From the NCBI RefSeq assembly GCF_002177135.1, contig NZ_MWPH01000004.1, positions 1 to 64,000 on the forward strand: 64,000 bases of DNA, written 5' to 3'. The notes below the pieces were generated by a model. The model was not told the origin of the DNA. It was given only the letters and a program-made list of their open reading frames with translations, and did no database searches. This document shows positions 1 through 64,000 of this stretch, piece after piece (the stretch's first letter is position 1; each line of letters begins with the position of its first letter). The translations under genes and the position numbers were made by a program. The DNA is from Natronolimnobius baerhuensis. Lineage in GTDB: Archaea > Halobacteriota > Halobacteria > Halobacteriales > Natrialbaceae.

Positions 1-112
1 CAGAGCGGCGAGGTGCCTCCCGTACCCATCCCGAACACGGAAGATAAGCTCGCCTGCGTATCGGTTAGTACTGGAGTGGGCGACCCTCTGGGAACGCGGA
101 TTCGCCGCCCCA
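1..112 (+). rRNA. rrf: 5S ribosomal RNA, 3' part (5' end outside window)
   Basis: The first 112 bases contain the conserved 5S core CCCGTACCCATCCCGAACAC, followed by GGAAGATAAGC, AGTACTGGAGTG and the closing strand CGCCGCCCC. About a dozen bases of the 5' strand lie before the window. This is the last gene of an rRNA operon read rightward. The 16S and 23S genes should lie to the left. Confidence 0.95.
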
Positions 113-128
113 TTCATACTTTCATATC

Positions 129-167
129 GCTTCACAGAGCGACGGCAGTGCTCTGTGGAGCTTTTTG
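129..167 (+). terminator. Hairpin-plus-T terminator after the 5S gene
   Basis: CACAGAGC (133-140) pairs perfectly with GCTCTGTG (150-157) across a 9-nt loop. A CTTTTTG tract follows at 161-167. It lies 20 nt after the 5S RNA and probably ends the rRNA operon. No tRNA gene lies between it and the 5S gene. Confidence 0.75.
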
Positions 168-347
168 TATGCCTTTTGGGCAGTCGTTTTTGGAACGTCG
201 ATACCGCGAGATCCCGTTAATTGAGAGAAAAGCGTTGTTCACAGAACTCCGATGAGTTTGGCGAACAGTACTGTTCTCCCAGTTCCTACTGAGTAAAAAA
301 CCCGATAGCGTCAATCGGTTTTGGCCTGCAGTTCAGGGTCTGACTGG

Positions 348-1691
348 CTAGACCAGTTGGATAATATTTCCGTTCGTCGTCGTATGGAGGTCTTCTCCAA
401 GTGTGTATCCCTTGTCCGATGCGAGATCGACATAGCCGGAGAACCCGCTGAGGTCCTGATGCGCAGGAATGATGTTCTGTGGCTGGAGTGCCTCGAGCAT
501 CGTGTAATGGCCTTCCTGACAAAGGTGGCCGGAGACGTGGATATCGGAGTAGACGCGTGCGCCTTGCATGCCGAGGAGTTTCTCGGCTTGATATCGTTGC
601 CCTTCGTTGGTCGGTTCTGGGATTACGCGTGCGGAGAAGACTACCTTATCGCCCTCATCCAGTTCGTAGGGCGTTTCGCCACGGGCCATCCGGGTCAACA
701 TTGCGCGTGGTTCGCCCTGGTGACCGGTGACGACTGGCAAGTAGTTCTCTTTCCCATCGTTCATGATCTGCTCGAGTTTCTGTTCGATGGCGTGTCGATA
801 GCCGACCATCTCGACATCCGATGGGAAATCGACGCCGATTCGTTTCGCCGTCCCGGAGTACGTCTCCATCGACCGCCCGAGCAAGAGCGGTTCACGGCCA
901 ATATCTCGCGCAAATTCGATGAGTGATTTTACCCTGGCGATATGGCTCGAGAACGTTGTGGCGACGATGCCGCCATCGTAATCTTCCATACTGTAGAGCG
1001 TGTCCCGAAGGTGCTCTCGAGCGACGCTTTCAGAGGGCGTGCGCCCTTTCTTGTTCGCGTTGGTACAGTCTTCGATGTAACAGAGAACACCGTTGTCTTC
1101 GCGGCCGAGTTCACGAAATCGCTCCATGTCGATTGGATCGCCGATGACGGGCGTGTGGTCCATCCGCTTGTCCAACCCGTAGACGATTGCGCCCTCGGGC
1201 GTGTGGAGTACTGGATTGATCGCCTGGATGATCGAGTGGGTGACGTTGACGAACTCGAGTTCACAGCCCTCGTCACCGATTGTCATCGTTTCGCCGGCTT
1301 CCATCTCGATGAGGTCGCTATCGGTGTCGAATTTCTGCTCTTCCTCGAGTTCGCCTTTGACGAGTTCGAGCGTGAACGGAGTTGCGACGATTGGTGCGTC
1401 GTACCGATGTGCGAGTTTACTGATTGCGCCGATGTGATCGAGGTGGCCGTGTGTCGGAACGATTGCTTGGACGTCACCCTCGAGGTCGTTCATGATCCGA
1501 TCATCAGGGATTGCACCCATGTCGATCAGATCGAGGCTGTGCATTCCTTCGGTTCGAAGGTTATCGTGAATAAGGACTTTTGACAGATTAAGCCCCATGT
1601 CAAAGATCACGATATCAGAACCTGCACGGACAGCAGTCATTTGCCGGCCGACTTCTTCATACCCGCCGATTGTTGCAATTTCAATTTCCAT
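348..1691 (-). CDS. rnj: RNase J-like beta-CASP metallo-beta-lactamase ribonuclease
   Basis: A 447-residue metallo-beta-lactamase/beta-CASP protein, the expected size for archaeal RNase J, a Zn-dependent 5'-3' exonuclease in RNA decay and processing. The zinc motif HGHLDH is at residues 81-86. Further metal or beta-CASP motifs are TGHQGEP in the middle and [10 protein letters not shown] and IPAHQD near the C terminus. The N terminus ([15 protein letters not shown]) matches the family start, so the first ATG is kept. It stands alone, convergent with the rRNA operon. The family assignment is strong; in vivo substrates cannot be read from sequence. Confidence 0.9.
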
Positions 1692-2063
1692 TGATAGATC
1701 CGATCAGAGCTGTCCAGACGACGCAGCCGGTACGGCCACGAAATAGTGGAACGGGAACGTTCGTGAGATGTACACGCCGGGTATGCCCGTCGATGGGACT
1801 CACTCTAAAACGTCCGTCCCAACTGCATCGAGGACGGCGCTTCTTTCGGTTATCTGAACAACGGTCCTCCGCACCTAAGTATCCTCAGGTTATAGGCAGG
1901 AGAGACAACACCCGCCAGAACTGCGACCCTCGAGCAAACGAAGTTGTGATCCGCTCGAGGCTGACCAGTCAGCCCCTCCTTCTACACCGATGGACTCGAA
2001 TGGTAGTGCTGCCGAGTCGCCACCGTTGTCAGAGGCACACACCCCGACTCGGCAACCGTTCAC

Positions 2064-2147
2064 TATCGTAGCTATTGAAACTCACTGCACACCTGATCGC
2101 AGGATAGCGTTGCGATCTGTGTGTAACTCGTTTCAAAAGCTATGCTC
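2064..2147 (-). repeat. Dispersed 84-bp palindromic repeat, copy 1 (degenerate, inverted)
   Basis: In reverse orientation this reads as the family consensus: TATCGTAGCTATTGAAA at one end, the ACTGCACACCTGATCGCA arm, and TGCGATCTGTGTGTAACTCG on the other side. Terminal matches are imperfect, suggesting an old copy. Confidence 0.8.
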
Positions 2148-2401
2148 TGCACCCAGATGTTTGCGGACCCATTGTGTGTGTGGTCCGTAAGCATGTGGGT
2201 GCGTTCGTCATAGGATCATCGACGAGTTGCTTTTTCGTTATAGTATGATAGTATGGAAAACGGAAATGGGAGGCCTTGTACTAGGTAGCTTATCTATTGT
2301 TGCTGGAGGATAACTGCCATGAGTATTCTATCCGGCTATAGCCCGTATTTGGACAAGTTCAGTTACCGACGTTGCGTTGGTTCATCAACCAAGAGAGACA
2401 A

Positions 2402-2484
2402 TATAGTAGCCACTGCAAGGCAATGCATACCAGACCGAAGGATACCATGAGATCAGTGTATAACTCGTCTCAAGAGCTACTATC
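2402..2484 (-). repeat. Dispersed 84-bp palindromic repeat, copy 2 (most degenerate)
   Basis: Recognised by the intact end TATAGTAGCCACTGCAA, the inner GATCAGTGTATAACTCGTC and the closing CTACTAT. The central stem is largely lost. It is in the same inverted orientation as copy 1. Confidence 0.7.
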
Positions 2485-2963
2485 GCTCTCCGTGGACAAT
2501 AGAGGACTCCGATCTCCTGTACGCCACGAACAACTCGATCTCTTGCAGCCATCGAACGGTTGACGACCCACATTGCTCCCGGACAGTGGTCATGCTCGTC
2601 GCTACAGTATCAGTTCTCATAGTAGGGGAATATATATTTTCAATAATACTAATATATAGGACATGTCCGTAGAACTGATGGGGCTGCCGAAACGGATTTC
2701 GAGTCGGCTACCCCACACATGCTGTACCACGCTGGACGCCACAGACTGCGCCCCGACAATGAAGTCCACCACGTTTTGCATTGTCTTTCATACTGCCGGA
2801 CAAAACGAGTGGCAGCTGTTCAACCGAGCGGGGGTCGAAAATCGTCACTGACTGTTATGCAGTCGTATCACCATAGTCATGACTGGAATTAATCACACAC
2901 CGCTCCGTTTCCGCCCCAGCAATCGCTTCTTTTATCATCTATGTGTGGGAATAGGAGCCATAC

Positions 2964-4457
2964 ATGGCTGATGCAACGGTAACCGTACACAGTGAAGCAG
3001 TTGTTGGGCACATTAATCCAGAGTTCCACGGACACTTTTCGGAACACCTTGGGCGATGTGTTTACGAGGGACTCTGGCACAGCGACAGCGCTGATGAGGA
3101 TGGCTACCGTGAGGACGTCCTCGAGTTGATCAAGGATCTCGACATTCCTGTGCTTCGGTGGCCCGGCGGCTGTTTCGCGGATGACTATCACTGGGAAGAC
3201 GGTGTCGGCCCGCAAGAAGACCGGCCACGGCGACGAAACCTCTTCTGGGCACAGGGTCCGGAGGAAGTTCCCGAAGAGTCCAACGCCTTTGGTACCGACG
3301 AGTTCCTGCAGTTCTGTGAAGCTGTTGGCACGGAGCCCTATCTGGCTGCTAACGTTGGCTCTGGCGATCCACAGGAGGCTGCTGACTGGGTCGAATACTG
3401 TAACTACGATGGCGACACGGAACTTGCAGACCGTCGACGAGAGAACGGTCACGACGACCCCTACGAGGTGAAATACTGGGGGCTTGGAAACGAAAACTGG
3501 GGCTGTGGTGGCCGGATGAGTCCTGAACAGTACGCCCGTGAATACCGGCGCTTTGCCACCTACGTCGGTACCCAGTCGGGACTGATGTTCGAGCACGACC
3601 TCGAGCTCATTGCCTGTGGCTTCGAACACCACGAATGGAATCGCCGCTTCCTCGAGGAGATTGCAGATAGTTCGTGGGGACCAGAGTTCCCGCTTGACCA
3701 TCTTACCCTGCATCACTACTACGGCCAGACAATGACCGTCTCCGAGTCAGACGAGGACGACTACGATACGTTCCTCGCTGACGCACTCGAGACTGACGGT
3801 CATATCGAAGCGATTGCCGGCGCGATTGACGCTATCGCGACGACCCGTGACATCGGTGTCATCGTCGACGAGTGGGGTGCCTGGCATCCCGAAGCAGTCT
3901 CGGAAAACGGCCTCGAGCAGCCAGGGACGGTTCTCGATGCACTCTCTGCAGCGGCTGTCCTTGACATTTTCAATGACCACAGTGACGTGGTGACGATGTC
4001 GAACATCGCGCAGACGATCAACGTCCTCCAGTGTCTCGTCGAGACCGACGAAGACGAGGCGTGGGCGCGCCCAACCTACCACGTCTTCGACTCCTACGCG
4101 CCGCACAAAGGCAACGATGCGATTCAGACGTCGGTTAGCACGCCGACCCGCGACGTCGAGGATGATCGCGAACTCCCACTCGTGCAGGGATCGGCCTCAA
4201 CTGATGGCGACGAGACGTTCATTTCACTGACGAACCTCGATTGCCGTGAGGAGCAGACAGTTGCAGTGACTGTCGAAGGCACAACGCCAGACGCGGTTGA
4301 AGCGACCCTGCTGTTTGGTGACCACGAACCGAGCGCAACGGTTACCCCGGACAACGCTGCCGAGTTCGAACCGGAAGCAACCGACGTGGATGTCGATGGG
4401 AACACGATTAGCGTCGACCTGCCGCCGGCGACGGTCGCGACGCTTACGCTCTCGTAG
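2964..4457 (+). CDS. Alpha-L-arabinofuranosidase, GH51
   Basis: A 497-residue intracellular GH51 enzyme that releases terminal arabinofuranosyl units from arabinan or arabinoxylan fragments. The family N terminus is visible (FHGHFSEHLGRCVYEGLW, then VLRWPGGCFADDYHW). The probable acid/base is Glu177 in GLGNENWGCGG and the probable nucleophile Glu303 in IVDEWGAWHP. The C-terminal beta-sandwich follows from about residue 390. There is no signal peptide, so it should act on imported oligosaccharides. The TATA-like TTTTATC about 28 bp upstream implies a leaderless mRNA. It stands alone, but the window's sugar transporters and GH88-like hydrolase fit plant-polymer use. Confidence 0.93.
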   Translation: MADATVTVHSEAVVGHINPEFHGHFSEHLGRCVYEGLWHSDSADEDGYREDVLELIKDLDIPVLRWPGGCFADDYHWEDGVGPQEDRPRRRNLFWAQGPEEVPEESNAFGTDEFLQFCEAVGTEPYLAANVGSGDPQEAADWVEYCNYDGDTELADRRRENGHDDPYEVKYWGLGNENWGCGGRMSPEQYAREYRRFATYVGTQSGLMFEHDLELIACGFEHHEWNRRFLEEIADSSWGPEFPLDHLTLHHYYGQTMTVSESDEDDYDTFLADALETDGHIEAIAGAIDAIATTRDIGVIVDEWGAWHPEAVSENGLEQPGTVLDALSAAAVLDIFNDHSDVVTMSNIAQTINVLQCLVETDEDEAWARPTYHVFDSYAPHKGNDAIQTSVSTPTRDVEDDRELPLVQGSASTDGDETFISLTNLDCREEQTVAVTVEGTTPDAVEATLLFGDHEPSATVTPDNAAEFEPEATDVDVDGNTISVDLPPATVATLTLS

Positions 4458-4674
4458 CGACGGCAGCGCTCGATTCGAACGCGAGTATAGTACAATTTAT
4501 TGTCTTTTTCTATCAAATATATCTATTTTATAAAAAGTGTGGCACCTCCAGCATACGTCTCTATTGTGACGCTATTCACCTCACAATCAATTTCTGTGAA
4601 TGAACAGTCGACTTATGCCGGTCGTCAACCCCTTATATACTACCACAATGTCCCGTCGTATCCTCACTCGAGTC

Positions 4675-4881
4675 ATGAATCAGTTCACTGCCTCGAGAAC
4701 GGTCGATGAAACGCACCAAGAGCCGGCAGAGTCACAACCAGTAACTGAACTGTACACCTGTACAACCTGTGATGAAACCTATATTAAATCCGACATGGAA
4801 CAGTGCCCACAGTGCGACGAGGCGGTTGAGAAGACGCCAACGTTCGCTGAGTTGGGGCTTGGACCTGACTCCAGAACGTGA
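4675..4881 (+). CDS. Small zinc-ribbon protein
   Basis: A 68-residue protein with two CxxC knuckles, YTCTTCDETY and EQCPQCDEA, that would bind one zinc ion. Small proteins of this type are abundant in haloarchaea and mostly uncharacterised. The ATG at 4675 is preferred over in-frame ATGs at 4600 and 4648 because a TATA box (CTTATATAC, 4632-4640) predicts transcription starting near 4660. The C terminus FAELGLGPDSRT is acidic. Function unknown. Confidence 0.7.
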   Translation: MNQFTASRTVDETHQEPAESQPVTELYTCTTCDETYIKSDMEQCPQCDEAVEKTPTFAELGLGPDSRT

Positions 4882-4924
4882 TTGATACTGGGAATTTGTA
4901 CTCGAGAGCGACAACGTCGCGTTC

Positions 4925-7099
4925 TTAGCATCGGTTTTCTGACTCTGTCTCAGTCGAAATCTCGAACCGAGCGCCACCTGTCGACCCGTCGGTGATCGTT
5001 AGTTCCCAGTCGTGTGAGTTGATGACCTCGGCCACGATATGGAGTCCGTAGCCGGTTCCATCGGCTGCCGTCGTATAGCCCGCATCGAAAATGTTGTCTC
5101 GAGTCGTCTCGGGAATCCCCGGGCCGTCGTCTTCGACGTAGAACCCCGTCTGCGTGTCGCCGACAGTGATTGTGACGTCCTCACCAACGTGTTCAACCGC
5201 GTTTCGGAACAGATTTTCGAAGACCTGCTGGAGTTGTTTCCGGTCGGCCTGAATCGTCTTCCCTGTCTCGGTAGTGAGCGTGGCTGTCTCCGTTGCGTTT
5301 GTCGTCCAACAGTCTTCGATGACCGACTCGAGGCTCACGGATTCGATTTCCATTGCTCGATCACCGACCTGAGCGAGTGCAAGTACGTCTTCGATGAGGG
5401 CGTCCATTCGCGTGAGTGCGTAGTCGATATCCTCTACATGCTCACTCTCACACTCGTCTTTGAGGAGTTCGAGACGACCCTGTGCGAGTTGGAGTGGATT
5501 TTGAAGGTCGTGGCTGACGATGCTCGTAAAGCGGTCCAGCCGTTCATTTCGCTCGAGGAGTTCCTGCCGTTGGGCTTTCTGTTCGGTGATATCGCGATCT
5601 ATTGCGACGAATCGGTCGTTTCCCTCCAGATCGAGTCGGATAAGATGGATTTCGACGGGCATCGTCGTTCCGTCTGCACGCTCGAGTTCGCCTTCGAAGC
5701 GTCGTGGCGAATTCGTCGGGAGGGAGTTCCAGAACGGTTGCCCTCGCTCTGGACTGGCAGTTGGGTCCAACTCCCAGACTGCTTTGCCAATCAGTTCCTC
5801 CGCTGTGTAGCCGAGTTCGTTGCACAGTCGCTGGTTGACGTCACGGATGATACCCGCAGCGTCGTGGATCGCAATCATGTCTGGCGAGTGCTCGAGGAGA
5901 GCCTCGAGGCGTGCTGTTTGTGCGCGTAATTTTGATTCGTGGGTTTTCTCCCTCGTCACGTCGTTCTGGAAGCCGACGAAGTATTCGATCTCGCCATCGT
6001 CATCGAACAACGGAGCGATTCGGACACGATTCCAGAATTCGGTGCCGTCTTTTCGGTAGTTCCGAAGGTCAACAGTAACCGGTTTCTCGGCGTCGATTGC
6101 ATCTCGGAGTCGACGTCGCGGCTTGTCGGCTGTTCGCTCTCCCTGCAGAAATCGGCAGTTTCGACCGAGGACCTCGTCTTCGTCGTAGCCGGTGAGAGTG
6201 GTGAACTCGTTGTTGACGTAAATGAGTGGATTGTCTTCGGCCGTGGGGTCGGTAAGTGAGATACCAATCGGGGCTTTGTCCATTGCACGTGTCTTCACTG
6301 TCAGTTCTGTTTCGACGGCTTCGTCCGGCGTTGGATCCGAGAGCGTGCAAATGAGCGACCCATCATCTGTGTACGACAGGGTGTGCTCAACAGTGATTCC
6401 GTCTCCATCGCGTCGCCGTAGTCTCGTCTGGCCCTGCCAACGCCCTTCTCGTGCTGCAGGGAGTACCTCGTTGTAAATCTCGTCGGTGTTATCATCGTAA
6501 TAGAGTATCTCCCAGTGTTCACCGACGAGGTCCTCGCGTTCATATCCAAGCAGGTCTGCATACGTCGAGTTCAGATACTCAATTTGGCCGTCTTCGCTCA
6601 AAATTGCGATGCCGTCATGAGCTGTCTCAATTGCCTCAAGTCCACGATTGAGGTGGCGATCAGCCCAGTAGTGTTCGACCGCGTTCTGGATCCGATTGGC
6701 AAGAACGGTGTACTGTTCAGACCCACCGCCTTTCTGGAGATACTCCGTGACGCCGGCAGTGATCGCTTCACTTGCAATCTCTTCCGAGCCTTTTCCCGTA
6801 AAGAGAATAAACGGCAGTTTCGGATTCTCCTCACGAACATGATGGAGTACCTCGAGTCCGTTCAGTACCGGCATATCGTAGTCACAGACAACGCAATCAA
6901 ACTCGAGGGCTCCCGAATGAAGTGTTGTGAGCGCCTCCTGTGGGTCCGTTTCAGTGTGGACGGTAAATGCCTCACGTTCGCGCTCGAGGAACGTTGCGAC
7001 GAGATCCGCAAAGCTTTGATCGTCTTCGATGTGCAGGATGTGGATATCTGCGACGTCAGGGCCGAGAACTGAGGGGGTGGGTGAGAAGTTCGCACACAT
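4925..7099 (-). CDS. Hybrid REC-PAS sensor histidine kinase
   Basis: About 724 residues, soluble. A receiver domain comes first (acidic pair in HIEDDQSF, probable phospho-acceptor Asp73 in VVCDYDMP, conserved Lys in FTGKG). Three PAS domains follow; the second carries the NCRFLQGE stretch typical of flavin- or LOV-like PAS folds. Then a HisKA domain with phospho-acceptor His in SIVSHDLQNP and a C-terminal HATPase (N box NLFRNAVEH, G box DDGPGIP, GTGYGLHIV). The ATG at 7099 is chosen over an upstream start at 7156 because a TATA-like TTTATATT lies at about 7140-7147 on this strand. No dedicated output regulator is adjacent. Confidence 0.88.
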   Translation of the reverse strand: MCANFSPTPSVLGPDVADIHILHIEDDQSFADLVATFLEREREAFTVHTETDPQEALTTLHSGALEFDCVVCDYDMPVLNGLEVLHHVREENPKLPFILFTGKGSEEIASEAITAGVTEYLQKGGGSEQYTVLANRIQNAVEHYWADRHLNRGLEAIETAHDGIAILSEDGQIEYLNSTYADLLGYEREDLVGEHWEILYYDDNTDEIYNEVLPAAREGRWQGQTRLRRRDGDGITVEHTLSYTDDGSLICTLSDPTPDEAVETELTVKTRAMDKAPIGISLTDPTAEDNPLIYVNNEFTTLTGYDEDEVLGRNCRFLQGERTADKPRRRLRDAIDAEKPVTVDLRNYRKDGTEFWNRVRIAPLFDDDGEIEYFVGFQNDVTREKTHESKLRAQTARLEALLEHSPDMIAIHDAAGIIRDVNQRLCNELGYTAEELIGKAVWELDPTASPERGQPFWNSLPTNSPRRFEGELERADGTTMPVEIHLIRLDLEGNDRFVAIDRDITEQKAQRQELLERNERLDRFTSIVSHDLQNPLQLAQGRLELLKDECESEHVEDIDYALTRMDALIEDVLALAQVGDRAMEIESVSLESVIEDCWTTNATETATLTTETGKTIQADRKQLQQVFENLFRNAVEHVGEDVTITVGDTQTGFYVEDDGPGIPETTRDNIFDAGYTTAADGTGYGLHIVAEVINSHDWELTITDGSTGGARFEISTETESENRC

Positions 7100-7182
7100 A
7101 GGAACGTGACTGATAGTGTGAATACTTGCAACAGCAATATAAATGCCTTGCCTCACACAGGTTGACTCCGGTTAGAAAACAA

Positions 7183-7340
7183 TCACAAGCGGTAGCTGGC
7201 AATTTCATCGGAGTTACAGTGTGGACACGACTCAGTCTCGGCCTCAAGGGTTGTCCCACAGCGTCGAACTCACACAGGCTCGTGGCCTCTCGTGCTCCCG
7301 TCAACCGCTGTTTCAGTCGGTGAAACAGATTGGTGTTCAA
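7183..7340 (-). pseudogene. Frameshifted small zinc-ribbon gene
   Basis: Reading leftward, one frame gives an N terminus NLFHRLKQRLTGAREATSLC. The next frame gives CGTTLEAETESCPHCNS followed by DEIASYRL and a stop. Together they would form a ~52-residue zinc ribbon (CxxC...CxxC), a common haloarchaeal small-protein type. One missing base near 7265 breaks the frame. The position expected for the start codon reads TTG, not ATG, and repeat copy 3 begins 25 bp upstream. Decay is the simplest reading; a sequencing error at the frameshift is the alternative. Confidence 0.6.
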
Positions 7341-7364
7341 CTCGTGAGCGTCTCGACCGGTCGA

Positions 7365-7448
7365 TATAGTAACAACTGCAACGAGTTACACACTGTTCGA
7401 ACAACTGTCGTGCGATTAGGTGTGCACAGACTTTCAGTGGCTAGTATA
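7365..7448 (+). repeat. Dispersed 84-bp palindromic repeat, copy 3
   Basis: Starts TATAGTAACAACTGCAACG and ends TTTCAGTGGCTAGTATA. The outer termini are near consensus. The left arm of the central stem is altered (CTGTTCGAAC instead of CTGATCGCAC), so the hairpin is weakened. It lies between the decayed zinc-ribbon gene and the MFS gene. Confidence 0.88.
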
Positions 7449-7744
7449 GTAGTGACGATTTCGATGTCAGACTTATTTGAATAGAATAAAACCAATCTGA
7501 TATAAGTTTATATTGGAGGGGTTTTGTGCTCGAGAGAGTTGACAGAATTCTCCAATCAAAACTCGGAGGAAAGTGAGTTTAAGTAGTGTTTGTATATCTC
7601 CATCTCAGAGTAAAACATAAAATATTCGTTATTTTTCTAATTATGCTATATTTCTTAGCAATACCTGCTGTATCGACTGGGGAAGCATAATCGATACGTA
7701 TTCGTGTCGCCGTCGCGGTGTACGTAGCGGATAGCGATCAGTCG

Positions 7745-8917
7745 ATGGAATGGCGATATCGTGAGACTGTGCTGGCGCTGTGTACGCTTGCGTTTTTCGT
7801 GACGATGGTCGGTCGGCTGGCGATCAGCCCCGTCCTTCCCGATATCGTCTCCACGTTTTCGACGACAAACGCGGTCGTCGGCCTCTCGTTGACGGGAATG
7901 TGGCTTGCCTACGGACTAGCCCAATATCCGAGTGGGTTGCTGGCTGACCGATACGGCGAGCGACTGATCATCCTCATCGCCGTCGGTGGAACAGCGGGTG
8001 CGGCCTTGCTAGTCGCACTGGCACCCGCGTTGTGGCTGTTTTTCGGCGCGACGGTCCTTCTTGGCGGCGTTGCTGGGTTACACTACAGTGTGGCAACTGC
8101 CTTCCTCGCTCGCACCTACGAATCGGTCGGCACTGCAATCGGTGTTCACAATGCCGGCGGGACCGTCGCTGGCCTGGTCGCTCCGATTGCCGTCGCGTGG
8201 CTCGCCGTCCAATTTGGCTGGCGCGTGGCGGTGGGAACCGTCGCCATTGTTGGTATTCCCGTCGCCGTTGTCTTCGCCTTGAAGATTCGCTCACCCGAGC
8301 CGCGGTATCCCGAGACGCCACTTCGAAAGCGAGTTGACCCAGAGACTGCCAGCGCAGTCCTCACGCGGCCAGCGGTTGCGTTCACCCTCCTCATCTCCAT
8401 CGTCGGTGAGTTCGCCTGGCAGGGGACAGCATCGTTCCTCCCGACGTTTCTCATCGAGCACCACAACGTCTCAACCGCGCTCGCTGGAGCGATTTTCTCG
8501 GCGTACTTCGTCGTTCAGGGCGTTGCCCAGATCGGCGTCGGTGCCGTCTCGGATCGGGTTGGACGAGACGGCACTCTCGCCGCCTGCCTGTTCGCTGGTG
8601 CCGTTGGCTACGGTATTCTCATCGCGATGTCTGGTCTCGGATGGCTGCTCGTCGGCGTCGCACTGCTGGGTGTTGCGATGAGCTTCGATGCGGCGTCGAT
8701 GCCCCGCTTTTTCCGTGCGTTTTCGACGGCCGAACGAAACACCAGTTTTGGTCTCGTTCGAACGATCTACATGATCATCGCGGCGACTGGGTCAGTCGTC
8801 GTCGGTGCACTGGCCGATTTCGCCGGCTGGTCCATCTCGTTTGGTGTCCTCGGTGGACTCCTCACGCTCGTCGGCGTCGCAATCGTACTCAACTGGCTGT
8901 TCGACTGGGGGTACTGA
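7745..8917 (+). CDS. MFS transporter
   Basis: About 390 residues with roughly twelve hydrophobic helices. The MFS loop 2-3 motif is GLLADRYGERL and the equivalent after helix 8 is GAVSDRVGRDG, marking the two six-helix halves. It should be a proton- or ion-coupled transporter in the cytoplasmic membrane. The substrate is not evident. The ATG at 7745 begins just before helix 1 (MEWRYRETVLALCTLAFF); an in-frame GTG at 7718 would add nine residues. The nearly 300 bp upstream is AT-rich without another gene. The downstream neighbour is convergent. Confidence 0.88.
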   Translation: MEWRYRETVLALCTLAFFVTMVGRLAISPVLPDIVSTFSTTNAVVGLSLTGMWLAYGLAQYPSGLLADRYGERLIILIAVGGTAGAALLVALAPALWLFFGATVLLGGVAGLHYSVATAFLARTYESVGTAIGVHNAGGTVAGLVAPIAVAWLAVQFGWRVAVGTVAIVGIPVAVVFALKIRSPEPRYPETPLRKRVDPETASAVLTRPAVAFTLLISIVGEFAWQGTASFLPTFLIEHHNVSTALAGAIFSAYFVVQGVAQIGVGAVSDRVGRDGTLAACLFAGAVGYGILIAMSGLGWLLVGVALLGVAMSFDAASMPRFFRAFSTAERNTSFGLVRTIYMIIAATGSVVVGALADFAGWSISFGVLGGLLTLVGVAIVLNWLFDWGY

Positions 8918-8968
8918 CCCGCCCAAGCCCATTCGAGAGGCCAACCGACTCGAGCAGGCACGTCCCTG

Positions 8969-9457
8969 TCACGGTGACTCTCCGTGCATCTCCTCGTACC
9001 GCCATTGGTATGAGTCGGGCATCACCTCTCGGTCGCCGTCGAAGAAGGGCTTGGGATCCGTCCCGCACTGGATGATGACGTTTCCCCAGGGGACGTACGC
9101 GCCGGTCCGGACGATGGCTTTCGCCTCCGAGCCGTGAGCGAGCACGTCTTCGTGTGGAATCGTCTCGAGGTCGGTCCCCGTGTCTCCATAGAGGTCCTGC
9201 AGGCGCTCGTCCATCTCGGGATTGTTCTCCGGGACGGCGTCTGCGTAGGTGACGGTTTCGGGGATCAGTTCGCCGTGGATCGCCTCGAGAACCTCGTAGA
9301 GACCTGGAACACCCCTGGTGAGCGCGAGGTCGATCCGCCAGGCGTCTTGCGGGATGGGAAAGCCCGCGTCGGTGACGATGAGGGTATCCGTATGCCCCAT
9401 ACTTGCGAGTGCGTGATTCAACTCCGCGTTGAGGATGCCGTGTTCGTCTCGTTTCAT
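8969..9457 (-). CDS. rbsD: D-ribose pyranase RbsD / FucU family mutarotase
   Basis: About 162 residues. The start MKRDEHGILNAELNHALASM aligns with the RbsD start; the upstream in-frame extension (10 residues) is not family-like, so 9457 is used. The GHTD histidine and DAGFPIP are the family active-site region. The C terminus holds VRTGAYVPWGNVIIQCG, the conserved closing strand. RbsD converts beta-pyranose to beta-furanose ribose; FucU does the same for fucose. Divergent from deoC and the ribokinase-like gene, which supports a pentose role. Confidence 0.85.
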   Translation of the reverse strand: MKRDEHGILNAELNHALASMGHTDTLIVTDAGFPIPQDAWRIDLALTRGVPGLYEVLEAIHGELIPETVTYADAVPENNPEMDERLQDLYGDTGTDLETIPHEDVLAHGSEAKAIVRTGAYVPWGNVIIQCGTDPKPFFDGDREVMPDSYQWRYEEMHGESP

Positions 9458-9585
9458 GTTGGCTCTTCTCACGATATATTGTGCCACAGTCTCCTTGAAG
9501 CTATTCCCAGGCAGGGCTGCTGTCGCCGGTGTGGGTTGCTATCCCATAACGTTTTCTCGCTTCACCGAATTGGAGTAGGTGTTCT

Positions 9586-10266
9586 ATGCCAAGAGAGCCA
9601 AGCGACGTGGCCGGAACGATTCAACACACCAACGTCAACCCGTCCGCCACTGAGGACGATATCCGAACGCTCTGTGAGGAGTGTCTCGAGTACGGGTTCG
9701 ACGGCGCAATGGTGCAGGCGTGTTGGGTGCCGTTCGTGCGCGAGCAACTCGCCGGGAGTGACGTCACCGTCTGTTCGGCAGTCGGGTTTCCGATGGGCGG
9801 CGACAGGCCGCTGTCGAAGGCGATGGCAATTCGCGACGTCGTCGCTGCCGGGGCCGAGGAAGTCGATGTCATGCCGAACATCGGCTTCGTCAAGTCCGGG
9901 CGCTTCGATGAGGTCGGCCGCGAAATGGAACTCATCGTCGAGGCCAGCGGCGATGCAACGTGCAAAGCCATGCTCGAGCTCGGCGCGCTGACCGACGATG
10001 AAGCCGAACAGATCGCTGACCTCGCAATCGACGCTGGCTTCGACTACATCAAGAACTCGAGTGGCTGGGGAGATGGCGGGAAGGCAACCGTCGAACGAAT
10101 CGAGTTTCTCAGCGAGCGCGTCGACGACGACACCCGCGTCAAAGCGAGCGGCGGCATCAAATCGCTCGAGGATGCAACCGAACTGCTCGATGCTGGGGCG
10201 GCGCTTCTGGGGGCCTCGAGCGGCGTCGAAATCGTAAGCGGAGGGGTTGGTGATGGGGAGTACTGA
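9586..10266 (+). CDS. deoC: Deoxyribose-phosphate aldolase
   Basis: A 226-residue class I aldolase of the DeoC family. It cleaves 2-deoxyribose 5-phosphate to glyceraldehyde 3-phosphate and acetaldehyde. Schiff-base Lys156 sits in FDYIKNSSGW, the second lysine Lys186 in VKASGGIKS, and the acidic Asp94 in VDVMPNIG. The ribokinase-like gene starts before this one stops (overlap about 14 nt), so they form one transcript. Together they would channel deoxyribose from DNA or nucleosides into central metabolism. Confidence 0.92.
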   Translation: MPREPSDVAGTIQHTNVNPSATEDDIRTLCEECLEYGFDGAMVQACWVPFVREQLAGSDVTVCSAVGFPMGGDRPLSKAMAIRDVVAAGAEEVDVMPNIGFVKSGRFDEVGREMELIVEASGDATCKAMLELGALTDDEAEQIADLAIDAGFDYIKNSSGWGDGGKATVERIEFLSERVDDDTRVKASGGIKSLEDATELLDAGAALLGASSGVEIVSGGVGDGEY

Positions 10267-11191
10267 GTCGGCCCCGGAGACGCCGTCCATCGCGGTTGTC
10301 GGGAGCTACAACGTGGGCCTGACGATGCGTGTCCCGCAGTTTCCCGTCCCCGGCGAGACGGTTATCGGCGAGGGATTTGCCGAGGGGCCGGGCGGGAAAG
10401 GGTCGAATCAGGCAATCGCTGCGAGTCGGCTCGGCGCGGATACCACGTTCGTCGGACGTGTCGGAACCGACCGCTACGGCGACGATGCGTTCGATCTCTG
10501 GGAGCGAGAAGGAATCGACACCGCGCAGGTCGGCCGTGATCCGAACGCGCACACGGGAGCCGGCTTCGTGCTCGTCGACGCCGACGGGGAAAACGAGATT
10601 ACGGTCGCACCCGGCGCGAACGCCGAACTGTCTGCCAAACACGTCGATGATGCCGCCGATGCTATCGCCGCCAGTGACGTCTTGCTCGTCCAGTTAGAGA
10701 TCGAGACCGATCCCATCGAGCGCGCACTCGAGGTCGCCGTGACTAACGATGTCGAAATCGTGCTGAATCCGGCACCCGTCCGTGACATCGACCAGGCACT
10801 CCTCGACCGGGCGGAGTACGTCACACCGAACCAGAACGAGGCGCGGTCGCTTGCGGGGATCGATCCGGACGACAAGCATACGGACCGCGAGGTTGCCAAG
10901 CGGCTTGCCGACATGGTCGATGGGACGGTCGTGATGACTGTCGGGAGCGACGGCGCACTGGTCGTCGACGAGACGGTCCAGACCGTCGAGGCACCGTCGG
11001 TCGAGCCAGTCGACACCACCGGTGCGGGTGATGCGTTCAACGGCGGGTTCGCCGTCGGACGTGCGGAAGGGATGACCCAGAACGAGGCGGCTCGCTTCGC
11101 GTGCGTGACGGGCGCGCTGACCGTGACCGCGTCAGAGGTCGTGCCCGGATTACCTGTACGGTCAGCTGTCGATGACCGACACTCCAGTTGA
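10253..11191 (+). CDS. rbsK: PfkB-family sugar kinase, ribokinase or deoxyribokinase-like
   Basis: About 312 residues. The N-terminal glycine motif is GPGGKGSNQAIAASRLG and the C-terminal ATP-site motif with catalytic Asp is DTTGAGDAFNGGF. The ATG at 10253 is chosen because GAGGGG (10241-10246) is a good ribosome-binding site; earlier TTG and GTG codons lie too close to it. It overlaps deoC. Context (deoC upstream, RbsD opposite, ABC importer downstream) suggests ribose or deoxyribose as substrate; the family alone does not fix it. Confidence 0.87.
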   Translation: MGSTESAPETPSIAVVGSYNVGLTMRVPQFPVPGETVIGEGFAEGPGGKGSNQAIAASRLGADTTFVGRVGTDRYGDDAFDLWEREGIDTAQVGRDPNAHTGAGFVLVDADGENEITVAPGANAELSAKHVDDAADAIAASDVLLVQLEIETDPIERALEVAVTNDVEIVLNPAPVRDIDQALLDRAEYVTPNQNEARSLAGIDPDDKHTDREVAKRLADMVDGTVVMTVGSDGALVVDETVQTVEAPSVEPVDTTGAGDAFNGGFAVGRAEGMTQNEAARFACVTGALTVTASEVVPGLPVRSAVDDRHSS

Positions 11192-11230
11192 CGTTCCTCG
11201 TGCGCTTTCAGCTAGGTATCACACACAAAC

Positions 11231-11326
11231 TTACCTAAAGACTCGTGGTATCAACACTACTTGTCGTAAAATAAACGGCAAACAGTCGAATTTCCTTCGT
11301 TGTCTATAGGTAACGTCTATAGGTTA
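11231..11326. promoter_or_regulatory. Repeated 12-bp operator-like sites before the sugar importer
   Basis: GTCTATAGGTAA (11302-11313) and GTCTATAGGTTA (11315-11326) are tandem direct repeats with a 13-bp period. TTACCTAAAGAC (11231-11242) is an inverted copy with one mismatch. They lie upstream of the TATA-like AATATTTATT (11351-11360) serving the gene at 11385. They look like regulator-binding sites; the regulator is unknown. Confidence 0.5.
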
Positions 11327-11384
11327 TCGGCAGTCAACTGTGATAATAACAATATTTATTATGATAGTCCCGGTTGTCTGTGCT

Positions 11385-12569
11385 ATGCCACCGGATGACA
11401 AGAGCCGGGTCAATATACGGCTCGGGAAGGGAGTGTCTCGGCGAGATATCATGCGTCAGGTCGGTGCAGCGAGCGCAGTCGGGGCAGCTGCTGGGCTCGC
11501 GGGCTGTACAGACCTCGTCTTTCAGGAGGACAGCGACGACGATGACTCGCCGGCGGGCAGCGGTGGTGGGAACGGCAACGGCGACGTCCCAGACTACCAG
11601 CTCGTCGAACTGATTCCGCCACCGACAGAGCTCGACTACGAGAGCGAGTGGGAGGAGATGGACGTCAGCATGGTCACCCACGATGCTGCCACGTCGTTCT
11701 TCGATCCTGCAATCGCCGGTTTGCACGACGCCGCCCAGCAACTCGGCTGGAGTGCAAACTTCACCGGCCCAACTGGCGGCGAAGACGTCGAAGAACAGGT
11801 TCAGATCCTCGAGTCGACAGTCGACGCGGGGCCGGACGTGATCATCACGACGGTGATCGACGAGAACGCCTACGACGCGGTGATTCAGGAAGCCCTCGAC
11901 AACGACATCGTCGTGATGTTGTACAACACCAACGCCTGGACGGTCGACGACATGCAAGATCGGTTCGACCGAACGCTGCCCTACACGGGACAGGACAACT
12001 ACGCTGCGGGCTACGTCGTTGGCCTCGAGGCGGCTGACCGACTCGAGAGTGACGACGGGCAAGTGACAATCGCAACCTGTTGTCCCGGCCACTCTGCGCT
12101 GGGTGATCGAGCCGATGGTATCGAAGCCGCCCTCGAGAACGAGACGGATGTCAGCACCGAGGTGCTCGACATCACGGACGACTCCAACGAGGGTATCACC
12201 CGACTTGAGGATCACATCACCGCTGAAGAAGACGTTATAGCGATCCTCGGCACCGACGCCTACACGTGGTTTATCGCAGAGGCGCTTGAGGCCCAGGGTG
12301 TCGAAGACGAAATTATGGGCGGCGGATTCGACCTCGAGGAACCGACGATGGAGGCCATCGAAAACGGAATCATGGAGTTTACCATCGGACAGGACCCGTA
12401 CTCGCAGGGGTACGTCCCGACGATGCTCGCGTGGCTCTACATGGAGCGGGGCATTCCGCCCAAAGACTACCGAACCGGTGCGGAAGTTATCGACCAGGAG
12501 AACATCGACTTCGCCTTAGAGCGCGATGACTGGTCGACGCTGATGAGCTGGCAGGACGACAACTACTAG
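11385..12569 (+). CDS. Sugar ABC transporter substrate-binding lipoprotein (RbsB type)
   Basis: About 394 residues. The Tat-type N terminus has SRRDIMRQ and a lipobox ending LAGC (Cys41), then an acidic Gly-rich linker. The body is a periplasmic-binding type I fold (VSMVTHDAATSFFDPAIAGL; DVIITTVIDENAYDAVI). The start at 11385 fits the TATA box AATATTTATT 25-35 bp upstream; the upstream in-frame extension lies in promoter DNA. First gene of a three-gene importer (binding protein, ATPase, permease). Its position after deoC and the kinase suggests pentose or nucleoside-sugar uptake. Confidence 0.88.
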   Translation: MPPDDKSRVNIRLGKGVSRRDIMRQVGAASAVGAAAGLAGCTDLVFQEDSDDDDSPAGSGGGNGNGDVPDYQLVELIPPPTELDYESEWEEMDVSMVTHDAATSFFDPAIAGLHDAAQQLGWSANFTGPTGGEDVEEQVQILESTVDAGPDVIITTVIDENAYDAVIQEALDNDIVVMLYNTNAWTVDDMQDRFDRTLPYTGQDNYAAGYVVGLEAADRLESDDGQVTIATCCPGHSALGDRADGIEAALENETDVSTEVLDITDDSNEGITRLEDHITAEEDVIAILGTDAYTWFIAEALEAQGVEDEIMGGGFDLEEPTMEAIENGIMEFTIGQDPYSQGYVPTMLAWLYMERGIPPKDYRTGAEVIDQENIDFALERDDWSTLMSWQDDNY

Positions 12570-12604
12570 CGCGTCCGCCAGATTTTATCTCAGACACCTA
12601 TAAC

Positions 12605-13411
12605 ATGAGTTCCAATTCACCCGTTATTCGGACGAAAGGGCTGACGAAAGAGTTCGGCACGATCACTGCCGTCAACAACGTCGATTTCAGCGCCGAGGAG
12701 GGCGAGATCATGGCAATCGTTGGCGACAACGGTGCTGGCAAATCGACGCTGATCAAGATGCTTTGTGGCGTCCTCGAGCCGACCGCGGGCGAGATCTTCG
12801 TCAGAGGCGAGAGCGTCTCCTTCGACGATTATAATGATGCACGACAGATGGGCATCGGCACGGTCTATCAGGACCTCGCATTAACACATAGCCAAACCGT
12901 TGCCTCGAACGTCTTCCTCGGAAACGAACCGACCAGGGACGGCATCGCCGGTCGGTTCGGGTTGGTTGACAAAGAGCGAATGAACAGAGAGGCCGCGGAG
13001 GCACTCGAGAAGGTGAAAATTCCAGTTGATCCGAACTCACAGGTGAGAAACCTCTCGGGCGGCCAACAGCAGGCAGTCGCAATCGCTCGCGCGCTCCAGT
13101 TCAATCCGGATATCCTGATCATGGACGAGCCGACGAGTGCACTCTCGATTGAGGGTGTCAGAAACGTCCTCAACGTCGTCAACACGCTTCGACAGGAGGG
13201 TATCTCGATCATCCTCATCAGTCACAACATCGAGGAAGTACTGGGGATCGCCGACCGGATCTCGGTGCTCCATCAGGGCGAACTCATGGGCGTGCTCGAT
13301 GCGAAAACGTCCGACCGTGAGGACATCGTCCTCAAGATGATGGGCGGCAAAGAATCGAGCCAGGCAGCCCCACTCGAGGACATCAGAGACGATGGGAGGT
13401 CAACAGCATGA
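12605..13411 (+). CDS. Sugar ABC transporter ATPase (single domain, CUT2 type)
   Basis: A 268-residue ABC ATPase with Walker A GDNGAGKST (residues 40-48), signature LSGGQQQAVAIARAL, Walker B ILIMDEPTSAL and H-loop ILISHNIEEV. It has one nucleotide-binding domain; bacterial RbsA carries two. This matches FrcA-like CUT2 ATPases that work as homodimers. Its last codons overlap the permease ATG by 4 nt. Confidence 0.9.
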   Translation: MSSNSPVIRTKGLTKEFGTITAVNNVDFSAEEGEIMAIVGDNGAGKSTLIKMLCGVLEPTAGEIFVRGESVSFDDYNDARQMGIGTVYQDLALTHSQTVASNVFLGNEPTRDGIAGRFGLVDKERMNREAAEALEKVKIPVDPNSQVRNLSGGQQQAVAIARALQFNPDILIMDEPTSALSIEGVRNVLNVVNTLRQEGISIILISHNIEEVLGIADRISVLHQGELMGVLDAKTSDREDIVLKMMGGKESSQAAPLEDIRDDGRSTA

Positions 13412-14442
13412 GCGAAGAGACCAGCAAGTCGGGCGGCGGTGGTGGCGGGTCACCCGCAACCGCACGCGGCCCGTCGTCGATTCTTGGACGGATCACCGCT
13501 CGCCGTGAAGCCGGTGTGTTGTTCGGCTTTATCGTTCTCTATGGCATTATCGCAGTGAGTCGGCCGGATATCTTCTTTAGCTGGGGAGATATTTCGGGTG
13601 TCACGTTCCGATTGTTCCGAACGGCATCGATCTACATCATCATCGGCATCGGGATGAGCTTCCTCATCATCAGCGGCGAATTCGACCTCTCGGTGGGGTC
13701 GATGTTCGCCGTTGGCGGCCTCTCGTTTGCCATGCTGATCCAGGACTTCCAGCTGACCGTCTTCGCGGCGATGGTCGTCGTCCTGTTGATCGCCGCCGGC
13801 GTCGGCGTGACCAACGGCGTGATCGTCACAAAGATCGGCGTGCCATCGCTGATCGCAACCATCGGGATGCTCAGCGTCCTCAGAGGGATTGCACTCTCGA
13901 TCACCGACGGCTCCTGGGGTGTGCCGCGAGATAACGCCGCGATTAGCCTCCTCGGCGGCACGACCGATATCTTCGGCGTGAGCGTCGCCCATCAGGTGTT
14001 CTGGGCGATTTTGCTGGTAATCGCCTTCGGGTTCGTCCTTCATCAGACCCGCTTTGGCTACCACATCTACGCCGTCGGGGACGACCAGGACGCCGCCGAA
14101 AAGACGGGGATCAACGCCGACCGAGTGAAGATCCTGAACTTCGTCATCGTCGCCATGCTGGCGGCGTTCGCGGGGATGATCAGCATCTCCTACTACGGGT
14201 CGATGTTCGCCTCGAGTGGGGCGACCTACGAACTGCTGATCATCGCTGCGGTGGTCATCGGCGGGACGAACCTCTTCGGTGGCGAAGGGACGCTCTCGGG
14301 GATGGTCCTCGGGGCGCTCGTCATCGCCATCATCCCGCAGGTGCTCGTCTTGAACGGGATGAGCGTCGACATCCAGGAACTGCTGACCGGCGTCATCATC
14401 ATCGTCGCCGTCGTCCTGGATATCATCTTCCGCGGGCGCTAA
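13408..14442 (+). CDS. Sugar ABC transporter permease (RbsC/FrcC type)
   Basis: A 344-residue membrane protein with about nine or ten hydrophobic helices. CUT2 motifs are seen: GEFDLSVGSMFAVGGL and, near the C terminus, VIGGTNLFGGEGTLSGMVLGA. A Gly/Ser-rich cytoplasmic N terminus precedes the first helix. It overlaps the ATPase by 4 nt (ATGA) and completes the importer. Confidence 0.9.
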   Translation: MSEETSKSGGGGGGSPATARGPSSILGRITARREAGVLFGFIVLYGIIAVSRPDIFFSWGDISGVTFRLFRTASIYIIIGIGMSFLIISGEFDLSVGSMFAVGGLSFAMLIQDFQLTVFAAMVVVLLIAAGVGVTNGVIVTKIGVPSLIATIGMLSVLRGIALSITDGSWGVPRDNAAISLLGGTTDIFGVSVAHQVFWAILLVIAFGFVLHQTRFGYHIYAVGDDQDAAEKTGINADRVKILNFVIVAMLAAFAGMISISYYGSMFASSGATYELLIIAAVVIGGTNLFGGEGTLSGMVLGALVIAIIPQVLVLNGMSVDIQELLTGVIIIVAVVLDIIFRGR

Positions 14443-14478
14443 CGCCCTCGGTCACTCGGTTTATCCACGCTGCAATTC

Positions 14479-15279
14479 ATGGCTGCATTCAAACTCAGGC
14501 AACCGGCCTACACCGGCAAGAATCGCTGTGGAGCCTGCACCGCCGTCAACCTCGCGATCAGCGTGCTCGTTGGCGGTGTGCTCGCAACGATCTGGCCGAT
14601 TGCGGGGCTCGCGTTCGTCGCGCTCGCACTCGTCATCATCTATTTGCGGGGCTACCTCGTCCCTGGGACACCGACGCTCACACAGCGGTACGTTCCGCAA
14701 TCCGTCTTGAGCTGGTTCGGGAAACAGCCCGCCGTGGCGACCGAGGACGACTCGACGCTCGAGCCGAATCCAGACGGTAGCACGAGTGTCGACTCGGTTC
14801 TCGAGTCGGTCGTCGTCGACTGCGAAGAGATCGACGATCTCTGTCTCGAGGAGTCGTTCCGAGCCGACTGGCGCGAGGAGATGGCCCGACTGCGCCGAAC
14901 TGACGGCGGGACGGCACGCCTCGCGAACGAACTCGAGGTCGATCCGGACCGCCTCGAGACCGAGACGACCGAGAATCGATTCGCGGTCTCAGTCGATGGC
15001 ACACAAGTCGCCCGTTGGAACTCGCGGCCGGCGTATCTGGCTGATATCGCCGCAATCGGCGTGCTCGGCGAGCGCGTTGCCGGTTGGGAGACGCTCGAGG
15101 AGGCCGACCGCAGCCGCACGCTTGCAACGCTTCGGTCGTTTCTCGAGCGCTGTCCCACCTGTGACCAGCCGCTGAACGCGGCCGACGAAAGCGAGCGATT
15201 CTGCTGTGGCGGCGAGCAAACGCTCACGCTCCAGTGTGAGACGTGTGAAGTTGCCGTCTTCCGGACGACGCACGCCTGA
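14479..15279 (+). CDS. Membrane-anchored protein with C-terminal zinc ribbon, unknown function
   Basis: A 266-residue protein. Residues ~25-60 form two hydrophobic helices (AVNLAISVLVGGVLATIWP and a second rich in Ala/Val). The middle is soluble and acidic. The C terminus has paired cysteines (ERCPTCDQP, RFCCGGEQ, LQCETCEVA) that look like a zinc site. It begins 36 nt after the permease and could be co-transcribed, but nothing else ties it to sugar import. Probably a conserved haloarchaeal protein. Confidence 0.65.
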   Translation: MAAFKLRQPAYTGKNRCGACTAVNLAISVLVGGVLATIWPIAGLAFVALALVIIYLRGYLVPGTPTLTQRYVPQSVLSWFGKQPAVATEDDSTLEPNPDGSTSVDSVLESVVVDCEEIDDLCLEESFRADWREEMARLRRTDGGTARLANELEVDPDRLETETTENRFAVSVDGTQVARWNSRPAYLADIAAIGVLGERVAGWETLEEADRSRTLATLRSFLERCPTCDQPLNAADESERFCCGGEQTLTLQCETCEVAVFRTTHA

Positions 15280-15292
15280 GACGGGACGGTAA

Positions 15293-16510
15293 TCACTCCG
15301 CTGTGTCGTCCGCGTCGACGGCGATCACGTCGTTTTCGACAAGTTCGTCGACTTTTTCGTCCGTGTAGCCGCGCTCGAGTAAGACCGCACGCGTATCCTG
15401 GCCGAGCGCTGGCGGGGAGTGACGGACTTCACCGCCGCTTTTCGAGAGCGTTGCGGGGAAGCCGGTCGTCTTGAACGACTCGCCGTCGGGGCGCTCGAGG
15501 TCGAGTATCATCCCGTTGTGCTGGATCTGCGGGTCCGATTCGACCTCAGTTAGCTCGCGTGCGACGCTCGCCTGCACGTCGGCATCGACGAGGTTGTCGA
15601 CGATTTCGTCGGCAGGGTGGTCGGTCGTATAGGTCTCGATTAGATCATGGATCTCGTCTCGGTTCTCGAACAGTTCCTGCTGGTCCTCGTACTCCTCGAG
15701 TGCGGGCAGGTCGAACGTCTCGGCGAGTCGATCCATGGGGGACATGCCAATCGCGACGTATCCGTCGCTGGCCTCGTAGATGCCGTAGGGCGGGTACAGG
15801 TAGGCGTGGCCATGTGTTTTGTCGCCGCGCGGGAGGTCCTCCTCGAGGTTCATCGCGAAGGTGAGTTCGTTACACTGGAGGTCGACGGCGGCGTTGAGCA
15901 GACTCGTCTCGACGCGCTGGCCCTCGCCGGTTCGTTCACGGTGATAGAGCGCCTCGGCAGTATGGAGCGCGGCCAGCGTGGCCGTGTGCTCATCGACGAC
16001 GACAGTGCCGGCAGGCGTCGGCGGGTCGTCGCTGCGACCGGTGTAGGAGGTGAGCCCGGTCATCGCCTGATAGATGAGGTCCTGCCCCGGCCGGTTTGCG
16101 TACGGTCCCGTCGAGCCGTAGCCAGAGATTTCCACGTAGATGATGTCGGGGTTCAACTCGGTAACCGCCTCGTAGTTGAGCGAGAGTCGCTCCATCACGC
16201 CGGGGCGGAAGTTGTGGATCAGAACGTCTGCGTCCTCGATGATGTCCGTCGCAATCCCGTGGCCCGCGTCCGTTTTCAGATTGACAGCAACGCTTCGCTT
16301 ATTCCGGTTCATCGTCAGGTAGCCCACGCCAGTTCCCTCGAGTGTCTGGCCGCGGTAGCTCATCGTCCGCTGTACCTCGCCGGCGGGATGCTCGAGTTTG
16401 ATTACGTCTGCGCCCATATCTCCGAGCTTCTGGGCAGCCCATCCACCGGCCATTAGCTGCGTGAAATCGGCGACTGTAATATCCGCTAACGATTGCATAC
16501 TGGTACTCAT
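15293..16510 (-). CDS. CaiB/BaiF family III CoA-transferase
   Basis: 405 residues. The family start is VADFTQLMAGGWAAQKLGDM, then GADVIKLEHPAG, RNKRSVAVNLK and the conserved IYVEISGYGSTGPYANRPGQD, whose GQD Asp is the family's acyl-enzyme residue. It moves CoA between organic acids; the substrate cannot be read. Divergent from an IclR regulator whose promoter palindrome lies between them. A second CaiB gene (60142-61362) has the same divergent arrangement with another IclR gene. Confidence 0.9.
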   Translation of the reverse strand: MSTSMQSLADITVADFTQLMAGGWAAQKLGDMGADVIKLEHPAGEVQRTMSYRGQTLEGTGVGYLTMNRNKRSVAVNLKTDAGHGIATDIIEDADVLIHNFRPGVMERLSLNYEAVTELNPDIIYVEISGYGSTGPYANRPGQDLIYQAMTGLTSYTGRSDDPPTPAGTVVVDEHTATLAALHTAEALYHRERTGEGQRVETSLLNAAVDLQCNELTFAMNLEEDLPRGDKTHGHAYLYPPYGIYEASDGYVAIGMSPMDRLAETFDLPALEEYEDQQELFENRDEIHDLIETYTTDHPADEIVDNLVDADVQASVARELTEVESDPQIQHNGMILDLERPDGESFKTTGFPATLSKSGGEVRHSPPALGQDTRAVLLERGYTDEKVDELVENDVIAVDADDTAE

Positions 16511-16593
16511 TCACATGCAGAGTGCTAAAGCATTGGGGTCTGCCCGAATCTGCCGTCTCGAGGCTTCAATTATCGACAAACGTGAATGCTCCG

Positions 16594-16612
16594 CGTTTGG
16601 GTATTCCAAACG
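16594..16612. promoter_or_regulatory. Perfect palindrome next to the TATA box of the iclR gene
   Basis: CGTTTGG-gtatt-CCAAACG is a perfect 7-bp inverted repeat with a 5-bp centre. It abuts the TATA-like ATTATATG (16613-16620), which is ~27 bp before the leaderless ATG at 16644. This size and symmetry suit an IclR dimer. Two diverged copies lie at 17418-17434 and 17533-17549. Confidence 0.7.
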
Positions 16613-16643
16613 ATTATATGGGGAGTTACTGTCTAGCACAGAT

Positions 16644-17411
16644 ATGAGCGACGAACCAAAGAACCCGGTCAAGTCGATCCAGCGGGCGGTATCACTCCTG
16701 CACATCCTCAAAGAGACAGGGGGAGCGCGGATCGTCGACCTCGAGGAGCGCGTCGACCTCTCGAAGGCGACGATTCACAGCTATCTCGCGACGCTCGAGG
16801 AGGCGGGGTTCGTCCGGAAAGACGGCGTTACGTACCGGCTCGGGTTCGCACCGCTGACGTTTGGTGGGTACGTCCGTGATCACGATCCGCTGTACGTTGC
16901 GGGCCGTGATGGTGCAGACGAGATGGCCGAGCGAACGGGCGAACTGGTCGCGCTGATGACCGAGTGGAACGGCCGGTCGACGTATCTCTATCAGACATCA
17001 GGCGATCAGGCACTCGCGATGGATTCCCATCTTGGGGTTCAGTTGCCGATGCACTGTACCGCGTCTGGAAAAGCGATTCTCGCCGAATTACCTCGCGACC
17101 GCGTCGAGTCGATCATCGACCAGCACGGGTTGCCAGCCTGGACCGGCGCAACGATCACCGACCGGGAGCACCTCTTCGAGGAACTCGAGGACATTCGGTC
17201 ACGCGGGGTCGCGTTCGACGACGAAGAGCGAATTACCGGGCTTCGCGGGGTCGGCGTGCCGGTCACCATTGACGACTCATTGCTCGGTGCCATTGCACTC
17301 GCTGGCCCTGTTAACCGACTCCAGGGGACACGCTACTGGGAAGATCTGCCGGAACAACTGACCAAGATCGAACGAATGATCGAGGTGAAAGCAATGTATC
17401 CGCCGGGATAG
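16644..17411 (+). CDS. IclR-family transcriptional regulator
   Basis: About 255 residues. An N-terminal winged helix (VKSIQRAVSLLHILKET, then DLSKATIHSYLATLEE as recognition helix) precedes the IclR effector domain (HCTASGKAILAELP; GLRGVGVPV). The start at 16644 is set by the TATA box ATTATATG at 16613-16620, giving a leaderless mRNA; the longer upstream reading overlaps the divergent gene. It likely controls itself, the CoA-transferase and the downstream sugar genes via the nearby palindromes. Confidence 0.88.
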   Translation: MSDEPKNPVKSIQRAVSLLHILKETGGARIVDLEERVDLSKATIHSYLATLEEAGFVRKDGVTYRLGFAPLTFGGYVRDHDPLYVAGRDGADEMAERTGELVALMTEWNGRSTYLYQTSGDQALAMDSHLGVQLPMHCTASGKAILAELPRDRVESIIDQHGLPAWTGATITDREHLFEELEDIRSRGVAFDDEERITGLRGVGVPVTIDDSLLGAIALAGPVNRLQGTRYWEDLPEQLTKIERMIEVKAMYPPG

Positions 17412-17417
17412 ATCCAT

Positions 17418-17549
17418 ATTTGGCTATACCGAACGACTCCGTTTCCGTTTGCGATCTCTGCGACAACCTCGTACAGAATTACATCAGTACACATGTAATT
17501 GATCCCATCAGCGATGAGTGTAATCATCTGTTGTTCGGCTATTCCAAAC
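17418..17549. promoter_or_regulatory. Two more IclR-type palindromes before the epimerase-like gene
   Basis: ATTTGG-ctata-CCGAAC (17418-17434) and GTTCGG-ctatt-CCAAAC (17533-17549) are imperfect copies of the palindrome at 16594-16612, with the same 5-bp spacing. The second lies about 20 bp upstream of TTTTTAT (17570-17576), the likely TATA box for the leaderless gene at 17600. Confidence 0.6.
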
Positions 17550-17599
17550 GTCGTGTCATGGGTGTGTCCTTTTTATCCATGGGGCGCGAGTAGACGCGC

Positions 17600-18667
17600 A
17601 TGTCTGCTCGCCGGACTGCACCGCGAATCGATGATGCATACACCTATCACGGCATCGACGCCGTTCTCCTCGAGAATTCTCAGCTTCGCATACTTGTCGT
17701 GCCCGGCAAAGGTGGAGATATTCTCGAATTCCGTGACAAACAGACCGACGTCGACGTTCTCTGGCACGCCGACCACGAGTGGACGCCACCCGATGCCGGG
17801 ACGATTCCGGAGCCTGAATCTGCGTCTTGGCTCGATCACTACCCCGGTGGCTGGCAACTCAATCTTCCAATCGCTGGCACCGTCGCGGATGACGACCTTC
17901 CCTACGGACTTCACGGCGAAAGCGCGTTGATTCCGTGGTCGTACACGACTAACACCACCGACGATGCCGTGACCCTCGAGTTACAGACCGACCTGCTGCG
18001 CTACCCGTTCTCGCTCGAGCGCACGCTGACGCTCTCTCGCGGCGAGGCTGCACTCGAGATTACCGAGCGCGTGACCAACGAGGGTGGCGTCGACCTCGAG
18101 TACATCTGGCAACAGCATATTGCGCTCGGGCAGCCATTAATTGGGCCGGGAGCGCGACTCGATGTGCCGACTACTATGGGTCAGGTCGCGGAGTACCGGC
18201 CGGGCCACGAGAACGCGCGCCTGAAGTCCGGAGCAACCTTCGAGTGGCCCGAGGCACCCGGTACCGACGGCACGATGATTGACCTCCGCCAGTTCCCGCC
18301 GCTCGATTCAACGATTCACGACGTGGCGTACGCGACCGACCTCGAGGCGGGCTGGTTCGCCGTGACGAATCCCGACCTCGATGTTGGCTTTTGTTTCACG
18401 TTCCCCACCGATCCGTTCGAGTGTCTCTGGTACTGGCAACCGTTCGGCGGCCACGCCGAGGCCCCCTACTGGAATCGCAACTACAACGTCGGCCTCGAGC
18501 CAACGACTGCCTACCCAGCGGGCGACGTACCCGCCGCCCAGCGAGACAATGGGACGATGAAAACCCTCCGGGCGGGAGAGACGCTCGAGGCGTCGTTCGT
18601 CGCTCGAACCTATCATGGCGTGGAATCGGTGAGTGCAGTCGACCCCGATGGAACGGTCCACGAATGA
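17600..18667 (+). CDS. Aldose 1-epimerase-like (galactose-mutarotase fold) protein
   Basis: 355 residues without signal peptide or helices. The sequence has the galactose-mutarotase super-beta-sandwich pattern: NSQLRILVVPGKGGDILEF at the start, GLHGESALIPW, LEITERVTNEG, WQQHIALGQPL and NRNYNVGLEP near the end. Conserved His in LHGE and QQH and Glu in GLEP suit a mutarotase site. It may interconvert anomers of an imported sugar or sugar acid. Start set by the TATA box at 17570-17576 and an adjacent IclR-type operator. First gene of a run with two Gfo/Idh/MocA dehydrogenases. Confidence 0.75.
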   Translation: MSARRTAPRIDDAYTYHGIDAVLLENSQLRILVVPGKGGDILEFRDKQTDVDVLWHADHEWTPPDAGTIPEPESASWLDHYPGGWQLNLPIAGTVADDDLPYGLHGESALIPWSYTTNTTDDAVTLELQTDLLRYPFSLERTLTLSRGEAALEITERVTNEGGVDLEYIWQQHIALGQPLIGPGARLDVPTTMGQVAEYRPGHENARLKSGATFEWPEAPGTDGTMIDLRQFPPLDSTIHDVAYATDLEAGWFAVTNPDLDVGFCFTFPTDPFECLWYWQPFGGHAEAPYWNRNYNVGLEPTTAYPAGDVPAAQRDNGTMKTLRAGETLEASFVARTYHGVESVSAVDPDGTVHE

Positions 18668-18739
18668 CTGTGAGACTGTGGCATAGATTGATTACGTTCG
18701 TCGGCGTAGCCTCCCTACCAGAGTTTCTGGTGTGTTATC

Positions 18740-19858
18740 ATGACATGGACTGTCGCCGGCATCAACTTCGCTCACTTCCACATGGGCGATAACCTACGAC
18801 TCGTCGAAGACCACCCCGACGCCGAACTCGTTGCCATCTGTGACGAAGACCCCGAAGAGTCGACGCTCGGACTCGAGGACACCGCACAGGAGTTCGACAT
18901 CCCCGACGACCGCGTGTATCGAGATCATCAGGCGTGTCTCGAGGAGACCGATCCCGATATCGTCATCCTCTGTCCCGTTCCCTCGGAGCACGCTGACTGG
19001 GTCGAGAAAGTCGCCCCCTACGGCGTGAACGTCGTTCTCGAAAAGCCGTTCGCAACCTCGGTCGAAGACGCCGACCGCATCCTCGAGGCGATGGCCGAGG
19101 GCGGCGGCAAACTCGCGGTCAACTGGCCGCTTGCGTGGTACGAATCCCACCGGACGGCAAAGCGCGTCCTCGACGAGGGAGCCATCGGCGACGTTCGCGA
19201 GGTCCACTACTACGACGGCAACAAGGGCAGCGGCCGCTTCACGCAGGTGGAGTACACCGACTCGGGTGAACTGCACTTCGCGGGTGACGATCTCGAGGAT
19301 ACCGACGAGGCCGCCGCGACCTGGTGGCATCAGGCCGACCGCGGCGGCGGCTCGCTCAACGACTACCTCGGCTACGGCGTCACTCTCGGCACCTGGTTCC
19401 GCGACGGCGAACTTCCGCTCGAGGTGACGACCGAGACGCATACGCCCGAGTGGTCGCCGGTCGACACTCACAGCATCACAATCGCGAGCTACGAACACGG
19501 CCTCTCGAAGTACGAGACGCGCTGGGGGACGTTTACAGATCCGTGGGTCCACCAGCCCCAGCCGAAGTGTGGGTTCGTCCTCGTCGGCACTGAGGGAACG
19601 ATTGCGAGCTACGACTACGAGGAGACCATCCGCGTCCAAGACGACGACCATCCCGATGGCTACGACATCGAGGTCGACCCGCTCGAGGCACCCCTCGAGA
19701 ACGTCATCCAGTACCTAATTGACCGCCTCGAGAACGATGAACCGGTCGAGTTCCCGCCGTTGAACCCCGAACACTGTCGAGAAGCCCAGCGAATCATCGA
19801 CACCGCCCACCTGAGCGCCGAGCGCGGCGAGCGAGTAGAACTCGTGGGGGACCAATGA
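18740..19858 (+). CDS. Gfo/Idh/MocA-family NAD(P)-dependent dehydrogenase
   Basis: 372 residues. The N-terminal Rossmann fold begins with VAGINFAHFHMGD in place of the usual GxGxxG, then AICDEDPEE. The family lysine motif is VVLEKPFATS. The C-terminal alpha/beta substrate domain has WWHQADRGGGSLNDYLGYG. Members oxidise sugars or cyclitols. It overlaps the next gene by 4 nt; the two may form a heteromer or act in sequence on the same substrate. Confidence 0.85.
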   Translation: MTWTVAGINFAHFHMGDNLRLVEDHPDAELVAICDEDPEESTLGLEDTAQEFDIPDDRVYRDHQACLEETDPDIVILCPVPSEHADWVEKVAPYGVNVVLEKPFATSVEDADRILEAMAEGGGKLAVNWPLAWYESHRTAKRVLDEGAIGDVREVHYYDGNKGSGRFTQVEYTDSGELHFAGDDLEDTDEAAATWWHQADRGGGSLNDYLGYGVTLGTWFRDGELPLEVTTETHTPEWSPVDTHSITIASYEHGLSKYETRWGTFTDPWVHQPQPKCGFVLVGTEGTIASYDYEETIRVQDDDHPDGYDIEVDPLEAPLENVIQYLIDRLENDEPVEFPPLNPEHCREAQRIIDTAHLSAERGERVELVGDQ

Positions 19859-20967
19859 GCGACGACGAGGACACCTACGGCATCGCCGAGATCGCCGATC
19901 TCGAGGAGATTGCCCCGCCCGACCTGCCGTACAAACCGACGCCCATCGACGACTCGCCGCCAATCGCGCTCATCGGCACCGGCGGCATCGCCGAACAGCA
20001 CCTCACGGCGTACCGCGATGCGGGCTACGACGTTCGCGTGCTGTGCAACCGAACCCGCGAGCGCGCCGAGGAGTACCGCGAGGCGTTCTACCCCGACGCC
20101 GACGTCACCACCGACTATCACGAGGTACTCGAGCGCGACGATATCGCCGTCGTCGACGTTCTTCCGCACCCGGCCGACCGCGCACCAATTCTCGAGGACG
20201 CACTCGAGGCGGGCAAGCACGTCCTCAGTCAGAAGCCGTTCGTCGTCGACCTTGAGTTCGGCGAGCGACTCGTCGAACTGGCCGACGAGCGCGGCGTCAG
20301 ACTTGCGGTGAACCAGAACGGCCGGTGGGCACCCCACTGGAGTTACATCCGCCACACAATCGCCGAAGGGCTGATCGGCGACCCACACGGCATCCACTGT
20401 AGCGTCGACTGGGATCACAACTGGATCGCCGACACCGAGATCAACGAGATCGACCACGCCGTGCTCTACGATTTCGCAGTCCACTGGTTCGACATCGTCA
20501 CCTGCTTCATGGGTGAGGCCGAGCCGACGCGAGTCTACGCATCCTACGAACCCTCGCCAACCCAGCAGGCCGACCCGCCGCTGCTTGGGCAGGCGGTCAT
20601 CGAGTACGAGAACGCACAGGCGACGCTGTCGTTCGACGCCGACACGCCCGTTGGCCCGGAAGACCGAACCACCGTCGTCGGCACGCGCGGCACGATCAGA
20701 AGCGAAGGACCGGATCTCGAGCAGCAATCAGTTCGGCTCTACACCGAGGAGGGCTACGCGGAGCCCGATCTCGAGGGAACGTGGTTCCCCGATGGCTTCC
20801 ACGGTGCGATGGCCGAGTTGCTGTCCGCCATCGAGGAGGACCGCGAGCCGTCGAACAGCGCTCGAAACAACCTCCGGACGCTCGAACTCTGCTACGCGGC
20901 GGTCGCGAGCGCCGAGGACCACGAGCCGGTAGTTCCGGGGTCGGTGCGACAACTGCGGGGAACCTGA
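19855..20967 (+). CDS. Gfo/Idh/MocA-family NAD(P)-dependent dehydrogenase
   Basis: 370 residues. It has a classical dinucleotide motif LIGTGGIAEQHL and the family lysine in HVLSQKPFVVD (Gln replaces the usual Glu before KP). A hydrophilic 40-residue extension precedes the Rossmann fold. The substrate domain holds NQNGRWAPHWSYIRH and IDHAVLYDFAVHWFDI. ATGA overlap with the preceding dehydrogenase indicates translational coupling. Convergent with the acyl-CoA synthetase gene 4 nt away. Confidence 0.87.
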   Translation: MSDDEDTYGIAEIADLEEIAPPDLPYKPTPIDDSPPIALIGTGGIAEQHLTAYRDAGYDVRVLCNRTRERAEEYREAFYPDADVTTDYHEVLERDDIAVVDVLPHPADRAPILEDALEAGKHVLSQKPFVVDLEFGERLVELADERGVRLAVNQNGRWAPHWSYIRHTIAEGLIGDPHGIHCSVDWDHNWIADTEINEIDHAVLYDFAVHWFDIVTCFMGEAEPTRVYASYEPSPTQQADPPLLGQAVIEYENAQATLSFDADTPVGPEDRTTVVGTRGTIRSEGPDLEQQSVRLYTEEGYAEPDLEGTWFPDGFHGAMAELLSAIEEDREPSNSARNNLRTLELCYAAVASAEDHEPVVPGSVRQLRGT

Positions 20968-20971
20968 CTGC

Positions 20972-22642
20972 TCACGAGGGAAACAGCGTTGCCCGGTCGA
21001 GTTTCCCCGTCCGCGTTCGCGGCGGGTCCTCGAGCACCTCGATCTCGTGAGGCGTCTTGTGCGGCCCGAGGCGGTCCCGGACGTGCTGGCGAAGGTCATC
21101 CTCGAGCGTCGTCTCCTCGTTCGCCTCAGCCGGCGTCTCCACGTCCGTCTCGAGCAGGACGTACGCGACGATCCGTTGGCCGCGCTCCTCGTCCGACACC
21201 CCGCCGACGGCGGCGTTTGCGACTGTCGGGGCGCGACAAAGTGCGGCTTCGACCGCCGTTGGACTGACCCGGTACCCCGAGGAGATGATCAGGTTGTCGG
21301 CCCGACCCGCGAAGGTCACGTAGCCGTCTTCGTCCAGCCGTGCCAGATCGCCGGTGAGATACCAGCCGCCGTCATAGCACTCCTCGGTCGCCTCCTTATC
21401 ACCGAGATAGCCTGCAAAGAGGACGGGATCAGAGCGCTCGAGTGCGATCTGGCCGACCGATCCCGGTTCGACCGGCTCGAGGTCCTCGTCGAGAATCGCA
21501 CACTCGTGGCCCGGATAGATCCGGCCCATCGAGTCCGGTTTCGACTCGTAGAGCACCTGACAGTCTCCGATCATCGCGTTCGCTTCCGTCTGGCCGTAGG
21601 CCTCGTTGACCACGATAGCCAGTTCGCGTTCGGCCCACTCCTTGACGGGTTCGGGCAGCTTCTCGCCGCCGCACATCACGACCTCGAGTGCGTCGAGATC
21701 GCCCGCACTCGGCTCCGTTTCCTCCCGGATCTGCCACATCGCCGTCGAGGGCATGAACGACCGACTCACGTCGAATCGCTCGAGCAATGCGAGGGCGTCG
21801 GCGGGGTCGAACCCGCTCCGGCGCACGCTCGAGACGACGGTCCCGCCGCAGGCGAGCGTCGGGAAAACGGCGTCGAACAGCGACCCCGCCCAGGCCCACT
21901 CGGCGGGCGTCCAGACGCGTTCTCGGTGCTCGTCGCCGAAGCAGTGAAACCAGCACTGATAGCCCGGCAGCGTCCCGATGAGGTACTGGTGGCGCTGGAC
22001 CACTCCCTTGGGCGTTCCCGACGTTCCGGACGTGTAGACGATGATCGCCGGCTCGTCCGGCTTCGTCGCGACGATCTCGCTCGAGCGATCACTCGAGACG
22101 CGGTGGGCGAACGCGCCGAGGTGTCGGTTGGGGCCGTCGTAGGCTTCGGCCTCGAGGTCGACGACGAGTTCGGTCGGCAGGTCGGCAGCCGCCACTGGCT
22201 CTTCGATCTGGTCGTAGACCGTCGCATCGGCGAGCAGCGCGCTGGCGTTGCTATGCTCGAGGCTGTGTGCGAGCGATTCCTGACCCAGCAACACCGAGAG
22301 CGGCACCGCGAGACAGCCGATTCGATAGGTCGCCAGATGGGCGACGAGCAGTTCGGGCGACTGGGGAAAACAGAGCGCGATCCGATCACCGGGCTCGAGG
22401 CCGGCCTCGCGGAGCTGTGCGCCGAGTGCGCTCGCGGCGTCGTCCAGTTCGGCGTAGGTGAAGCGGTGCGCTCGGCCGTGATCGTCTCGATGCACCAGGG
22501 CGGTCAGGTTCCGCGCCTCGCCGGTTTTGTGCGCGCTCTCGGCCAGGTTGTAGGTTTCAGGAAGGTCCCACTCGAAGTCGGCGTGCACGTCCGCGCCGGT
22601 GTCGAGTGACTCCGCGCTCGGAAACGAATACCCCACAGGCAT
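20972..22642 (-). CDS. AMP-forming acyl-CoA synthetase (acetyl/medium-chain type)
   Basis: About 556 residues of the ANL superfamily. The phosphate loop is IIVYTSGTSGTPKGVVQ. The adenine motif is VNEAYGQTEANAMI. The hinge and C-terminal domain carry YLTGDLARLDEDGYVTFAGR and IISSGYRVSP. The catalytic lysine is in RTRTGKLDR. It activates a short carboxylic acid with ATP and CoA. The ATG at 22642 (MPVGYSFPSAE) is preferred; the upstream extension to 22768 overlaps the divergent gene. Divergent from an enoyl-CoA hydratase gene, so both may serve one acid pathway. Confidence 0.88.
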   Translation of the reverse strand: MPVGYSFPSAESLDTGADVHADFEWDLPETYNLAESAHKTGEARNLTALVHRDDHGRAHRFTYAELDDAASALGAQLREAGLEPGDRIALCFPQSPELLVAHLATYRIGCLAVPLSVLLGQESLAHSLEHSNASALLADATVYDQIEEPVAAADLPTELVVDLEAEAYDGPNRHLGAFAHRVSSDRSSEIVATKPDEPAIIVYTSGTSGTPKGVVQRHQYLIGTLPGYQCWFHCFGDEHRERVWTPAEWAWAGSLFDAVFPTLACGGTVVSSVRRSGFDPADALALLERFDVSRSFMPSTAMWQIREETEPSAGDLDALEVVMCGGEKLPEPVKEWAERELAIVVNEAYGQTEANAMIGDCQVLYESKPDSMGRIYPGHECAILDEDLEPVEPGSVGQIALERSDPVLFAGYLGDKEATEECYDGGWYLTGDLARLDEDGYVTFAGRADNLIISSGYRVSPTAVEAALCRAPTVANAAVGGVSDEERGQRIVAYVLLETDVETPAEANEETTLEDDLRQHVRDRLGPHKTPHEIEVLEDPPRTRTGKLDRATLFPS

Positions 22643-22753
22643 GCCAGCAGCGTACGACGTAGTGCGGTATGTAGCTTGCGTCCGGTCGGCCCAGACCTGT
22701 CCTGGGTGCGTCAGCGCCGATGGCTCTATGTACCATACTGACAATGCACACGT

Positions 22754-23515
22754 ATGGAGGCAGACCACCTGTTACTCGAGCGAGCGCCACCGATCCAGCG
22801 AATCACCTTGAACCGGCCTGACCGGTTGAACGCCCTCGCAACGCAGACCTGGGCAGAACTCCGTGATGCGTTGCGCGAAGCCGACGAGGACGACGAGATA
22901 CGGGTGATCGTCCTCGGCGGGGAAGGCCGGGCGTTCTGCTCGGGCGACGATATCGCCGACTTCGAGTTCGAGACGACGGCGGACGCTCGCGCCTACGCCA
23001 GACACATCATGTCCTGCGGGCTGACCATCGAACGGATCGAGACGCCAGTGATCTCGAGCGTCCACGGGCTTGCCCACGGCGGCGGCTGTGAGATCGCCGC
23101 CCTCGCCGACGTGACGATTGCGAGCGAGGAGGCGACGTTCCGGCTTCCCGAAGCGCTCGTCGGTGCCGTCCCCGGCATCGGCCTCGTTCGCTTTCCCGAA
23201 CTCATCGGTCTCAAACGGACGCGCGAACTCATGCTGACTGGCCGCGAATTCGACGCGACAGAGGCCCACGACATCGGGCTCGTCAACGAGGTTGCCCCCG
23301 CCGACGAACTCGAGGATGTCGTCGACTCGCGGGCCGAAGACGTCGCTCGAACCGCACCCGTCTCGGCCCAACTGATCAAGCGCATCCTCAACTCGAGACT
23401 CGAGGACGAAGCCGAAGCCGTCAACGCCCTCACGCTGATCTTCACGATGGACGACGCGGTCGAGGGGATGGAGGCCTTCTTCGACGGCCGGGAGCCAGAG
23501 TGGTCAGGGAACTGA
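22754..23515 (+). CDS. Enoyl-CoA hydratase/isomerase (crotonase family)
   Basis: 253 residues. The oxyanion-hole segments are EGRAFCSGDDIADF and SVHGLAHGGGCEIAAL. The catalytic region ATFRLPEALVGAVPG has the conserved Glu. The C terminus has ISAQLIKRIL-like spacing (VSAQLIKRILNSRL). It may hydrate or isomerise an acyl-CoA made by the neighbouring synthetase. The exact reaction is not determined by sequence. Confidence 0.88.
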   Translation: MEADHLLLERAPPIQRITLNRPDRLNALATQTWAELRDALREADEDDEIRVIVLGGEGRAFCSGDDIADFEFETTADARAYARHIMSCGLTIERIETPVISSVHGLAHGGGCEIAALADVTIASEEATFRLPEALVGAVPGIGLVRFPELIGLKRTRELMLTGREFDATEAHDIGLVNEVAPADELEDVVDSRAEDVARTAPVSAQLIKRILNSRLEDEAEAVNALTLIFTMDDAVEGMEAFFDGREPEWSGN

Positions 23516-23556
23516 GACGGACTGCTGAGAACTGACGGACAACAGTTCGTGTACCG

Positions 23557-24546
23557 CTATGGCCGGGTCCAGGCGACTCGGCCGTCGCGCTCGACGGTCT
23601 CGAGGTCGCCCCGCTCAACCAGCTCGCCGTAGTGGGCGGTGAGCGGAAACGCCAGATCCGCATCGAGGCCGAAGCTTCCGCGCCGGTCGACGACGGCCTC
23701 GATTGCCTCCTCGAGCGTGACGGGCCCGAGATCCTCGACGATCTCGAGGGCAAGCGTTTCGATTTCGGCGACGAAGTCCAGCGATTCGGCGACGAAGTCG
23801 TCAATCTCGTCGCCGGTGAGCACGTCGTAGTGGGTAAATGAGAGCTGGTCGGGCTCGAGGGAAGCGACGAGTTGGATCGTGTTTTCGTACTCGGGATAGA
23901 GGTAGTACGGCGGGGGCTGAAGGTACTCGCCCTCGGCGTCGTAGAGGCCGCGCCCAAAGAAGGCGTCGCCGCCGATCACCAGGTCGTACTCGGGGTCATA
24001 GAGTGCGAGATGGCCCTTCGTGTGTCCCGGTGTGTGAAGCACGCGAAGCTGTCTATCCTGAACGCGAATCGATTCACCGCCGCGCAGGCGAAGGTCCACC
24101 GGCTCGTCCGGCCCCATCATCCCGGTGAGCCAGTCGTAGACCTTCTGCTCGTAGGTCAGGTCGTGCTCGTCCGCGAACTGGCTGTAGCGCTCCTCGAGAA
24201 TGCGGTCGACGCTTTCCATCAGCGGGGCGTCGGCGACGTGTCCTGCAATCGTTACGCCTGGACTGTGCTCGCGGAGTTCGTGGTTCCCGCCGAAGTGGTC
24301 GGCGTCGGAGTGGGTGACGACAGCAAGGGAGACATCTGCGAGTGACCAGCCCAGATCGACGAGAAACGGTTCGTAGACGGTCGTCGGCGCGTCCACGTAG
24401 CCGGGATCGACGAGAATCGGCCCCGTCGCCCCCTCGAGGACGTGATAGCCGTGGATCTTTCCGTCGGTGATCGTTTCGACCCGGTGGATGCCGGGTGTGA
24501 GTTGCGTCGCCTCGATGGTGGTGTCGGGATCGGCGTCTGGTGCCAT
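23557..24546 (-). CDS. MBL-fold metallo-hydrolase
   Basis: 329 residues. The Zn motif THSDADHFGG is at ~79-87, then HTPGHTKGHLALY and GGDAFFGRG. A C-terminal winged-helix-like segment (EIVEDLGPVTLEEAIEAVVD) resembles LACTB2-type hydrolases. Likely a thioester or glyoxalase-II-like hydrolase. Divergent from the SDR gene by ~160 bp. Confidence 0.83.
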   Translation of the reverse strand: MAPDADPDTTIEATQLTPGIHRVETITDGKIHGYHVLEGATGPILVDPGYVDAPTTVYEPFLVDLGWSLADVSLAVVTHSDADHFGGNHELREHSPGVTIAGHVADAPLMESVDRILEERYSQFADEHDLTYEQKVYDWLTGMMGPDEPVDLRLRGGESIRVQDRQLRVLHTPGHTKGHLALYDPEYDLVIGGDAFFGRGLYDAEGEYLQPPPYYLYPEYENTIQLVASLEPDQLSFTHYDVLTGDEIDDFVAESLDFVAEIETLALEIVEDLGPVTLEEAIEAVVDRRGSFGLDADLAFPLTAHYGELVERGDLETVERDGRVAWTRP

Positions 24547-24709
24547 GCAAATCTCCTCGTCGCGGCTTCGACACGAATCGTGATAAATGTATGTTCACAC
24601 GGCACTCGAATCTGTTGCTCTCGCGTCTGTGCCCTCTCGAGCCGTCCGCGAGCGCTGCGTCTGGCTCGCGACGAACAGTTAAGTCCCACTGTGACGAAGA
24701 CTCACGGGG

Positions 24710-25504
24710 ATGTCGATTATTGATAGCACACAACACGATGGCCGGACGGTGATCGTCACCGGCGGCTCGAGCGGAATCGGCCGCGGAATCGCCCTGGCGT
24801 TCGCGGAGGCCGGCTCGAACGTCGTCATCGCCGACGTGACACGCGAGCCGCGACAGGGCGAGCGCTACGAAACCGACGTGACCAGACCCACCGACGAAGT
24901 CGCACGCGAGGAGTTCGGTGTCGATGCGACGTATCTCGAGACGGACGTCAGCGATCCCCACGCAGTCGAGGCGATGATCGAGATGACACTCGAGGAGTAC
25001 GGCCGGATCGACGTGCTGGTGAACAACGCCGGGATATTCATCGAGGGCGGCTCACAGGACCTAACCGTCGAGGAGTGGGACGAGGTTATCGGCGTTAACC
25101 TCGACGGGGCGTTTTTCTGCGCGAAGTACGCGATTCCATCGCTTGTAGAGACTACGGGGACGATCCTCAACATCGGCTCGGTGAACTCCGGTGAAGGTGG
25201 CGGCGGCCCACCCTATGCCAGTTCGAAAGCCGCACTCGTCAATCTCACGCGCGATCTCGCGGTCGAACTCGGTGAGGACGCGGTAACCGTCAACGCGATC
25301 TGTCCCGGCTTCATCGAGACGGCGATTCAGGACTACCAGACCGACGAGAGCATCGCCGAACAGCTCGGACAGACGCTCCTGCCTCGAGCGGGCACGCCCG
25401 AAGACATCGGAAACCTGGCCGTCTTTCTGGCGAGCGACGAAGCGTCGTTCATCCACGGCGAGGAAATCTACATCGACGGCGGCTGGACCGCCCACAGCCT
25501 CTGA
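24710..25504 (+). CDS. Short-chain dehydrogenase/reductase (SDR)
   Basis: 264 residues of the classical SDR family. Cofactor motif VTGGSSGIGRGIALAF, then VNNAGIF, active-site Ser in LNIGSVNS and YASSK with catalytic Tyr and Lys. The C terminus holds the SDR signature NLAVFLASDEASFIHGEEIY. The Asp after beta-2 (IADV) favours NAD. Possibly a sugar or 3-oxoacyl dehydrogenase. It ends 5 nt before the GH88-like gene, so they form an operon. Confidence 0.88.
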   Translation: MSIIDSTQHDGRTVIVTGGSSGIGRGIALAFAEAGSNVVIADVTREPRQGERYETDVTRPTDEVAREEFGVDATYLETDVSDPHAVEAMIEMTLEEYGRIDVLVNNAGIFIEGGSQDLTVEEWDEVIGVNLDGAFFCAKYAIPSLVETTGTILNIGSVNSGEGGGGPPYASSKAALVNLTRDLAVELGEDAVTVNAICPGFIETAIQDYQTDESIAEQLGQTLLPRAGTPEDIGNLAVFLASDEASFIHGEEIYIDGGWTAHSL

Positions 25505-25509
25505 CCACC

Positions 25510-26670
25510 ATGACAGACACTGCCTTCGACACAGACGCTGCACTGGCCGATCTCATCGACCGCATCGGGACGAGCCTCGAGCAGACTGGCTCGGAATTTC
25601 CGTACGTCGCTGATCCAGCGACCGGAACCTGGGAGACAACCGACGACGGCAACTGGTGTGGCGGCCACTGGGTCCACGCCCTCTGGCTCGCCTTCGAACA
25701 CACCGGCGAGAAGCGATTCGCCGAGGCGGCGCGTGAACACACCGAAATCCTCGTGGACTCCATGGTTCGCCCATCCATGTTCTGCGGGATGAACTTCCAT
25801 TACGCCGGGTTCAGGGCCTACGATATCACGGGCGAGGAGCGCTACCGGGACCTGGGTATCGAGGGGGCCGACGAGATGGTCTCGTACTACCACCACGGCG
25901 CGCGACAGATCGCCCTGGGCACCCTCGAGATCGAGGGCCCCTCGAGCGAGTTTCGCGGTCCCGAATCCGACGAGGGGCCATCCGGTGACTCACTCGGTGC
26001 TGTAGACGCGATCTACACCTCGCTGCCCGTTCTCTGGCGTGCCTACCACGAGACTGGCGACCCGGTCTACCGTGACACTGCGATCTCACATGCCGACCGC
26101 CACCTCGACTGGTACATCCGCGAGGACGGCAGCACCTGGCACCACGCAGAATTCGACCTCGAGACCGGCGAGTTGCGCCGGCAGTACAACGAACTCGCCT
26201 ACTCCGACGAGACGTGCTGGGCACGCGGACAGGGCTGGTGTATCGCCGGCCTGGCCCGCGCCTACGAGGAAACCGGTGCCGAGCGCTATCTCGACGCCCT
26301 CGAGCGAACGACCGCGTACTATCGCAACCACGTTCCCGACGATCTGGTGCCGTACTGGGATTTCGAACACCCCGACCGGCCGAGCGTTCCTCGAGATACG
26401 AGCAGCGCGGTGCTCACCGCCTACGGGCTGACCCGACTCTCAGAGACGCCGGAGACGACGCAGTTGCGCTCGTTCGGCGAGGACGTCCTCGAGTCGCTGT
26501 GTCGGAACTATCTCACGCCAGTCGACAGCGATGACGAGCGCCATCCTGGTGTTGTGCTCGAGGGCTGTTTTAACGGCCCGTCGGGCTATGCAGACCGGCA
26601 CGAACTTATCTGGTCGATGTACTATTTGACGTTCGTCCTTTACACGATGAGCGTAGAGACGGGTGAGTAG
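25510..26670 (+). CDS. Glycoside hydrolase family 88-like (unsaturated glucuronyl hydrolase-like)
   Basis: 386 residues without signal peptide, matching the GH88/105 alpha6/alpha6 barrel. Family segments: WCGGHWVHALWLAFEHTG, GAVDAIYTSLPVLWRAY with a probable catalytic Asp, CWARGQGWCIAGLARAYEE, and DTSSAVLTAYGL. Such enzymes hydrate the double bond left by polysaccharide lyases, freeing 4-deoxy-5-keto uronates. With the upstream SDR 5 nt away, it suggests cytoplasmic uronate-disaccharide breakdown. No lyase gene is present in the window. Confidence 0.8.
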   Translation: MTDTAFDTDAALADLIDRIGTSLEQTGSEFPYVADPATGTWETTDDGNWCGGHWVHALWLAFEHTGEKRFAEAAREHTEILVDSMVRPSMFCGMNFHYAGFRAYDITGEERYRDLGIEGADEMVSYYHHGARQIALGTLEIEGPSSEFRGPESDEGPSGDSLGAVDAIYTSLPVLWRAYHETGDPVYRDTAISHADRHLDWYIREDGSTWHHAEFDLETGELRRQYNELAYSDETCWARGQGWCIAGLARAYEETGAERYLDALERTTAYYRNHVPDDLVPYWDFEHPDRPSVPRDTSSAVLTAYGLTRLSETPETTQLRSFGEDVLESLCRNYLTPVDSDDERHPGVVLEGCFNGPSGYADRHELIWSMYYLTFVLYTMSVETGE

Positions 26671-27086
26671 TCAGGGAGTGTCTCACTGGTGAGAGCATCC
26701 GCTCGAGTAGCCTGAATCGGAGCCATTCGCACCCCGTGTAATGCTGAATGGACATATAAGCATATTTTAATCACCATGTTATTAGCAGCACACTATTGCA
26801 ATGTAGTACAATATTCTTCCGTAATACATCTACGTGTAGTTTTGCGCACCAGATGTGGGAGTATGCTTTCGTTCTACGAAGGCGATACTGTTGGGTATTA
26901 TCGGAGATATTTCGGATATATCTCGACTTGTGACTACACTATCATTCCCGATGGTATTTCGCCACTCTACATTACTGCCATACATCAATTCTCTGTCTAT
27001 TCGTGATTGTTCCTCGCTTTCATGAGCGCGTTCGATTTTTCATCTGTATCATCGATACCTCCTCGAGACACGGTTCAGATCCCGGG
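26671..27086. other. AT-rich intergenic region, no supported gene
   Basis: About 415 bp between convergent genes, much more AT-rich than flanking sequence. It holds GAGATAT-ttcggat-ATATCTC (26904-26924), a perfect 7-bp inverted repeat, and TTCGT-tct-ACGAA near 26872. These could be terminator-like hairpins; no T run follows. Short open frames have no haloarchaeal coding bias. Confidence 0.5.
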
Positions 27087-29141
27087 TCAACGGTCTGCCT
27101 TGGTCATAATCTCGAATCGGGCACCGCCAGCAGCGCTGTCACACACCGTAATCTCCCAGTTGTGTGCGTCGATCACATCGCGGACGATAGCGAGGCCAAA
27201 ACCCATTCCGTTCTGGCTCGTCGTCTGGCCGCGTTCGAAGACAAATTCCCGCTGGGCTGGCGGAATGCCAACTCCGTCGTCTTCGACGACAAACCCACGG
27301 TCGGGGTTGCCCTCGAGATGTGTGATTCGGATGGTTACTGGCGACGCATCGTGCTGTGTCACTGTTTGGTCGGTCCCGTTGGCAGCGGTCTCCTGTCCGG
27401 ACGCAGTATGCGCTCCGCCGTGTTCGACAGTATTGCGAAAGAGGTTCTCGAAGACGTGAAGCAGTTGCGTCCGATCTCCGACGACTGTCCACTCCGGTTC
27501 GAGTTCGCACTCGAGTGTAACTTCATCCGTCTGGGTGATGCTCCAAGCATCGGTGATCACCGACTCGAGGTCGACCGGTTCGGGGTCTGTCAGCGTTGTT
27601 CCGGCCTGAGCCATCGTCAGCAGATTCGTGATCATCTGTTCCATCCGGTCGTGAGCGTTGGTAATCGCCTGGAAATCGTCTGGATCCGCGGACGATTCAG
27701 CGAACTCAGTGTACTGTCGTGCAATGCGCAGTGGCGTTCGGAGGTCGTGACTGATCACGCCCGCGAACTCCTCGAGTCGACGGTTCGTTCGCTCGAGTTC
27801 GCGCTCGCGGTTGTTTCGCTCGGTAACGTCTCGAGAGTTGATCACGACGCCGCCGACAATATCGTTGTCGCGCAAGTCAACGGCCACTCCCTCAAGGACG
27901 AGACAGGAGCCGTCACGATGGCGGACGCGATACTCAAATCGCCGCTCGGTTTGTGGCCCATCACACAGTGCGTCGAACTCTGTGATTGCTTTGGCCCGGT
28001 CCTCGTCGTGGATTATCCGGAACAACGACTCGCCGATGCGGACGTCGGATCGATAGCCGAGAATGGTCTCGATAGAGGGGCTGGTGTATGTGATGATACC
28101 GTTTTCGTCGACAACAGTCACAATATCGGAGACGTTCTCGATAAGCGCCTGGAAGCGTTTTTCGGCGCGGCGCTGCTCGGTTACGTCTCGAAGCATCAAA
28201 ACAGCACCACTGCTCTGGCCATCCTCAACCACCGACACGCTCGCATCGACAATGGTGCCGTGTTTCTCGAACGTCGTTTCCTGTACCGCTCCCTCGAGCA
28301 GTGGCAGACACTCCGGGAGGACGGACGTGATCGGGTGTCCGATCACCTGCTCGTCGGGAAGGAGTGACTCACTAGCCGGGTTCCGGTCAACGATCCGTCG
28401 TTCGTCGTCAACCACGACGTAGCCGTCACGCATCTCGTCGACGACAGTATCACGAGCGATGGGGAGGAGGTCGAGCCACCGGTACTGGTAGAGCGCAACG
28501 GCGATGAGGATGCCAGTGGCGCCGAACCCCCACACTGAGTAGTTGATCTCTGTGATGCCGCTGAACGCGAGGACGTTCGCCGTGCCGGGGATCAACGGTG
28601 CCAGGACGACCAGTCGCGCCTGTTTCTGGTAGACACCGCTCCCGCGGGCCTCGAGATATTCGATGAAAAACAGGAAGATGCCGCCGGCAGAGAGCGACCA
28701 GTTCCAGAACACGTAGAGCCAGTAGCCGGCGTTTTGGTATTCGACGACCGGCAATAGCACCTGTGTATACTGTATTGGCTGGTGCATCCAGTTGTGAAGT
28801 GGATCAGTCAGGATGACGATAAGCCATGCGCAGGTCCCGAGGTAAATGACGCCGAGTCGACCCGGACGGAGCCAGTTGGTCCGTCCCGTGTACGCGAGCG
28901 CAAAATGAAAGAGCCCCGTCGCCATGATGACCGCCCCGGCGTTGATCACGACCGACAGCGCCAATCCGATTGCCGGGTTTGTGACGAGAAGCAACACTCC
29001 CTGCGGAAACGTCCAGAGGGTTATCCCGCCGAGAAAGCCACTCAATGGGACGACGTCGGCTTTTGCCCGCGTCCGGAGGACGAGAACGGCGAGTGAGAAA
29101 TTCAAGAGTCCGATGAGTACGAGGCTGACCGCGTGTATCAT
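27087..29141 (-). CDS. 7TM-PAS sensor histidine kinase
   Basis: About 684 residues. The N terminus has seven hydrophobic helices (histidine-kinase N-terminal 7TM type; starts MIHAVSLVLIGLLNFSLAVL). Two PAS domains follow, the second DIVTVVDENGIITYTSPSIE. HisKA His is in GVISHDLRTPLRIAR. HATPase has NLFRNTVEHGG, VEDDGVGIPP and GMGFGLAIVRDV. The ATG at 29141 places the first helix at the start; an upstream start at 29252 would add 37 unlikely residues. Divergent from the REC protein at 29426, a plausible signalling partner. Confidence 0.87.
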   Translation of the reverse strand: MIHAVSLVLIGLLNFSLAVLVLRTRAKADVVPLSGFLGGITLWTFPQGVLLLVTNPAIGLALSVVINAGAVIMATGLFHFALAYTGRTNWLRPGRLGVIYLGTCAWLIVILTDPLHNWMHQPIQYTQVLLPVVEYQNAGYWLYVFWNWSLSAGGIFLFFIEYLEARGSGVYQKQARLVVLAPLIPGTANVLAFSGITEINYSVWGFGATGILIAVALYQYRWLDLLPIARDTVVDEMRDGYVVVDDERRIVDRNPASESLLPDEQVIGHPITSVLPECLPLLEGAVQETTFEKHGTIVDASVSVVEDGQSSGAVLMLRDVTEQRRAEKRFQALIENVSDIVTVVDENGIITYTSPSIETILGYRSDVRIGESLFRIIHDEDRAKAITEFDALCDGPQTERRFEYRVRHRDGSCLVLEGVAVDLRDNDIVGGVVINSRDVTERNNRERELERTNRRLEEFAGVISHDLRTPLRIARQYTEFAESSADPDDFQAITNAHDRMEQMITNLLTMAQAGTTLTDPEPVDLESVITDAWSITQTDEVTLECELEPEWTVVGDRTQLLHVFENLFRNTVEHGGAHTASGQETAANGTDQTVTQHDASPVTIRITHLEGNPDRGFVVEDDGVGIPPAQREFVFERGQTTSQNGMGFGLAIVRDVIDAHNWEITVCDSAAGGARFEIMTKADR

Positions 29142-29425
29142 CGTGAACTCGTGGGGCACATCTCCTCGAATGCAGGGCAGCGTCAAATACATTCCGTGTA
29201 GCTGGACCGTCACTTTCGCACAACGGAATTCCCACGAAAAACGCAGCCACAACGGCCGTTCCCGTCACCCTCGAGGACGGCCTGTGGATCACCAACTGGC
29301 AGGCCCACATCCACCCTCCACCCTCATTTTGCGTCGCGACGTCACTTCCGATGAACTAATGTAAGTGTTGACCAGAGATAGTATACTGCGACGCTGGCTC
29401 CACACACGTACACAGGTGACTCCGA

Positions 29426-30544
29426 ATGTCCATCACCGATCCCACCGACGCCGTCGAGTTGCTCCTCGTTGAGGACAATCACGACGACGCTCAGTTCATC
29501 GAACGGCTGATCGACGAACGCCACGCTGCCCTCGAGCGGGAGGGAACTGACGCACCGCTCGAAATTGCTGCCATCGACCACGTCGACTGCCTCGAGGCGG
29601 CGCTCGAACGGATACGGACGGACTCGCCGGACGTCGTCCTCCTCGATCTATTGCTTCCTGACAGTCGGGGCCTCGAGACGATTGAACGCGTGGTCGAATA
29701 CGCGCCGGATTTGCCAATCGTCGTCGTCACCGGCCAGAACGAAACCGAAATCGGCGTCGAGGCGATCCAGTGTGGAGCACAGGAGTACCTCTCGAAAGGG
29801 ACCGTCACTGGAGAGACGATTTTGCGAACGCTTCGATACGCTATCGAACGCTCGCGACACCAGCGCGAACTCGTCGACCGGAACCATCGACTCGCCCTCC
29901 TCAATCGGATCGTCAGACAGGATATTCGAAACGATGTCAGCATGATCGTCGGTCTGGGCGACCAACTTCGACACGGTATCGACCCGAACGATGAACGGAC
30001 ACTCGAGTTGCTGTTGGATTCGGCCGGTCACGCCGTTGACCTCACGGATACGGCTGCGGCCGTGATCGACGTGATTGCCGCTGACGGTGTCGAAGACGAG
30101 CCGTGTGAGTTATACGCGATTCTCGAGGCCGAGATAACGCAGATCCGGCGCGACCACGATGTCGAGGTCACACTCGAGCGAGAGGACTCCGCCGACGGGC
30201 CGGTGATCGTCCACGCGTCACCGATGCTCGGATCCGTATTCGACCATCTTCTCGTCAATGCTGTTGTCCACTCAGATCAGTCACCGCCGCAGGTGACGGT
30301 GACGCTCGAGACCACTGAGACGGACGTCACCGTTACAATCGCCGATGACGGAATCGGTATTCCGGATTCACAGAAACAGGCGCTTGCCGATCCGAACACT
30401 CGGTTCTCTGCCCGATCAGGGATGGGTGTCGGGCTGTATCTGGTGACGACGCTCCTCGAGTCCTTTGGGGGCCACCTCGAAATTACCGATAACGATCCGC
30501 GCGGAACGCAAGTCGCTGTGACTCTCGAGCGTGAGCCACTGTAG
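29426..30544 (+). CDS. Receiver-histidine-kinase-like protein lacking the H-box histidine
   Basis: 372 residues. The receiver domain occupies ~10-135 with acidic LLVEDNHDD, phospho-acceptor Asp74 (VVLLDLLLPDS) and Lys in YLSKGT. Then a dimerisation helix LLNRIVRQDIRNDVSMIVG, where haloarchaeal kinases have His-Asp-Ile-Arg-Asn; here it is Gln165 (codon CAG, 29918-29920). A HATPase domain ends the protein (HLLVNAVVHS, ADDGIGIP, SGMGVGLYLV). Its ATPase looks intact but it should not phosphorylate itself at the usual site. It may take phosphate on Asp74 from another kinase, such as the divergent 7TM kinase. Confidence 0.85.
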   Translation: MSITDPTDAVELLLVEDNHDDAQFIERLIDERHAALEREGTDAPLEIAAIDHVDCLEAALERIRTDSPDVVLLDLLLPDSRGLETIERVVEYAPDLPIVVVTGQNETEIGVEAIQCGAQEYLSKGTVTGETILRTLRYAIERSRHQRELVDRNHRLALLNRIVRQDIRNDVSMIVGLGDQLRHGIDPNDERTLELLLDSAGHAVDLTDTAAAVIDVIAADGVEDEPCELYAILEAEITQIRRDHDVEVTLEREDSADGPVIVHASPMLGSVFDHLLVNAVVHSDQSPPQVTVTLETTETDVTVTIADDGIGIPDSQKQALADPNTRFSARSGMGVGLYLVTTLLESFGGHLEITDNDPRGTQVAVTLEREPL

Positions 30545-30569
30545 TCTCCCCGGCATAGTACCTCTTCAA

Positions 30570-30591
30570 CCCCGGGCACGGTGGCCCGGGG
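30570..30591. other. Perfect GC-rich hairpin next to repeat copy 4
   Basis: CCCCGGGC (30570-30577) pairs with GCCCGGGG (30584-30591) around ACGGTG. It starts 25 bp after the stop at 30544. No T run follows, so it is not a typical terminator. The form, with GGGGAATCCGCC at the 3' side, recalls right-end hairpins of haloarchaeal IS200/IS605 elements or their guide RNAs, but no tnpB remnant is adjacent. That reading is inference. Confidence 0.4.
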
Positions 30592-30599
30592 AATCCGCC

Positions 30600-30683
30600 T
30601 TGATACCTGTTTGAAACGCTTTACACACTGATCGCAACGTCATCTTGCGATCAGGTGTGCAGTGACTTTCAATAGCTACTATA
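30600..30683 (+). repeat. Dispersed 84-bp palindromic repeat, copy 4
   Basis: The left end is diverged (TTGATACCTGTTTGAAACG). The central hairpin is intact: ACTGATCGCAA ... TTGCGATCAGGTGTGCAG. The right end is AATAGCTACTATA. It lies 9 bp after the GC-rich hairpin and ~130 bp before the HxlR-type regulator gene. Confidence 0.87.
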
Positions 30684-30797
30684 GTGTCCAGCGTCGACGA
30701 TTCGCTCGCTCCACACTCGCGACGTGTCCTCGAGGGGCCGCGAGAGCGTGCAGTCGTAGCGGATGAGGTCCAGTGGTGTAAGAATATAGTGATGGAC

Positions 30798-30818
30798 TGT
30801 CCAAGTGGTGTATGGACA
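30798..30818. promoter_or_regulatory. Inverted repeat over the start of the HxlR-type regulator gene
   Basis: TGTCCA (30798-30803) and TGGACA (30813-30818) form a 6-bp inverted repeat with a 9-bp spacer spanning the ATG at 30812. A TATA-like GAATATAGT lies at 30782-30790. This could be an autoregulatory operator. Confidence 0.4.
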
Positions 30819-31639
30819 GACCCGATGTGCATATCCCACCTGCTGATCGGCTCGCACTCGATGCTCTCTCGTTGCTCTCGAATAAGTGGGACCCTGTGGT
30901 GATAGCCGTCCTGCTGGAGTCGGGTCCGCTTCGATTCAACGAACTCGAGACTGCCATCCCCGAAATCTCGCCGAATATGCTCACGAAGACACTCGAGTCG
31001 TTATCGGACCACGAACTCGTCGACCGGCGTGTGGTCACTGACTCACCACTTACAGTCTCGTATGAACTCACAGACGCCGGCCATGACTTGCAACCAGTGT
31101 TCGATTCGCTCACGGCGTGGGGGACTGAACACATCGATGCCGTCCGACCAACGGTGGTGCTCGGCGACCGTGATCGCCGACTCCTCGAATTGTATGGCGA
31201 GTGGTTGGACGACCAATTTGCGGTCATCACTGCCAGCGGCCACACGCAACTCCAACAACACCTCACGGAGGCACCTGATGTCGTGCTGTTCGATCTCGAG
31301 TTGTGGGATGACGAACCGGAAACGTTCAGCCGGCGCTGCCCTGGCACGACCCGCCGTATCGGTCTCAGTAGTGCCCGACCCGATCCGTCGCTCTGTGCGT
31401 GGCCATGCGATGCCTTCCTGCGGAAACCACTTCGCAGAGACGACCTGATCGCTGCTGTCGACCGCCAAGTCGAACGACTCGGCCAACCAGACAAGCCACG
31501 CGAGCGCGAGGCCCTCGAGTCGACGCTTTCCCTCCTCGAATCGACGTACTCGAAGCCGGTCCTCGAGCGGGACGATCAGGTCACACAACTCTACGAGCGA
31601 TTATCATCACTCGAGGCAGACCCACTTAGGGAAACCTAA
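30812..31639 (+). CDS. HxlR winged-helix / receiver / HalX fusion regulator
   Basis: 275 residues with three parts. Residues ~8-105 are an HxlR/MarR-like winged helix (ALSLLSNKWDPVVIAVLL, RFNELETAIPEISPNMLTKT, YELTDAGHDL). Residues ~113-222 look like a receiver domain: PTVVLGDRDRR with Asp119/Asp121 at the metal site, phospho-acceptor Asp161 in VVLFDLELW, Lys205 in FLRKPL. The C-terminal ~45 residues (EREALESTLSLLEST onward) match HalX helices. HxlR proteins are normally ~110 residues without a receiver. The gene ends 59 bp before the giant surface protein and a palindrome lies at its end, so that gene is a likely target. Confidence 0.75.
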   Translation: MDRPDVHIPPADRLALDALSLLSNKWDPVVIAVLLESGPLRFNELETAIPEISPNMLTKTLESLSDHELVDRRVVTDSPLTVSYELTDAGHDLQPVFDSLTAWGTEHIDAVRPTVVLGDRDRRLLELYGEWLDDQFAVITASGHTQLQQHLTEAPDVVLFDLELWDDEPETFSRRCPGTTRRIGLSSARPDPSLCAWPCDAFLRKPLRRDDLIAAVDRQVERLGQPDKPREREALESTLSLLESTYSKPVLERDDQVTQLYERLSSLEADPLRET

Positions 31640-31642
31640 GTG
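31623..31642. promoter_or_regulatory. Perfect palindrome upstream of the giant surface protein gene
   Basis: CACTTAGG-gaaa-CCTAAGTG is a perfect 8-bp inverted repeat overlapping the last codons of the regulator gene. TATTATTA (31669-31676), a probable TATA box, lies ~27 bp further. The ATG at 31699 is then leaderless. The palindrome is well placed as an operator for the upstream HxlR-type protein; it could also act as a short hairpin terminator for the regulator. Confidence 0.6.
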
Positions 31643-31698
31643 ACCGACTCCCTCCCCCCTAAGCTGGATATTATTACGGATTGAATGTACTTTCCCTC

Positions 31699-34600
31699 AT
31701 GGTAAACGTGGGACGCAAGATGGTCCGGTGGGAATCGGCCGTCTATCTCTGGGTTGGAGTTATCGCTGTCTGTGGATTGTGCATCGGTGTGGGTGCAGTC
31801 GGGATCGTCACAGCAGACGGTGAGAGCAATTTTTCGTCGGACGGTGTCACACCGACACAGTTCGATAGTACCGAAAGCGACGTGCTCTGGGAGACTGATG
31901 CAGACCTCTCAACGGGGGCAGCCCCAACGGTTGTCGACGGCATACTCGTGACGACAACCGGCAGTTCTGGCGGAGACGGGACCGTCACCGCGTACGACGT
32001 GGGAACGGGTGAGACACGCTGGACGACCGAGATCCCGGTCGACGGATCACCAACCGTCGTCGACGGGACGGTGTATGTCACCGGTGCGGATGGCGTATGG
32101 GCGCTCGATCTCGAACTCGGAACGCTCGAGTGGGAGGTCGAGTTCGAGGAGGGAACGAGCAGTACGCGAGCGCTCGGCGTCGACGGCGAGTACGTCTACG
32201 TGGGCGAGTCGCTCGATGCGAGCACGGATCAGTTGCTTGCACTCAACGCCGAGGACGGAAGCGAGCAGTGGTCAACGGAGATGGAGGCCATCTACAGCGG
32301 CCCGACCGTTGTCGACGGAACGGTCTACATTGGCACGGCCGATGGGCTGGTTGCAGTCGATGCGTCTGACGGTGAGGAGCAGTGGACATGGGACGACTAC
32401 GGCGTCCTCGAGGACCGCTCGGCTATCTCGGAGCCGACCGTCGCGGACGGGAACCTCTACGTCAGTCTCCGGGAAGGCGTTCAGTCAGGTGATGTCTACG
32501 ATGACGATTACGACCGCTCTACCGTAGCGCTCGATCTTGAGACTGGTGAAGAAGAATGGATGTACGAGTTCGGGGACCCATCTGTCGGGGAGGCTATGCA
32601 GACGCCCACGACACCGACCGTCTCGGGGGAAGGCGGTGAGACCACGGTTTTCGTTGCCTATGATGGATTATACGCGCTAGATGCGGCCGACGGCTCCGAA
32701 CGCTGGATCGACGAGACAACGGTATGGGACGCACCAACGGTCGCCGACGGAACGCTGTTCGTTCCGCAGTCGACCGATTCGGAGGCGCTACGAGCGCTCG
32801 AGGTGACCGATGGCGAAGAACTGTGGTCGGTCGAGACCGGTGGTTCCAGTGACGTCATTGTCGTCGACGGTATCGCCTACGTCGCGGTCCAGACAGGAGA
32901 CACGCGACTGCTGGCCATCGATGCCGGTGTCTCGGGCTCCAGTAGCGACGCCCGCGTGATGCTCGGCGTGCAGAACAACCACCACACGTGGACGGGTGCA
33001 CCAGAACCCGCAGATCCGCGTGTCGTCAACGTCGCGTTCGACGACGGTGTCTTTGTGAATGACGAGATTTCGATCACGGTGACGGCACGAAACGACTGGG
33101 ATCCGACGGGCACTGCGAGTTTTGACGTCGGGATCGGCGATGAGGCCGAGCCCGCGAGCCTCGAGGTGCCAGCGTACGGGACGAACACCGTCGACTCGTC
33201 GATACCCGCACCCGCGGAGGCGGGGACGTACGACCTCGAGGTCGATGACGAGGTCGTCGGGACAGTTACCGTCGTCGACGATGACGAACCGATTGTTCGC
33301 TCAGTCCTGCCGTTCGACGAAACGTGGCTCGAGGGCGACTCGATTCAGATCGCCTACGAGGCGACGAACCTCGGAAGTACGTACGTCGATGAGGACGCGA
33401 CGCTCGACCTCGAGGGGCCGGCGTTTGACGGTCGCGAAGATGTCGCGTACGTGGACGCCGAAGGGCCTGAGCCGGATATGGAAGGACGAACGTACTTCCT
33501 CGACACCGAGGGAATTACCGACCCTGGAACGTACACGGCGTTCCTCGAGGGCGAGGAGGTCGGGACGATCGAGGTGGTTTCGGATCCGGTCTACCTGGCC
33601 GACACCAACCGACTGCACGATTCGATCATCAGCGGTGTCCAAGCGCCCGTCGATCCGAGCGCTGCGGGCGAGGCGAACGTCGACGTACGCTACGAGAACC
33701 TCATCGAGACCCAGGAGAGCGTCGAGAGCAAACTCGTCGCCTACGACGAGGAGGGACTCGAAGTCGCGACCGACACCAGGCACCTCGACGTCGACGGCGA
33801 GAGCGCCAAGAGTGCACGATTGCGCGTTCCACTCGCCGAGGCGGGTACGTACGATCTCGAGGTCGACGGCCAGCCGGTCGGTGAAGTTGAGGTGCTCGTC
33901 GACGGCGTGCAGGATGGCGACAGCATTCAGGACGCAATTGACGCAGCCCAGCCAGGTGAGACGATCCTCGTCGGCGATGGGACCTACGAAGAGTCACTGA
34001 CGATAGACAAGGAATTGACGCTGCGTTCGGTGTCCGACGGTGGAGCCGTCCTCGATGGCGGGGGTGACCTCGAGCGTGCGATCACGGTGGACGCAGCGGA
34101 CGTGACCGTCGACGGGTTCCGGATCGAGGGGTATGGCGGGGACGCGGCAGTCTTCGTCAGCGGCAATCAGTTCACACTTCAAAATACTGCTATCGTCGAC
34201 AACGACGGTGCCGCACTTTCAATCAACCAGAACAGTGATGAATTCAGCATCGATACCAACGAGATTCGCAGAAACGGTGCTGGTGTCGTCGACGATGATG
34301 ATTGGTCCCCCTCTGATGACGGTACGATCACGAACAACACGATCGAAGACACCCAGGGTCTCGGGATCGATCTTACAGGGGACAAGCATGATATCGCGAA
34401 GAACAACGTGAGCGGCGACGGCGACGCCATTTCTGCAACCGGATCGGGACTCGAAATCCGTCAGAATAACGTAATGGCGACAGACGGCCTCGCCATCCAG
34501 GTCCGAGGCGATTCGGTCGTGGCGGACAATACGATCGAGGACGCCGAATGGGGGATCCACCGGGACGGGACGATCTCCATGGGCGGAGCGACCATCGAAG

Positions 34601-37600
34601 GGAACACCTTCACCGACGTCTCCGAGGCAATCCCGCACGCCGGTGACGATACGATCGTCCATAACAACGAGTTTTCGGGGACCGAAACCGACCTCGTGCT
34701 CGACGATGCGATCAACGTGACGGTCACTGACAACCAGTTCGCCACGGGCGTTCGGCTCGACGGCGTTCCCGAAGATCTCGACGAGGAGCCACACGCGATG
34801 TCCGGAAACACCGTTGGGGGCGACCCGCTCGTGTACGTCCTTGGCGAAGACAGTCCCGAGATCGATCCGGATGCTGGACAAGTCATCCTCGTCGACGTGG
34901 CGAACGTCGAGATCGACGGTCACTCGTTCTCGGACGTGACGGCGGGAGTCCAGATGACACACTCCGATAGCGTCGATATCACCGGCGGCGAGTTCACCGA
35001 TATCGGCGATGGCGGTGCGATCAGCGTCTGGCACTCCTCGTCGGTGACCGTCGACGAGATCGACGTGACGGACGCAGAACGCGGGGTGTACGTCCACGAA
35101 AGCGACGCCGTGACGGTCTCGAACGTGGACTTCACAGCTGTCGGCCAAACCGCAATGTACGCAGACGGCGTCGAGGAGCTTTCGATCGTCGGGAACGACG
35201 TCCAGGACGCTAACCGCGGTCTCCACGTCCTCACCGCCGACGATTTGACAGTTACGGATAACGTCGTCGAGGACTCGAGTACTGGGGTTCAGTTTGGTCG
35301 GCTCTCAGCCGGCGGTCGATCCACCAGCGAGAACGTCACGTTCACGAACAACACGGTAACCGGAAGTAGTGGCGACGGCGTGAAACAAGATCTCGGGTCG
35401 CTCACCGGCGTTGTGACGATTAGCGATTCCACCGTTCGTGATAACGGCGGGGTCGGGATGGACCTCGACGTCGACGGCGTGAGCGCAACGGTCGAGAACA
35501 ACACCGTCAGGGACAACCACGGTGACGGAGGATTCGACCTCAGCGTCGACGGAGAGACGGTAACGGTCACGAACAACACCATCAGGAACAACGACGGTGA
35601 CGCCGGATTCGCCATCGACGTCGGGGGCGAGACGGCGACGATCTCGAACAACGTTGTCACCGATAACGGCGCCGATGTCGGATTCGATATTCACGTCGAG
35701 ACGACCGATGGCACGATCGCGTCGAACACCGTCCGGTACAACGCCGACGGGCTCGTCGTGACCGGTGAGACCGCTTTCGGCGTGAACGTCACGATCACCG
35801 AGAACCGCATCGAAGAGAACACGGGGACGGGACTCTCCGTCAGCGATCACTTCGAGACCGTTCTCGTCACCGAAAACTCCATCGCCGGAAACGGCGACGG
35901 ACTGCTCTACGACCGCGGGGACGACGTGATTCTCGACGCGACGAACAACTGGTGGGGCGCAACTGACGGTCCAGGCGGCGACGCAACCGACCCCGAAACT
36001 GACGACGTTGCCGACGGAAGCGGCGACTCGATCACGACCAGCGATCGGCACTGGTTAGACGACGAGTCCGTTCTATTCTCACCGTGGCTCGAGTCCCCAC
36101 TCATCGAAACTGGGACGATCACTGGCACTGTCATCGATGCCGATTCCGATGAGCCGCTCGAGGGGGCGACTGTTGCGGTGACTGATGACGCTGGAGTTAC
36201 GGAGGCAGTCACAACCGACGAAGACGGCAAATACGAACACGTTGTTTCTGCTGGGACGTACGACTTGACGGTGAGTGCCGACGGCTACGTCGAGGCCGAA
36301 GCGACTGATCTCGAGGTGATAGAAGACAGTGAACTGATACACAGTGTCGAACTCGAGCCGGTCGAATTCGAACCCGAAACAGGAACTGTCGCCGGCCAGG
36401 TGACCGATGCAGAGACCGACGATTCTGTCATGAGTGCCCACGTCACTGCCACTGACGGTAGCAATGACGAACTCACGCGCTCTGACGTAGACGGAACTTA
36501 CGAACTCGAACTCCAGCCGGGAACGTACACGCTCGAGGTGTTCACCGAAGACGTCCCGCCGTTGACCGGAACTGCCGAGGAGGTCGTGGTGACTGACGGT
36601 GAAACCACGACGGTCGATATCGTCGTCTCTCCGGAGCCACTCGAGCCGCCGTCGACCAACGTTTCCTTGGAGATCCTCTCTGACGAGAGTACGACAAGCG
36701 TCACCGAGGGTTCGGAGCTGACCGTCGTCGCGTCGGTAGAGAACACTGGTACCGAACCAGCCGAGCGCATGACCGATCTGGCCGTCGTTCAGGCGAACGG
36801 TCTCCCTGAGGGCGGTGACGGAACGGTCGATTCAGAGATGGCTGCGGATGTGGACCGCGTGGAACCACTGTACGAGTCTGATCTCCGTGAAATCACGCTC
36901 GAGCCCGGCGAGACCACCACCGAGACGTTCACGTTCGAGTCAGACCTCGAGTTCGACGGCACCGAGGCAATCGTCATCGCTGCCGAACCAGACGCGGACG
37001 AAGTGACCGAGTTCGACACTATTGACCTCTCTGTGTCGCCGGATACTGATGTACCACAACTCGAGGTCACGGACGCAAGCGTCACGCCGACCGAACTCGA
37101 AACCGGCGAGGAAGCGACTATTACCGCGATGGTCGAGAACGTCGGCGAGGGCGACGGCGAACTGGTCGTTCCGCTCGAGATCGACGGCGACGTCGTCGAT
37201 ACCGTGACCCGTGACATCGAAGCCGACGAGACAGCCACGGTCGAGTTTACGCACACGTTTGAGACGAGCGGAGCGTTCGATGTCTCCGTCGGCGATAAAC
37301 CGGCGGGCACAGTTACGGTGCTCGAGAGCGCGGACATCACGATCTTCGGAGCGAGCGTGGATCCGACGGAACTGCTGGTCGACGACCCGGCCGAGATCAC
37401 CGCCAATCTGTACAACAGCGGTGATGTCGAAGGCGACATACCGGTCGAATTGCATATCGAGAGCGAACAACTCGAGGAGGAATATACCACGACCGAGACG
37501 ATCACCGCCGAGCCGGGTATCACTCGTGATGCCGTCGAGTTCGAGTGGGAGCCGACTGCCCCACCGTTCGATGAGGTCGACAGCGACACCATCACGATCA

Positions 37601-40600
37601 GGCTCAACGACATGGTCGTCGAGACGCTGCCGCTCGAGAACCAGTACACAGACCTTCAGGTCATCGCCGCGTCTACATCGGAAACCGAAGTCGTGCAGGG
37701 CGAGGAGTTCCATGTAATCGGGAGCCTCTATCAGGCTGGGACGATAGACGGACCAGAGACGATTTCGTTGAACGCGACGGCTCGAGACGGCGACACGGAG
37801 GCTGAACTCAACGTCACTGACGATGTTTCACTCCAACCGGGATATTACCACCTCGGGGCGGTCAATCTCTCGGCGTCGTTCGACGAGGAGCTCGAGGCGG
37901 GCACGTACGACCTCACGCTTGGTGATCGAGATGCCGGCGAACTCGAGGTTGTCGATGCCTACTCGGATATCCAAGTGATCGCTGCGTCTGCCTCGGAAAC
38001 CGAAGTCGTCCAGGGCGAGGAGTTCCACGCCGTGGGCAGTATCTACCAGAACGGGACAACTGACGGTCCTCAGGATATCTCGTTGAACGCAACGCATCAG
38101 GACGATAGCACCGAGACGGTGACGCTCAACACGTCCGAAGACGTTTCCCTCGAGCCAGGATACTACCATCTCGGGGCGATCAACCTCTCGGCATCGTTCG
38201 ACAATGATCTCGAGGCCGGCACGTACGACCTCACGCTCGGCGAGCGAGATGCCGGCGAACTCGAGGTAATCGAAGCCACCACAGATATCCAGGTGATCGC
38301 TGCCTCCACCTCGGCGACCGAAGTCGTGCAGGGCACGGAGTTCCACACCGTGGGCAGTATCTACCAGAGCGGGACGACTGACGGTCCCCAGGATATCTCG
38401 TTGAACGCGACGCATCGAGGGAGCACCGAGACGGTGACGCTCAACACGTCCGAAGATATCTCGGTCGAGCCGGGATTCTACCATCTCGGGGCGATCAACC
38501 TCTCGGCGTCGTTCGACGAGGAACTTGAGTCTGGCACCTACGACCTCACGCTGGGTGAGAACGATTTCGGTGAGATTGAAGTCATCGAGGCATACTCGGA
38601 TATCCAGGTGATCGCCGCGTCTGCCTCGGAAAACGAAGTTGTACAGGGTGAGGAGTTCCACGCCGTGGGCAGCCTCTACCAGAACGGGACTGTCGATGGT
38701 CCACAAGACATCTCGTTGAACGCAACACACCAGGAGAACGCCCAGACGGTGACGCTCAACACGTCCGAAGACGTTTCCCTCGAGCCAGGATACTACCACC
38801 TTGGGGCGGTCAACCTTTCGGCATCGTTCGACGAGGGCCTCGAGGCCGGCACGTACGACCTCACGCTCGGCGAGCGAAATGCCGGCGAACTCGAGGTGGT
38901 CGAAGCCTACTCAGATATTCAGGTTATCGCTGCTTCTCCCTCGGAAATGAACGTCACGAAAGGAGAGTCGTTCTACGTGATTGGAAGCCTCTACCAGGAC
39001 GGGACTGCTTCTGAGCCGGAAGATATCCCGTTGAATATCTCGCCGACCGATGGCGACGAGATCCATTCGCTCAACGTTTCGGAAGGCGTCGAAATCGAGC
39101 CAGGATACTACCACCTTGGGGCGGTCAACCTCTCGGCGACGATTGGCGACGACTTCGAGGCCGGCACGTACGATCTCACGCTCGGCGACCGCGACGCCGG
39201 GACGATTGGCGTCGAAGAATCGCCGTCCGACATTCGGGTAATTGCGGGCTCGGTCTCAGAGATCGAAGTCCTCCAAGATGAGGAGTTCTACGTTGTCGGG
39301 AGTATCTATCAGAACGCGACGGCAAACGGCGGCGAGTCGTTCTCCGAGACGATTCCGCTGACGGCGACACCAGAACACGAGAGCGGCGATCCAATCGACC
39401 TCGACTCGCAAACTGTCGAACTCGAGCCTGGGGTCTACCATCTCGGCGCGCTCAATGTGTCCGGTACAATTTCCGACCCAGGAACGTACTCGCTCACACT
39501 GGGTGAGCATGATGTCGGTGAGATTGAGGTCATCGAGACGTACTCCGATCTGCAGGTGATTGCGGCGTCTGCCTCCGAAGACGAGATCGTGCAAGGTGAG
39601 GAGTTCCACGCCGTGGGCAGCATCTACCAGAACGGGACTGTTGGCGAACCCGAGAACGTCTCGTTGAACGCGACGCATCGAGGGAGCGCCGAGACGGTGA
39701 CGCTCAACACGTCCGACGACATCTCGCTCGAGCCAGGATACTATCACCTCGGGGCGGTGAACCTCTCAGCGACCATCGATGAGGACCTTGAGGCCGGCAC
39801 CTACGACCTCACGCTCGGCGAGCGAGATGCCGGCGAACTCGAGGTTGTCGACGCCTACTCGGATATTCAGGTGATCGCCGCGTCTGCATCGGAAACCGAA
39901 GTCGTGCAAGGCGAGGAGTTCCACGTGATCGGGAGCCTCTACCAGAGCGGGACGATTGGCGGGTCGGAGACGTTTTCGTTGAACGCGACAGCTCGAGACG
40001 GCGACACGGAGGTTGAACTCAATGGTACGGACGAGGTTTCGCTCGAGCCAGGATTCTATCACCTCGGGGCGGTGAACCTCTCGGCGACTATCAACGAGGA
40101 CCTCGAGGCCGGCACGTACGACCTCACGCTCGGCGAGCGAAATGCCGGCGAACTCGAGGTTGTCGATGCCTATTCAGATATCCAGGTGATCGCTGCCTCC
40201 ACCTCGGCGACCGAAGTCGTGCAGGGAGAGGAGTTCTACGTGGTGGGCAGCCTCTATCAGGACGGGACTGTTGACGAACCCGGGGACGTCTCGTTGACGG
40301 CGTCGCACCAGGACAGTACGGAGACGGTGACGCTCAACACGTCCGAAGAACTCTCAGTGCAGCCGGGATTCTACCACCTTGGGGCGGTCAACCTCTCGGC
40401 GACCCTTGAGGACGGACAGACTGGTTCGTACGACCTCTTCCTCGGAGAGCGGCCCGCCGGGACAGTCACCGTTAGCGAACCGACCGTCGACATCACCGGG
40501 ATCGACGTCCGTGGACATGCCGGCGGCATCGATCCCGATGAAGAGCACGCAAGCGACGAGGCCACCGTCGACGTGACGGTCGAGTCCGACCTCGCGGTAC

Positions 40601-42183
40601 AGAACGTGAGCGTCTTCGTCGACTCGCTCGAGACGAACTACCTCGTCGAAGTCGAGGCGGACCACGTCGCTGGCGAGGACTGGTCGGCCTCGATTCCGCT
40701 TGAGGACCTTCCCGATGATGGCGCGTATGTACTCTCCGTACTCGCCGTCGACGAAAGCGACACGGCTGACTCACTCGTCGCGGACCGAACGCTTGTGATT
40801 GATCGAGAAGCGCCTTCACTGGCGGTCACACTCGAGGACATCTCCGGCGATGACGCAACGGTCGTCGTCGAGAGCACCGAACCGCTCGCCGACGTTCCGG
40901 ACGTCTCCGCGACGTTTACCGACGACGACGGCGCGTCCGAATCCGCACCCGTGACGATGGACGATGCCGGAGCAGGTGCGACGACGTACACTGGAACACT
41001 CGAGTTCGACAACTCCGGAAATTACAGCGTTACGGCTACCGGAACCGATCTGGCTGGAAACGCTGGTGAGGACTCCACCTCGGCGGTCATCTACACCGGG
41101 TTTTCACTCGCGGATGAGACGATCACAATCGACGACACTGGAACGACGATTGACTTCCACGTTGACGATCCGGAACTGACGTCTGACGATCTCTTCCTCG
41201 CGTTCTCCGAAGGCACCGTCAACGCAAATTTGGCGGACGATGAACTCGGTGTTGGCTTCCTGTCTGCCGAACTCGACGACCTCGTCGATTCGTGGTTCGA
41301 GGACGGCACCATCGACCACGCGACGATCTCGATGCCACTCGAGGAGAGCGACCTCGCCGATGGCCACACTGCAGCCGATGTCGGACTCTACCACTACGAC
41401 GAGCAAACCACTACCTGGGACCCAGTCGAGTCGACGGTCACGAACCCAGACAGCAATCCAACGCTCGTCGCCGACGTCGACGGCTTCTCGACGTACGGGG
41501 CACTCGTCATCGACGACGAGCCGCCCGAAATCACGGCCGAGACACCCGCCGATGGGGACGTGCTCGATGACGGTACCGACACTGTCACCGTTCGCCTCGA
41601 GTACGACGACGCGCTCTCCGGCATCGACGTGGGCTCGGTTCGACTCGAGATCGATGGCACTGACCGTACTGCCCACGAGAACACCTCGATCACCTCGTCG
41701 GCGATTGAACACACGCTTTCCGTCGAGGATGATACTGAGTACGATGTGTGGCTCTCAGTATCCGACAACGCAGGGAACGACGCAACACACGAGTTGTCGT
41801 TCGAGGTTGATTCGCCATCGGCTGGATCGTCAATCGGCGGCGGAAGCGGATCGTCGTCATCGGATGACGATACGCCCGCCGATGAGGAGGATGCGTCCAC
41901 TGACGACGAAGAGACGGACGAGGCGGACGATGACGCGTCTGGAACTGACGGTGACAAACCGTCGACTGGCGATGATTCGGCGTCCGTATCGGACGACGAC
42001 GCGCCGCTTTCCGACGACGATGTGTCTTCGTCTGACGATAGTGACACACCAGCGCCTGCTGACGAGACGTCTGGGACGGATGCTGGCTCTGATCGTGTAC
42101 CTGGCTTCGGACTCGTCATCACCGTTCTCACGGTGCTTCTGGCTGTCACACTGTTGCTTCGTCGCCCTCAGAACGACCGATAG
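31699..42183 (+). CDS. Giant multidomain surface protein with PGF-CTERM anchor
   Basis: About 3,494 residues. An N-terminal Sec-type signal (helix around LWVGVIAVCGLCIGVGAVG) is followed by, in order: PQQ-like beta-propeller repeats (~65-415, repeated TVVDGTVY... ALD... SGEEQW pattern); CARDB-like beta-sandwiches (~440-740); a NosD-like right-handed beta-helix (~740-1480, start SIQDAIDAAQPGETILVGDG); two carboxypeptidase-regulatory-like domains (TITGTVIDADSDEPLEGATV and AGQVTDAETDDSVMSAHV); CARDB domains; nine tandem ~105-residue repeats (37645-40485); Ig-like domains; an Asp/Ser/Thr-rich stalk; then PGFGLVITVLTVLLAVTLLL and RR. The tail is a PGF-CTERM signal, cut and lipid-anchored by archaeosortase. 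Likely adhesion or polysaccharide contact; function unproven. Confidence 0.9.
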   Translation: MVNVGRKMVRWESAVYLWVGVIAVCGLCIGVGAVGIVTADGESNFSSDGVTPTQFDSTESDVLWETDADLSTGAAPTVVDGILVTTTGSSGGDGTVTAYDVGTGETRWTTEIPVDGSPTVVDGTVYVTGADGVWALDLELGTLEWEVEFEEGTSSTRALGVDGEYVYVGESLDASTDQLLALNAEDGSEQWSTEMEAIYSGPTVVDGTVYIGTADGLVAVDASDGEEQWTWDDYGVLEDRSAISEPTVADGNLYVSLREGVQSGDVYDDDYDRSTVALDLETGEEEWMYEFGDPSVGEAMQTPTTPTVSGEGGETTVFVAYDGLYALDAADGSERWIDETTVWDAPTVADGTLFVPQSTDSEALRALEVTDGEELWSVETGGSSDVIVVDGIAYVAVQTGDTRLLAIDAGVSGSSSDARVMLGVQNNHHTWTGAPEPADPRVVNVAFDDGVFVNDEISITVTARNDWDPTGTASFDVGIGDEAEPASLEVPAYGTNTVDSSIPAPAEAGTYDLEVDDEVVGTVTVVDDDEPIVRSVLPFDETWLEGDSIQIAYEATNLGSTYVDEDATLDLEGPAFDGREDVAYVDAEGPEPDMEGRTYFLDTEGITDPGTYTAFLEGEEVGTIEVVSDPVYLADTNRLHDSIISGVQAPVDPSAAGEANVDVRYENLIETQESVESKLVAYDEEGLEVATDTRHLDVDGESAKSARLRVPLAEAGTYDLEVDGQPVGEVEVLVDGVQDGDSIQDAIDAAQPGETILVGDGTYEESLTIDKELTLRSVSDGGAVLDGGGDLERAITVDAADVTVDGFRIEGYGGDAAVFVSGNQFTLQNTAIVDNDGAALSINQNSDEFSIDTNEIRRNGAGVVDDDDWSPSDDGTITNNTIEDTQGLGIDLTGDKHDIAKNNVSGDGDAISATGSGLEIRQNNVMATDGLAIQVRGDSVVADNTIEDAEWGIHRDGTISMGGATIEGNTFTDVSEAIPHAGDDTIVHNNEFSGTETDLVLDDAINVTVTDNQFATGVRLDGVPEDLDEEPHAMSGNTVGGDPLVYVLGEDSPEIDPDAGQVILVDVANVEIDGHSFSDVTAGVQMTHSDSVDITGGEFTDIGDGGAISVWHSSSVTVDEIDVTDAERGVYVHESDAVTVSNVDFTAVGQTAMYADGVEELSIVGNDVQDANRGLHVLTADDLTVTDNVVEDSSTGVQFGRLSAGGRSTSENVTFTNNTVTGSSGDGVKQDLGSLTGVVTISDSTVRDNGGVGMDLDVDGVSATVENNTVRDNHGDGGFDLSVDGETVTVTNNTIRNNDGDAGFAIDVGGETATISNNVVTDNGADVGFDIHVETTDGTIASNTVRYNADGLVVTGETAFGVNVTITENRIEENTGTGLSVSDHFETVLVTENSIAGNGDGLLYDRGDDVILDATNNWWGATDGPGGDATDPETDDVADGSGDSITTSDRHWLDDESVLFSPWLESPLIETGTITGTVIDADSDEPLEGATVAVTDDAGVTEAVTTDEDGKYEHVVSAGTYDLTVSADGYVEAEATDLEVIEDSELIHSVELEPVEFEPETGTVAGQVTDAETDDSVMSAHVTATDGSNDELTRSDVDGTYELELQPGTYTLEVFTEDVPPLTGTAEEVVVTDGETTTVDIVVSPEPLEPPSTNVSLEILSDESTTSVTEGSELTVVASVENTGTEPAERMTDLAVVQANGLPEGGDGTVDSEMAADVDRVEPLYESDLREITLEPGETTTETFTFESDLEFDGTEAIVIAAEPDADEVTEFDTIDLSVSPDTDVPQLEVTDASVTPTELETGEEATITAMVENVGEGDGELVVPLEIDGDVVDTVTRDIEADETATVEFTHTFETSGAFDVSVGDKPAGTVTVLESADITIFGASVDPTELLVDDPAEITANLYNSGDVEGDIPVELHIESEQLEEEYTTTETITAEPGITRDAVEFEWEPTAPPFDEVDSDTITIRLNDMVVETLPLENQYTDLQVIAASTSETEVVQGEEFHVIGSLYQAGTIDGPETISLNATARDGDTEAELNVTDDVSLQPGYYHLGAVNLSASFDEELEAGTYDLTLGDRDAGELEVVDAYSDIQVIAASASETEVVQGEEFHAVGSIYQNGTTDGPQDISLNATHQDDSTETVTLNTSEDVSLEPGYYHLGAINLSASFDNDLEAGTYDLTLGERDAGELEVIEATTDIQVIAASTSATEVVQGTEFHTVGSIYQSGTTDGPQDISLNATHRGSTETVTLNTSEDISVEPGFYHLGAINLSASFDEELESGTYDLTLGENDFGEIEVIEAYSDIQVIAASASENEVVQGEEFHAVGSLYQNGTVDGPQDISLNATHQENAQTVTLNTSEDVSLEPGYYHLGAVNLSASFDEGLEAGTYDLTLGERNAGELEVVEAYSDIQVIAASPSEMNVTKGESFYVIGSLYQDGTASEPEDIPLNISPTDGDEIHSLNVSEGVEIEPGYYHLGAVNLSATIGDDFEAGTYDLTLGDRDAGTIGVEESPSDIRVIAGSVSEIEVLQDEEFYVVGSIYQNATANGGESFSETIPLTATPEHESGDPIDLDSQTVELEPGVYHLGALNVSGTISDPGTYSLTLGEHDVGEIEVIETYSDLQVIAASASEDEIVQGEEFHAVGSIYQNGTVGEPENVSLNATHRGSAETVTLNTSDDISLEPGYYHLGAVNLSATIDEDLEAGTYDLTLGERDAGELEVVDAYSDIQVIAASASETEVVQGEEFHVIGSLYQSGTIGGSETFSLNATARDGDTEVELNGTDEVSLEPGFYHLGAVNLSATINEDLEAGTYDLTLGERNAGELEVVDAYSDIQVIAASTSATEVVQGEEFYVVGSLYQDGTVDEPGDVSLTASHQDSTETVTLNTSEELSVQPGFYHLGAVNLSATLEDGQTGSYDLFLGERPAGTVTVSEPTVDITGIDVRGHAGGIDPDEEHASDEATVDVTVESDLAVQNVSVFVDSLETNYLVEVEADHVAGEDWSASIPLEDLPDDGAYVLSVLAVDESDTADSLVADRTLVIDREAPSLAVTLEDISGDDATVVVESTEPLADVPDVSATFTDDDGASESAPVTMDDAGAGATTYTGTLEFDNSGNYSVTATGTDLAGNAGEDSTSAVIYTGFSLADETITIDDTGTTIDFHVDDPELTSDDLFLAFSEGTVNANLADDELGVGFLSAELDDLVDSWFEDGTIDHATISMPLEESDLADGHTAADVGLYHYDEQTTTWDPVESTVTNPDSNPTLVADVDGFSTYGALVIDDEPPEITAETPADGDVLDDGTDTVTVRLEYDDALSGIDVGSVRLEIDGTDRTAHENTSITSSAIEHTLSVEDDTEYDVWLSVSDNAGNDATHELSFEVDSPSAGSSIGGGSGSSSSDDDTPADEEDASTDDEETDEADDDASGTDGDKPSTGDDSASVSDDDAPLSDDDVSSSDDSDTPAPADETSGTDAGSDRVPGFGLVITVLTVLLAVTLLLRRPQNDR
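37645..40485 (+). repeat. Nine tandem ~315-bp coding repeats in the surface protein
   Basis: Each unit encodes ~104-106 residues starting with a variant of YSDIQVIAASASETEVVQGE, with GSIYQNGT, EPGYYHLGAVNLSA and AGTYDLTLGERDAGELEV. Units start near 37645, 37963, 38281, 38593, 38911, 39226, 39541, 39856 and 40171. Units 5 and 6 are most diverged (unit 6 lacks parts of the consensus). DNA identity between several units is high, favouring unequal crossover. Confidence 0.85.
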
Positions 42184-42313
42184 AGACGGGGCAGGCACTG
42201 TCGTTTCAGGTCCTGTCGTTCTTCTTTTATTTAGTGTCACCGCAGTGAACGTACGGAACGTCACACCGAGCAGCGATACGGACTGAGAAAATGCTGCACT
42301 CGTCTCCCGCGCT

Positions 42314-44617
42314 TTACAGTTGCTCGAGCGGTACATCCTCTTCGTCGGGCGTCGTGGTTTCGAACCGATCCAGCGCCGTCGAGAGTTTGTTCGCCCGCTC
42401 TGCGAGTTGCGTCATCGACCCCGTCACCTCGTTGAGCGCGCTCGTTTGCTCTTCGGTTGCGGCAGCGACGGTATCTGCACCCGTCGCCGTCTCCTGGCTG
42501 ATCGTCGCAACCTCACTGACTTCGGAGACGACTTCGTGGGTCGAATCCAGTTGCTGCTCGGTCGCCGTCGAGATGTCTTCGACGCCCGATTTCGTTTCCT
42601 CAGCGTAGACCGCGATATCCTCGAGTGCGGTTGCAGCTTTCATCACTCGCCGCGCAGTCGCGTTCACTTCGTAACTCGTGCGCTCGACCGCAGTGGCCGA
42701 ATCCGCTGTCTGTTCGCGAATCCGTTCGAGACAGCGTTCGACCTCTTCGGCGGCGTCTTTTGCGTTGGCCGAGAGGTCTTTGACCTGTTCGGCGACCGCC
42801 GCGAAGTCCTCGCTGTTCCCGCTCGAGGAGCGAACAGCCTCGAGATTAGTGTTGAGTGCGAGCATGTTCGTACGGTCGGCAATAACCTGGATTTGCTCGA
42901 TGAGCCGGTCGATCTCTGCGACCTCGCCTTCCAGTTGCTCGATCTCGTCGACGGCGTGTTCGGACTCGCTTTCGATTGCGTCGACACCACTTATCGCCTC
43001 TTTAGCAGCCTCACGACCGTCTTCGCTGGTGGCAGCGGTCTGGGTTGCGATTTCTGTCACCTCACTCGAGGCGTCGGCGATCTCTCGCGTCGTCTGTGAG
43101 AGATCCGAGAGTTCACTCGAGACGTCCTGAAGGGAATCGTTCTGTCGTGCCGCCCCATCTGAGATCGACTGCACGGACGCGGCGACGTTTTCTGAGGCAT
43201 TACGAACCGTCTCGCTCGAACTCGAGACCTGCTCGCTTGCCTCGGCGACTTCGCCTGCAAAGTAGGTCAGGCGAGCAATCGTCTCCTCGAGTTGCTCGAG
43301 CATGCCGTTGAACTCGGTCGCAACGTCTTTCATCGCCTCGGTATCGGTCATCTCGGGGTCCATCCGAACCGTGAGATCGCCGTCTGCAGCAGTCTGCATG
43401 ACTGCCGCGTATCGGCTCGCTGCCTCGGTGAGGTCTTCGTTCAGTCGCTTCGTGTGCTGTCGTTCCGCTTCGGCATCTGCTCGAGCGCGGCGTGCCTCGT
43501 CGATCTGCGTTCGCAACGAGCGGCGCATGTTGTCGAATGCGAGGTACAGTTGGCCGATTTCGTCGACACGATCCGTCTCGAGGTCGACGTCGAGATTGCC
43601 GCGTTCCATTTCGGCGGCCTGTTCTCGCAATCTGTTGATCGACCGCGCCGTATTTCGCCCGACAACGGCCCCCAGTGCCGTTACCAGTACCATGAGCCCA
43701 GCAGTTGCGGCAAAACCGAGCCACTGCACCGTCGTGACGAACCCGTAGGCGTCCGCCGTTGGCTCATGGATGAGTACGGTCCAGTCTGTTCCTGTGACCG
43801 GTGCTGAGCCGACGACGTACTCTTCCTGTGGGAAGCCGTAGGCGGTGAGCAACGCTGGCATCGTGTCCGCTGACACCGTCCGAGACGTAGCTACCTGACT
43901 GTCCAGAACGGCATCGTCAGCCCCGTCGTAGGACTGGACGAACTGCTCGTTGTCCTCACCGTAGCCGTCGTCCCCAAACATGAGCGCGCCCTGTCCGTCG
44001 AGCACCATCGTCGTCGACCGCTCGTCACTGTACGTTCCGAACTGGGAACTGTACTGCTCCAACTCGACCGTGTAGACGACGCCAATCGCCCCGTCACCGG
44101 TCGTCTGGGCGTACGTCACTGCAGGTGTCGCGTCCCCATCATCGAGCAGGTACGGACTCGAGCGATAGACCGAAAACGGTTCGATTACCTCGAGCAGTCC
44201 GGTCGCGTCGGGAACCGAGAGTTCAGTGGCAGGTTGTCCGTCGAGTGCCCGATCCGTGCTTGCGATGATCTCTCCGTCGTCGGTGTCGACGATGTGAATC
44301 GCGTTCGCCCGTTCTGGATGTTGAGTGTACTGGCGAAGTTCCGTCGTCGAAAGACTCCGGAGGTCCGGGCTCCGCACGAGCGTCTCGACCCGTTGCTCGT
44401 TGCTTTCGGACCACGCTTGGAGGCTCCGGGCTTCCTGCTCGGCGAGCGTCGTAAACTCCTCATCTGCCTCGCTCTGGACGTGGGCACGAATTTCCTCGGT
44501 TGCAACGAAGCCGATCATGCCGACGGACGCACCGATCAGCAACAGTACGATCCCGAATTTGAGCGCGTAACTCCGGCGGATTCTCGAGGGGACGTTCGAA
44601 CGGAGCCTACGCAACAT
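42314..44617 (-). CDS. Methyl-accepting chemotaxis transducer (Htr type)
   Basis: 767 residues. Helix 1 (~20-40, FGIVLLLIGASVGMIGFVA), a large extracellular double-Cache-like sensor (~42-295), helix 2 (~297-320, LGFAATAGLMVLVTALGAVVG), HAMP domains, then a coiled-coil signalling region. The tip reads NMLALNTNLEAVRSS and EDFAAVAEQVKDLS, matching the MCP hairpin with some deviations from the canonical AGEAGRGF. It should sense an external ligand and control CheA. Convergent with the giant surface protein gene; the binding-protein gene downstream could supply a ligand, but no link is visible. Confidence 0.9.
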   Translation of the reverse strand: MLRRLRSNVPSRIRRSYALKFGIVLLLIGASVGMIGFVATEEIRAHVQSEADEEFTTLAEQEARSLQAWSESNEQRVETLVRSPDLRSLSTTELRQYTQHPERANAIHIVDTDDGEIIASTDRALDGQPATELSVPDATGLLEVIEPFSVYRSSPYLLDDGDATPAVTYAQTTGDGAIGVVYTVELEQYSSQFGTYSDERSTTMVLDGQGALMFGDDGYGEDNEQFVQSYDGADDAVLDSQVATSRTVSADTMPALLTAYGFPQEEYVVGSAPVTGTDWTVLIHEPTADAYGFVTTVQWLGFAATAGLMVLVTALGAVVGRNTARSINRLREQAAEMERGNLDVDLETDRVDEIGQLYLAFDNMRRSLRTQIDEARRARADAEAERQHTKRLNEDLTEAASRYAAVMQTAADGDLTVRMDPEMTDTEAMKDVATEFNGMLEQLEETIARLTYFAGEVAEASEQVSSSSETVRNASENVAASVQSISDGAARQNDSLQDVSSELSDLSQTTREIADASSEVTEIATQTAATSEDGREAAKEAISGVDAIESESEHAVDEIEQLEGEVAEIDRLIEQIQVIADRTNMLALNTNLEAVRSSSGNSEDFAAVAEQVKDLSANAKDAAEEVERCLERIREQTADSATAVERTSYEVNATARRVMKAATALEDIAVYAEETKSGVEDISTATEQQLDSTHEVVSEVSEVATISQETATGADTVAAATEEQTSALNEVTGSMTQLAERANKLSTALDRFETTTPDEEDVPLEQL

Positions 44618-44712
44618 TGTGTCGAATACTACTGGTCTCAGTCTTTGTGTCAGTGCTGGCCGCGTTCGCTCTCAACCGGGGCTGCGATGCTGTTACTCGA
44701 GTTGTTGTCTTC

Positions 44713-46044
44713 TCACTCATCGTCAAGTGTGTCCAGAATCCGGTCGGTCGTCTCGTCGACGTCCCACGACTCGAGGAACACTGCAAACACCTCCTCGAGT
44801 TCGTTCTTTGCCGAGGGCTCGATCCCTGAGCCGTGTGCAATCGTTGGCGGCTGAGCAGACGACGCCTCGAACTCTTGCATCTGATCCTCGAGAAACGGTG
44901 GAAAGGCGTCGGTTGAGACGTCGGTACGTGGCGGGATTGACCCCTTCGGTGGATTAAACCGTTCCTGTGCGTCTGCGGTGCCACAGTAGCTGAGAAACGC
45001 CGCTGTCATCTCCGGCGTCGGGTTTGGTTCCGGCATAACGAACGAATCTAGCACCATCGTATAGACGTCGTCCGTCCCCGGAAACGCGACGTGACCCCAG
45101 TCACTGCCATACTCGAGGCCGATTGCTCGGTAGTGGCCAGCAGCCCAATCGCCCTGGTGCGTAAACGCCGCATCGCCGTCGATGACCTGCCCGTTCGCTT
45201 CTTCCCAGGTTATTGAACTCGTATCCGGACTGAAGGACCCACTGTAGCGCTCGAGCAGCGAAAGTGACTCGGAAATATCTGCCTCGAGTGACTCGACGTC
45301 GCCCTCGAGCAGGGAGTGAAACGCGTCGGGACCAGCAATGCCGATAAAGAGCGTCTCCCATAACTGGACTGTCGGCCACGCTTCCTGTGTCTGGTGGGCA
45401 AATGGGATGTAGCCGGCGTCTGCAACGGTTTCGAACGCCTCGAGCAGGTCCACTGGATCGTCAATTCCGTGGGGGTCGACGCCGCTGTCCTCGACGACCT
45501 CGATATTGTAAAAGAGGTTGTTCAACCGGTGGATGTTGATCGGCACTGCGACGTAAGTTCCGCCGTCGCGGGCAAGTGCCGTGACGCTCTCGATATACGC
45601 CGATTCCATCTCGGTGTCCCAGATCTCCTCGAGATCGCCAAAGACCTCGGAGTCGAGAAACGGACGCAATGACTCGCCGGGCCAGATCTGGAACGTACTC
45701 GGTGGGTCATCATCTACCAGCCGCGACTGCACCGCCGCGTTCAGCGCCGAGCCAGCACCGCCGGGCGCTGGATTCTCAGTAAGATCAGTCTCGTCGTACT
45801 CCGTCGACTCGAGGAATCCCTCGAGCAACGCCTCGAGCGCGTCTTCTTCCCCGCCGGCGGTCCACCAGTGGATGAGTTCGAACGGCTCCTCATGGGCCGG
45901 TTCGGGTGTCGGTTCTTCGTCAGTGGACGTGCCGCGGTTGTTCGTACAGCCTGCGAGTCCAACGGCTGCAAGTCCAGCCGCTGCCCCGGTCTGGAGGGCC
46001 GTCCGTCGGAAGAGCGTTGGTTTGGCTGAGTTCCCTGTTCCCAT
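44713..46044 (-). CDS. Sugar ABC transporter substrate-binding lipoprotein (family 1), orphan paralog
   Basis: About 443 residues. Tat-like start (PTLFRRTALQTG) and lipobox VGLAGC (Cys33), then an acidic linker. The body is a family 1 solute-binding fold: ELIHWWTAGGEEDALEAL, NPAPGGAGSALNA, FQIWPGESLR, ERFNPPKGSIPPRTDV. It is clearly paralogous to the binding protein at 47671 (estimated near 50% identical by eye). The ATG at 46044 is supported by the twin-Arg; an upstream in-frame start at 46284 adds 80 residues of intergenic translation. It has no permease or ATPase of its own and could share those at 48996-52201. Confidence 0.87.
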   Translation of the reverse strand: MGTGNSAKPTLFRRTALQTGAAAGLAAVGLAGCTNNRGTSTDEEPTPEPAHEEPFELIHWWTAGGEEDALEALLEGFLESTEYDETDLTENPAPGGAGSALNAAVQSRLVDDDPPSTFQIWPGESLRPFLDSEVFGDLEEIWDTEMESAYIESVTALARDGGTYVAVPINIHRLNNLFYNIEVVEDSGVDPHGIDDPVDLLEAFETVADAGYIPFAHQTQEAWPTVQLWETLFIGIAGPDAFHSLLEGDVESLEADISESLSLLERYSGSFSPDTSSITWEEANGQVIDGDAAFTHQGDWAAGHYRAIGLEYGSDWGHVAFPGTDDVYTMVLDSFVMPEPNPTPEMTAAFLSYCGTADAQERFNPPKGSIPPRTDVSTDAFPPFLEDQMQEFEASSAQPPTIAHGSGIEPSAKNELEEVFAVFLESWDVDETTDRILDTLDDE

Positions 46045-46475
46045 CTTCAGGTATGGATACCACGAAGGTGGTGCCCGTTGTTCAGTCTTTCTACTGCTGA
46101 GGTGATAGATGAGTGAGTAGATCGAACGGTCTGTAAAAACAAATTTAAGTTTAATTCTATTGATTATACGAGAGAATTCACATTCGAGTATCCGACAGCA
46201 GTTACTCGAGGAGTCGCTATTGAAACCAGTCTGAAATCTCCTCACAGGCCACCTCACCACCAATTGACGAGACAGCCCTGCCATAAATTGTTACCTCCAT
46301 ACAATATCTACCCGTCTCCCACGAGACTGTCTACGGCACTACAGTATGTCAGAGTCAGAATATTTCGATAATACTTCACAACAGGATAAAAACAATATAT
46401 ATGTTTATACACGGTATCGAGTACTCTTTTGAACACTCTGTCGTCACGGACAAAGACTTATAGGTGCGACAAAGA

Positions 46476-46500
46476 GTAATACAACTTATAATGGTATTAC
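46476..46500. promoter_or_regulatory. Palindrome over the TATA box of the partition-like gene
   Basis: GTAATAC (46476-46482) and GTATTAC (46494-46500) form a perfect 7-bp inverted repeat. The TATA-like TTATAAT (46486-46492) lies inside. The same GTAATAC unit recurs at 47056-47072, 47327-47344 and 47361-47377. This suggests autoregulation by a GTAATAC-binding protein. Confidence 0.55.
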
Positions 46501-46563
46501 CACACTCGAGCAACCCGAACCGAACACCACCACAACCCGCAGCCACCACTCCCGAGGGTGCCC

Positions 46564-46929
46564 ATGTCTGAGGAACCACCAGCCGATGACTCACCAGGTG
46601 ACGGCGCCGAATACATCGACTCACTCCTCGAGAATGCAAGTGGTGACGATGCCAATGCGTTAGAGTCGTACGACCTCGAGGATCTCGGGAACGTCAAGGA
46701 TGACTGGGAAGGGATGACGATGTACGTTCCGGAGGACCTGCACAACGCACTCAACCTGGCGTATCGTGAGTTGAGCCTCGAAACAGCACAAGCAACGAAC
46801 TACGATCTCCAGAAACTCCAGGATTTCTACCCGCTGCTCATTGCTGTCGGACTCAACAACCTCGATCAATCCGACACCGACGATCTACTCTCGATGCTCG
46901 AGTATCTCCAATCCGAGTACGGCGAGTAG
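46564..46929 (+). CDS. Plasmid-partition-like (ParA-associated) small protein, orphan
   Basis: 121 residues, strongly acidic. The N terminus is disordered-like. The C-terminal half, TMYVPEDLHNALNLAYREL then YDLQKLQDFYPLLIAVGL, resembles the small haloarchaeal proteins encoded beside plasmid ParA genes (a beta strand ending in a short helix, then a conserved YPLL/FYP segment). No ParA gene is adjacent. GTAATAC repeats upstream and downstream could be its DNA sites. The start at 46564 is used; a GTG at 46558 would add two residues. Function is inference. Confidence 0.5.
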   Translation: MSEEPPADDSPGDGAEYIDSLLENASGDDANALESYDLEDLGNVKDDWEGMTMYVPEDLHNALNLAYRELSLETAQATNYDLQKLQDFYPLLIAVGLNNLDQSDTDDLLSMLEYLQSEYGE

Positions 46930-47055
46930 CGTCAGTCTCCCAGCTGTGCTCAAGCGCTTGGTTTGTTACTCTTTGACAGGACCGGTGGCAGCAAACAGAG
47001 ATTGTGCTACTCGAGCGGTGAGCACCCCAGTACCAACGGGAACCCACTCAGATAA

Positions 47056-47072
47056 GCATTACGAGTATTACT
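47056..47072 (-). repeat. GTAATAC iteron copy A
   Basis: GCATTACGAGTATTACT; in reverse complement two GTAATRC units 9 bp apart. Identical over 17 bp to 47361-47377. Confidence 0.6.
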
Positions 47073-47326
47073 TTGTTACTCCCTTCTCGAGTCCGGTTTT
47101 GAGTGGTTCACTGCCTCTCTGACCTGCTTTCGAGCGCTCACGGGTACCAAGCGTTCTCAACCGCTCGAGTTCAGATACCTCTCAACACGCTACCCAATTT
47201 CGGATAGTGAATTACGTTCATACGTCTGTAAATAAGTTATTCACAGTTCCCGATTCAGGCGACAATCGCGACAAATAGGTGCCTAACCGCGGACAACCCG
47301 GTGATAATCGCCTCGTTCGGAGTATA

Positions 47327-47344
47327 GTAATACTCGTAATACTG
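47327..47344 (+). repeat. GTAATAC iteron copy B (two direct units)
   Basis: GTAATACTC-GTAATACTG, two 9-bp direct units. It is inverted relative to copies A and C; with C it can form a 15-bp stem around a 22-nt loop. Confidence 0.6.
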
Positions 47345-47360
47345 TTTTATGCAACAATTG

Positions 47361-47377
47361 GCATTACGAGTATTACT
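47361..47377 (-). repeat. GTAATAC iteron copy C
   Basis: GCATTACGAGTATTACT, identical to copy A. The 740 bp between 46930 and 47670 otherwise holds no supported gene. Confidence 0.6.
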
Positions 47378-47670
47378 ACTTGTAGACGTTCATAACGGAC
47401 CCGGCGAGGGAGTCGACACAGTTACGTTCACGTTCGGGAACCGGATACAAACCAAACAGGGTCGATTGAAGGGGAACCTCCGCTGTCTCAATAGCGTTGC
47501 AGATCGCGTGGAAGCAATTCAGTCTCGAGGCGGACGCGTGTTCGAATAATTCAGATTTTGCTGATATCGACTTCACAGAGGGGGTAACAACACCCTTCGG
47601 CGACATGATCCATTTGAAAATACATACTCTTATATAATGGAAGTTGTATAGTAGCAAGTGTTGCGAAGCC

Positions 47671-48981
47671 ATGACAAGAGAGAGCCCACTATCGAGACGG
47701 CAGTATATTCAGATCGCAGGTGCAACTGGTGCAGTGGCACTAGCCGGCTGTGCAGAAGATGAAGATCCTGAAGATCTCGACGACGATTCGGACGCCGGCA
47801 ACGGCGGCTCCGACGACGTCGATGAAGAACTCGAGATCGTCCACTGGTGGACGGCCGGGAGCGAAGAGGAGGCCTTCAACGCGCTCGTCGAAGGCTTCGA
47901 GGAGGAATACGACGAATACGGTGTCGAGGACAACCCGGCACCCGGTGGCGCAGGAGCAGCAATCGACGCCGAGATACAGACTCGTGTGCTCGATCAGGAC
48001 CCGCCAGGAACCTTCCAGATCTGGCCCGGCGAGGCACTGCGTGACTATCTCGACGCAGACACCCTCGAGCCGGTTGCGGACTACTGGGACGACGAGGACG
48101 CCTACGTCGACGGTGTCCTCGATGCTGCCGCACCTGACGGCGACCTCGTCATCGCGCCGATCAACATCCACCGCCTGAACAACGTCTTCTACAACACCGA
48201 AGTTCTGGACGACGCAGGCGTCGATCCAGACGACCTCGAGAGTCCCGAGGACCTCCTCGAGGCGTTCGAAGCGGTTGACGACGCGGGCTACGTCGGACTG
48301 GCACAGCAGACCCAGGAGCCGTGGGGCGCACTGCAGTTCTGGGAGATGGTCTTCATCGGCCAGCACGGCGTCGACGCCTACGAGCAGTTCCTCGACGGCG
48401 AGGCAGCCGAGCTCGAGGCCGAAATCGAAGAGTCCCTCGAGTTCGTCGAAGCGGTCAGCGAGTACCACAACGAAGACGCAGGGACCGTTGCGTGGGACGA
48501 AGCGAACAACGATGTCATCACTGGCGATGCCGCGTTCCACCACAACGGTGACTGGGCGGCCGGCGAGTACCAGGGTGCCGACGACTTCGAGTACGGCGAC
48601 GACTGGGACTACATGGTCTTCCCAGGTACTGAGGGCATGTATGCGATGGTGATGGACGGCTTCGTCTACCCATCGAACAATCCAACGCCGGATGCGACGG
48701 AGGCGTTCATTAGTTACTGTACGACGACGGACGCCCAAGAGCGCTTTAACCCGCACAAGGGATCGATCCCGCCGCGGACTGACGTCCCGACGGACGACTT
48801 CCCACCGTTCCTGCAGGATCAGATGGATGACTTCGAATCGTCCGACCAGCAGACAGTCTCAATCTCCCACGGGAGCGGATTGAATCCGGCACAGGCCAGC
48901 GAAGTCGAGGAGGCGTTCGCGGTCTTTACGGATAACTGGGACGTCGACGAGACGACGCAGGAACTGGTCAACATCTTCTAA
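47671..48981 (+). CDS. Sugar ABC transporter substrate-binding lipoprotein (CUT1 type)
   Basis: 436 residues. Tat-like start (PLSRRQYIQIAG) and lipobox VALAGC (Cys27), then an acidic linker. The body is a family 1 solute-binding fold (EIVHWWTAGSEEEAFNAL, FQIWPGEALR, ERFNPHKGSIPPRTDV). Start set by the TATA-like CTTATATAAT (47629-47638). First gene of an operon with two permeases and an ATPase. By context a mono- or disaccharide importer; the glucose-type transporters of haloarchaea have this layout. Substrate unproven. Confidence 0.9.
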   Translation: MTRESPLSRRQYIQIAGATGAVALAGCAEDEDPEDLDDDSDAGNGGSDDVDEELEIVHWWTAGSEEEAFNALVEGFEEEYDEYGVEDNPAPGGAGAAIDAEIQTRVLDQDPPGTFQIWPGEALRDYLDADTLEPVADYWDDEDAYVDGVLDAAAPDGDLVIAPINIHRLNNVFYNTEVLDDAGVDPDDLESPEDLLEAFEAVDDAGYVGLAQQTQEPWGALQFWEMVFIGQHGVDAYEQFLDGEAAELEAEIEESLEFVEAVSEYHNEDAGTVAWDEANNDVITGDAAFHHNGDWAAGEYQGADDFEYGDDWDYMVFPGTEGMYAMVMDGFVYPSNNPTPDATEAFISYCTTTDAQERFNPHKGSIPPRTDVPTDDFPPFLQDQMDDFESSDQQTVSISHGSGLNPAQASEVEEAFAVFTDNWDVDETTQELVNIF

Positions 48982-48995
48982 CCCAGTACAGTTCC

Positions 48996-50000
48996 ATGGG
49001 TTTTGATATTGATCGACTTCGTTCTCGTCTTACTCGCCGCGACTCCGATAGCGGAGCAGATGACGAGATTCGGACCGACGGCGGGAGCGAAGCACCGACC
49101 GGCGGCGGGACGTTCACACGATTGAAACACAGCGATGCGGTCCAGGCGCTCCCGTTCTGGCTCCCACCGGCGCTGTTGATGGGCCTGTTCGTCTACGGTG
49201 CAGCCAGCTGGAATCTACTTATTTCACTCACTGACTGGAGCGGCCTCCTGCAACCGGAGTATACGAATCTCAACCTCGAGATGTATACCCGGATGCTGAG
49301 TGATGCATCGTTTATTGCGGCCTTCCGAAATACGATTGTCCTGTTGGTTGCGTTTACGGTGATCTCGCTTGCGGCCGGACTCGTCCTTGCGATTCTCGTC
49401 GATCAGAACATTCGATTCGAGAACACGTTCCGGACAATCTATCTGCTGCCGATGGCCCTCTCGTTCGTCGTGACGGCGATTTTCTGGTCGTGGATGTACA
49501 ATCCCTCGACCGGGACGATCAACGTCGTGTTGAGTACAATCGGGCTTGATGCCTTCACGATGGACTGGCTCGGTGACACCCGAACGAGGTTAGCAGCGAT
49601 TATCTTTGCGCTTACCTGGCAGTTCAGCGGCTACGCGATGGTCGTCTATCTTGCGGGCTTGCGTGCGATTCCGGACTCGCACTACGAAGCCGCGAAAGTC
49701 GATGGTGCGAGTTCGTTCAAGATGTACTGGCGAGTGATCGTCCCACAACTCAGTGCAGCGACGACCTCCGCAGCCGTCGTTCTGATGGTGTTCGGACTGA
49801 AGGCGTTCGACTTCATCTACGTGATGTTTGGCGACAACCCCGGCCGATCCGCCGACATCCTCGCAGTGATGATGTTCCGTGTCGCCTTCTCTCGATCCCA
49901 GTGGGCATACGGCGCTGCTGTTGCGACCGTCCTCTTCCTGATGGCGCTTGCAGTGGTCGCACCGTATCTCTACATGCAGTACAAGCGAGGTGATCTGTGA
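48996..50000 (+). CDS. Sugar ABC transporter permease (MalF/UgpA type)
   Basis: 334 residues. A hydrophilic N terminus (~45 residues) precedes six hydrophobic helices. The cytoplasmic EAA loop is YEAAKVDGASSFKMYWRVIVPQ, which contacts the ATPase. It follows the binding protein by 14 nt. Its stop codon overlaps the ATG of a 27-codon mini-ORF leading to the second permease. Confidence 0.9.
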   Translation: MGFDIDRLRSRLTRRDSDSGADDEIRTDGGSEAPTGGGTFTRLKHSDAVQALPFWLPPALLMGLFVYGAASWNLLISLTDWSGLLQPEYTNLNLEMYTRMLSDASFIAAFRNTIVLLVAFTVISLAAGLVLAILVDQNIRFENTFRTIYLLPMALSFVVTAIFWSWMYNPSTGTINVVLSTIGLDAFTMDWLGDTRTRLAAIIFALTWQFSGYAMVVYLAGLRAIPDSHYEAAKVDGASSFKMYWRVIVPQLSAATTSAAVVLMVFGLKAFDFIYVMFGDNPGRSADILAVMMFRVAFSRSQWAYGAAVATVLFLMALAVVAPYLYMQYKRGDL

Positions 50001-50083
50001 TGACGAACTCGACGATTCTTCCATCTGACGACTCGAGACGAATCGACCACCCACAGCCTCGAGACCTGGGAGGTGAGCAATAG
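50000..50083 (+). CDS. 27-codon mini-ORF between the two permease genes
   Basis: Its ATG overlaps the first permease stop (TGATG). It reads in the same frame as the second permease and its TAG stop directly abuts that gene's ATG. The SD-like GGAGGTGA (50069-50076) for the next gene lies inside it. It is either a coupling leader peptide or the former N terminus of the second permease cut off by a TAG (one-base change). Confidence 0.45.
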   Translation: MTNSTILPSDDSRRIDHPQPRDLGGEQ

Positions 50084-50986
50084 ATGGCGACAGCAGACGG
50101 GACGGACCAAAGCGGTCTCGCTGCCTACCGTGAAGAGGTAGACGCCCAGCGCGCTGCGCTGTATGCCGTCCTCGGCGGCTTGATCCTGTTTTACCTCTCG
50201 CCGCTGTGGGGCGGGCTGACAACAGCGTTCAAGACTCAAGCCGGGTTCGTCAATACGACGCCAATCGTGCCGCCGACGCCCGAATGGTTCACGCTCGAGG
50301 CGTGGGAACTCGCGTTCGCGACGATGCAGGGTGGTCTGATCAACAGCGTCATGTTTGTCGTTCCGGCGACGGTTCTGTCCGCTGTGTTCGGCAGTCTCGC
50401 TGCCTACGGGCTCACGAAACTCTCCTGGCGCGGCCAAGTTGGGATTCTCGTGATCTTCCTCGCGGGCGTCTTCTTGCCCTACCAGTCCGTACTGGTGCCG
50501 CTGCGCCAGTTCTGGTCGGCCGTCGATTTGGCAGGCCTGCTCGCGTTCGCGCCGTTCCTCGCAGAACGGGCTGACCTGCTTGAGTTGACGATCACGCACA
50601 CGGCCTACGGGATTCCGATCTGTACGATCCTGTTCCGGTCGTACTACAAGACGATGGACGACGACATGATCGAAGCCGCGAAGATCGACGGTGCGAACGC
50701 GCTTCGGATCTACCGGCGGATCGTCTTCCCGCTGTCGCTGCCGATGTTCGCCGTGGCGCTGATCTACCAGTTTACGCAGGTCTGGAACGACCTGCTGTTC
50801 GCGCTGGTGCTCATCACGTCGCGTTCGAACTACGTGGTCACACAATCGTTGAACGAATTGCAGGGAGCGATGGCCCAGGACTACAATCTCCAGATGGCCG
50901 GTGCGTTCATCGCTGCGCTCCCAACGATCATCATCTACGTCGTCTTCGGACGACAGTTCGCGAAAGGAATTACTGGTGCATCATGA
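50084..50986 (+). CDS. Sugar ABC transporter permease (MalG/UgpE type)
   Basis: 300 residues with six hydrophobic helices. The EAA loop is IEAAKIDGANALRIYRRIVFP. The C terminus FGRQFAKGITGAS is typical of MalG-like permeases. A strong SD (GGAGGTGA, 50069-50076) precedes the ATG. It pairs with the upstream permease to form the membrane channel. Confidence 0.92.
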   Translation: MATADGTDQSGLAAYREEVDAQRAALYAVLGGLILFYLSPLWGGLTTAFKTQAGFVNTTPIVPPTPEWFTLEAWELAFATMQGGLINSVMFVVPATVLSAVFGSLAAYGLTKLSWRGQVGILVIFLAGVFLPYQSVLVPLRQFWSAVDLAGLLAFAPFLAERADLLELTITHTAYGIPICTILFRSYYKTMDDDMIEAAKIDGANALRIYRRIVFPLSLPMFAVALIYQFTQVWNDLLFALVLITSRSNYVVTQSLNELQGAMAQDYNLQMAGAFIAALPTIIIYVVFGRQFAKGITGAS

Positions 50987-51045
50987 TGCGAACCGAACTC
51001 ACTCACGAACACGAACTCACGCAGAGGCGATACACACATGGCTGA
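50986..51045 (+). CDS. 19-codon mini-ORF bridging permease and ATPase genes
   Basis: Its ATG overlaps the permease stop (TGATG). Its TGA stop (51043-51045) lies 5 nt into the ATPase gene. The predicted peptide is MRTELTHEHELTQRRYTHG. Such a frame could keep ribosomes moving through the 51-nt gap. Product role doubtful. Confidence 0.3.
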   Translation: MRTELTHEHELTQRRYTHG

Positions 51046-52201
51046 ACTCACACTCGACAACGTCACGAAGCACTTCGACGACGGCGGCGACGTCATCACC
51101 GCCGTCGACAACGTATCGGTCGACATCGAGGACGGCGAATTCCTCGTCCTGGTCGGCCCCTCCGGTTGTGGGAAATCAACCACACTGCGAATGATCGCCG
51201 GCCTCGAGACGATTTCGGACGGCCAGATCGCAATCGGGAACGATGTCGTCAACAACGTGCCCGCACAGCAACGGGACATCGCGATGGTGTTCCAGAGCTA
51301 CGCGCTGTACCCGCACATGACTGTCCGGGAGAACATGCGCTTCGGGCTCGAGGAGTCGACAACCATGTCGACAGACGAGATGAACGCCCGTGTCGAAGAG
51401 GCGGCCGAAACACTCGAGATTTCCGAGTTACTCGAGCGCAAACCCGGTGAGCTTTCGGGCGGCCAGCAACAGCGCGTTGCACTCGGCCGGGCAATCGTCC
51501 GCGATCCCTCGGTGTTCCTCATGGACGAACCACTCTCGAACCTCGACGCGAAGCTTCGCTCGGGGATGCGCATGGAACTCCAGCGGCTGCAGGAGGATCT
51601 CGACGTCACGACCGTCTACGTCACTCATGACCAGACCGAAGCGATGACGATGGGCGACCGCATCGCCATCCTAGACGCCGGTGAACTCCAGCAGGTTGCG
51701 ACCCCACTCGAGTGTTATCACCGCCCACGAAACCTGTTCGTCGCCGGCTTCATCGGCGAGCCATCGATGAACTTCTTCGACGTGACACTCGAGGGCAATC
51801 GCCTCGTTGGCGACAACTTCGACTTCGAGTACCCGCTCTCACAGTCGATTCAAGACGACCTCGAGGGAACTACGGAACTGGTGTTTGGAATCCGTCCCGA
51901 AGATATCGAACTCGTCGATTCGAAGACCGGAGAGCACGTGTTCCCCGGCGTCGTCGACGTCGTCGAGCCGATGGGCAACGAAAACAATCTGCTCGTTCGG
52001 TTCCCGACTGAAGACGGAGACGGTGCGACTGAGCAGACGTTCAACGCAATTGCGGATGGAATGCGCCACCTCGAGGAAGGCGGGCAGTACGATGTCGAGT
52101 TCCCCGAGTCGGCGATCCACCTGTTCGACCGGGCGACCGGCGAGGCACTCCACAACCGCACGATTGAGCAAGAAGCGGAGTTGCTCGGCACCCGTATCTG
52201 A
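51038..52201 (+). CDS. Sugar ABC transporter ATPase (MalK/UgpC type)
   Basis: 387 residues. Walker A GPSGCGKST (40-48), Q-loop MVFQSYALYPHMTV, signature LSGGQQQRVALGRAI, Walker B VFLMDEPLSNLD and switch VTHDQTEAMTMGD. The C-terminal ~140 residues form the TOBE/OB regulatory domain (VAGFIGEPSMNFFDV, FGIRPEDIEL), as in CUT1 ATPases. It energises the two permeases upstream, and being modular may also serve the orphan binding protein at 44713-46044. Confidence 0.93.
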   Translation: MAELTLDNVTKHFDDGGDVITAVDNVSVDIEDGEFLVLVGPSGCGKSTTLRMIAGLETISDGQIAIGNDVVNNVPAQQRDIAMVFQSYALYPHMTVRENMRFGLEESTTMSTDEMNARVEEAAETLEISELLERKPGELSGGQQQRVALGRAIVRDPSVFLMDEPLSNLDAKLRSGMRMELQRLQEDLDVTTVYVTHDQTEAMTMGDRIAILDAGELQQVATPLECYHRPRNLFVAGFIGEPSMNFFDVTLEGNRLVGDNFDFEYPLSQSIQDDLEGTTELVFGIRPEDIELVDSKTGEHVFPGVVDVVEPMGNENNLLVRFPTEDGDGATEQTFNAIADGMRHLEEGGQYDVEFPESAIHLFDRATGEALHNRTIEQEAELLGTRI

Positions 52202-52295
52202 GCTGAGACTCGTTCCCGCTTCCGCTCCGAGCGAACACTCTGCTGGCACGTCCACACCACACAAGGTTAAGACATCGGGGTCACAATGCGTGGCT

Positions 52296-52934
52296 ATGTG
52301 GGAGGCGCTCAGGTATCCGTTTCGTGGCGACCACGCCGAGAAGGCACTCCTGTCGGCGTGGCTCTGCGTCCTCGTTCATGCACTCATTCTCCCAGTTCTC
52401 GCACTCGTCCCCCTTCTCGGCTACGCGATTCGCGTCCTTGCGACCGGAGAGGACGACACGCCACCGCCGTTTCTCGAGCGAACCGTCCTCAGACAGAGCC
52501 TTGGCGGACTGGCGTTGACCGCTGTCTACGCCGTCGTACCGCTTGTGACAACGATTGTGGTGATCTCTCTCTTCGTCGCCGACGGTGAGCCACCGGCGGA
52601 GGCCGACGCGATCTTCTTTCTCTTTGGCTCGACAGCAACGCTGATCGTCCTCGCTATTTTCGCATACGTCCTGCCGATTGGACTCGCCAACTACGGGCGC
52701 GAACGCACGCTTCGAGCCGGCGTAACGAATCTGACGAGCGTCGCGGGCAACGCCATCTACTTCGTTGGCTGGGCATCGGGTACGATGCTCTTTCTCGTCG
52801 GAGTTTCCATCTCGAGTGTGTTGATCGATGCCGGGTCCGTCTTTACTGTCCTCGGCTCGTTCGTTGGTGCCTACGCTGTCATCGTCTCGAGTCGTCGTAT
52901 CGGGCGCAGTTACGCTGATTCCCAATCACAGTAG
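52296..52934 (+). CDS. DUF4013-like integral membrane protein
   Basis: 212 residues. The start MWEALRYPFRGDHAEKALLS is typical of haloarchaeal DUF4013 proteins. About five hydrophobic helices follow. It begins 94 nt after the ATPase stop and might be co-transcribed. Function unknown. Confidence 0.7.
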   Translation: MWEALRYPFRGDHAEKALLSAWLCVLVHALILPVLALVPLLGYAIRVLATGEDDTPPPFLERTVLRQSLGGLALTAVYAVVPLVTTIVVISLFVADGEPPAEADAIFFLFGSTATLIVLAIFAYVLPIGLANYGRERTLRAGVTNLTSVAGNAIYFVGWASGTMLFLVGVSISSVLIDAGSVFTVLGSFVGAYAVIVSSRRIGRSYADSQSQ

Positions 52935-52958
52935 TTGGGACGCTGATTCCAGAACGAA

Positions 52959-53517
52959 TCACGGCTCGTCGATTGGGAATGGGACGATATACTCAATGTA
53001 CTCTCTGTTGGAGAGTTTCGCAACATCACAGTTGTCTATCGGCGCGTCTCTGGGGGTTGAATAGCTTTGAGAGCCTTCAGAATGGATCGCGTCAACTCCG
53101 AAGATACGCTCTAACGCTTCTCGCTCGTCGTCCTCGATATCCGCTTGATATCCGATTCCGACGTTGATTCCGTCATCTTCCGGTAGGTGAGGATCATCCC
53201 CTGTCGGATCATTGTATTGGCTGTCATCAAGTGGTGCATTGATCTTCTCATCGTTTAACTCATAGTCACATGCTGAAAAGTCGTATCCTCCGGACAGATC
53301 TGTTGATTCACTCCCTTCTTCCGTATCGGTTTCTCCACCGTTGGTGTTGGTTCCCTCATCATCTCCCCTCGTACATCCTGAGAGACCACCGACCACAGAG
53401 ACGCTATAGTAACAATTGAAACTGTTTACACACCAATCGCATAGCCCTCGTGCGATTGGGTGTGCACTGACTTTCAATGGCTACTATAGCCAGAGCGAGC
53501 AATGTTCGCCGATTCAT
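52959..53517 (-). pseudogene. Lipoprotein gene interrupted by an 84-bp repeat in the signal peptide
   Basis: Reading leftward from ATG at 53517 gives MNRRTLLALA, then the repeat (53405-53488), then VSVVGGLSGC with a lipobox, TRGDDEG and a ~140-residue acidic protein of unknown function. The two parts are in different frames. Removing 82 bp (repeat core plus one TA) yields MNRRTLLALA-SVSVVGGLSGC in frame. A read-through frame from 53477 lacks a signal peptide, so export should be lost. This shows the repeat inserted recently enough for the rest to stay open. Confidence 0.8.
53405..53488 (+). mobile_element. Dispersed 84-bp palindromic repeat, copy 5 (inserted in a gene)
   Basis: TATAGTAACAATTGAAACTG at the left and CTTTCAATGGCTACTATA at the right. 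The central stem is CCAATCGCA/TGCGATTGG, with paired changes relative to CTGATCGCA/TGCGATCAG in copies 4 and 7. It interrupts a lipoprotein gene; the frame test implies a TA target duplication. Confidence 0.85.
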
Positions 53518-54037
53518 GTTAGCCAAACATCCATACTGGAACAAATGTTTTCTGCTTGTTTCTGTTCGTAGTTGAATTGAGGATTACTGGTTCGTGCTGC
53601 AGAGAATAGTCGATCTCATCAATATAGTTTCTCACTACCAGTATTGTTCGATCCATACACGATAGGTGATGGAGAGGTATTACCCATAGTTGATTTATTC
53701 CGATATATTATTTTCAATGTTCGTTACTAACTTCGTTAGAAAACCATTTTCGGATAATAATCGCTCTACATTGTCCGGTACTGTATTCTTATTGGAAATG
53801 GGGTCTCGCTTCTGGGCTCACTCGTCTATAACTGGATTTTATTGTCTGCTATCAGATATACAGACTCATTTCGTTCATAGGACATTATATTGAGTATTGT
53901 TTAATATTCCCATTAATATACACAACTATATCGATTACATTGGCAAAATATGTCTGAATGACATAGTGACGTACCCAACCCAAAATCCACGATGATAAGT
54001 GATCTCCAACGGCTCCAAGTCGCCCTCGAGCGCTCGC
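53518..54037. other. AT-rich intergenic region, nothing recognised
   Basis: About 520 bp, far more AT-rich than average. It holds runs such as ATATTATTTTCAATG but no supported gene, repeat or RNA. It may hold the promoter of the broken lipoprotein gene. Confidence 0.4.
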
Positions 54038-55396
54038 TTACTCGAGGTCCAGGCCAGCCTCGTCGACGAGGCGCTCGCCGGACTCGACAAATCGGTCGAA
54101 CTCCTCGTGGACGAGCGGGTTCAGCAGTTCGCCGTTGCGTTTGACTGGTTCGCCGTCGACGAGCACGGTGTCGATGTGCGACGGGTCAGACTGGAAGACA
54201 ACAGTCTGAATCGGCGAATGACATGGCGCAGTCATGAAGTCGTCGGTTCGGATCGTGATGATGTCTGCCCGCTTGCCGGGCGTGAGCGTCCCGATTTCGT
54301 CCTCGAGATTCAGCGCCTTTGCACCCTCGATTGTCGCCATCTCGAGGGTGTCGCGGGCTGTCGTCTGGACGCCAGTGACCTCCTCGTCGTTCTCGAGGAC
54401 TGCCTGATTCTCGAACATGCGCTGGACTTGCAGGCCGATTCGCATCTGGCTGGTCATGTCGCCGCTGATGTTCGAACAGACGTCGACCCCCCAGGCCGGG
54501 CGACCGCCGGCCTCGAGCACTTTTTCGGTGACGGGGATGCCGTGGCCCATCTGCATCTCGACTTCCGGCGTGGCAGAGAAGGAGACGCCCTGTTCGACGG
54601 CGTGGTCGATATCCTCTTGCGAGAAGTGGTTTCCGTGGGCGATGTTGACGTCCGGGCCGAGCATGTCGTGGAGGCAGCCAAAGCCCTGGTAGTCGTCGCC
54701 GTAGACCGAGGAGGGCCACAGCGTCGCTCCCATATGGACGGTTGCGAGGGCTCCCATGTCTCGTGCCAGTTCGAGGTCGCTGCAGGCGGTTTCATCGACA
54801 CAGAAATCAGGCCCGCGAAGCCCAAGCCCCAGCGTGAGCAGATCGTCGTTACTGATGCGCTCGTCGTACAGTTCGCGGATGTCCTGTTCGGGGAGGGTGA
54901 CGTCGCTTTCGTACCACCACTTCGCCGAGTCGTCACCCGCCGGGCCGTAGGTGTACACCGCGCGCAGCCCGGTATCCTGCAGTGCGTCGACGGCCCGTTC
55001 GGCGTGCTCGAGCGTGTTGGGATACGACCAATCCAGAGCCGTGGTCGTCCCCGTATAGAGTTTCTCGAAGGCGCCGAAGAGCCCGCCGAGGTACATGTCT
55101 TCGGGCTGGTAGAGTCCGGTGATGTTGCCGAGCATGTGCTCGAAGTACTCGCCCATGAGCGACCAGTCTCCGGCGATCCCTCGGACCTGCGTCTGTGCGA
55201 GGTGGATGTGTGAGTCGACAAATCCTGGCAAGACGATCTGGCCCTCCGCATCGATTTCCTCAGCATCCGAGGCCGAGAGTCCGTGCCCGATATCGACGAT
55301 TTCACCGTCTTCGATCAGAATGTCGCCGCCATCCAGTTGGCCAATATCCGGATCGAGCGAGACGACCGTTCCGTTACGTATGATTGTTCGTGTCAT
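54038..55396 (-). CDS. Amidohydrolase of the SsnA/TrzN/atrazine chlorohydrolase-deaminase type
   Basis: About 452 residues. Metal motif GFVDSHIHLAQTQ, then VHMGAT, IAHGNHFSQ and VDVCSNISGD provide the four His and Asp ligands. The C terminus holds GTLTPGKRADIITI. Members deaminate or dechlorinate purine/pyrimidine/triazine rings (guanine, S-adenosylhomocysteine, methylthioadenosine). Start at 55396 fits the TATA-like element ~27 bp upstream on this strand, next to a TetR-type palindrome; the upstream extension to 55540 runs through promoter DNA. Divergent from a TetR regulator. Confidence 0.87.
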   Translation of the reverse strand: MTRTIIRNGTVVSLDPDIGQLDGGDILIEDGEIVDIGHGLSASDAEEIDAEGQIVLPGFVDSHIHLAQTQVRGIAGDWSLMGEYFEHMLGNITGLYQPEDMYLGGLFGAFEKLYTGTTTALDWSYPNTLEHAERAVDALQDTGLRAVYTYGPAGDDSAKWWYESDVTLPEQDIRELYDERISNDDLLTLGLGLRGPDFCVDETACSDLELARDMGALATVHMGATLWPSSVYGDDYQGFGCLHDMLGPDVNIAHGNHFSQEDIDHAVEQGVSFSATPEVEMQMGHGIPVTEKVLEAGGRPAWGVDVCSNISGDMTSQMRIGLQVQRMFENQAVLENDEEVTGVQTTARDTLEMATIEGAKALNLEDEIGTLTPGKRADIITIRTDDFMTAPCHSPIQTVVFQSDPSHIDTVLVDGEPVKRNGELLNPLVHEEFDRFVESGERLVDEAGLDLE

Positions 55397-55430
55397 ACAC
55401 AGTCGTACAGTCTGACTACGAGGATAAAAA

Positions 55431-55446
55431 TTTACCGTTTGGTAAA
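55431..55446. promoter_or_regulatory. TetR-type palindrome in the amidohydrolase/tetR divergent promoter
   Basis: TTTACC-gttt-GGTAAA is a perfect 6-bp inverted repeat beside the leftward TATA element (TTTTTATC at about 55422-55429). A rightward TATA box (TTATATAG) lies at about 55471-55478, ~25 bp before the tetR ATG. One dimer bound here would block the amidohydrolase and possibly its own promoter. Confidence 0.6.
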
Positions 55447-55500
55447 CTGCTGGCTTATCTCGTGCAATCGAATTATATAGCGCTAGAACGGACTGTGGGT

Positions 55501-56121
55501 ATGACCGACTCCGATGACCGAGCCGCCTCGCAGGACACACGCGAGGCGATCATGGAGGCCACGTTCCGTGCGTTGCGCACGCACGGCTATGCAGACCTTC
55601 GCATGCGCGACATCGGCGCAGAGATGGACCGCACCCGGCAGGTCATCCACTACCACTTCGACGGCAAGTACGACCTCATGTCCTCGTTTCTCGAGTATAT
55701 CATCGAACAGTACGAAGGCAGCGTCGAACTGGACGCAGATGCGGATCCCAGGACGGAACTCGACGCCCGAATCGATCAGTGCCTGTTCGGTCCCGAGTTC
55801 ACCGAGTTCACCCACTGGGACCGGATGAAGGTGTACCACGAACTCTATACGCATGCACAGAACGACGGCCAACACAGAGAGATTTTCGATGCCCACTACG
55901 ACCGAATCCGCGCCAGTATCGTTGAGGTCGTCGAGGACGGCATCGAACAGGGCGTCTTCCGTGACGTTGATGCCGAACGAATGGGCCAACTCATTACGGA
56001 CGTCATCCACGCTGCACGCGGCCGACGCATTTCCCTTGGCCACGAAGACGCCCCCGCCGAGGCGCGAACCGCCATCGATGAGTTCATTCTCGAGTCGCTC
56101 TATGCCGAACCCGGTGGTTAG
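55501..56121 (+). CDS. TetR-family transcriptional regulator
   Basis: 206 residues. N-terminal HTH: REAIMEATFRALRTHGYADL, then MRDIGAEMDRTRQVIHYHFD (recognition helix) and GKYDLMSSF. The rest is the helical ligand domain. The ATG at 55501 fits TATA at 55471-55478; the longer reading from 55384 crosses the promoter. Divergent from the amidohydrolase, with a shared palindrome, so likely its repressor. Confidence 0.88.
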   Translation: MTDSDDRAASQDTREAIMEATFRALRTHGYADLRMRDIGAEMDRTRQVIHYHFDGKYDLMSSFLEYIIEQYEGSVELDADADPRTELDARIDQCLFGPEFTEFTHWDRMKVYHELYTHAQNDGQHREIFDAHYDRIRASIVEVVEDGIEQGVFRDVDAERMGQLITDVIHAARGRRISLGHEDAPAEARTAIDEFILESLYAEPGG

Positions 56122-56175
56122 TAGCCACTGATACGGTCTGTTGTAACGATTTGAATAGCAAGCGAGCGAAATAGC

Positions 56176-56568
56176 TTATTCGTCGCTGGACGCCTCGGAC
56201 AGAAGGATAATCGCGCCGCCAATGAGTGCCAGATTCTTACAGAAGTTAATCTTGTTCGCGTTGCGCTCTTTGCCCTCCATATTCCAAAAGTCATGAATTT
56301 TCGGCGTCGTGCCGAGGAAAAACACGATGAGCCCGATGGCAGATGCTCGAGGATACTTCCACAATAGTATCCCGATGTTCGCGACGAGCAACAGCGCGGT
56401 GGCCGCTGGAACCATGATCTCGGGCAGGGGAACGCCCTTCGACTCGGCGACCTCAACGCGCTTGTCGTTGCTTTTGAATCCGTCGACCGCCATATACGCT
56501 AACACGCCGCTGTAGAGTGCTCGTCCGAGCAGCGACGGTGGCTCACTGGTTGGGGGCTCGGCAGTCAT
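56176..56568 (-). CDS. DoxX-like membrane protein
   Basis: 130 residues with four hydrophobic helices (GRALYSGVLAYMAVDG, IMVPAATALLLVANIGILLW, IGLIVFFLGTTPKIHDFW, NLALIGGAIILL). The HDFWNMEG...NKINFCKNLALIGG segment is the DoxX-family signature. Role in haloarchaea unclear. Confidence 0.8.
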   Translation of the reverse strand: MTAEPPTSEPPSLLGRALYSGVLAYMAVDGFKSNDKRVEVAESKGVPLPEIMVPAATALLLVANIGILLWKYPRASAIGLIVFFLGTTPKIHDFWNMEGKERNANKINFCKNLALIGGAIILLSEASSDE

Positions 56569-56726
56569 CGATGCTCACACGCGCTGTGGCGTTTCTGAGT
56601 GTGCTGTGGTGCCATCGTACGTCATACACTCATGCTGAGTGCATATATGTGTACCGGGGACTCGACTCCCGTCGGCACGTTTCGTCATGAAACTCACTGC
56701 AGCCTCGAGCGAACTCGCCGACCGCA

Positions 56727-57770
56727 CTAGACAACTGCGAGCCGACTGACGTTTGCGTCGATGCGCCCGACGGTTTCGTACTCGCCGTCGCGTCGTCGCA
56801 TGAGTCGGCCCGTCACGTCGTCGCGCTGGTCTGGCACGTCGAATAAGCCGGAGCCACAGAGGACGTCGCCGTCGTGGACGGCCCACGTCTCGATCACTTC
56901 GTGTGGTTCTCCGGGATAGGAGACTCGCTCGAAGTCCCGACCGAAGTTCGTGGATTCGAACAGCGCGGTCTCGTGTTCGTCGTTGACCCACGCAGGCGGT
57001 GCCTCCTCGCCACCACAGAAAAAGACCGTCCCGTCGTGGACAAACACGCGGCGGATGTACGAGAAGTCATTCCCCGTATCGATTCGGGTCCAGGAGTCAC
57101 CCGCGTCGGTCGTCCGGTACAGCCCGCCCTCGCCGACGGCGTGTCCAAGGCCGAGATTCTCGAGGTTGTGATCGAGATAGCCCGTTGTGGCCAGCCAGAC
57201 GTCAGCCGAGATGGGGAGGATCTGGTGAATGTCGTCGATGATCGTGTCGCGGCGGTCCAGCCACGTCTGTCCGCCGTCGTTGCTGAGGTGAATCCCACCC
57301 GCTTCGACACCCGCGATAAGCCGATCCGGGCGACCCGGCACGGCCTCGAGTGCGCGCAGTCGGGCGTAGTGGGGATCGATTGGCGATTCCCAGTGCCCTC
57401 TCGAGGGTAGTTCTCTGAATCCCTTGAGTTCGCTCCATGTCTCGCCGTCGTCGACCGAGCGGTAGATGTAGGGATCGTTCGTCCCCGCATACAGCGCGCC
57501 GTCCGCCGTCGCGAGAATCGACCAGACCTCGCTCTCGCCGGCGTGCCAGAACCGATCTCCGAGTGGCACCTCGAGGTCGTCCCAACTCTTGCCCCCGTCT
57601 CTCGAGCGGTAGGCCCCACTCGAGGAGGCGACAAACACGCCCTCGGTGTGATCGAACGTCCGCGCTGCCGTGACGACGCCACAGTCGAGAACCTGCTCGG
57701 GGTCGTCGTCCTCGAAGGGGACGTCTTCGACGCGGTACAGGCCGTCATCTGTGCCAATGAGCACTGCCAT
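56727..57770 (-). CDS. BNR/sortilin-like beta-propeller protein
   Basis: 347 residues without signal peptide. BNR Asp-box repeats are seen: SRDGGKSWDDL, SVDDGETWSEL, SNDGGQTWLDR, TTDAGDSWTRI and a degenerate STNFGRDFERV. The fold should be a propeller as in Ycf48 or exo-sialidases, but no catalytic residue set is recognised. Divergent from the TatD-like gene. Confidence 0.75.
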   Translation of the reverse strand: MAVLIGTDDGLYRVEDVPFEDDDPEQVLDCGVVTAARTFDHTEGVFVASSSGAYRSRDGGKSWDDLEVPLGDRFWHAGESEVWSILATADGALYAGTNDPYIYRSVDDGETWSELKGFRELPSRGHWESPIDPHYARLRALEAVPGRPDRLIAGVEAGGIHLSNDGGQTWLDRRDTIIDDIHQILPISADVWLATTGYLDHNLENLGLGHAVGEGGLYRTTDAGDSWTRIDTGNDFSYIRRVFVHDGTVFFCGGEEAPPAWVNDEHETALFESTNFGRDFERVSYPGEPHEVIETWAVHDGDVLCGSGLFDVPDQRDDVTGRLMRRRDGEYETVGRIDANVSRLAVV

Positions 57771-57947
57771 AGCTGGTATGTAATCACGACCTGCAATAAA
57801 CGTTCGTGATGGATACCTCGCGGCAGCGACCTCTCTGGCGATGTATAGCCGTATGTCAGCGTGAATTCAGAGGAAGTACAGTAAAACGCTAAGTGTGTGT
57901 CGCTCAAATATCGTGATCGACGACGACATCCCGTACACCACATCACC

Positions 57948-58949
57948 ATGGACTCGAGCTATCCGACGAAACGGCCGACCGATGCAACGTACGTCGACGA
58001 CGACTTCGAACCGCCGACGGAACTCCTCAATCTTCCCTGGATCGACATTCACAACCACGCACACACGCTTTCGTGGGAGGACCGCGAGCGATACGCCCTC
58101 TCGGGCTGTGAGGGCATGGTCATGGTCTCGTCGGGCTATCACTGGACGCCGTACAAACCAGTCCGCGCGGACGACGTGCGGTTCCTGTGGGACGATGCGA
58201 TCAATCGACGGGCGGCAATCGAACGCAACCACTTCTTCGAGGCAAACCTCGGTCTCGGCGTTCACACGGGCGTCCGCATCGAAAACCCCGACGAGTTACT
58301 CGAGGCGATGGCCGACTACTGCGCCCTCGAGGAAGTCGTCGCAATCGGCGAGACGGGTGTCACCCCATCCCAGCACGTCGAACGATGGGGACTCGACGAG
58401 CAGCGAGCAATCGTCGAAACGCAGATGGAACTTGCGGACGCACACGATTTGCCCGTTCTCCTCCACACGCCGAATCTATCAGCCGATACGAAACGATCCT
58501 ACCGACCGGAGGTCCACACGCCAGGCTACGAGAAAAACAGCGGTCTCGGTCAGAAACCAGTGATCGAGGGCGACAATCCTGAACTCGAGGCGGTGAAAAT
58601 CGACGTCGAGGCCGCGCGCGATGCCGGACTGGACGAGGAGCAGGTCGTTGCTTCGCACGCGGATCCGAACAACACCGCGTATCTGATGGAGGAAACCGAC
58701 TGCTATCTCAGCTTTACCATCGGGCACTCGTGGCTGGTCGGCGTCACCGCCGCAGACGTCGCCGACGCAATCGACGAGTACGGCCCGGAGCGCATTATGA
58801 TCGATACCGACTGTGCGAACGTCCTTCGAACGGACCCATTCGCGCTCAAACGAGCGATCTTCGAACTGTACCGCTACGGCATCGATCCCGTGGACATTCG
58901 ACAGGTCGTCGTCGAGAATCCACGAGACGTGTTCGACTTCAGTGCGTAA
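57948..58949 (+). CDS. TatD-like metal-dependent hydrolase
   Basis: 333 residues of the amidohydrolase superfamily, TatD group. Metal residues: HNHAH near the N terminus, Glu in VVAIGETGVTPS, His in PVLLHTPNL, His in VVASHADPN, Asp in RIMIDTDCAN. TatD proteins include Mg-dependent DNases; the longer size hints at another hydrolase. The ATG at 57948 is preferred to an upstream 57897 start. Convergent with the FAA hydrolase by 21 nt. Confidence 0.8.
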   Translation: MDSSYPTKRPTDATYVDDDFEPPTELLNLPWIDIHNHAHTLSWEDRERYALSGCEGMVMVSSGYHWTPYKPVRADDVRFLWDDAINRRAAIERNHFFEANLGLGVHTGVRIENPDELLEAMADYCALEEVVAIGETGVTPSQHVERWGLDEQRAIVETQMELADAHDLPVLLHTPNLSADTKRSYRPEVHTPGYEKNSGLGQKPVIEGDNPELEAVKIDVEAARDAGLDEEQVVASHADPNNTAYLMEETDCYLSFTIGHSWLVGVTAADVADAIDEYGPERIMIDTDCANVLRTDPFALKRAIFELYRYGIDPVDIRQVVVENPRDVFDFSA

Positions 58950-58970
58950 GCGGCGATTCGACTTTCGCCC

Positions 58971-59858
58971 TTACTCGAACGCACAGTCGTTCGTCAGTTC
59001 ACCCAGTTCTTCGACGCCAATCGTCACGCTGTCGCCATCCTCGAGTAAGACCGGTGGTTCGCGGTAGACACCGACGCCCGGTGGCGTTCCCGTAAAGAGG
59101 AGGTCACCCGGCTCGAGCGTGAACGCCTGGCTACAGAACGAGACCAGTTCGTCGATGCCGAAGATGAAGTTCGCCGTCGTCGACTCCTGGAGTCGCTCGC
59201 CGTTGACGTCGGCCCAGATCTCGAGGTCGTGTGGGTCCTCAACCTCGTCGGCCGTGACGAGTTCCGGACCAATCGGTGCGAATCCGTCGAGGCTCTTGCC
59301 GCGGACCCACTGCCCGTCGCCGTGTTGCAGGTCTCGAGCGGAGACGTCATTGCCGACGAGATAGCCCGCGACGTGGTCGAACGCGTCTTCTGGTTCGACT
59401 CGTCGCGCTTCCTCGCCAATCACGACGACCAGTTCGGCCTCGTAATCGACCTTTTCAGTGAGGTCGGGGTCCCACGAGATCGTGCCGTCGGGATCGTTCA
59501 CCGTCGTCGGGAACTTCGAGAAGAGGACGGGTTCGTCGGGAATCGGATTGTCACCCTCCTCGGCGTGATCTCGGTAGTTGAGTCCGACACAGACGACTTT
59601 GCCGGGATCGTCGACTGGCGCGTGTCGGGTGACGTCGTCGGCGTCGTAGACGCCGGTGCCGGTCTCCTGGGCGTACTCGAGGGCCAGTTCGGCCTTGCGC
59701 TGCCACTGCCACGTCGCGAGGAACTCGCTGCTCGAGCGTGGAATCTCGAGGCCGGCCTCGCTGCCGGCTTCCGAGAGGTTGATGATGGTGTCGTCGTCGG
59801 TTGGGACGCCACACCAGGACTGTTCCGCCGTCGTCGTGCTGTATTGGCCAAGTCGCAT
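58971..59858 (-). CDS. Fumarylacetoacetate hydrolase (FAA) family protein
   Basis: 295 residues. The catalytic core: VVCVGLNYRDHAEE, ILFSKFP-like VLFSKFPTTV, metal EAE in DYEAELVVVIG, GNDVSARDLQ, KSLDGFAPIGPELV and LFTGTPPGVG. Members cleave acylpyruvates, decarboxylate oxaloacetate, or open catechol meta-cleavage products. Lies between a TatD-like gene and a DUF35/CoA-transferase pair that may share a pathway. Confidence 0.88.
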   Translation of the reverse strand: MRLGQYSTTTAEQSWCGVPTDDDTIINLSEAGSEAGLEIPRSSSEFLATWQWQRKAELALEYAQETGTGVYDADDVTRHAPVDDPGKVVCVGLNYRDHAEEGDNPIPDEPVLFSKFPTTVNDPDGTISWDPDLTEKVDYEAELVVVIGEEARRVEPEDAFDHVAGYLVGNDVSARDLQHGDGQWVRGKSLDGFAPIGPELVTADEVEDPHDLEIWADVNGERLQESTTANFIFGIDELVSFCSQAFTLEPGDLLFTGTPPGVGVYREPPVLLEDGDSVTIGVEELGELTNDCAFE

Positions 59859-59936
59859 TGTGTGTGTTGTCGGGTGATCGCTGTTGCGTTCGGTTGTGCG
59901 TCACTGTACTGTTTCCCTATGGAGACAAAAGTGTAC

Positions 59937-60158
59937 TCACTCGACCGGCCGCAGTCGGGGCACATCTTTGAGTTCTCCGTCCCGGAGTCGGTAGGAGCCT
60001 GCAAAGGTGACCGTCTCCCCGACTGATACCGGGTCGTTGGTGACCTGTGCGATCACCTGCACGCCGTCGTCGAAGCGGACGAGTGCGATCCGATTCGGGC
60101 TGCGAACGTCGTCCGGCGATATGGATGCCCGTTTTGGGCGGCTACGAGTCGTCCTCAT
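59937..60158 (-). CDS. Truncated DUF35-type OB-fold protein
   Basis: 73 residues ending a DUF35 OB fold (IALVRFDDGVQVIAQVT, VGETVTFAGSYRLRDG, PRLRPVE). DUF35 acyl-CoA-associated proteins normally also have a zinc ribbon (four Cys) before this part; it is absent, and the start lies inside the CoA-transferase gene (17 nt overlap). It may be a shortened remnant translated by coupling. The usual partner is a thiolase-like protein, not seen here. Confidence 0.55.
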   Translation of the reverse strand: MRTTRSRPKRASISPDDVRSPNRIALVRFDDGVQVIAQVTNDPVSVGETVTFAGSYRLRDGELKDVPRLRPVE

Positions 60159-61362
60159 CACTCGAGCCGAAGGCGCCGGCGTCCTCGAGTTCGTCGAGTT
60201 CCGCCTCCGAATAGCCGCGCTCGCGGAACACCTCTCGATTGTGCTCGCCGAGCAGCGGCGGCGCCGACTCGAACCCACTCTCTGCGCCGTCGAACTTCAG
60301 CGGATGTTCGATCACCGGAATCGTGCCGAGTTCGGGATGTTCGATTTCGGTGACGGCCTCCCGCGACTCGATCTGGGGGTTCGTCAGCGCCTCTTCGACG
60401 CTGTAGACCGGCCCCGCGGGGACGCCACCTTCCTCGGCGATGATCTCGATCCACTCGTCAGTCGTCTTGTCTTCGAGCGTGGCTTCGATTTCAGCCTCGA
60501 GTTCCTCGAGGTGGTCGACGCGGTCGGCGTTCGTCTCAAAGCGCTCATCGGCCGGCAGATCCGGTCGCTCGAGCACCTCACAGAGCTCCATCCAGAGCTT
60601 TTCGTTCAGGATGCAGATGTTGATGTAGCTGTCTTTGGTCTCGAACGTCTGGTAGGGTGCGAGCACGGGATCTTTTGTCCCCATTCGCTTTGGTTCCCTG
60701 TCGGCGAAGACCTGTCCGGCCTGTTTGGTCAACCAGGGAAGCGTTGACTCGAGCATGCCGAGGTCGATGTACTCGCCCTCGCCGGTCTGTTCGCGCCGGT
60801 ACAGCGCCGTCATCGCACCGAAGCCGGCCCACATGGACGTGATGAGGTCAGTTACGGGGAGGCCAACTTTGACCGGCTGCCGATCCGCCTCGCCCGTGAC
60901 GCTCATGATACCGCTCATGCCCTGAATAAGCAGGTCGTAGCCGGAGCGTTCGCTCCAGGGGCCGGTCTGTCCAAATGCCGAGATGGCGAGATAGATGATG
61001 TCGTCGTTGTGGTCGGCAATCGTGTCGTAGCCGACACCCAGTCGCTCGGCCGTTCCCGGCCGGAAGTTCTGGATGAAGACATCTGCATCCGATGCGAGGT
61101 CGTACAGCGCTTCTTTTGCCTGCGGATTTTTCAGGTCGAGTTCGATGCTTTGCTTGCCGTAGTTGACCGTCCAGTAGTACGGCGATTCGCCGTCGATAAA
61201 CGGCGGGCCGGAGTGACGAATCGCATCGCCATATCCTGGTTGCTCGATTTTGATGACCTCTGCACCCTGATTCGCGAGCATCGCGGAGCAGAACCCGCCA
61301 GTTACGAACGTCGAGAGGTCGAGCACCGTTACGCCGTCGAGTATTTTCTTGTTGTCTGTCAT
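60142..61362 (-). CDS. CaiB/BaiF family III CoA-transferase, second copy
   Basis: 406 residues. Start ILDGVTVLDLSTFVTGGFCS, then GAEVIKIEQPGYGD, YGKQSIELDLK, IYLAISAFGQTGPWSERSGYD (active Asp in GYD) and IMSVTGEADRQPVKVG. It moves CoA between acids; substrate unknown. Its leftward end overlaps the truncated DUF35 gene. Divergent, 1.1 kb away, is an IclR gene with four palindromes, mirroring the CaiB/IclR pair at 15-17 kb. Confidence 0.9.
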   Translation of the reverse strand: MTDNKKILDGVTVLDLSTFVTGGFCSAMLANQGAEVIKIEQPGYGDAIRHSGPPFIDGESPYYWTVNYGKQSIELDLKNPQAKEALYDLASDADVFIQNFRPGTAERLGVGYDTIADHNDDIIYLAISAFGQTGPWSERSGYDLLIQGMSGIMSVTGEADRQPVKVGLPVTDLITSMWAGFGAMTALYRREQTGEGEYIDLGMLESTLPWLTKQAGQVFADREPKRMGTKDPVLAPYQTFETKDSYINICILNEKLWMELCEVLERPDLPADERFETNADRVDHLEELEAEIEATLEDKTTDEWIEIIAEEGGVPAGPVYSVEEALTNPQIESREAVTEIEHPELGTIPVIEHPLKFDGAESGFESAPPLLGEHNREVFRERGYSEAELDELEDAGAFGSSDEDDS

Positions 61363-61631
61363 ATGAGTGGATCTCGAGTGATGTCGTTTCGCGCCCGTGG
61401 ATCGAAGCGATGACCGTCGTGCGGGAGTCGGCTGCGGTCGTCTTGCCCATCTCGGTAGTCGAGTGCCGGCAGAGCCATTGCGACCGCAACACCGGACTGC
61501 GTTCTCGTCGACGGTCTTATTGCCCAGTCCATCTTCTGAACTGGCTCGTATACGATACTACGCTCGTCACAATGTAAACCTATCGCCGACTTGAGCCATG
61601 AACGCCGACAACACTCGCGGAAACAATCTGC

Positions 61632-61715
61632 GATAGTAACAACTGCAACGAGTGACACACTGATCGCCGATCCGTCTGGCGATCAGGTGTGCAGTGACGT
61701 GCAGTGGCTACTATA
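61632..61715 (+). repeat. Dispersed 84-bp palindromic repeat, copy 6
   Basis: GATAGTAACAACTGCAACG at the left, GCAGTGGCTACTATA at the right. The stem is CTGATCGCC/GGCGATCAG; relative to copies 4 and 7 both sides changed together at one pair. Confidence 0.88.
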
Positions 61716-61732
61716 TGTGACTTACTTATGGA

Positions 61733-61747
61733 TCCCGTATTTTGGAA
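61733..61747. promoter_or_regulatory. IclR-type palindrome, site 1
   Basis: TCCCGTATTTTGGAA, inverted relative to sites 2-4 (reverse complement TTCCAAAATACGGGA). A TATA-like CTTTTATC follows, but no gene is recognised behind it. Confidence 0.5.
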
Positions 61748-61820
61748 TAGCCCCTTTTATCGTTTCTACAGGCCTTTGACCGTATCTCTGAGCTAATTAC
61801 AGACTACTCATGTCGAATTA

Positions 61821-61837
61821 TCCCTCATAATACGGGA
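61821..61837. promoter_or_regulatory. IclR-type palindrome, site 2
   Basis: TCCCTCATAATACGGGA; as sites 3 and 4 but with two extra central bases. Confidence 0.5.
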
Positions 61838-61923
61838 GCAAGGTATTACAAACATACGAGTGTAATAATCATCTCTTATGGCGAGTATTCCGTTTCTGAG
61901 CCTGTTCGTGCCGGGGTTTTCCA

Positions 61924-61938
61924 TCCCATAATACGGGA
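61924..61938. promoter_or_regulatory. IclR-type palindrome, site 3
   Basis: TCCCATAATACGGGA, near-perfect inverted repeat of TCCC/GGGA with AT core. Confidence 0.55.
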
Positions 61939-62277
61939 CTAGTGATTTACAATAGCATATGGGTAAAGTGAGCCATCACTCTTGAGTCGAATTTCTCGAT
62001 TTTGGTGTTCATGCAGCAACTGGACCTGACAGTTCTGGTGACTGTGATTGGCTACTCGAGCGTTCGATTCTGTCATTCGAATTGAGTAATAGCGAATTAC
62101 TGGTGTTGCATCGTTCACCGTGCATTGAGACGCTGCCTTTCTGTAATCCGTTCTTGGACCACGGTAACATAGAATTTCGCTGGATGGGAGTCTCTCGAGA
62201 CACTCCTCTCATGACTATCGAAACTGAGAGGGTCGACAAATAGGGAAAGCGCAGTAGTAGTGAGGGTCACTGGTTGG

Positions 62278-62361
62278 TATAGTAACAACTGCAACTAGTT
62301 ACACACTGATCGCACAGCTGTCGTGCGATCAGGTGTGTATTGACTGACAGTGGCTACTATA
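62278..62361 (+). repeat. Dispersed 84-bp palindromic repeat, copy 7 (closest to consensus)
   Basis: TATAGTAACAACTGCAACT at the left, ACAGTGGCTACTATA at the right. The stem CTGATCGCAC/GTGCGATCAG has a 7-nt loop, and outer CACA/TGTG pairs extend it past a single bulged G. Confidence 0.9.
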
Positions 62362-62439
62362 GTGTGTTTGTGGCTGCCCAGTCGGTGTCCGCCCGCTACG
62401 TCCGACAGACTAAGCCAGCGCGACCACCGCTGATCGCAA

Positions 62440-62454
62440 TCCGAATATACGGGA
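62440..62454. promoter_or_regulatory. IclR-type palindrome, site 4, next to the TATA box
   Basis: TCCGAATATACGGGA abuts TTTATT (62455-62460), the likely TATA box ~27 bp before the leaderless ATG at 62484. The position matches that of the palindrome in the other iclR promoter (16594-16612). Confidence 0.6.
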
Positions 62455-62483
62455 TTTATTGTCTCTGAGTGCTATGTCCATCC

Positions 62484-63251
62484 ATGGCAAATCAGATCGG
62501 ATCGACGGTCAAAACGACGGAGACGTCGTTCGAGATCGTTCGAACCATCCGTGATCGTGGTGGCGCGACAATCGAGGACCTCTCGAGGCAGCTCGGACTC
62601 TCTGAAAGCACAGTTCATCGCCATCTCGTCACCCTTCGCAACCACAACTACGTCGTACAGGAGGGTGATCAGTACCAGATTGGCCTCGGTTTTCTCACGA
62701 TGGGTGGCTATGCCCAGCGACAGGTGACAGCCTATCCAAAAATTAAGGAGAAAGTCGACGAGTTGGCGGCCGAAACCGGGGAGCGCGCCCAGTTCATCGT
62801 CGAAGAACACGGCCAGCGTGTCTATCTCTACACTGACGTTGGCGAAAGTGCAGTCCAGACTGGTGCCCACGTCGGCAAACGAGGTGCAATTCACACCAGC
62901 GCGGCGGGCAAGGCAATCCTCGCGAATCTGCCGGACGACCGCATTGATACCATCATCGCTGAACACGGTCTCTCGGAAGGTACCACCGACAGTATCTCAA
63001 GCAGAGCCGATCTCTATGACGAGTTAGAAACAATCCGAGAGCAGGGATACGCGTTCAACCAACAGGAGACCACGGAAGGTGTCAACGCTGTCGGTGCCGC
63101 AGTCCTCGATTCTGACGGCACAGTCATCGGCTCGCTGAGTGTCTCCGGGCCAGCAAATCGAATCAAAGACGACTGGCTCACCGAGGAACTCCTCGAGCAG
63201 GTACTCGGTGCGGTGAACGAACTGGAACTCGATATCAAACACGCCGTCTAA
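62484..63251 (+). CDS. IclR-family transcriptional regulator, second copy
   Basis: About 255 residues. Winged helix: VKTTETSFEIVRTIRDR, then GLSESTVHRHLVTLRNHNYV. The effector domain has HTSAAGKAILANLPDDR and AVGAAVLDSDGTVIGSLSVSG. Start at 62484 (MANQIGST) is set by TATA at 62455-62460; an out-of-frame ATG at 62474 is ignored. Likely controls itself and the divergent CoA-transferase through the four palindromes. Its stop directly abuts the stop of the next, convergent gene. Confidence 0.88.
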   Translation: MANQIGSTVKTTETSFEIVRTIRDRGGATIEDLSRQLGLSESTVHRHLVTLRNHNYVVQEGDQYQIGLGFLTMGGYAQRQVTAYPKIKEKVDELAAETGERAQFIVEEHGQRVYLYTDVGESAVQTGAHVGKRGAIHTSAAGKAILANLPDDRIDTIIAEHGLSEGTTDSISSRADLYDELETIREQGYAFNQQETTEGVNAVGAAVLDSDGTVIGSLSVSGPANRIKDDWLTEELLEQVLGAVNELELDIKHAV

Positions 63252-63695
63252 TCACTCGGGGACGCTTTTTCGCCCTGTCAGTTGGTCAGGATCGAGGCGA
63301 AAGTCGTGAAACTCGATTTCGTCTCGCGGCCGGTCGAAGATGTCGACCGTCGGAATACTAACTGCCCACATCCCCTGAACAGCTACTGACTCGGGATGTG
63401 CAGTGGCTAACTCCTCGAGCGTCCCCGTCGCGATGACACTTCGCCAGCCGTCGGCGGTTTCACTGTAGGTAACGAACGAAACCGGATTCTCGAGGAGATC
63501 CTCTTTGGACGAGCCTGGTGGAAACGAGAGCCGAAAGTAGAAGCACTCATCTGCGTTGTAATAGCCATACGAGACTGGCAGTGATGCGGGTGGCTCGTCG
63601 CTGGTCGTCGCGAACGAGAGGACACCCGTCCCACCCGTTCCCAGGAATTCGGTCCGTTCATTCCCAGCGAGCGTCGTCCATCGGAGTCCGTTCAT
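63252..63695 (-). CDS. Pyridoxamine 5'-phosphate oxidase-like FMN-binding protein
   Basis: 147 residues, the size of haloarchaeal split-barrel flavin proteins. Typical N-terminal strands: GTGGTGVLSFATTSDEPPAS, PVSYGYYNADECFYFRLSF, then NPVSFVTYSE and WRSVIATGTLEELA. It probably binds FMN or F420; enzymatic role unknown. Convergent, stop to stop, with the iclR gene. Confidence 0.85.
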   Translation of the reverse strand: MNGLRWTTLAGNERTEFLGTGGTGVLSFATTSDEPPASLPVSYGYYNADECFYFRLSFPPGSSKEDLLENPVSFVTYSETADGWRSVIATGTLEELATAHPESVAVQGMWAVSIPTVDIFDRPRDEIEFHDFRLDPDQLTGRKSVPE

Positions 63696-63861
63696 GGGTA
63701 TCCGTACAACTGCGACGACGAAAAATCCCCCTTGTGAGTTGTGGGGCTATGGCTCGGTAGAACGGTCGGCCGTTAATGACGACTGTATATGTATAAAATA
63801 ATGGTGGTTAAGATTCAGAGGTTGTTTCCAATTCAATAATACGATGTGAAGTATCACCGAT

Positions 63862-64000
63862 TCAGGCGAGGGTCCGTCCGGTCTCGAGCGACGCTGAATT
63901 CTGGTACTGACTGTCAGTGATCGAGGGTGTTTCTTCGGCGGCTAGGTCGCTCTCTTCGGCGACAACGTATTGGACTTCGACGATAACTGGGTCGTCGGTC
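63862..64000 (-). CDS. C-terminal end of a gene running off the window
   Basis: Reading leftward from the window edge gives an open frame of 45 codons (DDPVIVEVQYVVAEESDLAA, then EETPSITDSQYQNSASLE) ending in TGA at 63862-63864. Acidic, so probably coding. Too short to assign. Confidence 0.5.
   Translation of the reverse strand, partial: TDDPVIVEVQYVVAEESDLAAEETPSITDSQYQNSASLETGRTLA

Follow-up and report, generated by a model that had tools for sequence, protein, structure and literature searches.

How did a short repeat come to lie within the signal-peptide codons of a haloarchaeal lipoprotein gene, and what moved it there? The locus lies in a 64,000-nucleotide stretch of the Natronolimnobius baerhuensis genome (the window, meaning the whole stretch that was analysed). 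It is highly probable, in our judgment, that the insert is a copy of a nonautonomous haloarchaeal miniature inverted-repeat element (MITE), 84 bp long with both TA dinucleotides counted, and that an IS630-family DDE transposase moved it into the gene in trans. Such a transposase would have recognised the TATAGTAR ends of another MITE copy; the element went in at the TA of a GCTAGC site, interrupting the signal peptide encoded by a Tat-type lipoprotein gene and duplicating the TA. The net gain of 82 bp shifts the frame so that reading from the ATG stops after 37 codons, and it very probably inactivates the gene.

A TA-Flanked Insert Splits a Lipoprotein Gene

On the minus strand, the locus reads ATG (53517), ATGAATCGGCGAACATTGCTCGCTCTGGC, TA, 80 bp, TA, and then GCGTCTCTGTGGTCGGTGGTCTCTCAGGATGT/GCGTCTCTGTGGTCGG. 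The 5' fragment of the gene (53489 to 53517, minus strand) holds the ATG and part of a twin-arginine signal peptide, MNRRTLLALA. It is followed by one copy of the target duplication (TA, 53487 to 53488, on the 5' side of the gene), the 80-bp core (53407 to 53486, minus strand; TAGTAGCC...GTTACTA, an imperfect full-length palindrome), and the other copy (TA, 53405 to 53406, on the 3' side). The 3' fragment (52959 to 53404, minus strand) is open and carries the lipobox LSGC and the entire mature protein, with ~75% identity to orthologs. An earlier note on this DNA had described the same order—the N terminus, the repeat, and a lipobox segment in another frame—and our minus-strand reading confirms it. 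The frame that starts at the original ATG (53404 to 53517, minus strand) now translates as the 37-aa peptide MNRRTLLALAIVAIES, its 37 codons being closed by a TAG composed of the duplication's second TA and the flanking G.

Removing 82 bp yields MNRRTLLALASVSVVGGLSGC in frame, a twin-arginine lipoprotein signal with the lipobox LSGC at the head of a 158-aa protein. The removal repairs the frame because 82 mod 3 = 1; frame arithmetic likewise bears out the claim that net lengths of 80, 81, or 84 bp do not. By frame alone, 79 or 85 bp would also be compatible, and it is the orthologs that decide for 82. A scan of genome contigs recovered uninterrupted orthologs in Natrialba hulunbeirensis (L009) and Halobiforma nitratireducens (L010), which are 75–76% identical to the window gene. 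Each of their proteins has 158 aa, precisely the length of the repaired one, and both genes read CTAGCTAGCGCGTCT at the site, insert-free, as GC-TA-GC. With 82 bp taken out and one TA kept, the window sequence aligns to them without a gap over 120 bp, whereas the filled, MITE-containing sequence gives no gap-free alignment. The earlier note had proposed exactly this comparison, and the relatives match its repaired gene in length, frame, and the single TA at the site. A more divergent ortholog (63%) is also uninterrupted and gap-free over 66 bp, but it lacks a TA at the site.

The duplication length is not peculiar to this copy. For a second MITE copy in the host genome (L017), a congener shows the empty site, gap-free over 113 bp with one TA kept, bringing to two the loci with clean empty sites that show TA duplication. 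Two other candidates were set aside because of differences at the junction: these amount to 8 bp between L013 and its relative, and L020 is ambiguous on the same grounds.

L009 and L010 are almost identical to each other across the gene and its upstream region, with zero synonymous differences in the gene. This near-identity suggests a recent transfer of the lipoprotein gene between the genera Natrialba and Halobiforma.

The Insert Belongs to a Widespread MITE Family

How common is the insert elsewhere? The 80-bp repeat with its flanking TA/TA is a MITE: it is short and noncoding, terminates in inverted repeats, and is flanked by a target duplication. A sequence search of the host genome, from which all copy numbers for the host are taken, gave 44 BLAST matches at about 40 places, with E values down to 1e-33 for other copies, and the repeat is far beyond chance. 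The window alone holds at least six further copies or remnants (2061–2137, 2402–2484, 7365–7448, 30610–30686, 61632–61715, and 62278–62361). Length is nearly constant, 112 of 119 clean copies (some counted on both strands) measuring 84 bp with both TA dinucleotides. The element is thus too short for a transposase, codes for nothing, and falls well under 600 bp.

Within the family, 97 of 125 genomes, representing 21 of 29 genera, have copies; a sample of 243 genomes from the order contained 69 with the MITE, which reaches at least four other families there, often at >90% identity. A total of 42 haloarchaeal plasmid records carry the MITE, and plasmid pNMAG01 of Natrialba magadii has it at 18 places; phage records and Rfam returned no match. 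One 84-bp element is therefore common to most Natrialbaceae and to other families of the order. The mechanism is ordinary; what is unusual is the presence of one 84-bp MITE across much of an archaeal order.

The terminal inverted repeats are well kept. Across 30 mirrored pairs in 56 copies, 95.4% of cells are paired, and the DNA of the insert in the window folds with z = -5.8. Changes on both sides of a pair were found in 62 cells vs. 20.5 in shuffles, figures that are inflated by related rows among the 56 copies. The exchanges between arms (C-G/U-A, A-U/C-G, and G-C/A-U) preserve the palindrome, and gene conversion between the arms would suffice to produce them. It is quite unlikely that arm complementarity is actively maintained, with a hairpin (DNA or RNA) playing a role beyond that of a passive transposase substrate. 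If it did, the hairpin could be a substrate for hairpin-based copying or a transcribed structure, and such a role could help account for the occurrence of one 84-bp element across several haloarchaeal families.

Departures from the standard form also occur. Longer variants include L026:4159-4285, L036:486-601, L011:7019-7199, L040:503-716, and G075:C8:336766-336889, among others; a 124-bp class recurs in the genome G075. The long variants of the host genome that were read contain foreign palindromic repeats (e.g., GCGGTTCGGAACGAACGAAGTGAGTGAGAACCGC) at or near the hairpin apex. A 50-bp version (L229:1672-1721) has both ends present and the inner stem absent. At L056 (G076:C43:79855-80028), two tandem copies lie in the same orientation 6 bp apart, an arrangement also seen at G076:C12:22629-22802.

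An IS630-Type Transposase Very Probably Moved the MITE

Which transposase could act on such an element? The earlier note had named the IS630/Tc1-mariner family as the likely driver and suggested searching the genome for an IS630-family element with TATAGTARCC-like ends. An apparently intact one is present in the host genome (G000:C5:44795-45853, equivalent to L050:933-1991), with ends TATAGTAACC and TATAGTAGAC (end sequences TATAGTAACCGTTAGAA and TATAGTAGACGTTAGAA), so that a candidate transposase can be named in the same genome as the MITE. It consists of a helix-turn-helix (HTH) frame and a DDE_3 frame that overlap at AAAAAAAG, an A7G slip site also present in homologs. The DDE_3 match has an E value of 6e-37 with DD34E spacing, HTH domains lie at the N terminus, and both halves score above the cutoff of NCBIfam transpos_IS630. 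A second DDE_3 match in the host genome (L051) is interrupted by an internal stop, shows a single recognisable end, and was taken as a decayed copy. Across the family, we found 31 elements of the resident subgroup, nearly all of 1055–1059 bp, with ends TATAGTARNCRYTAGAA; the termini of the family's other IS630 subgroups are TAGTG, TACTGATGG, TAGGGATC, or TAGCTTC.

The MITE ends (TATAGTAGCCACTGAAA and TATAGTAACAACTGAAA; pattern TATAGTARCMACTGAAA; end pair TATAGTAGCCACTG/TATAGTAACAACTG) have their outer eight bases, TATAGTAR, in common with the resident IS630 element, and in both elements position 8 is A at one end and G at the other. When TA sites across the window are scored with a matrix of IS630 ends, only 0.12% reach the score of the median MITE end. 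Beyond the first eight bases, the ends of the two elements differ consistently: position 14 is A in 62 of 62 IS630 ends and G in nearly all MITE ends.

A TA duplication alone also fits other elements, such as those of the IS427 group of the IS5 family. The assignment to IS630 is made because of the end sequences together with a common CTAG preference and a nested insertion. C-TA-G flanks surround 25 of 31 IS630 copies (81%) and 31 of 63 MITE copies (49%), against an expectation of ~9% estimated from flank base composition; the preference of the MITE is thus the looser of the two. At L081, an IS630 copy is nested within a MITE, and excising it with one TA left restores a gap-free 84-bp MITE; this IS630 group can thus be seen to duplicate TA at CTAG. 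L102 holds another nested copy of this sort. Among characterised relatives, IS630 is described as preferring TA within CTAG (Tenzen and Ohtsubo 1991, as cited in PMC2170065), and ISY100 inserts almost only at TA, which is duplicated (PMC2170065).

The two kinds of element also tend to occur together. The MITE is present in 67 of 75 genomes with an IS630 transposase vs. 30 of 50 without one (odds ratio 5.6, P = 2e-4, uncorrected for kinship), which leaves 30 of the 97 MITE-bearing genomes without any DDE_3 match. We infer from these comparisons that a transposase of the IS630 group very probably moved the MITE. The step to the exact mover is indirect because the inner inverted repeats differ and no autonomous element with the MITE's exact ends was found. 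The resident IS630 element is a likely rather than a certain partner, since only the terminal bases are common to both.

Could another, undetected transposase—from a different IS630 subgroup or from the IS427 group of IS5—have moved the MITE through a full-length match to its ends? The systematic difference in the inner inverted-repeat bases, the genomes without a DDE_3 match, and the looser target preference all speak for it. However, a search of three genomes with the MITE's own exact 14-bp ends, with unpaired ends fetched, returned no full-size element, and none of ~80 IS630-type loci from several subgroups whose ends were read was an autonomous element with MITE ends. Nothing but nested copies of IS630 and MITE variants of greater length came out of these searches. 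Moreover, the IS630 group with TATAGTA ends shows the same TA duplication and CTAG preference as the MITE. We therefore consider an undetected transposase unlikely.

The Lipoprotein Gene Is Very Probably Inactivated

What did the insertion do to the gene? The early stop makes it very probable that the gene is inactive, and no intact second copy of it was found in the host genome. Activity might nevertheless persist if translation began within the MITE, for example at TTG 53477, to give a 172-aa protein. An open frame does run from 53477 to 52959, and the body of the gene is conserved, with dN/dS of 0.31–0.33 against its closest orthologs. That ratio, however, mostly reflects the time before insertion, and the MITE-derived N terminus, MKVSAHPIARGLCDWCVNSFNCYYS, has neither a twin-arginine motif nor the hydrophobic core of the orthologs, which makes continued activity distinctly improbable. 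As a warning for annotation, gene callers may place the start of the lipoprotein at this TTG inside the repeat.

Relation to Known Elements

The TA duplication, the CTAG preference (as in IS630), the presence in the host of a DD34E transposase bearing HTH domains, and the TATAGTAR ends of both MITE and resident element liken this system to the IS630/Tc1-mariner group (IS630, ISY100). It differs in that the 80-bp element is noncoding and agrees with the resident IS630 only at the outermost bases. The MITEs of Haloquadratum walsbyi offer a parallel: they too are short and noncoding, with a target duplication set by their partner; their terminal inverted repeats resemble the transposon's only at the outermost bases; and for some, the partner transposase is broken or missing in the genome (PMC3119063). 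Compared by description, the 84-bp element differs from them in being fully palindromic and in occurring in several families (PMC3119063).

PATEs and IS605-type elements are likewise small, palindromic, and of high copy number, but PATEs have no terminal inverted repeats and IS605-type elements no target duplication (PMC3119063), whereas the MITE has both and so falls outside that class. The related alternative, in which an IS200/IS605-like or PATE-like element inserts without duplication beside a required TA, with TA/TA being target plus element end, is very improbable: a net 82 bp taken by itself fits an 80-bp element plus a TA duplication or an 82-bp element at TA equally, but the MITE has full-length terminal inverted repeats with TATAGTAR at both ends and symmetrical C-TA-G flanks, its terminal bases are those of an IS630 likewise inserted at TA, and IS605-type ends are subterminal hairpins without inverted repeats.

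IS630 goes unmentioned in the paper on Haloquadratum walsbyi MITEs (PMC3119063). We found no paper in the open-access collection searched that links IS630 with haloarchaeal MITEs, although ISfinder may already register the element; literature searches for MITE with IS630 in haloarchaea or Natrinema, or for IS630 in Natrialba, also returned none. The locus provides a clean, orthology-backed case of an archaeal MITE insertion with its target duplication. Elsewhere in the window, positions 37585–40410 hold eight tandem copies of a 315-bp coding repeat, 61–81% alike.
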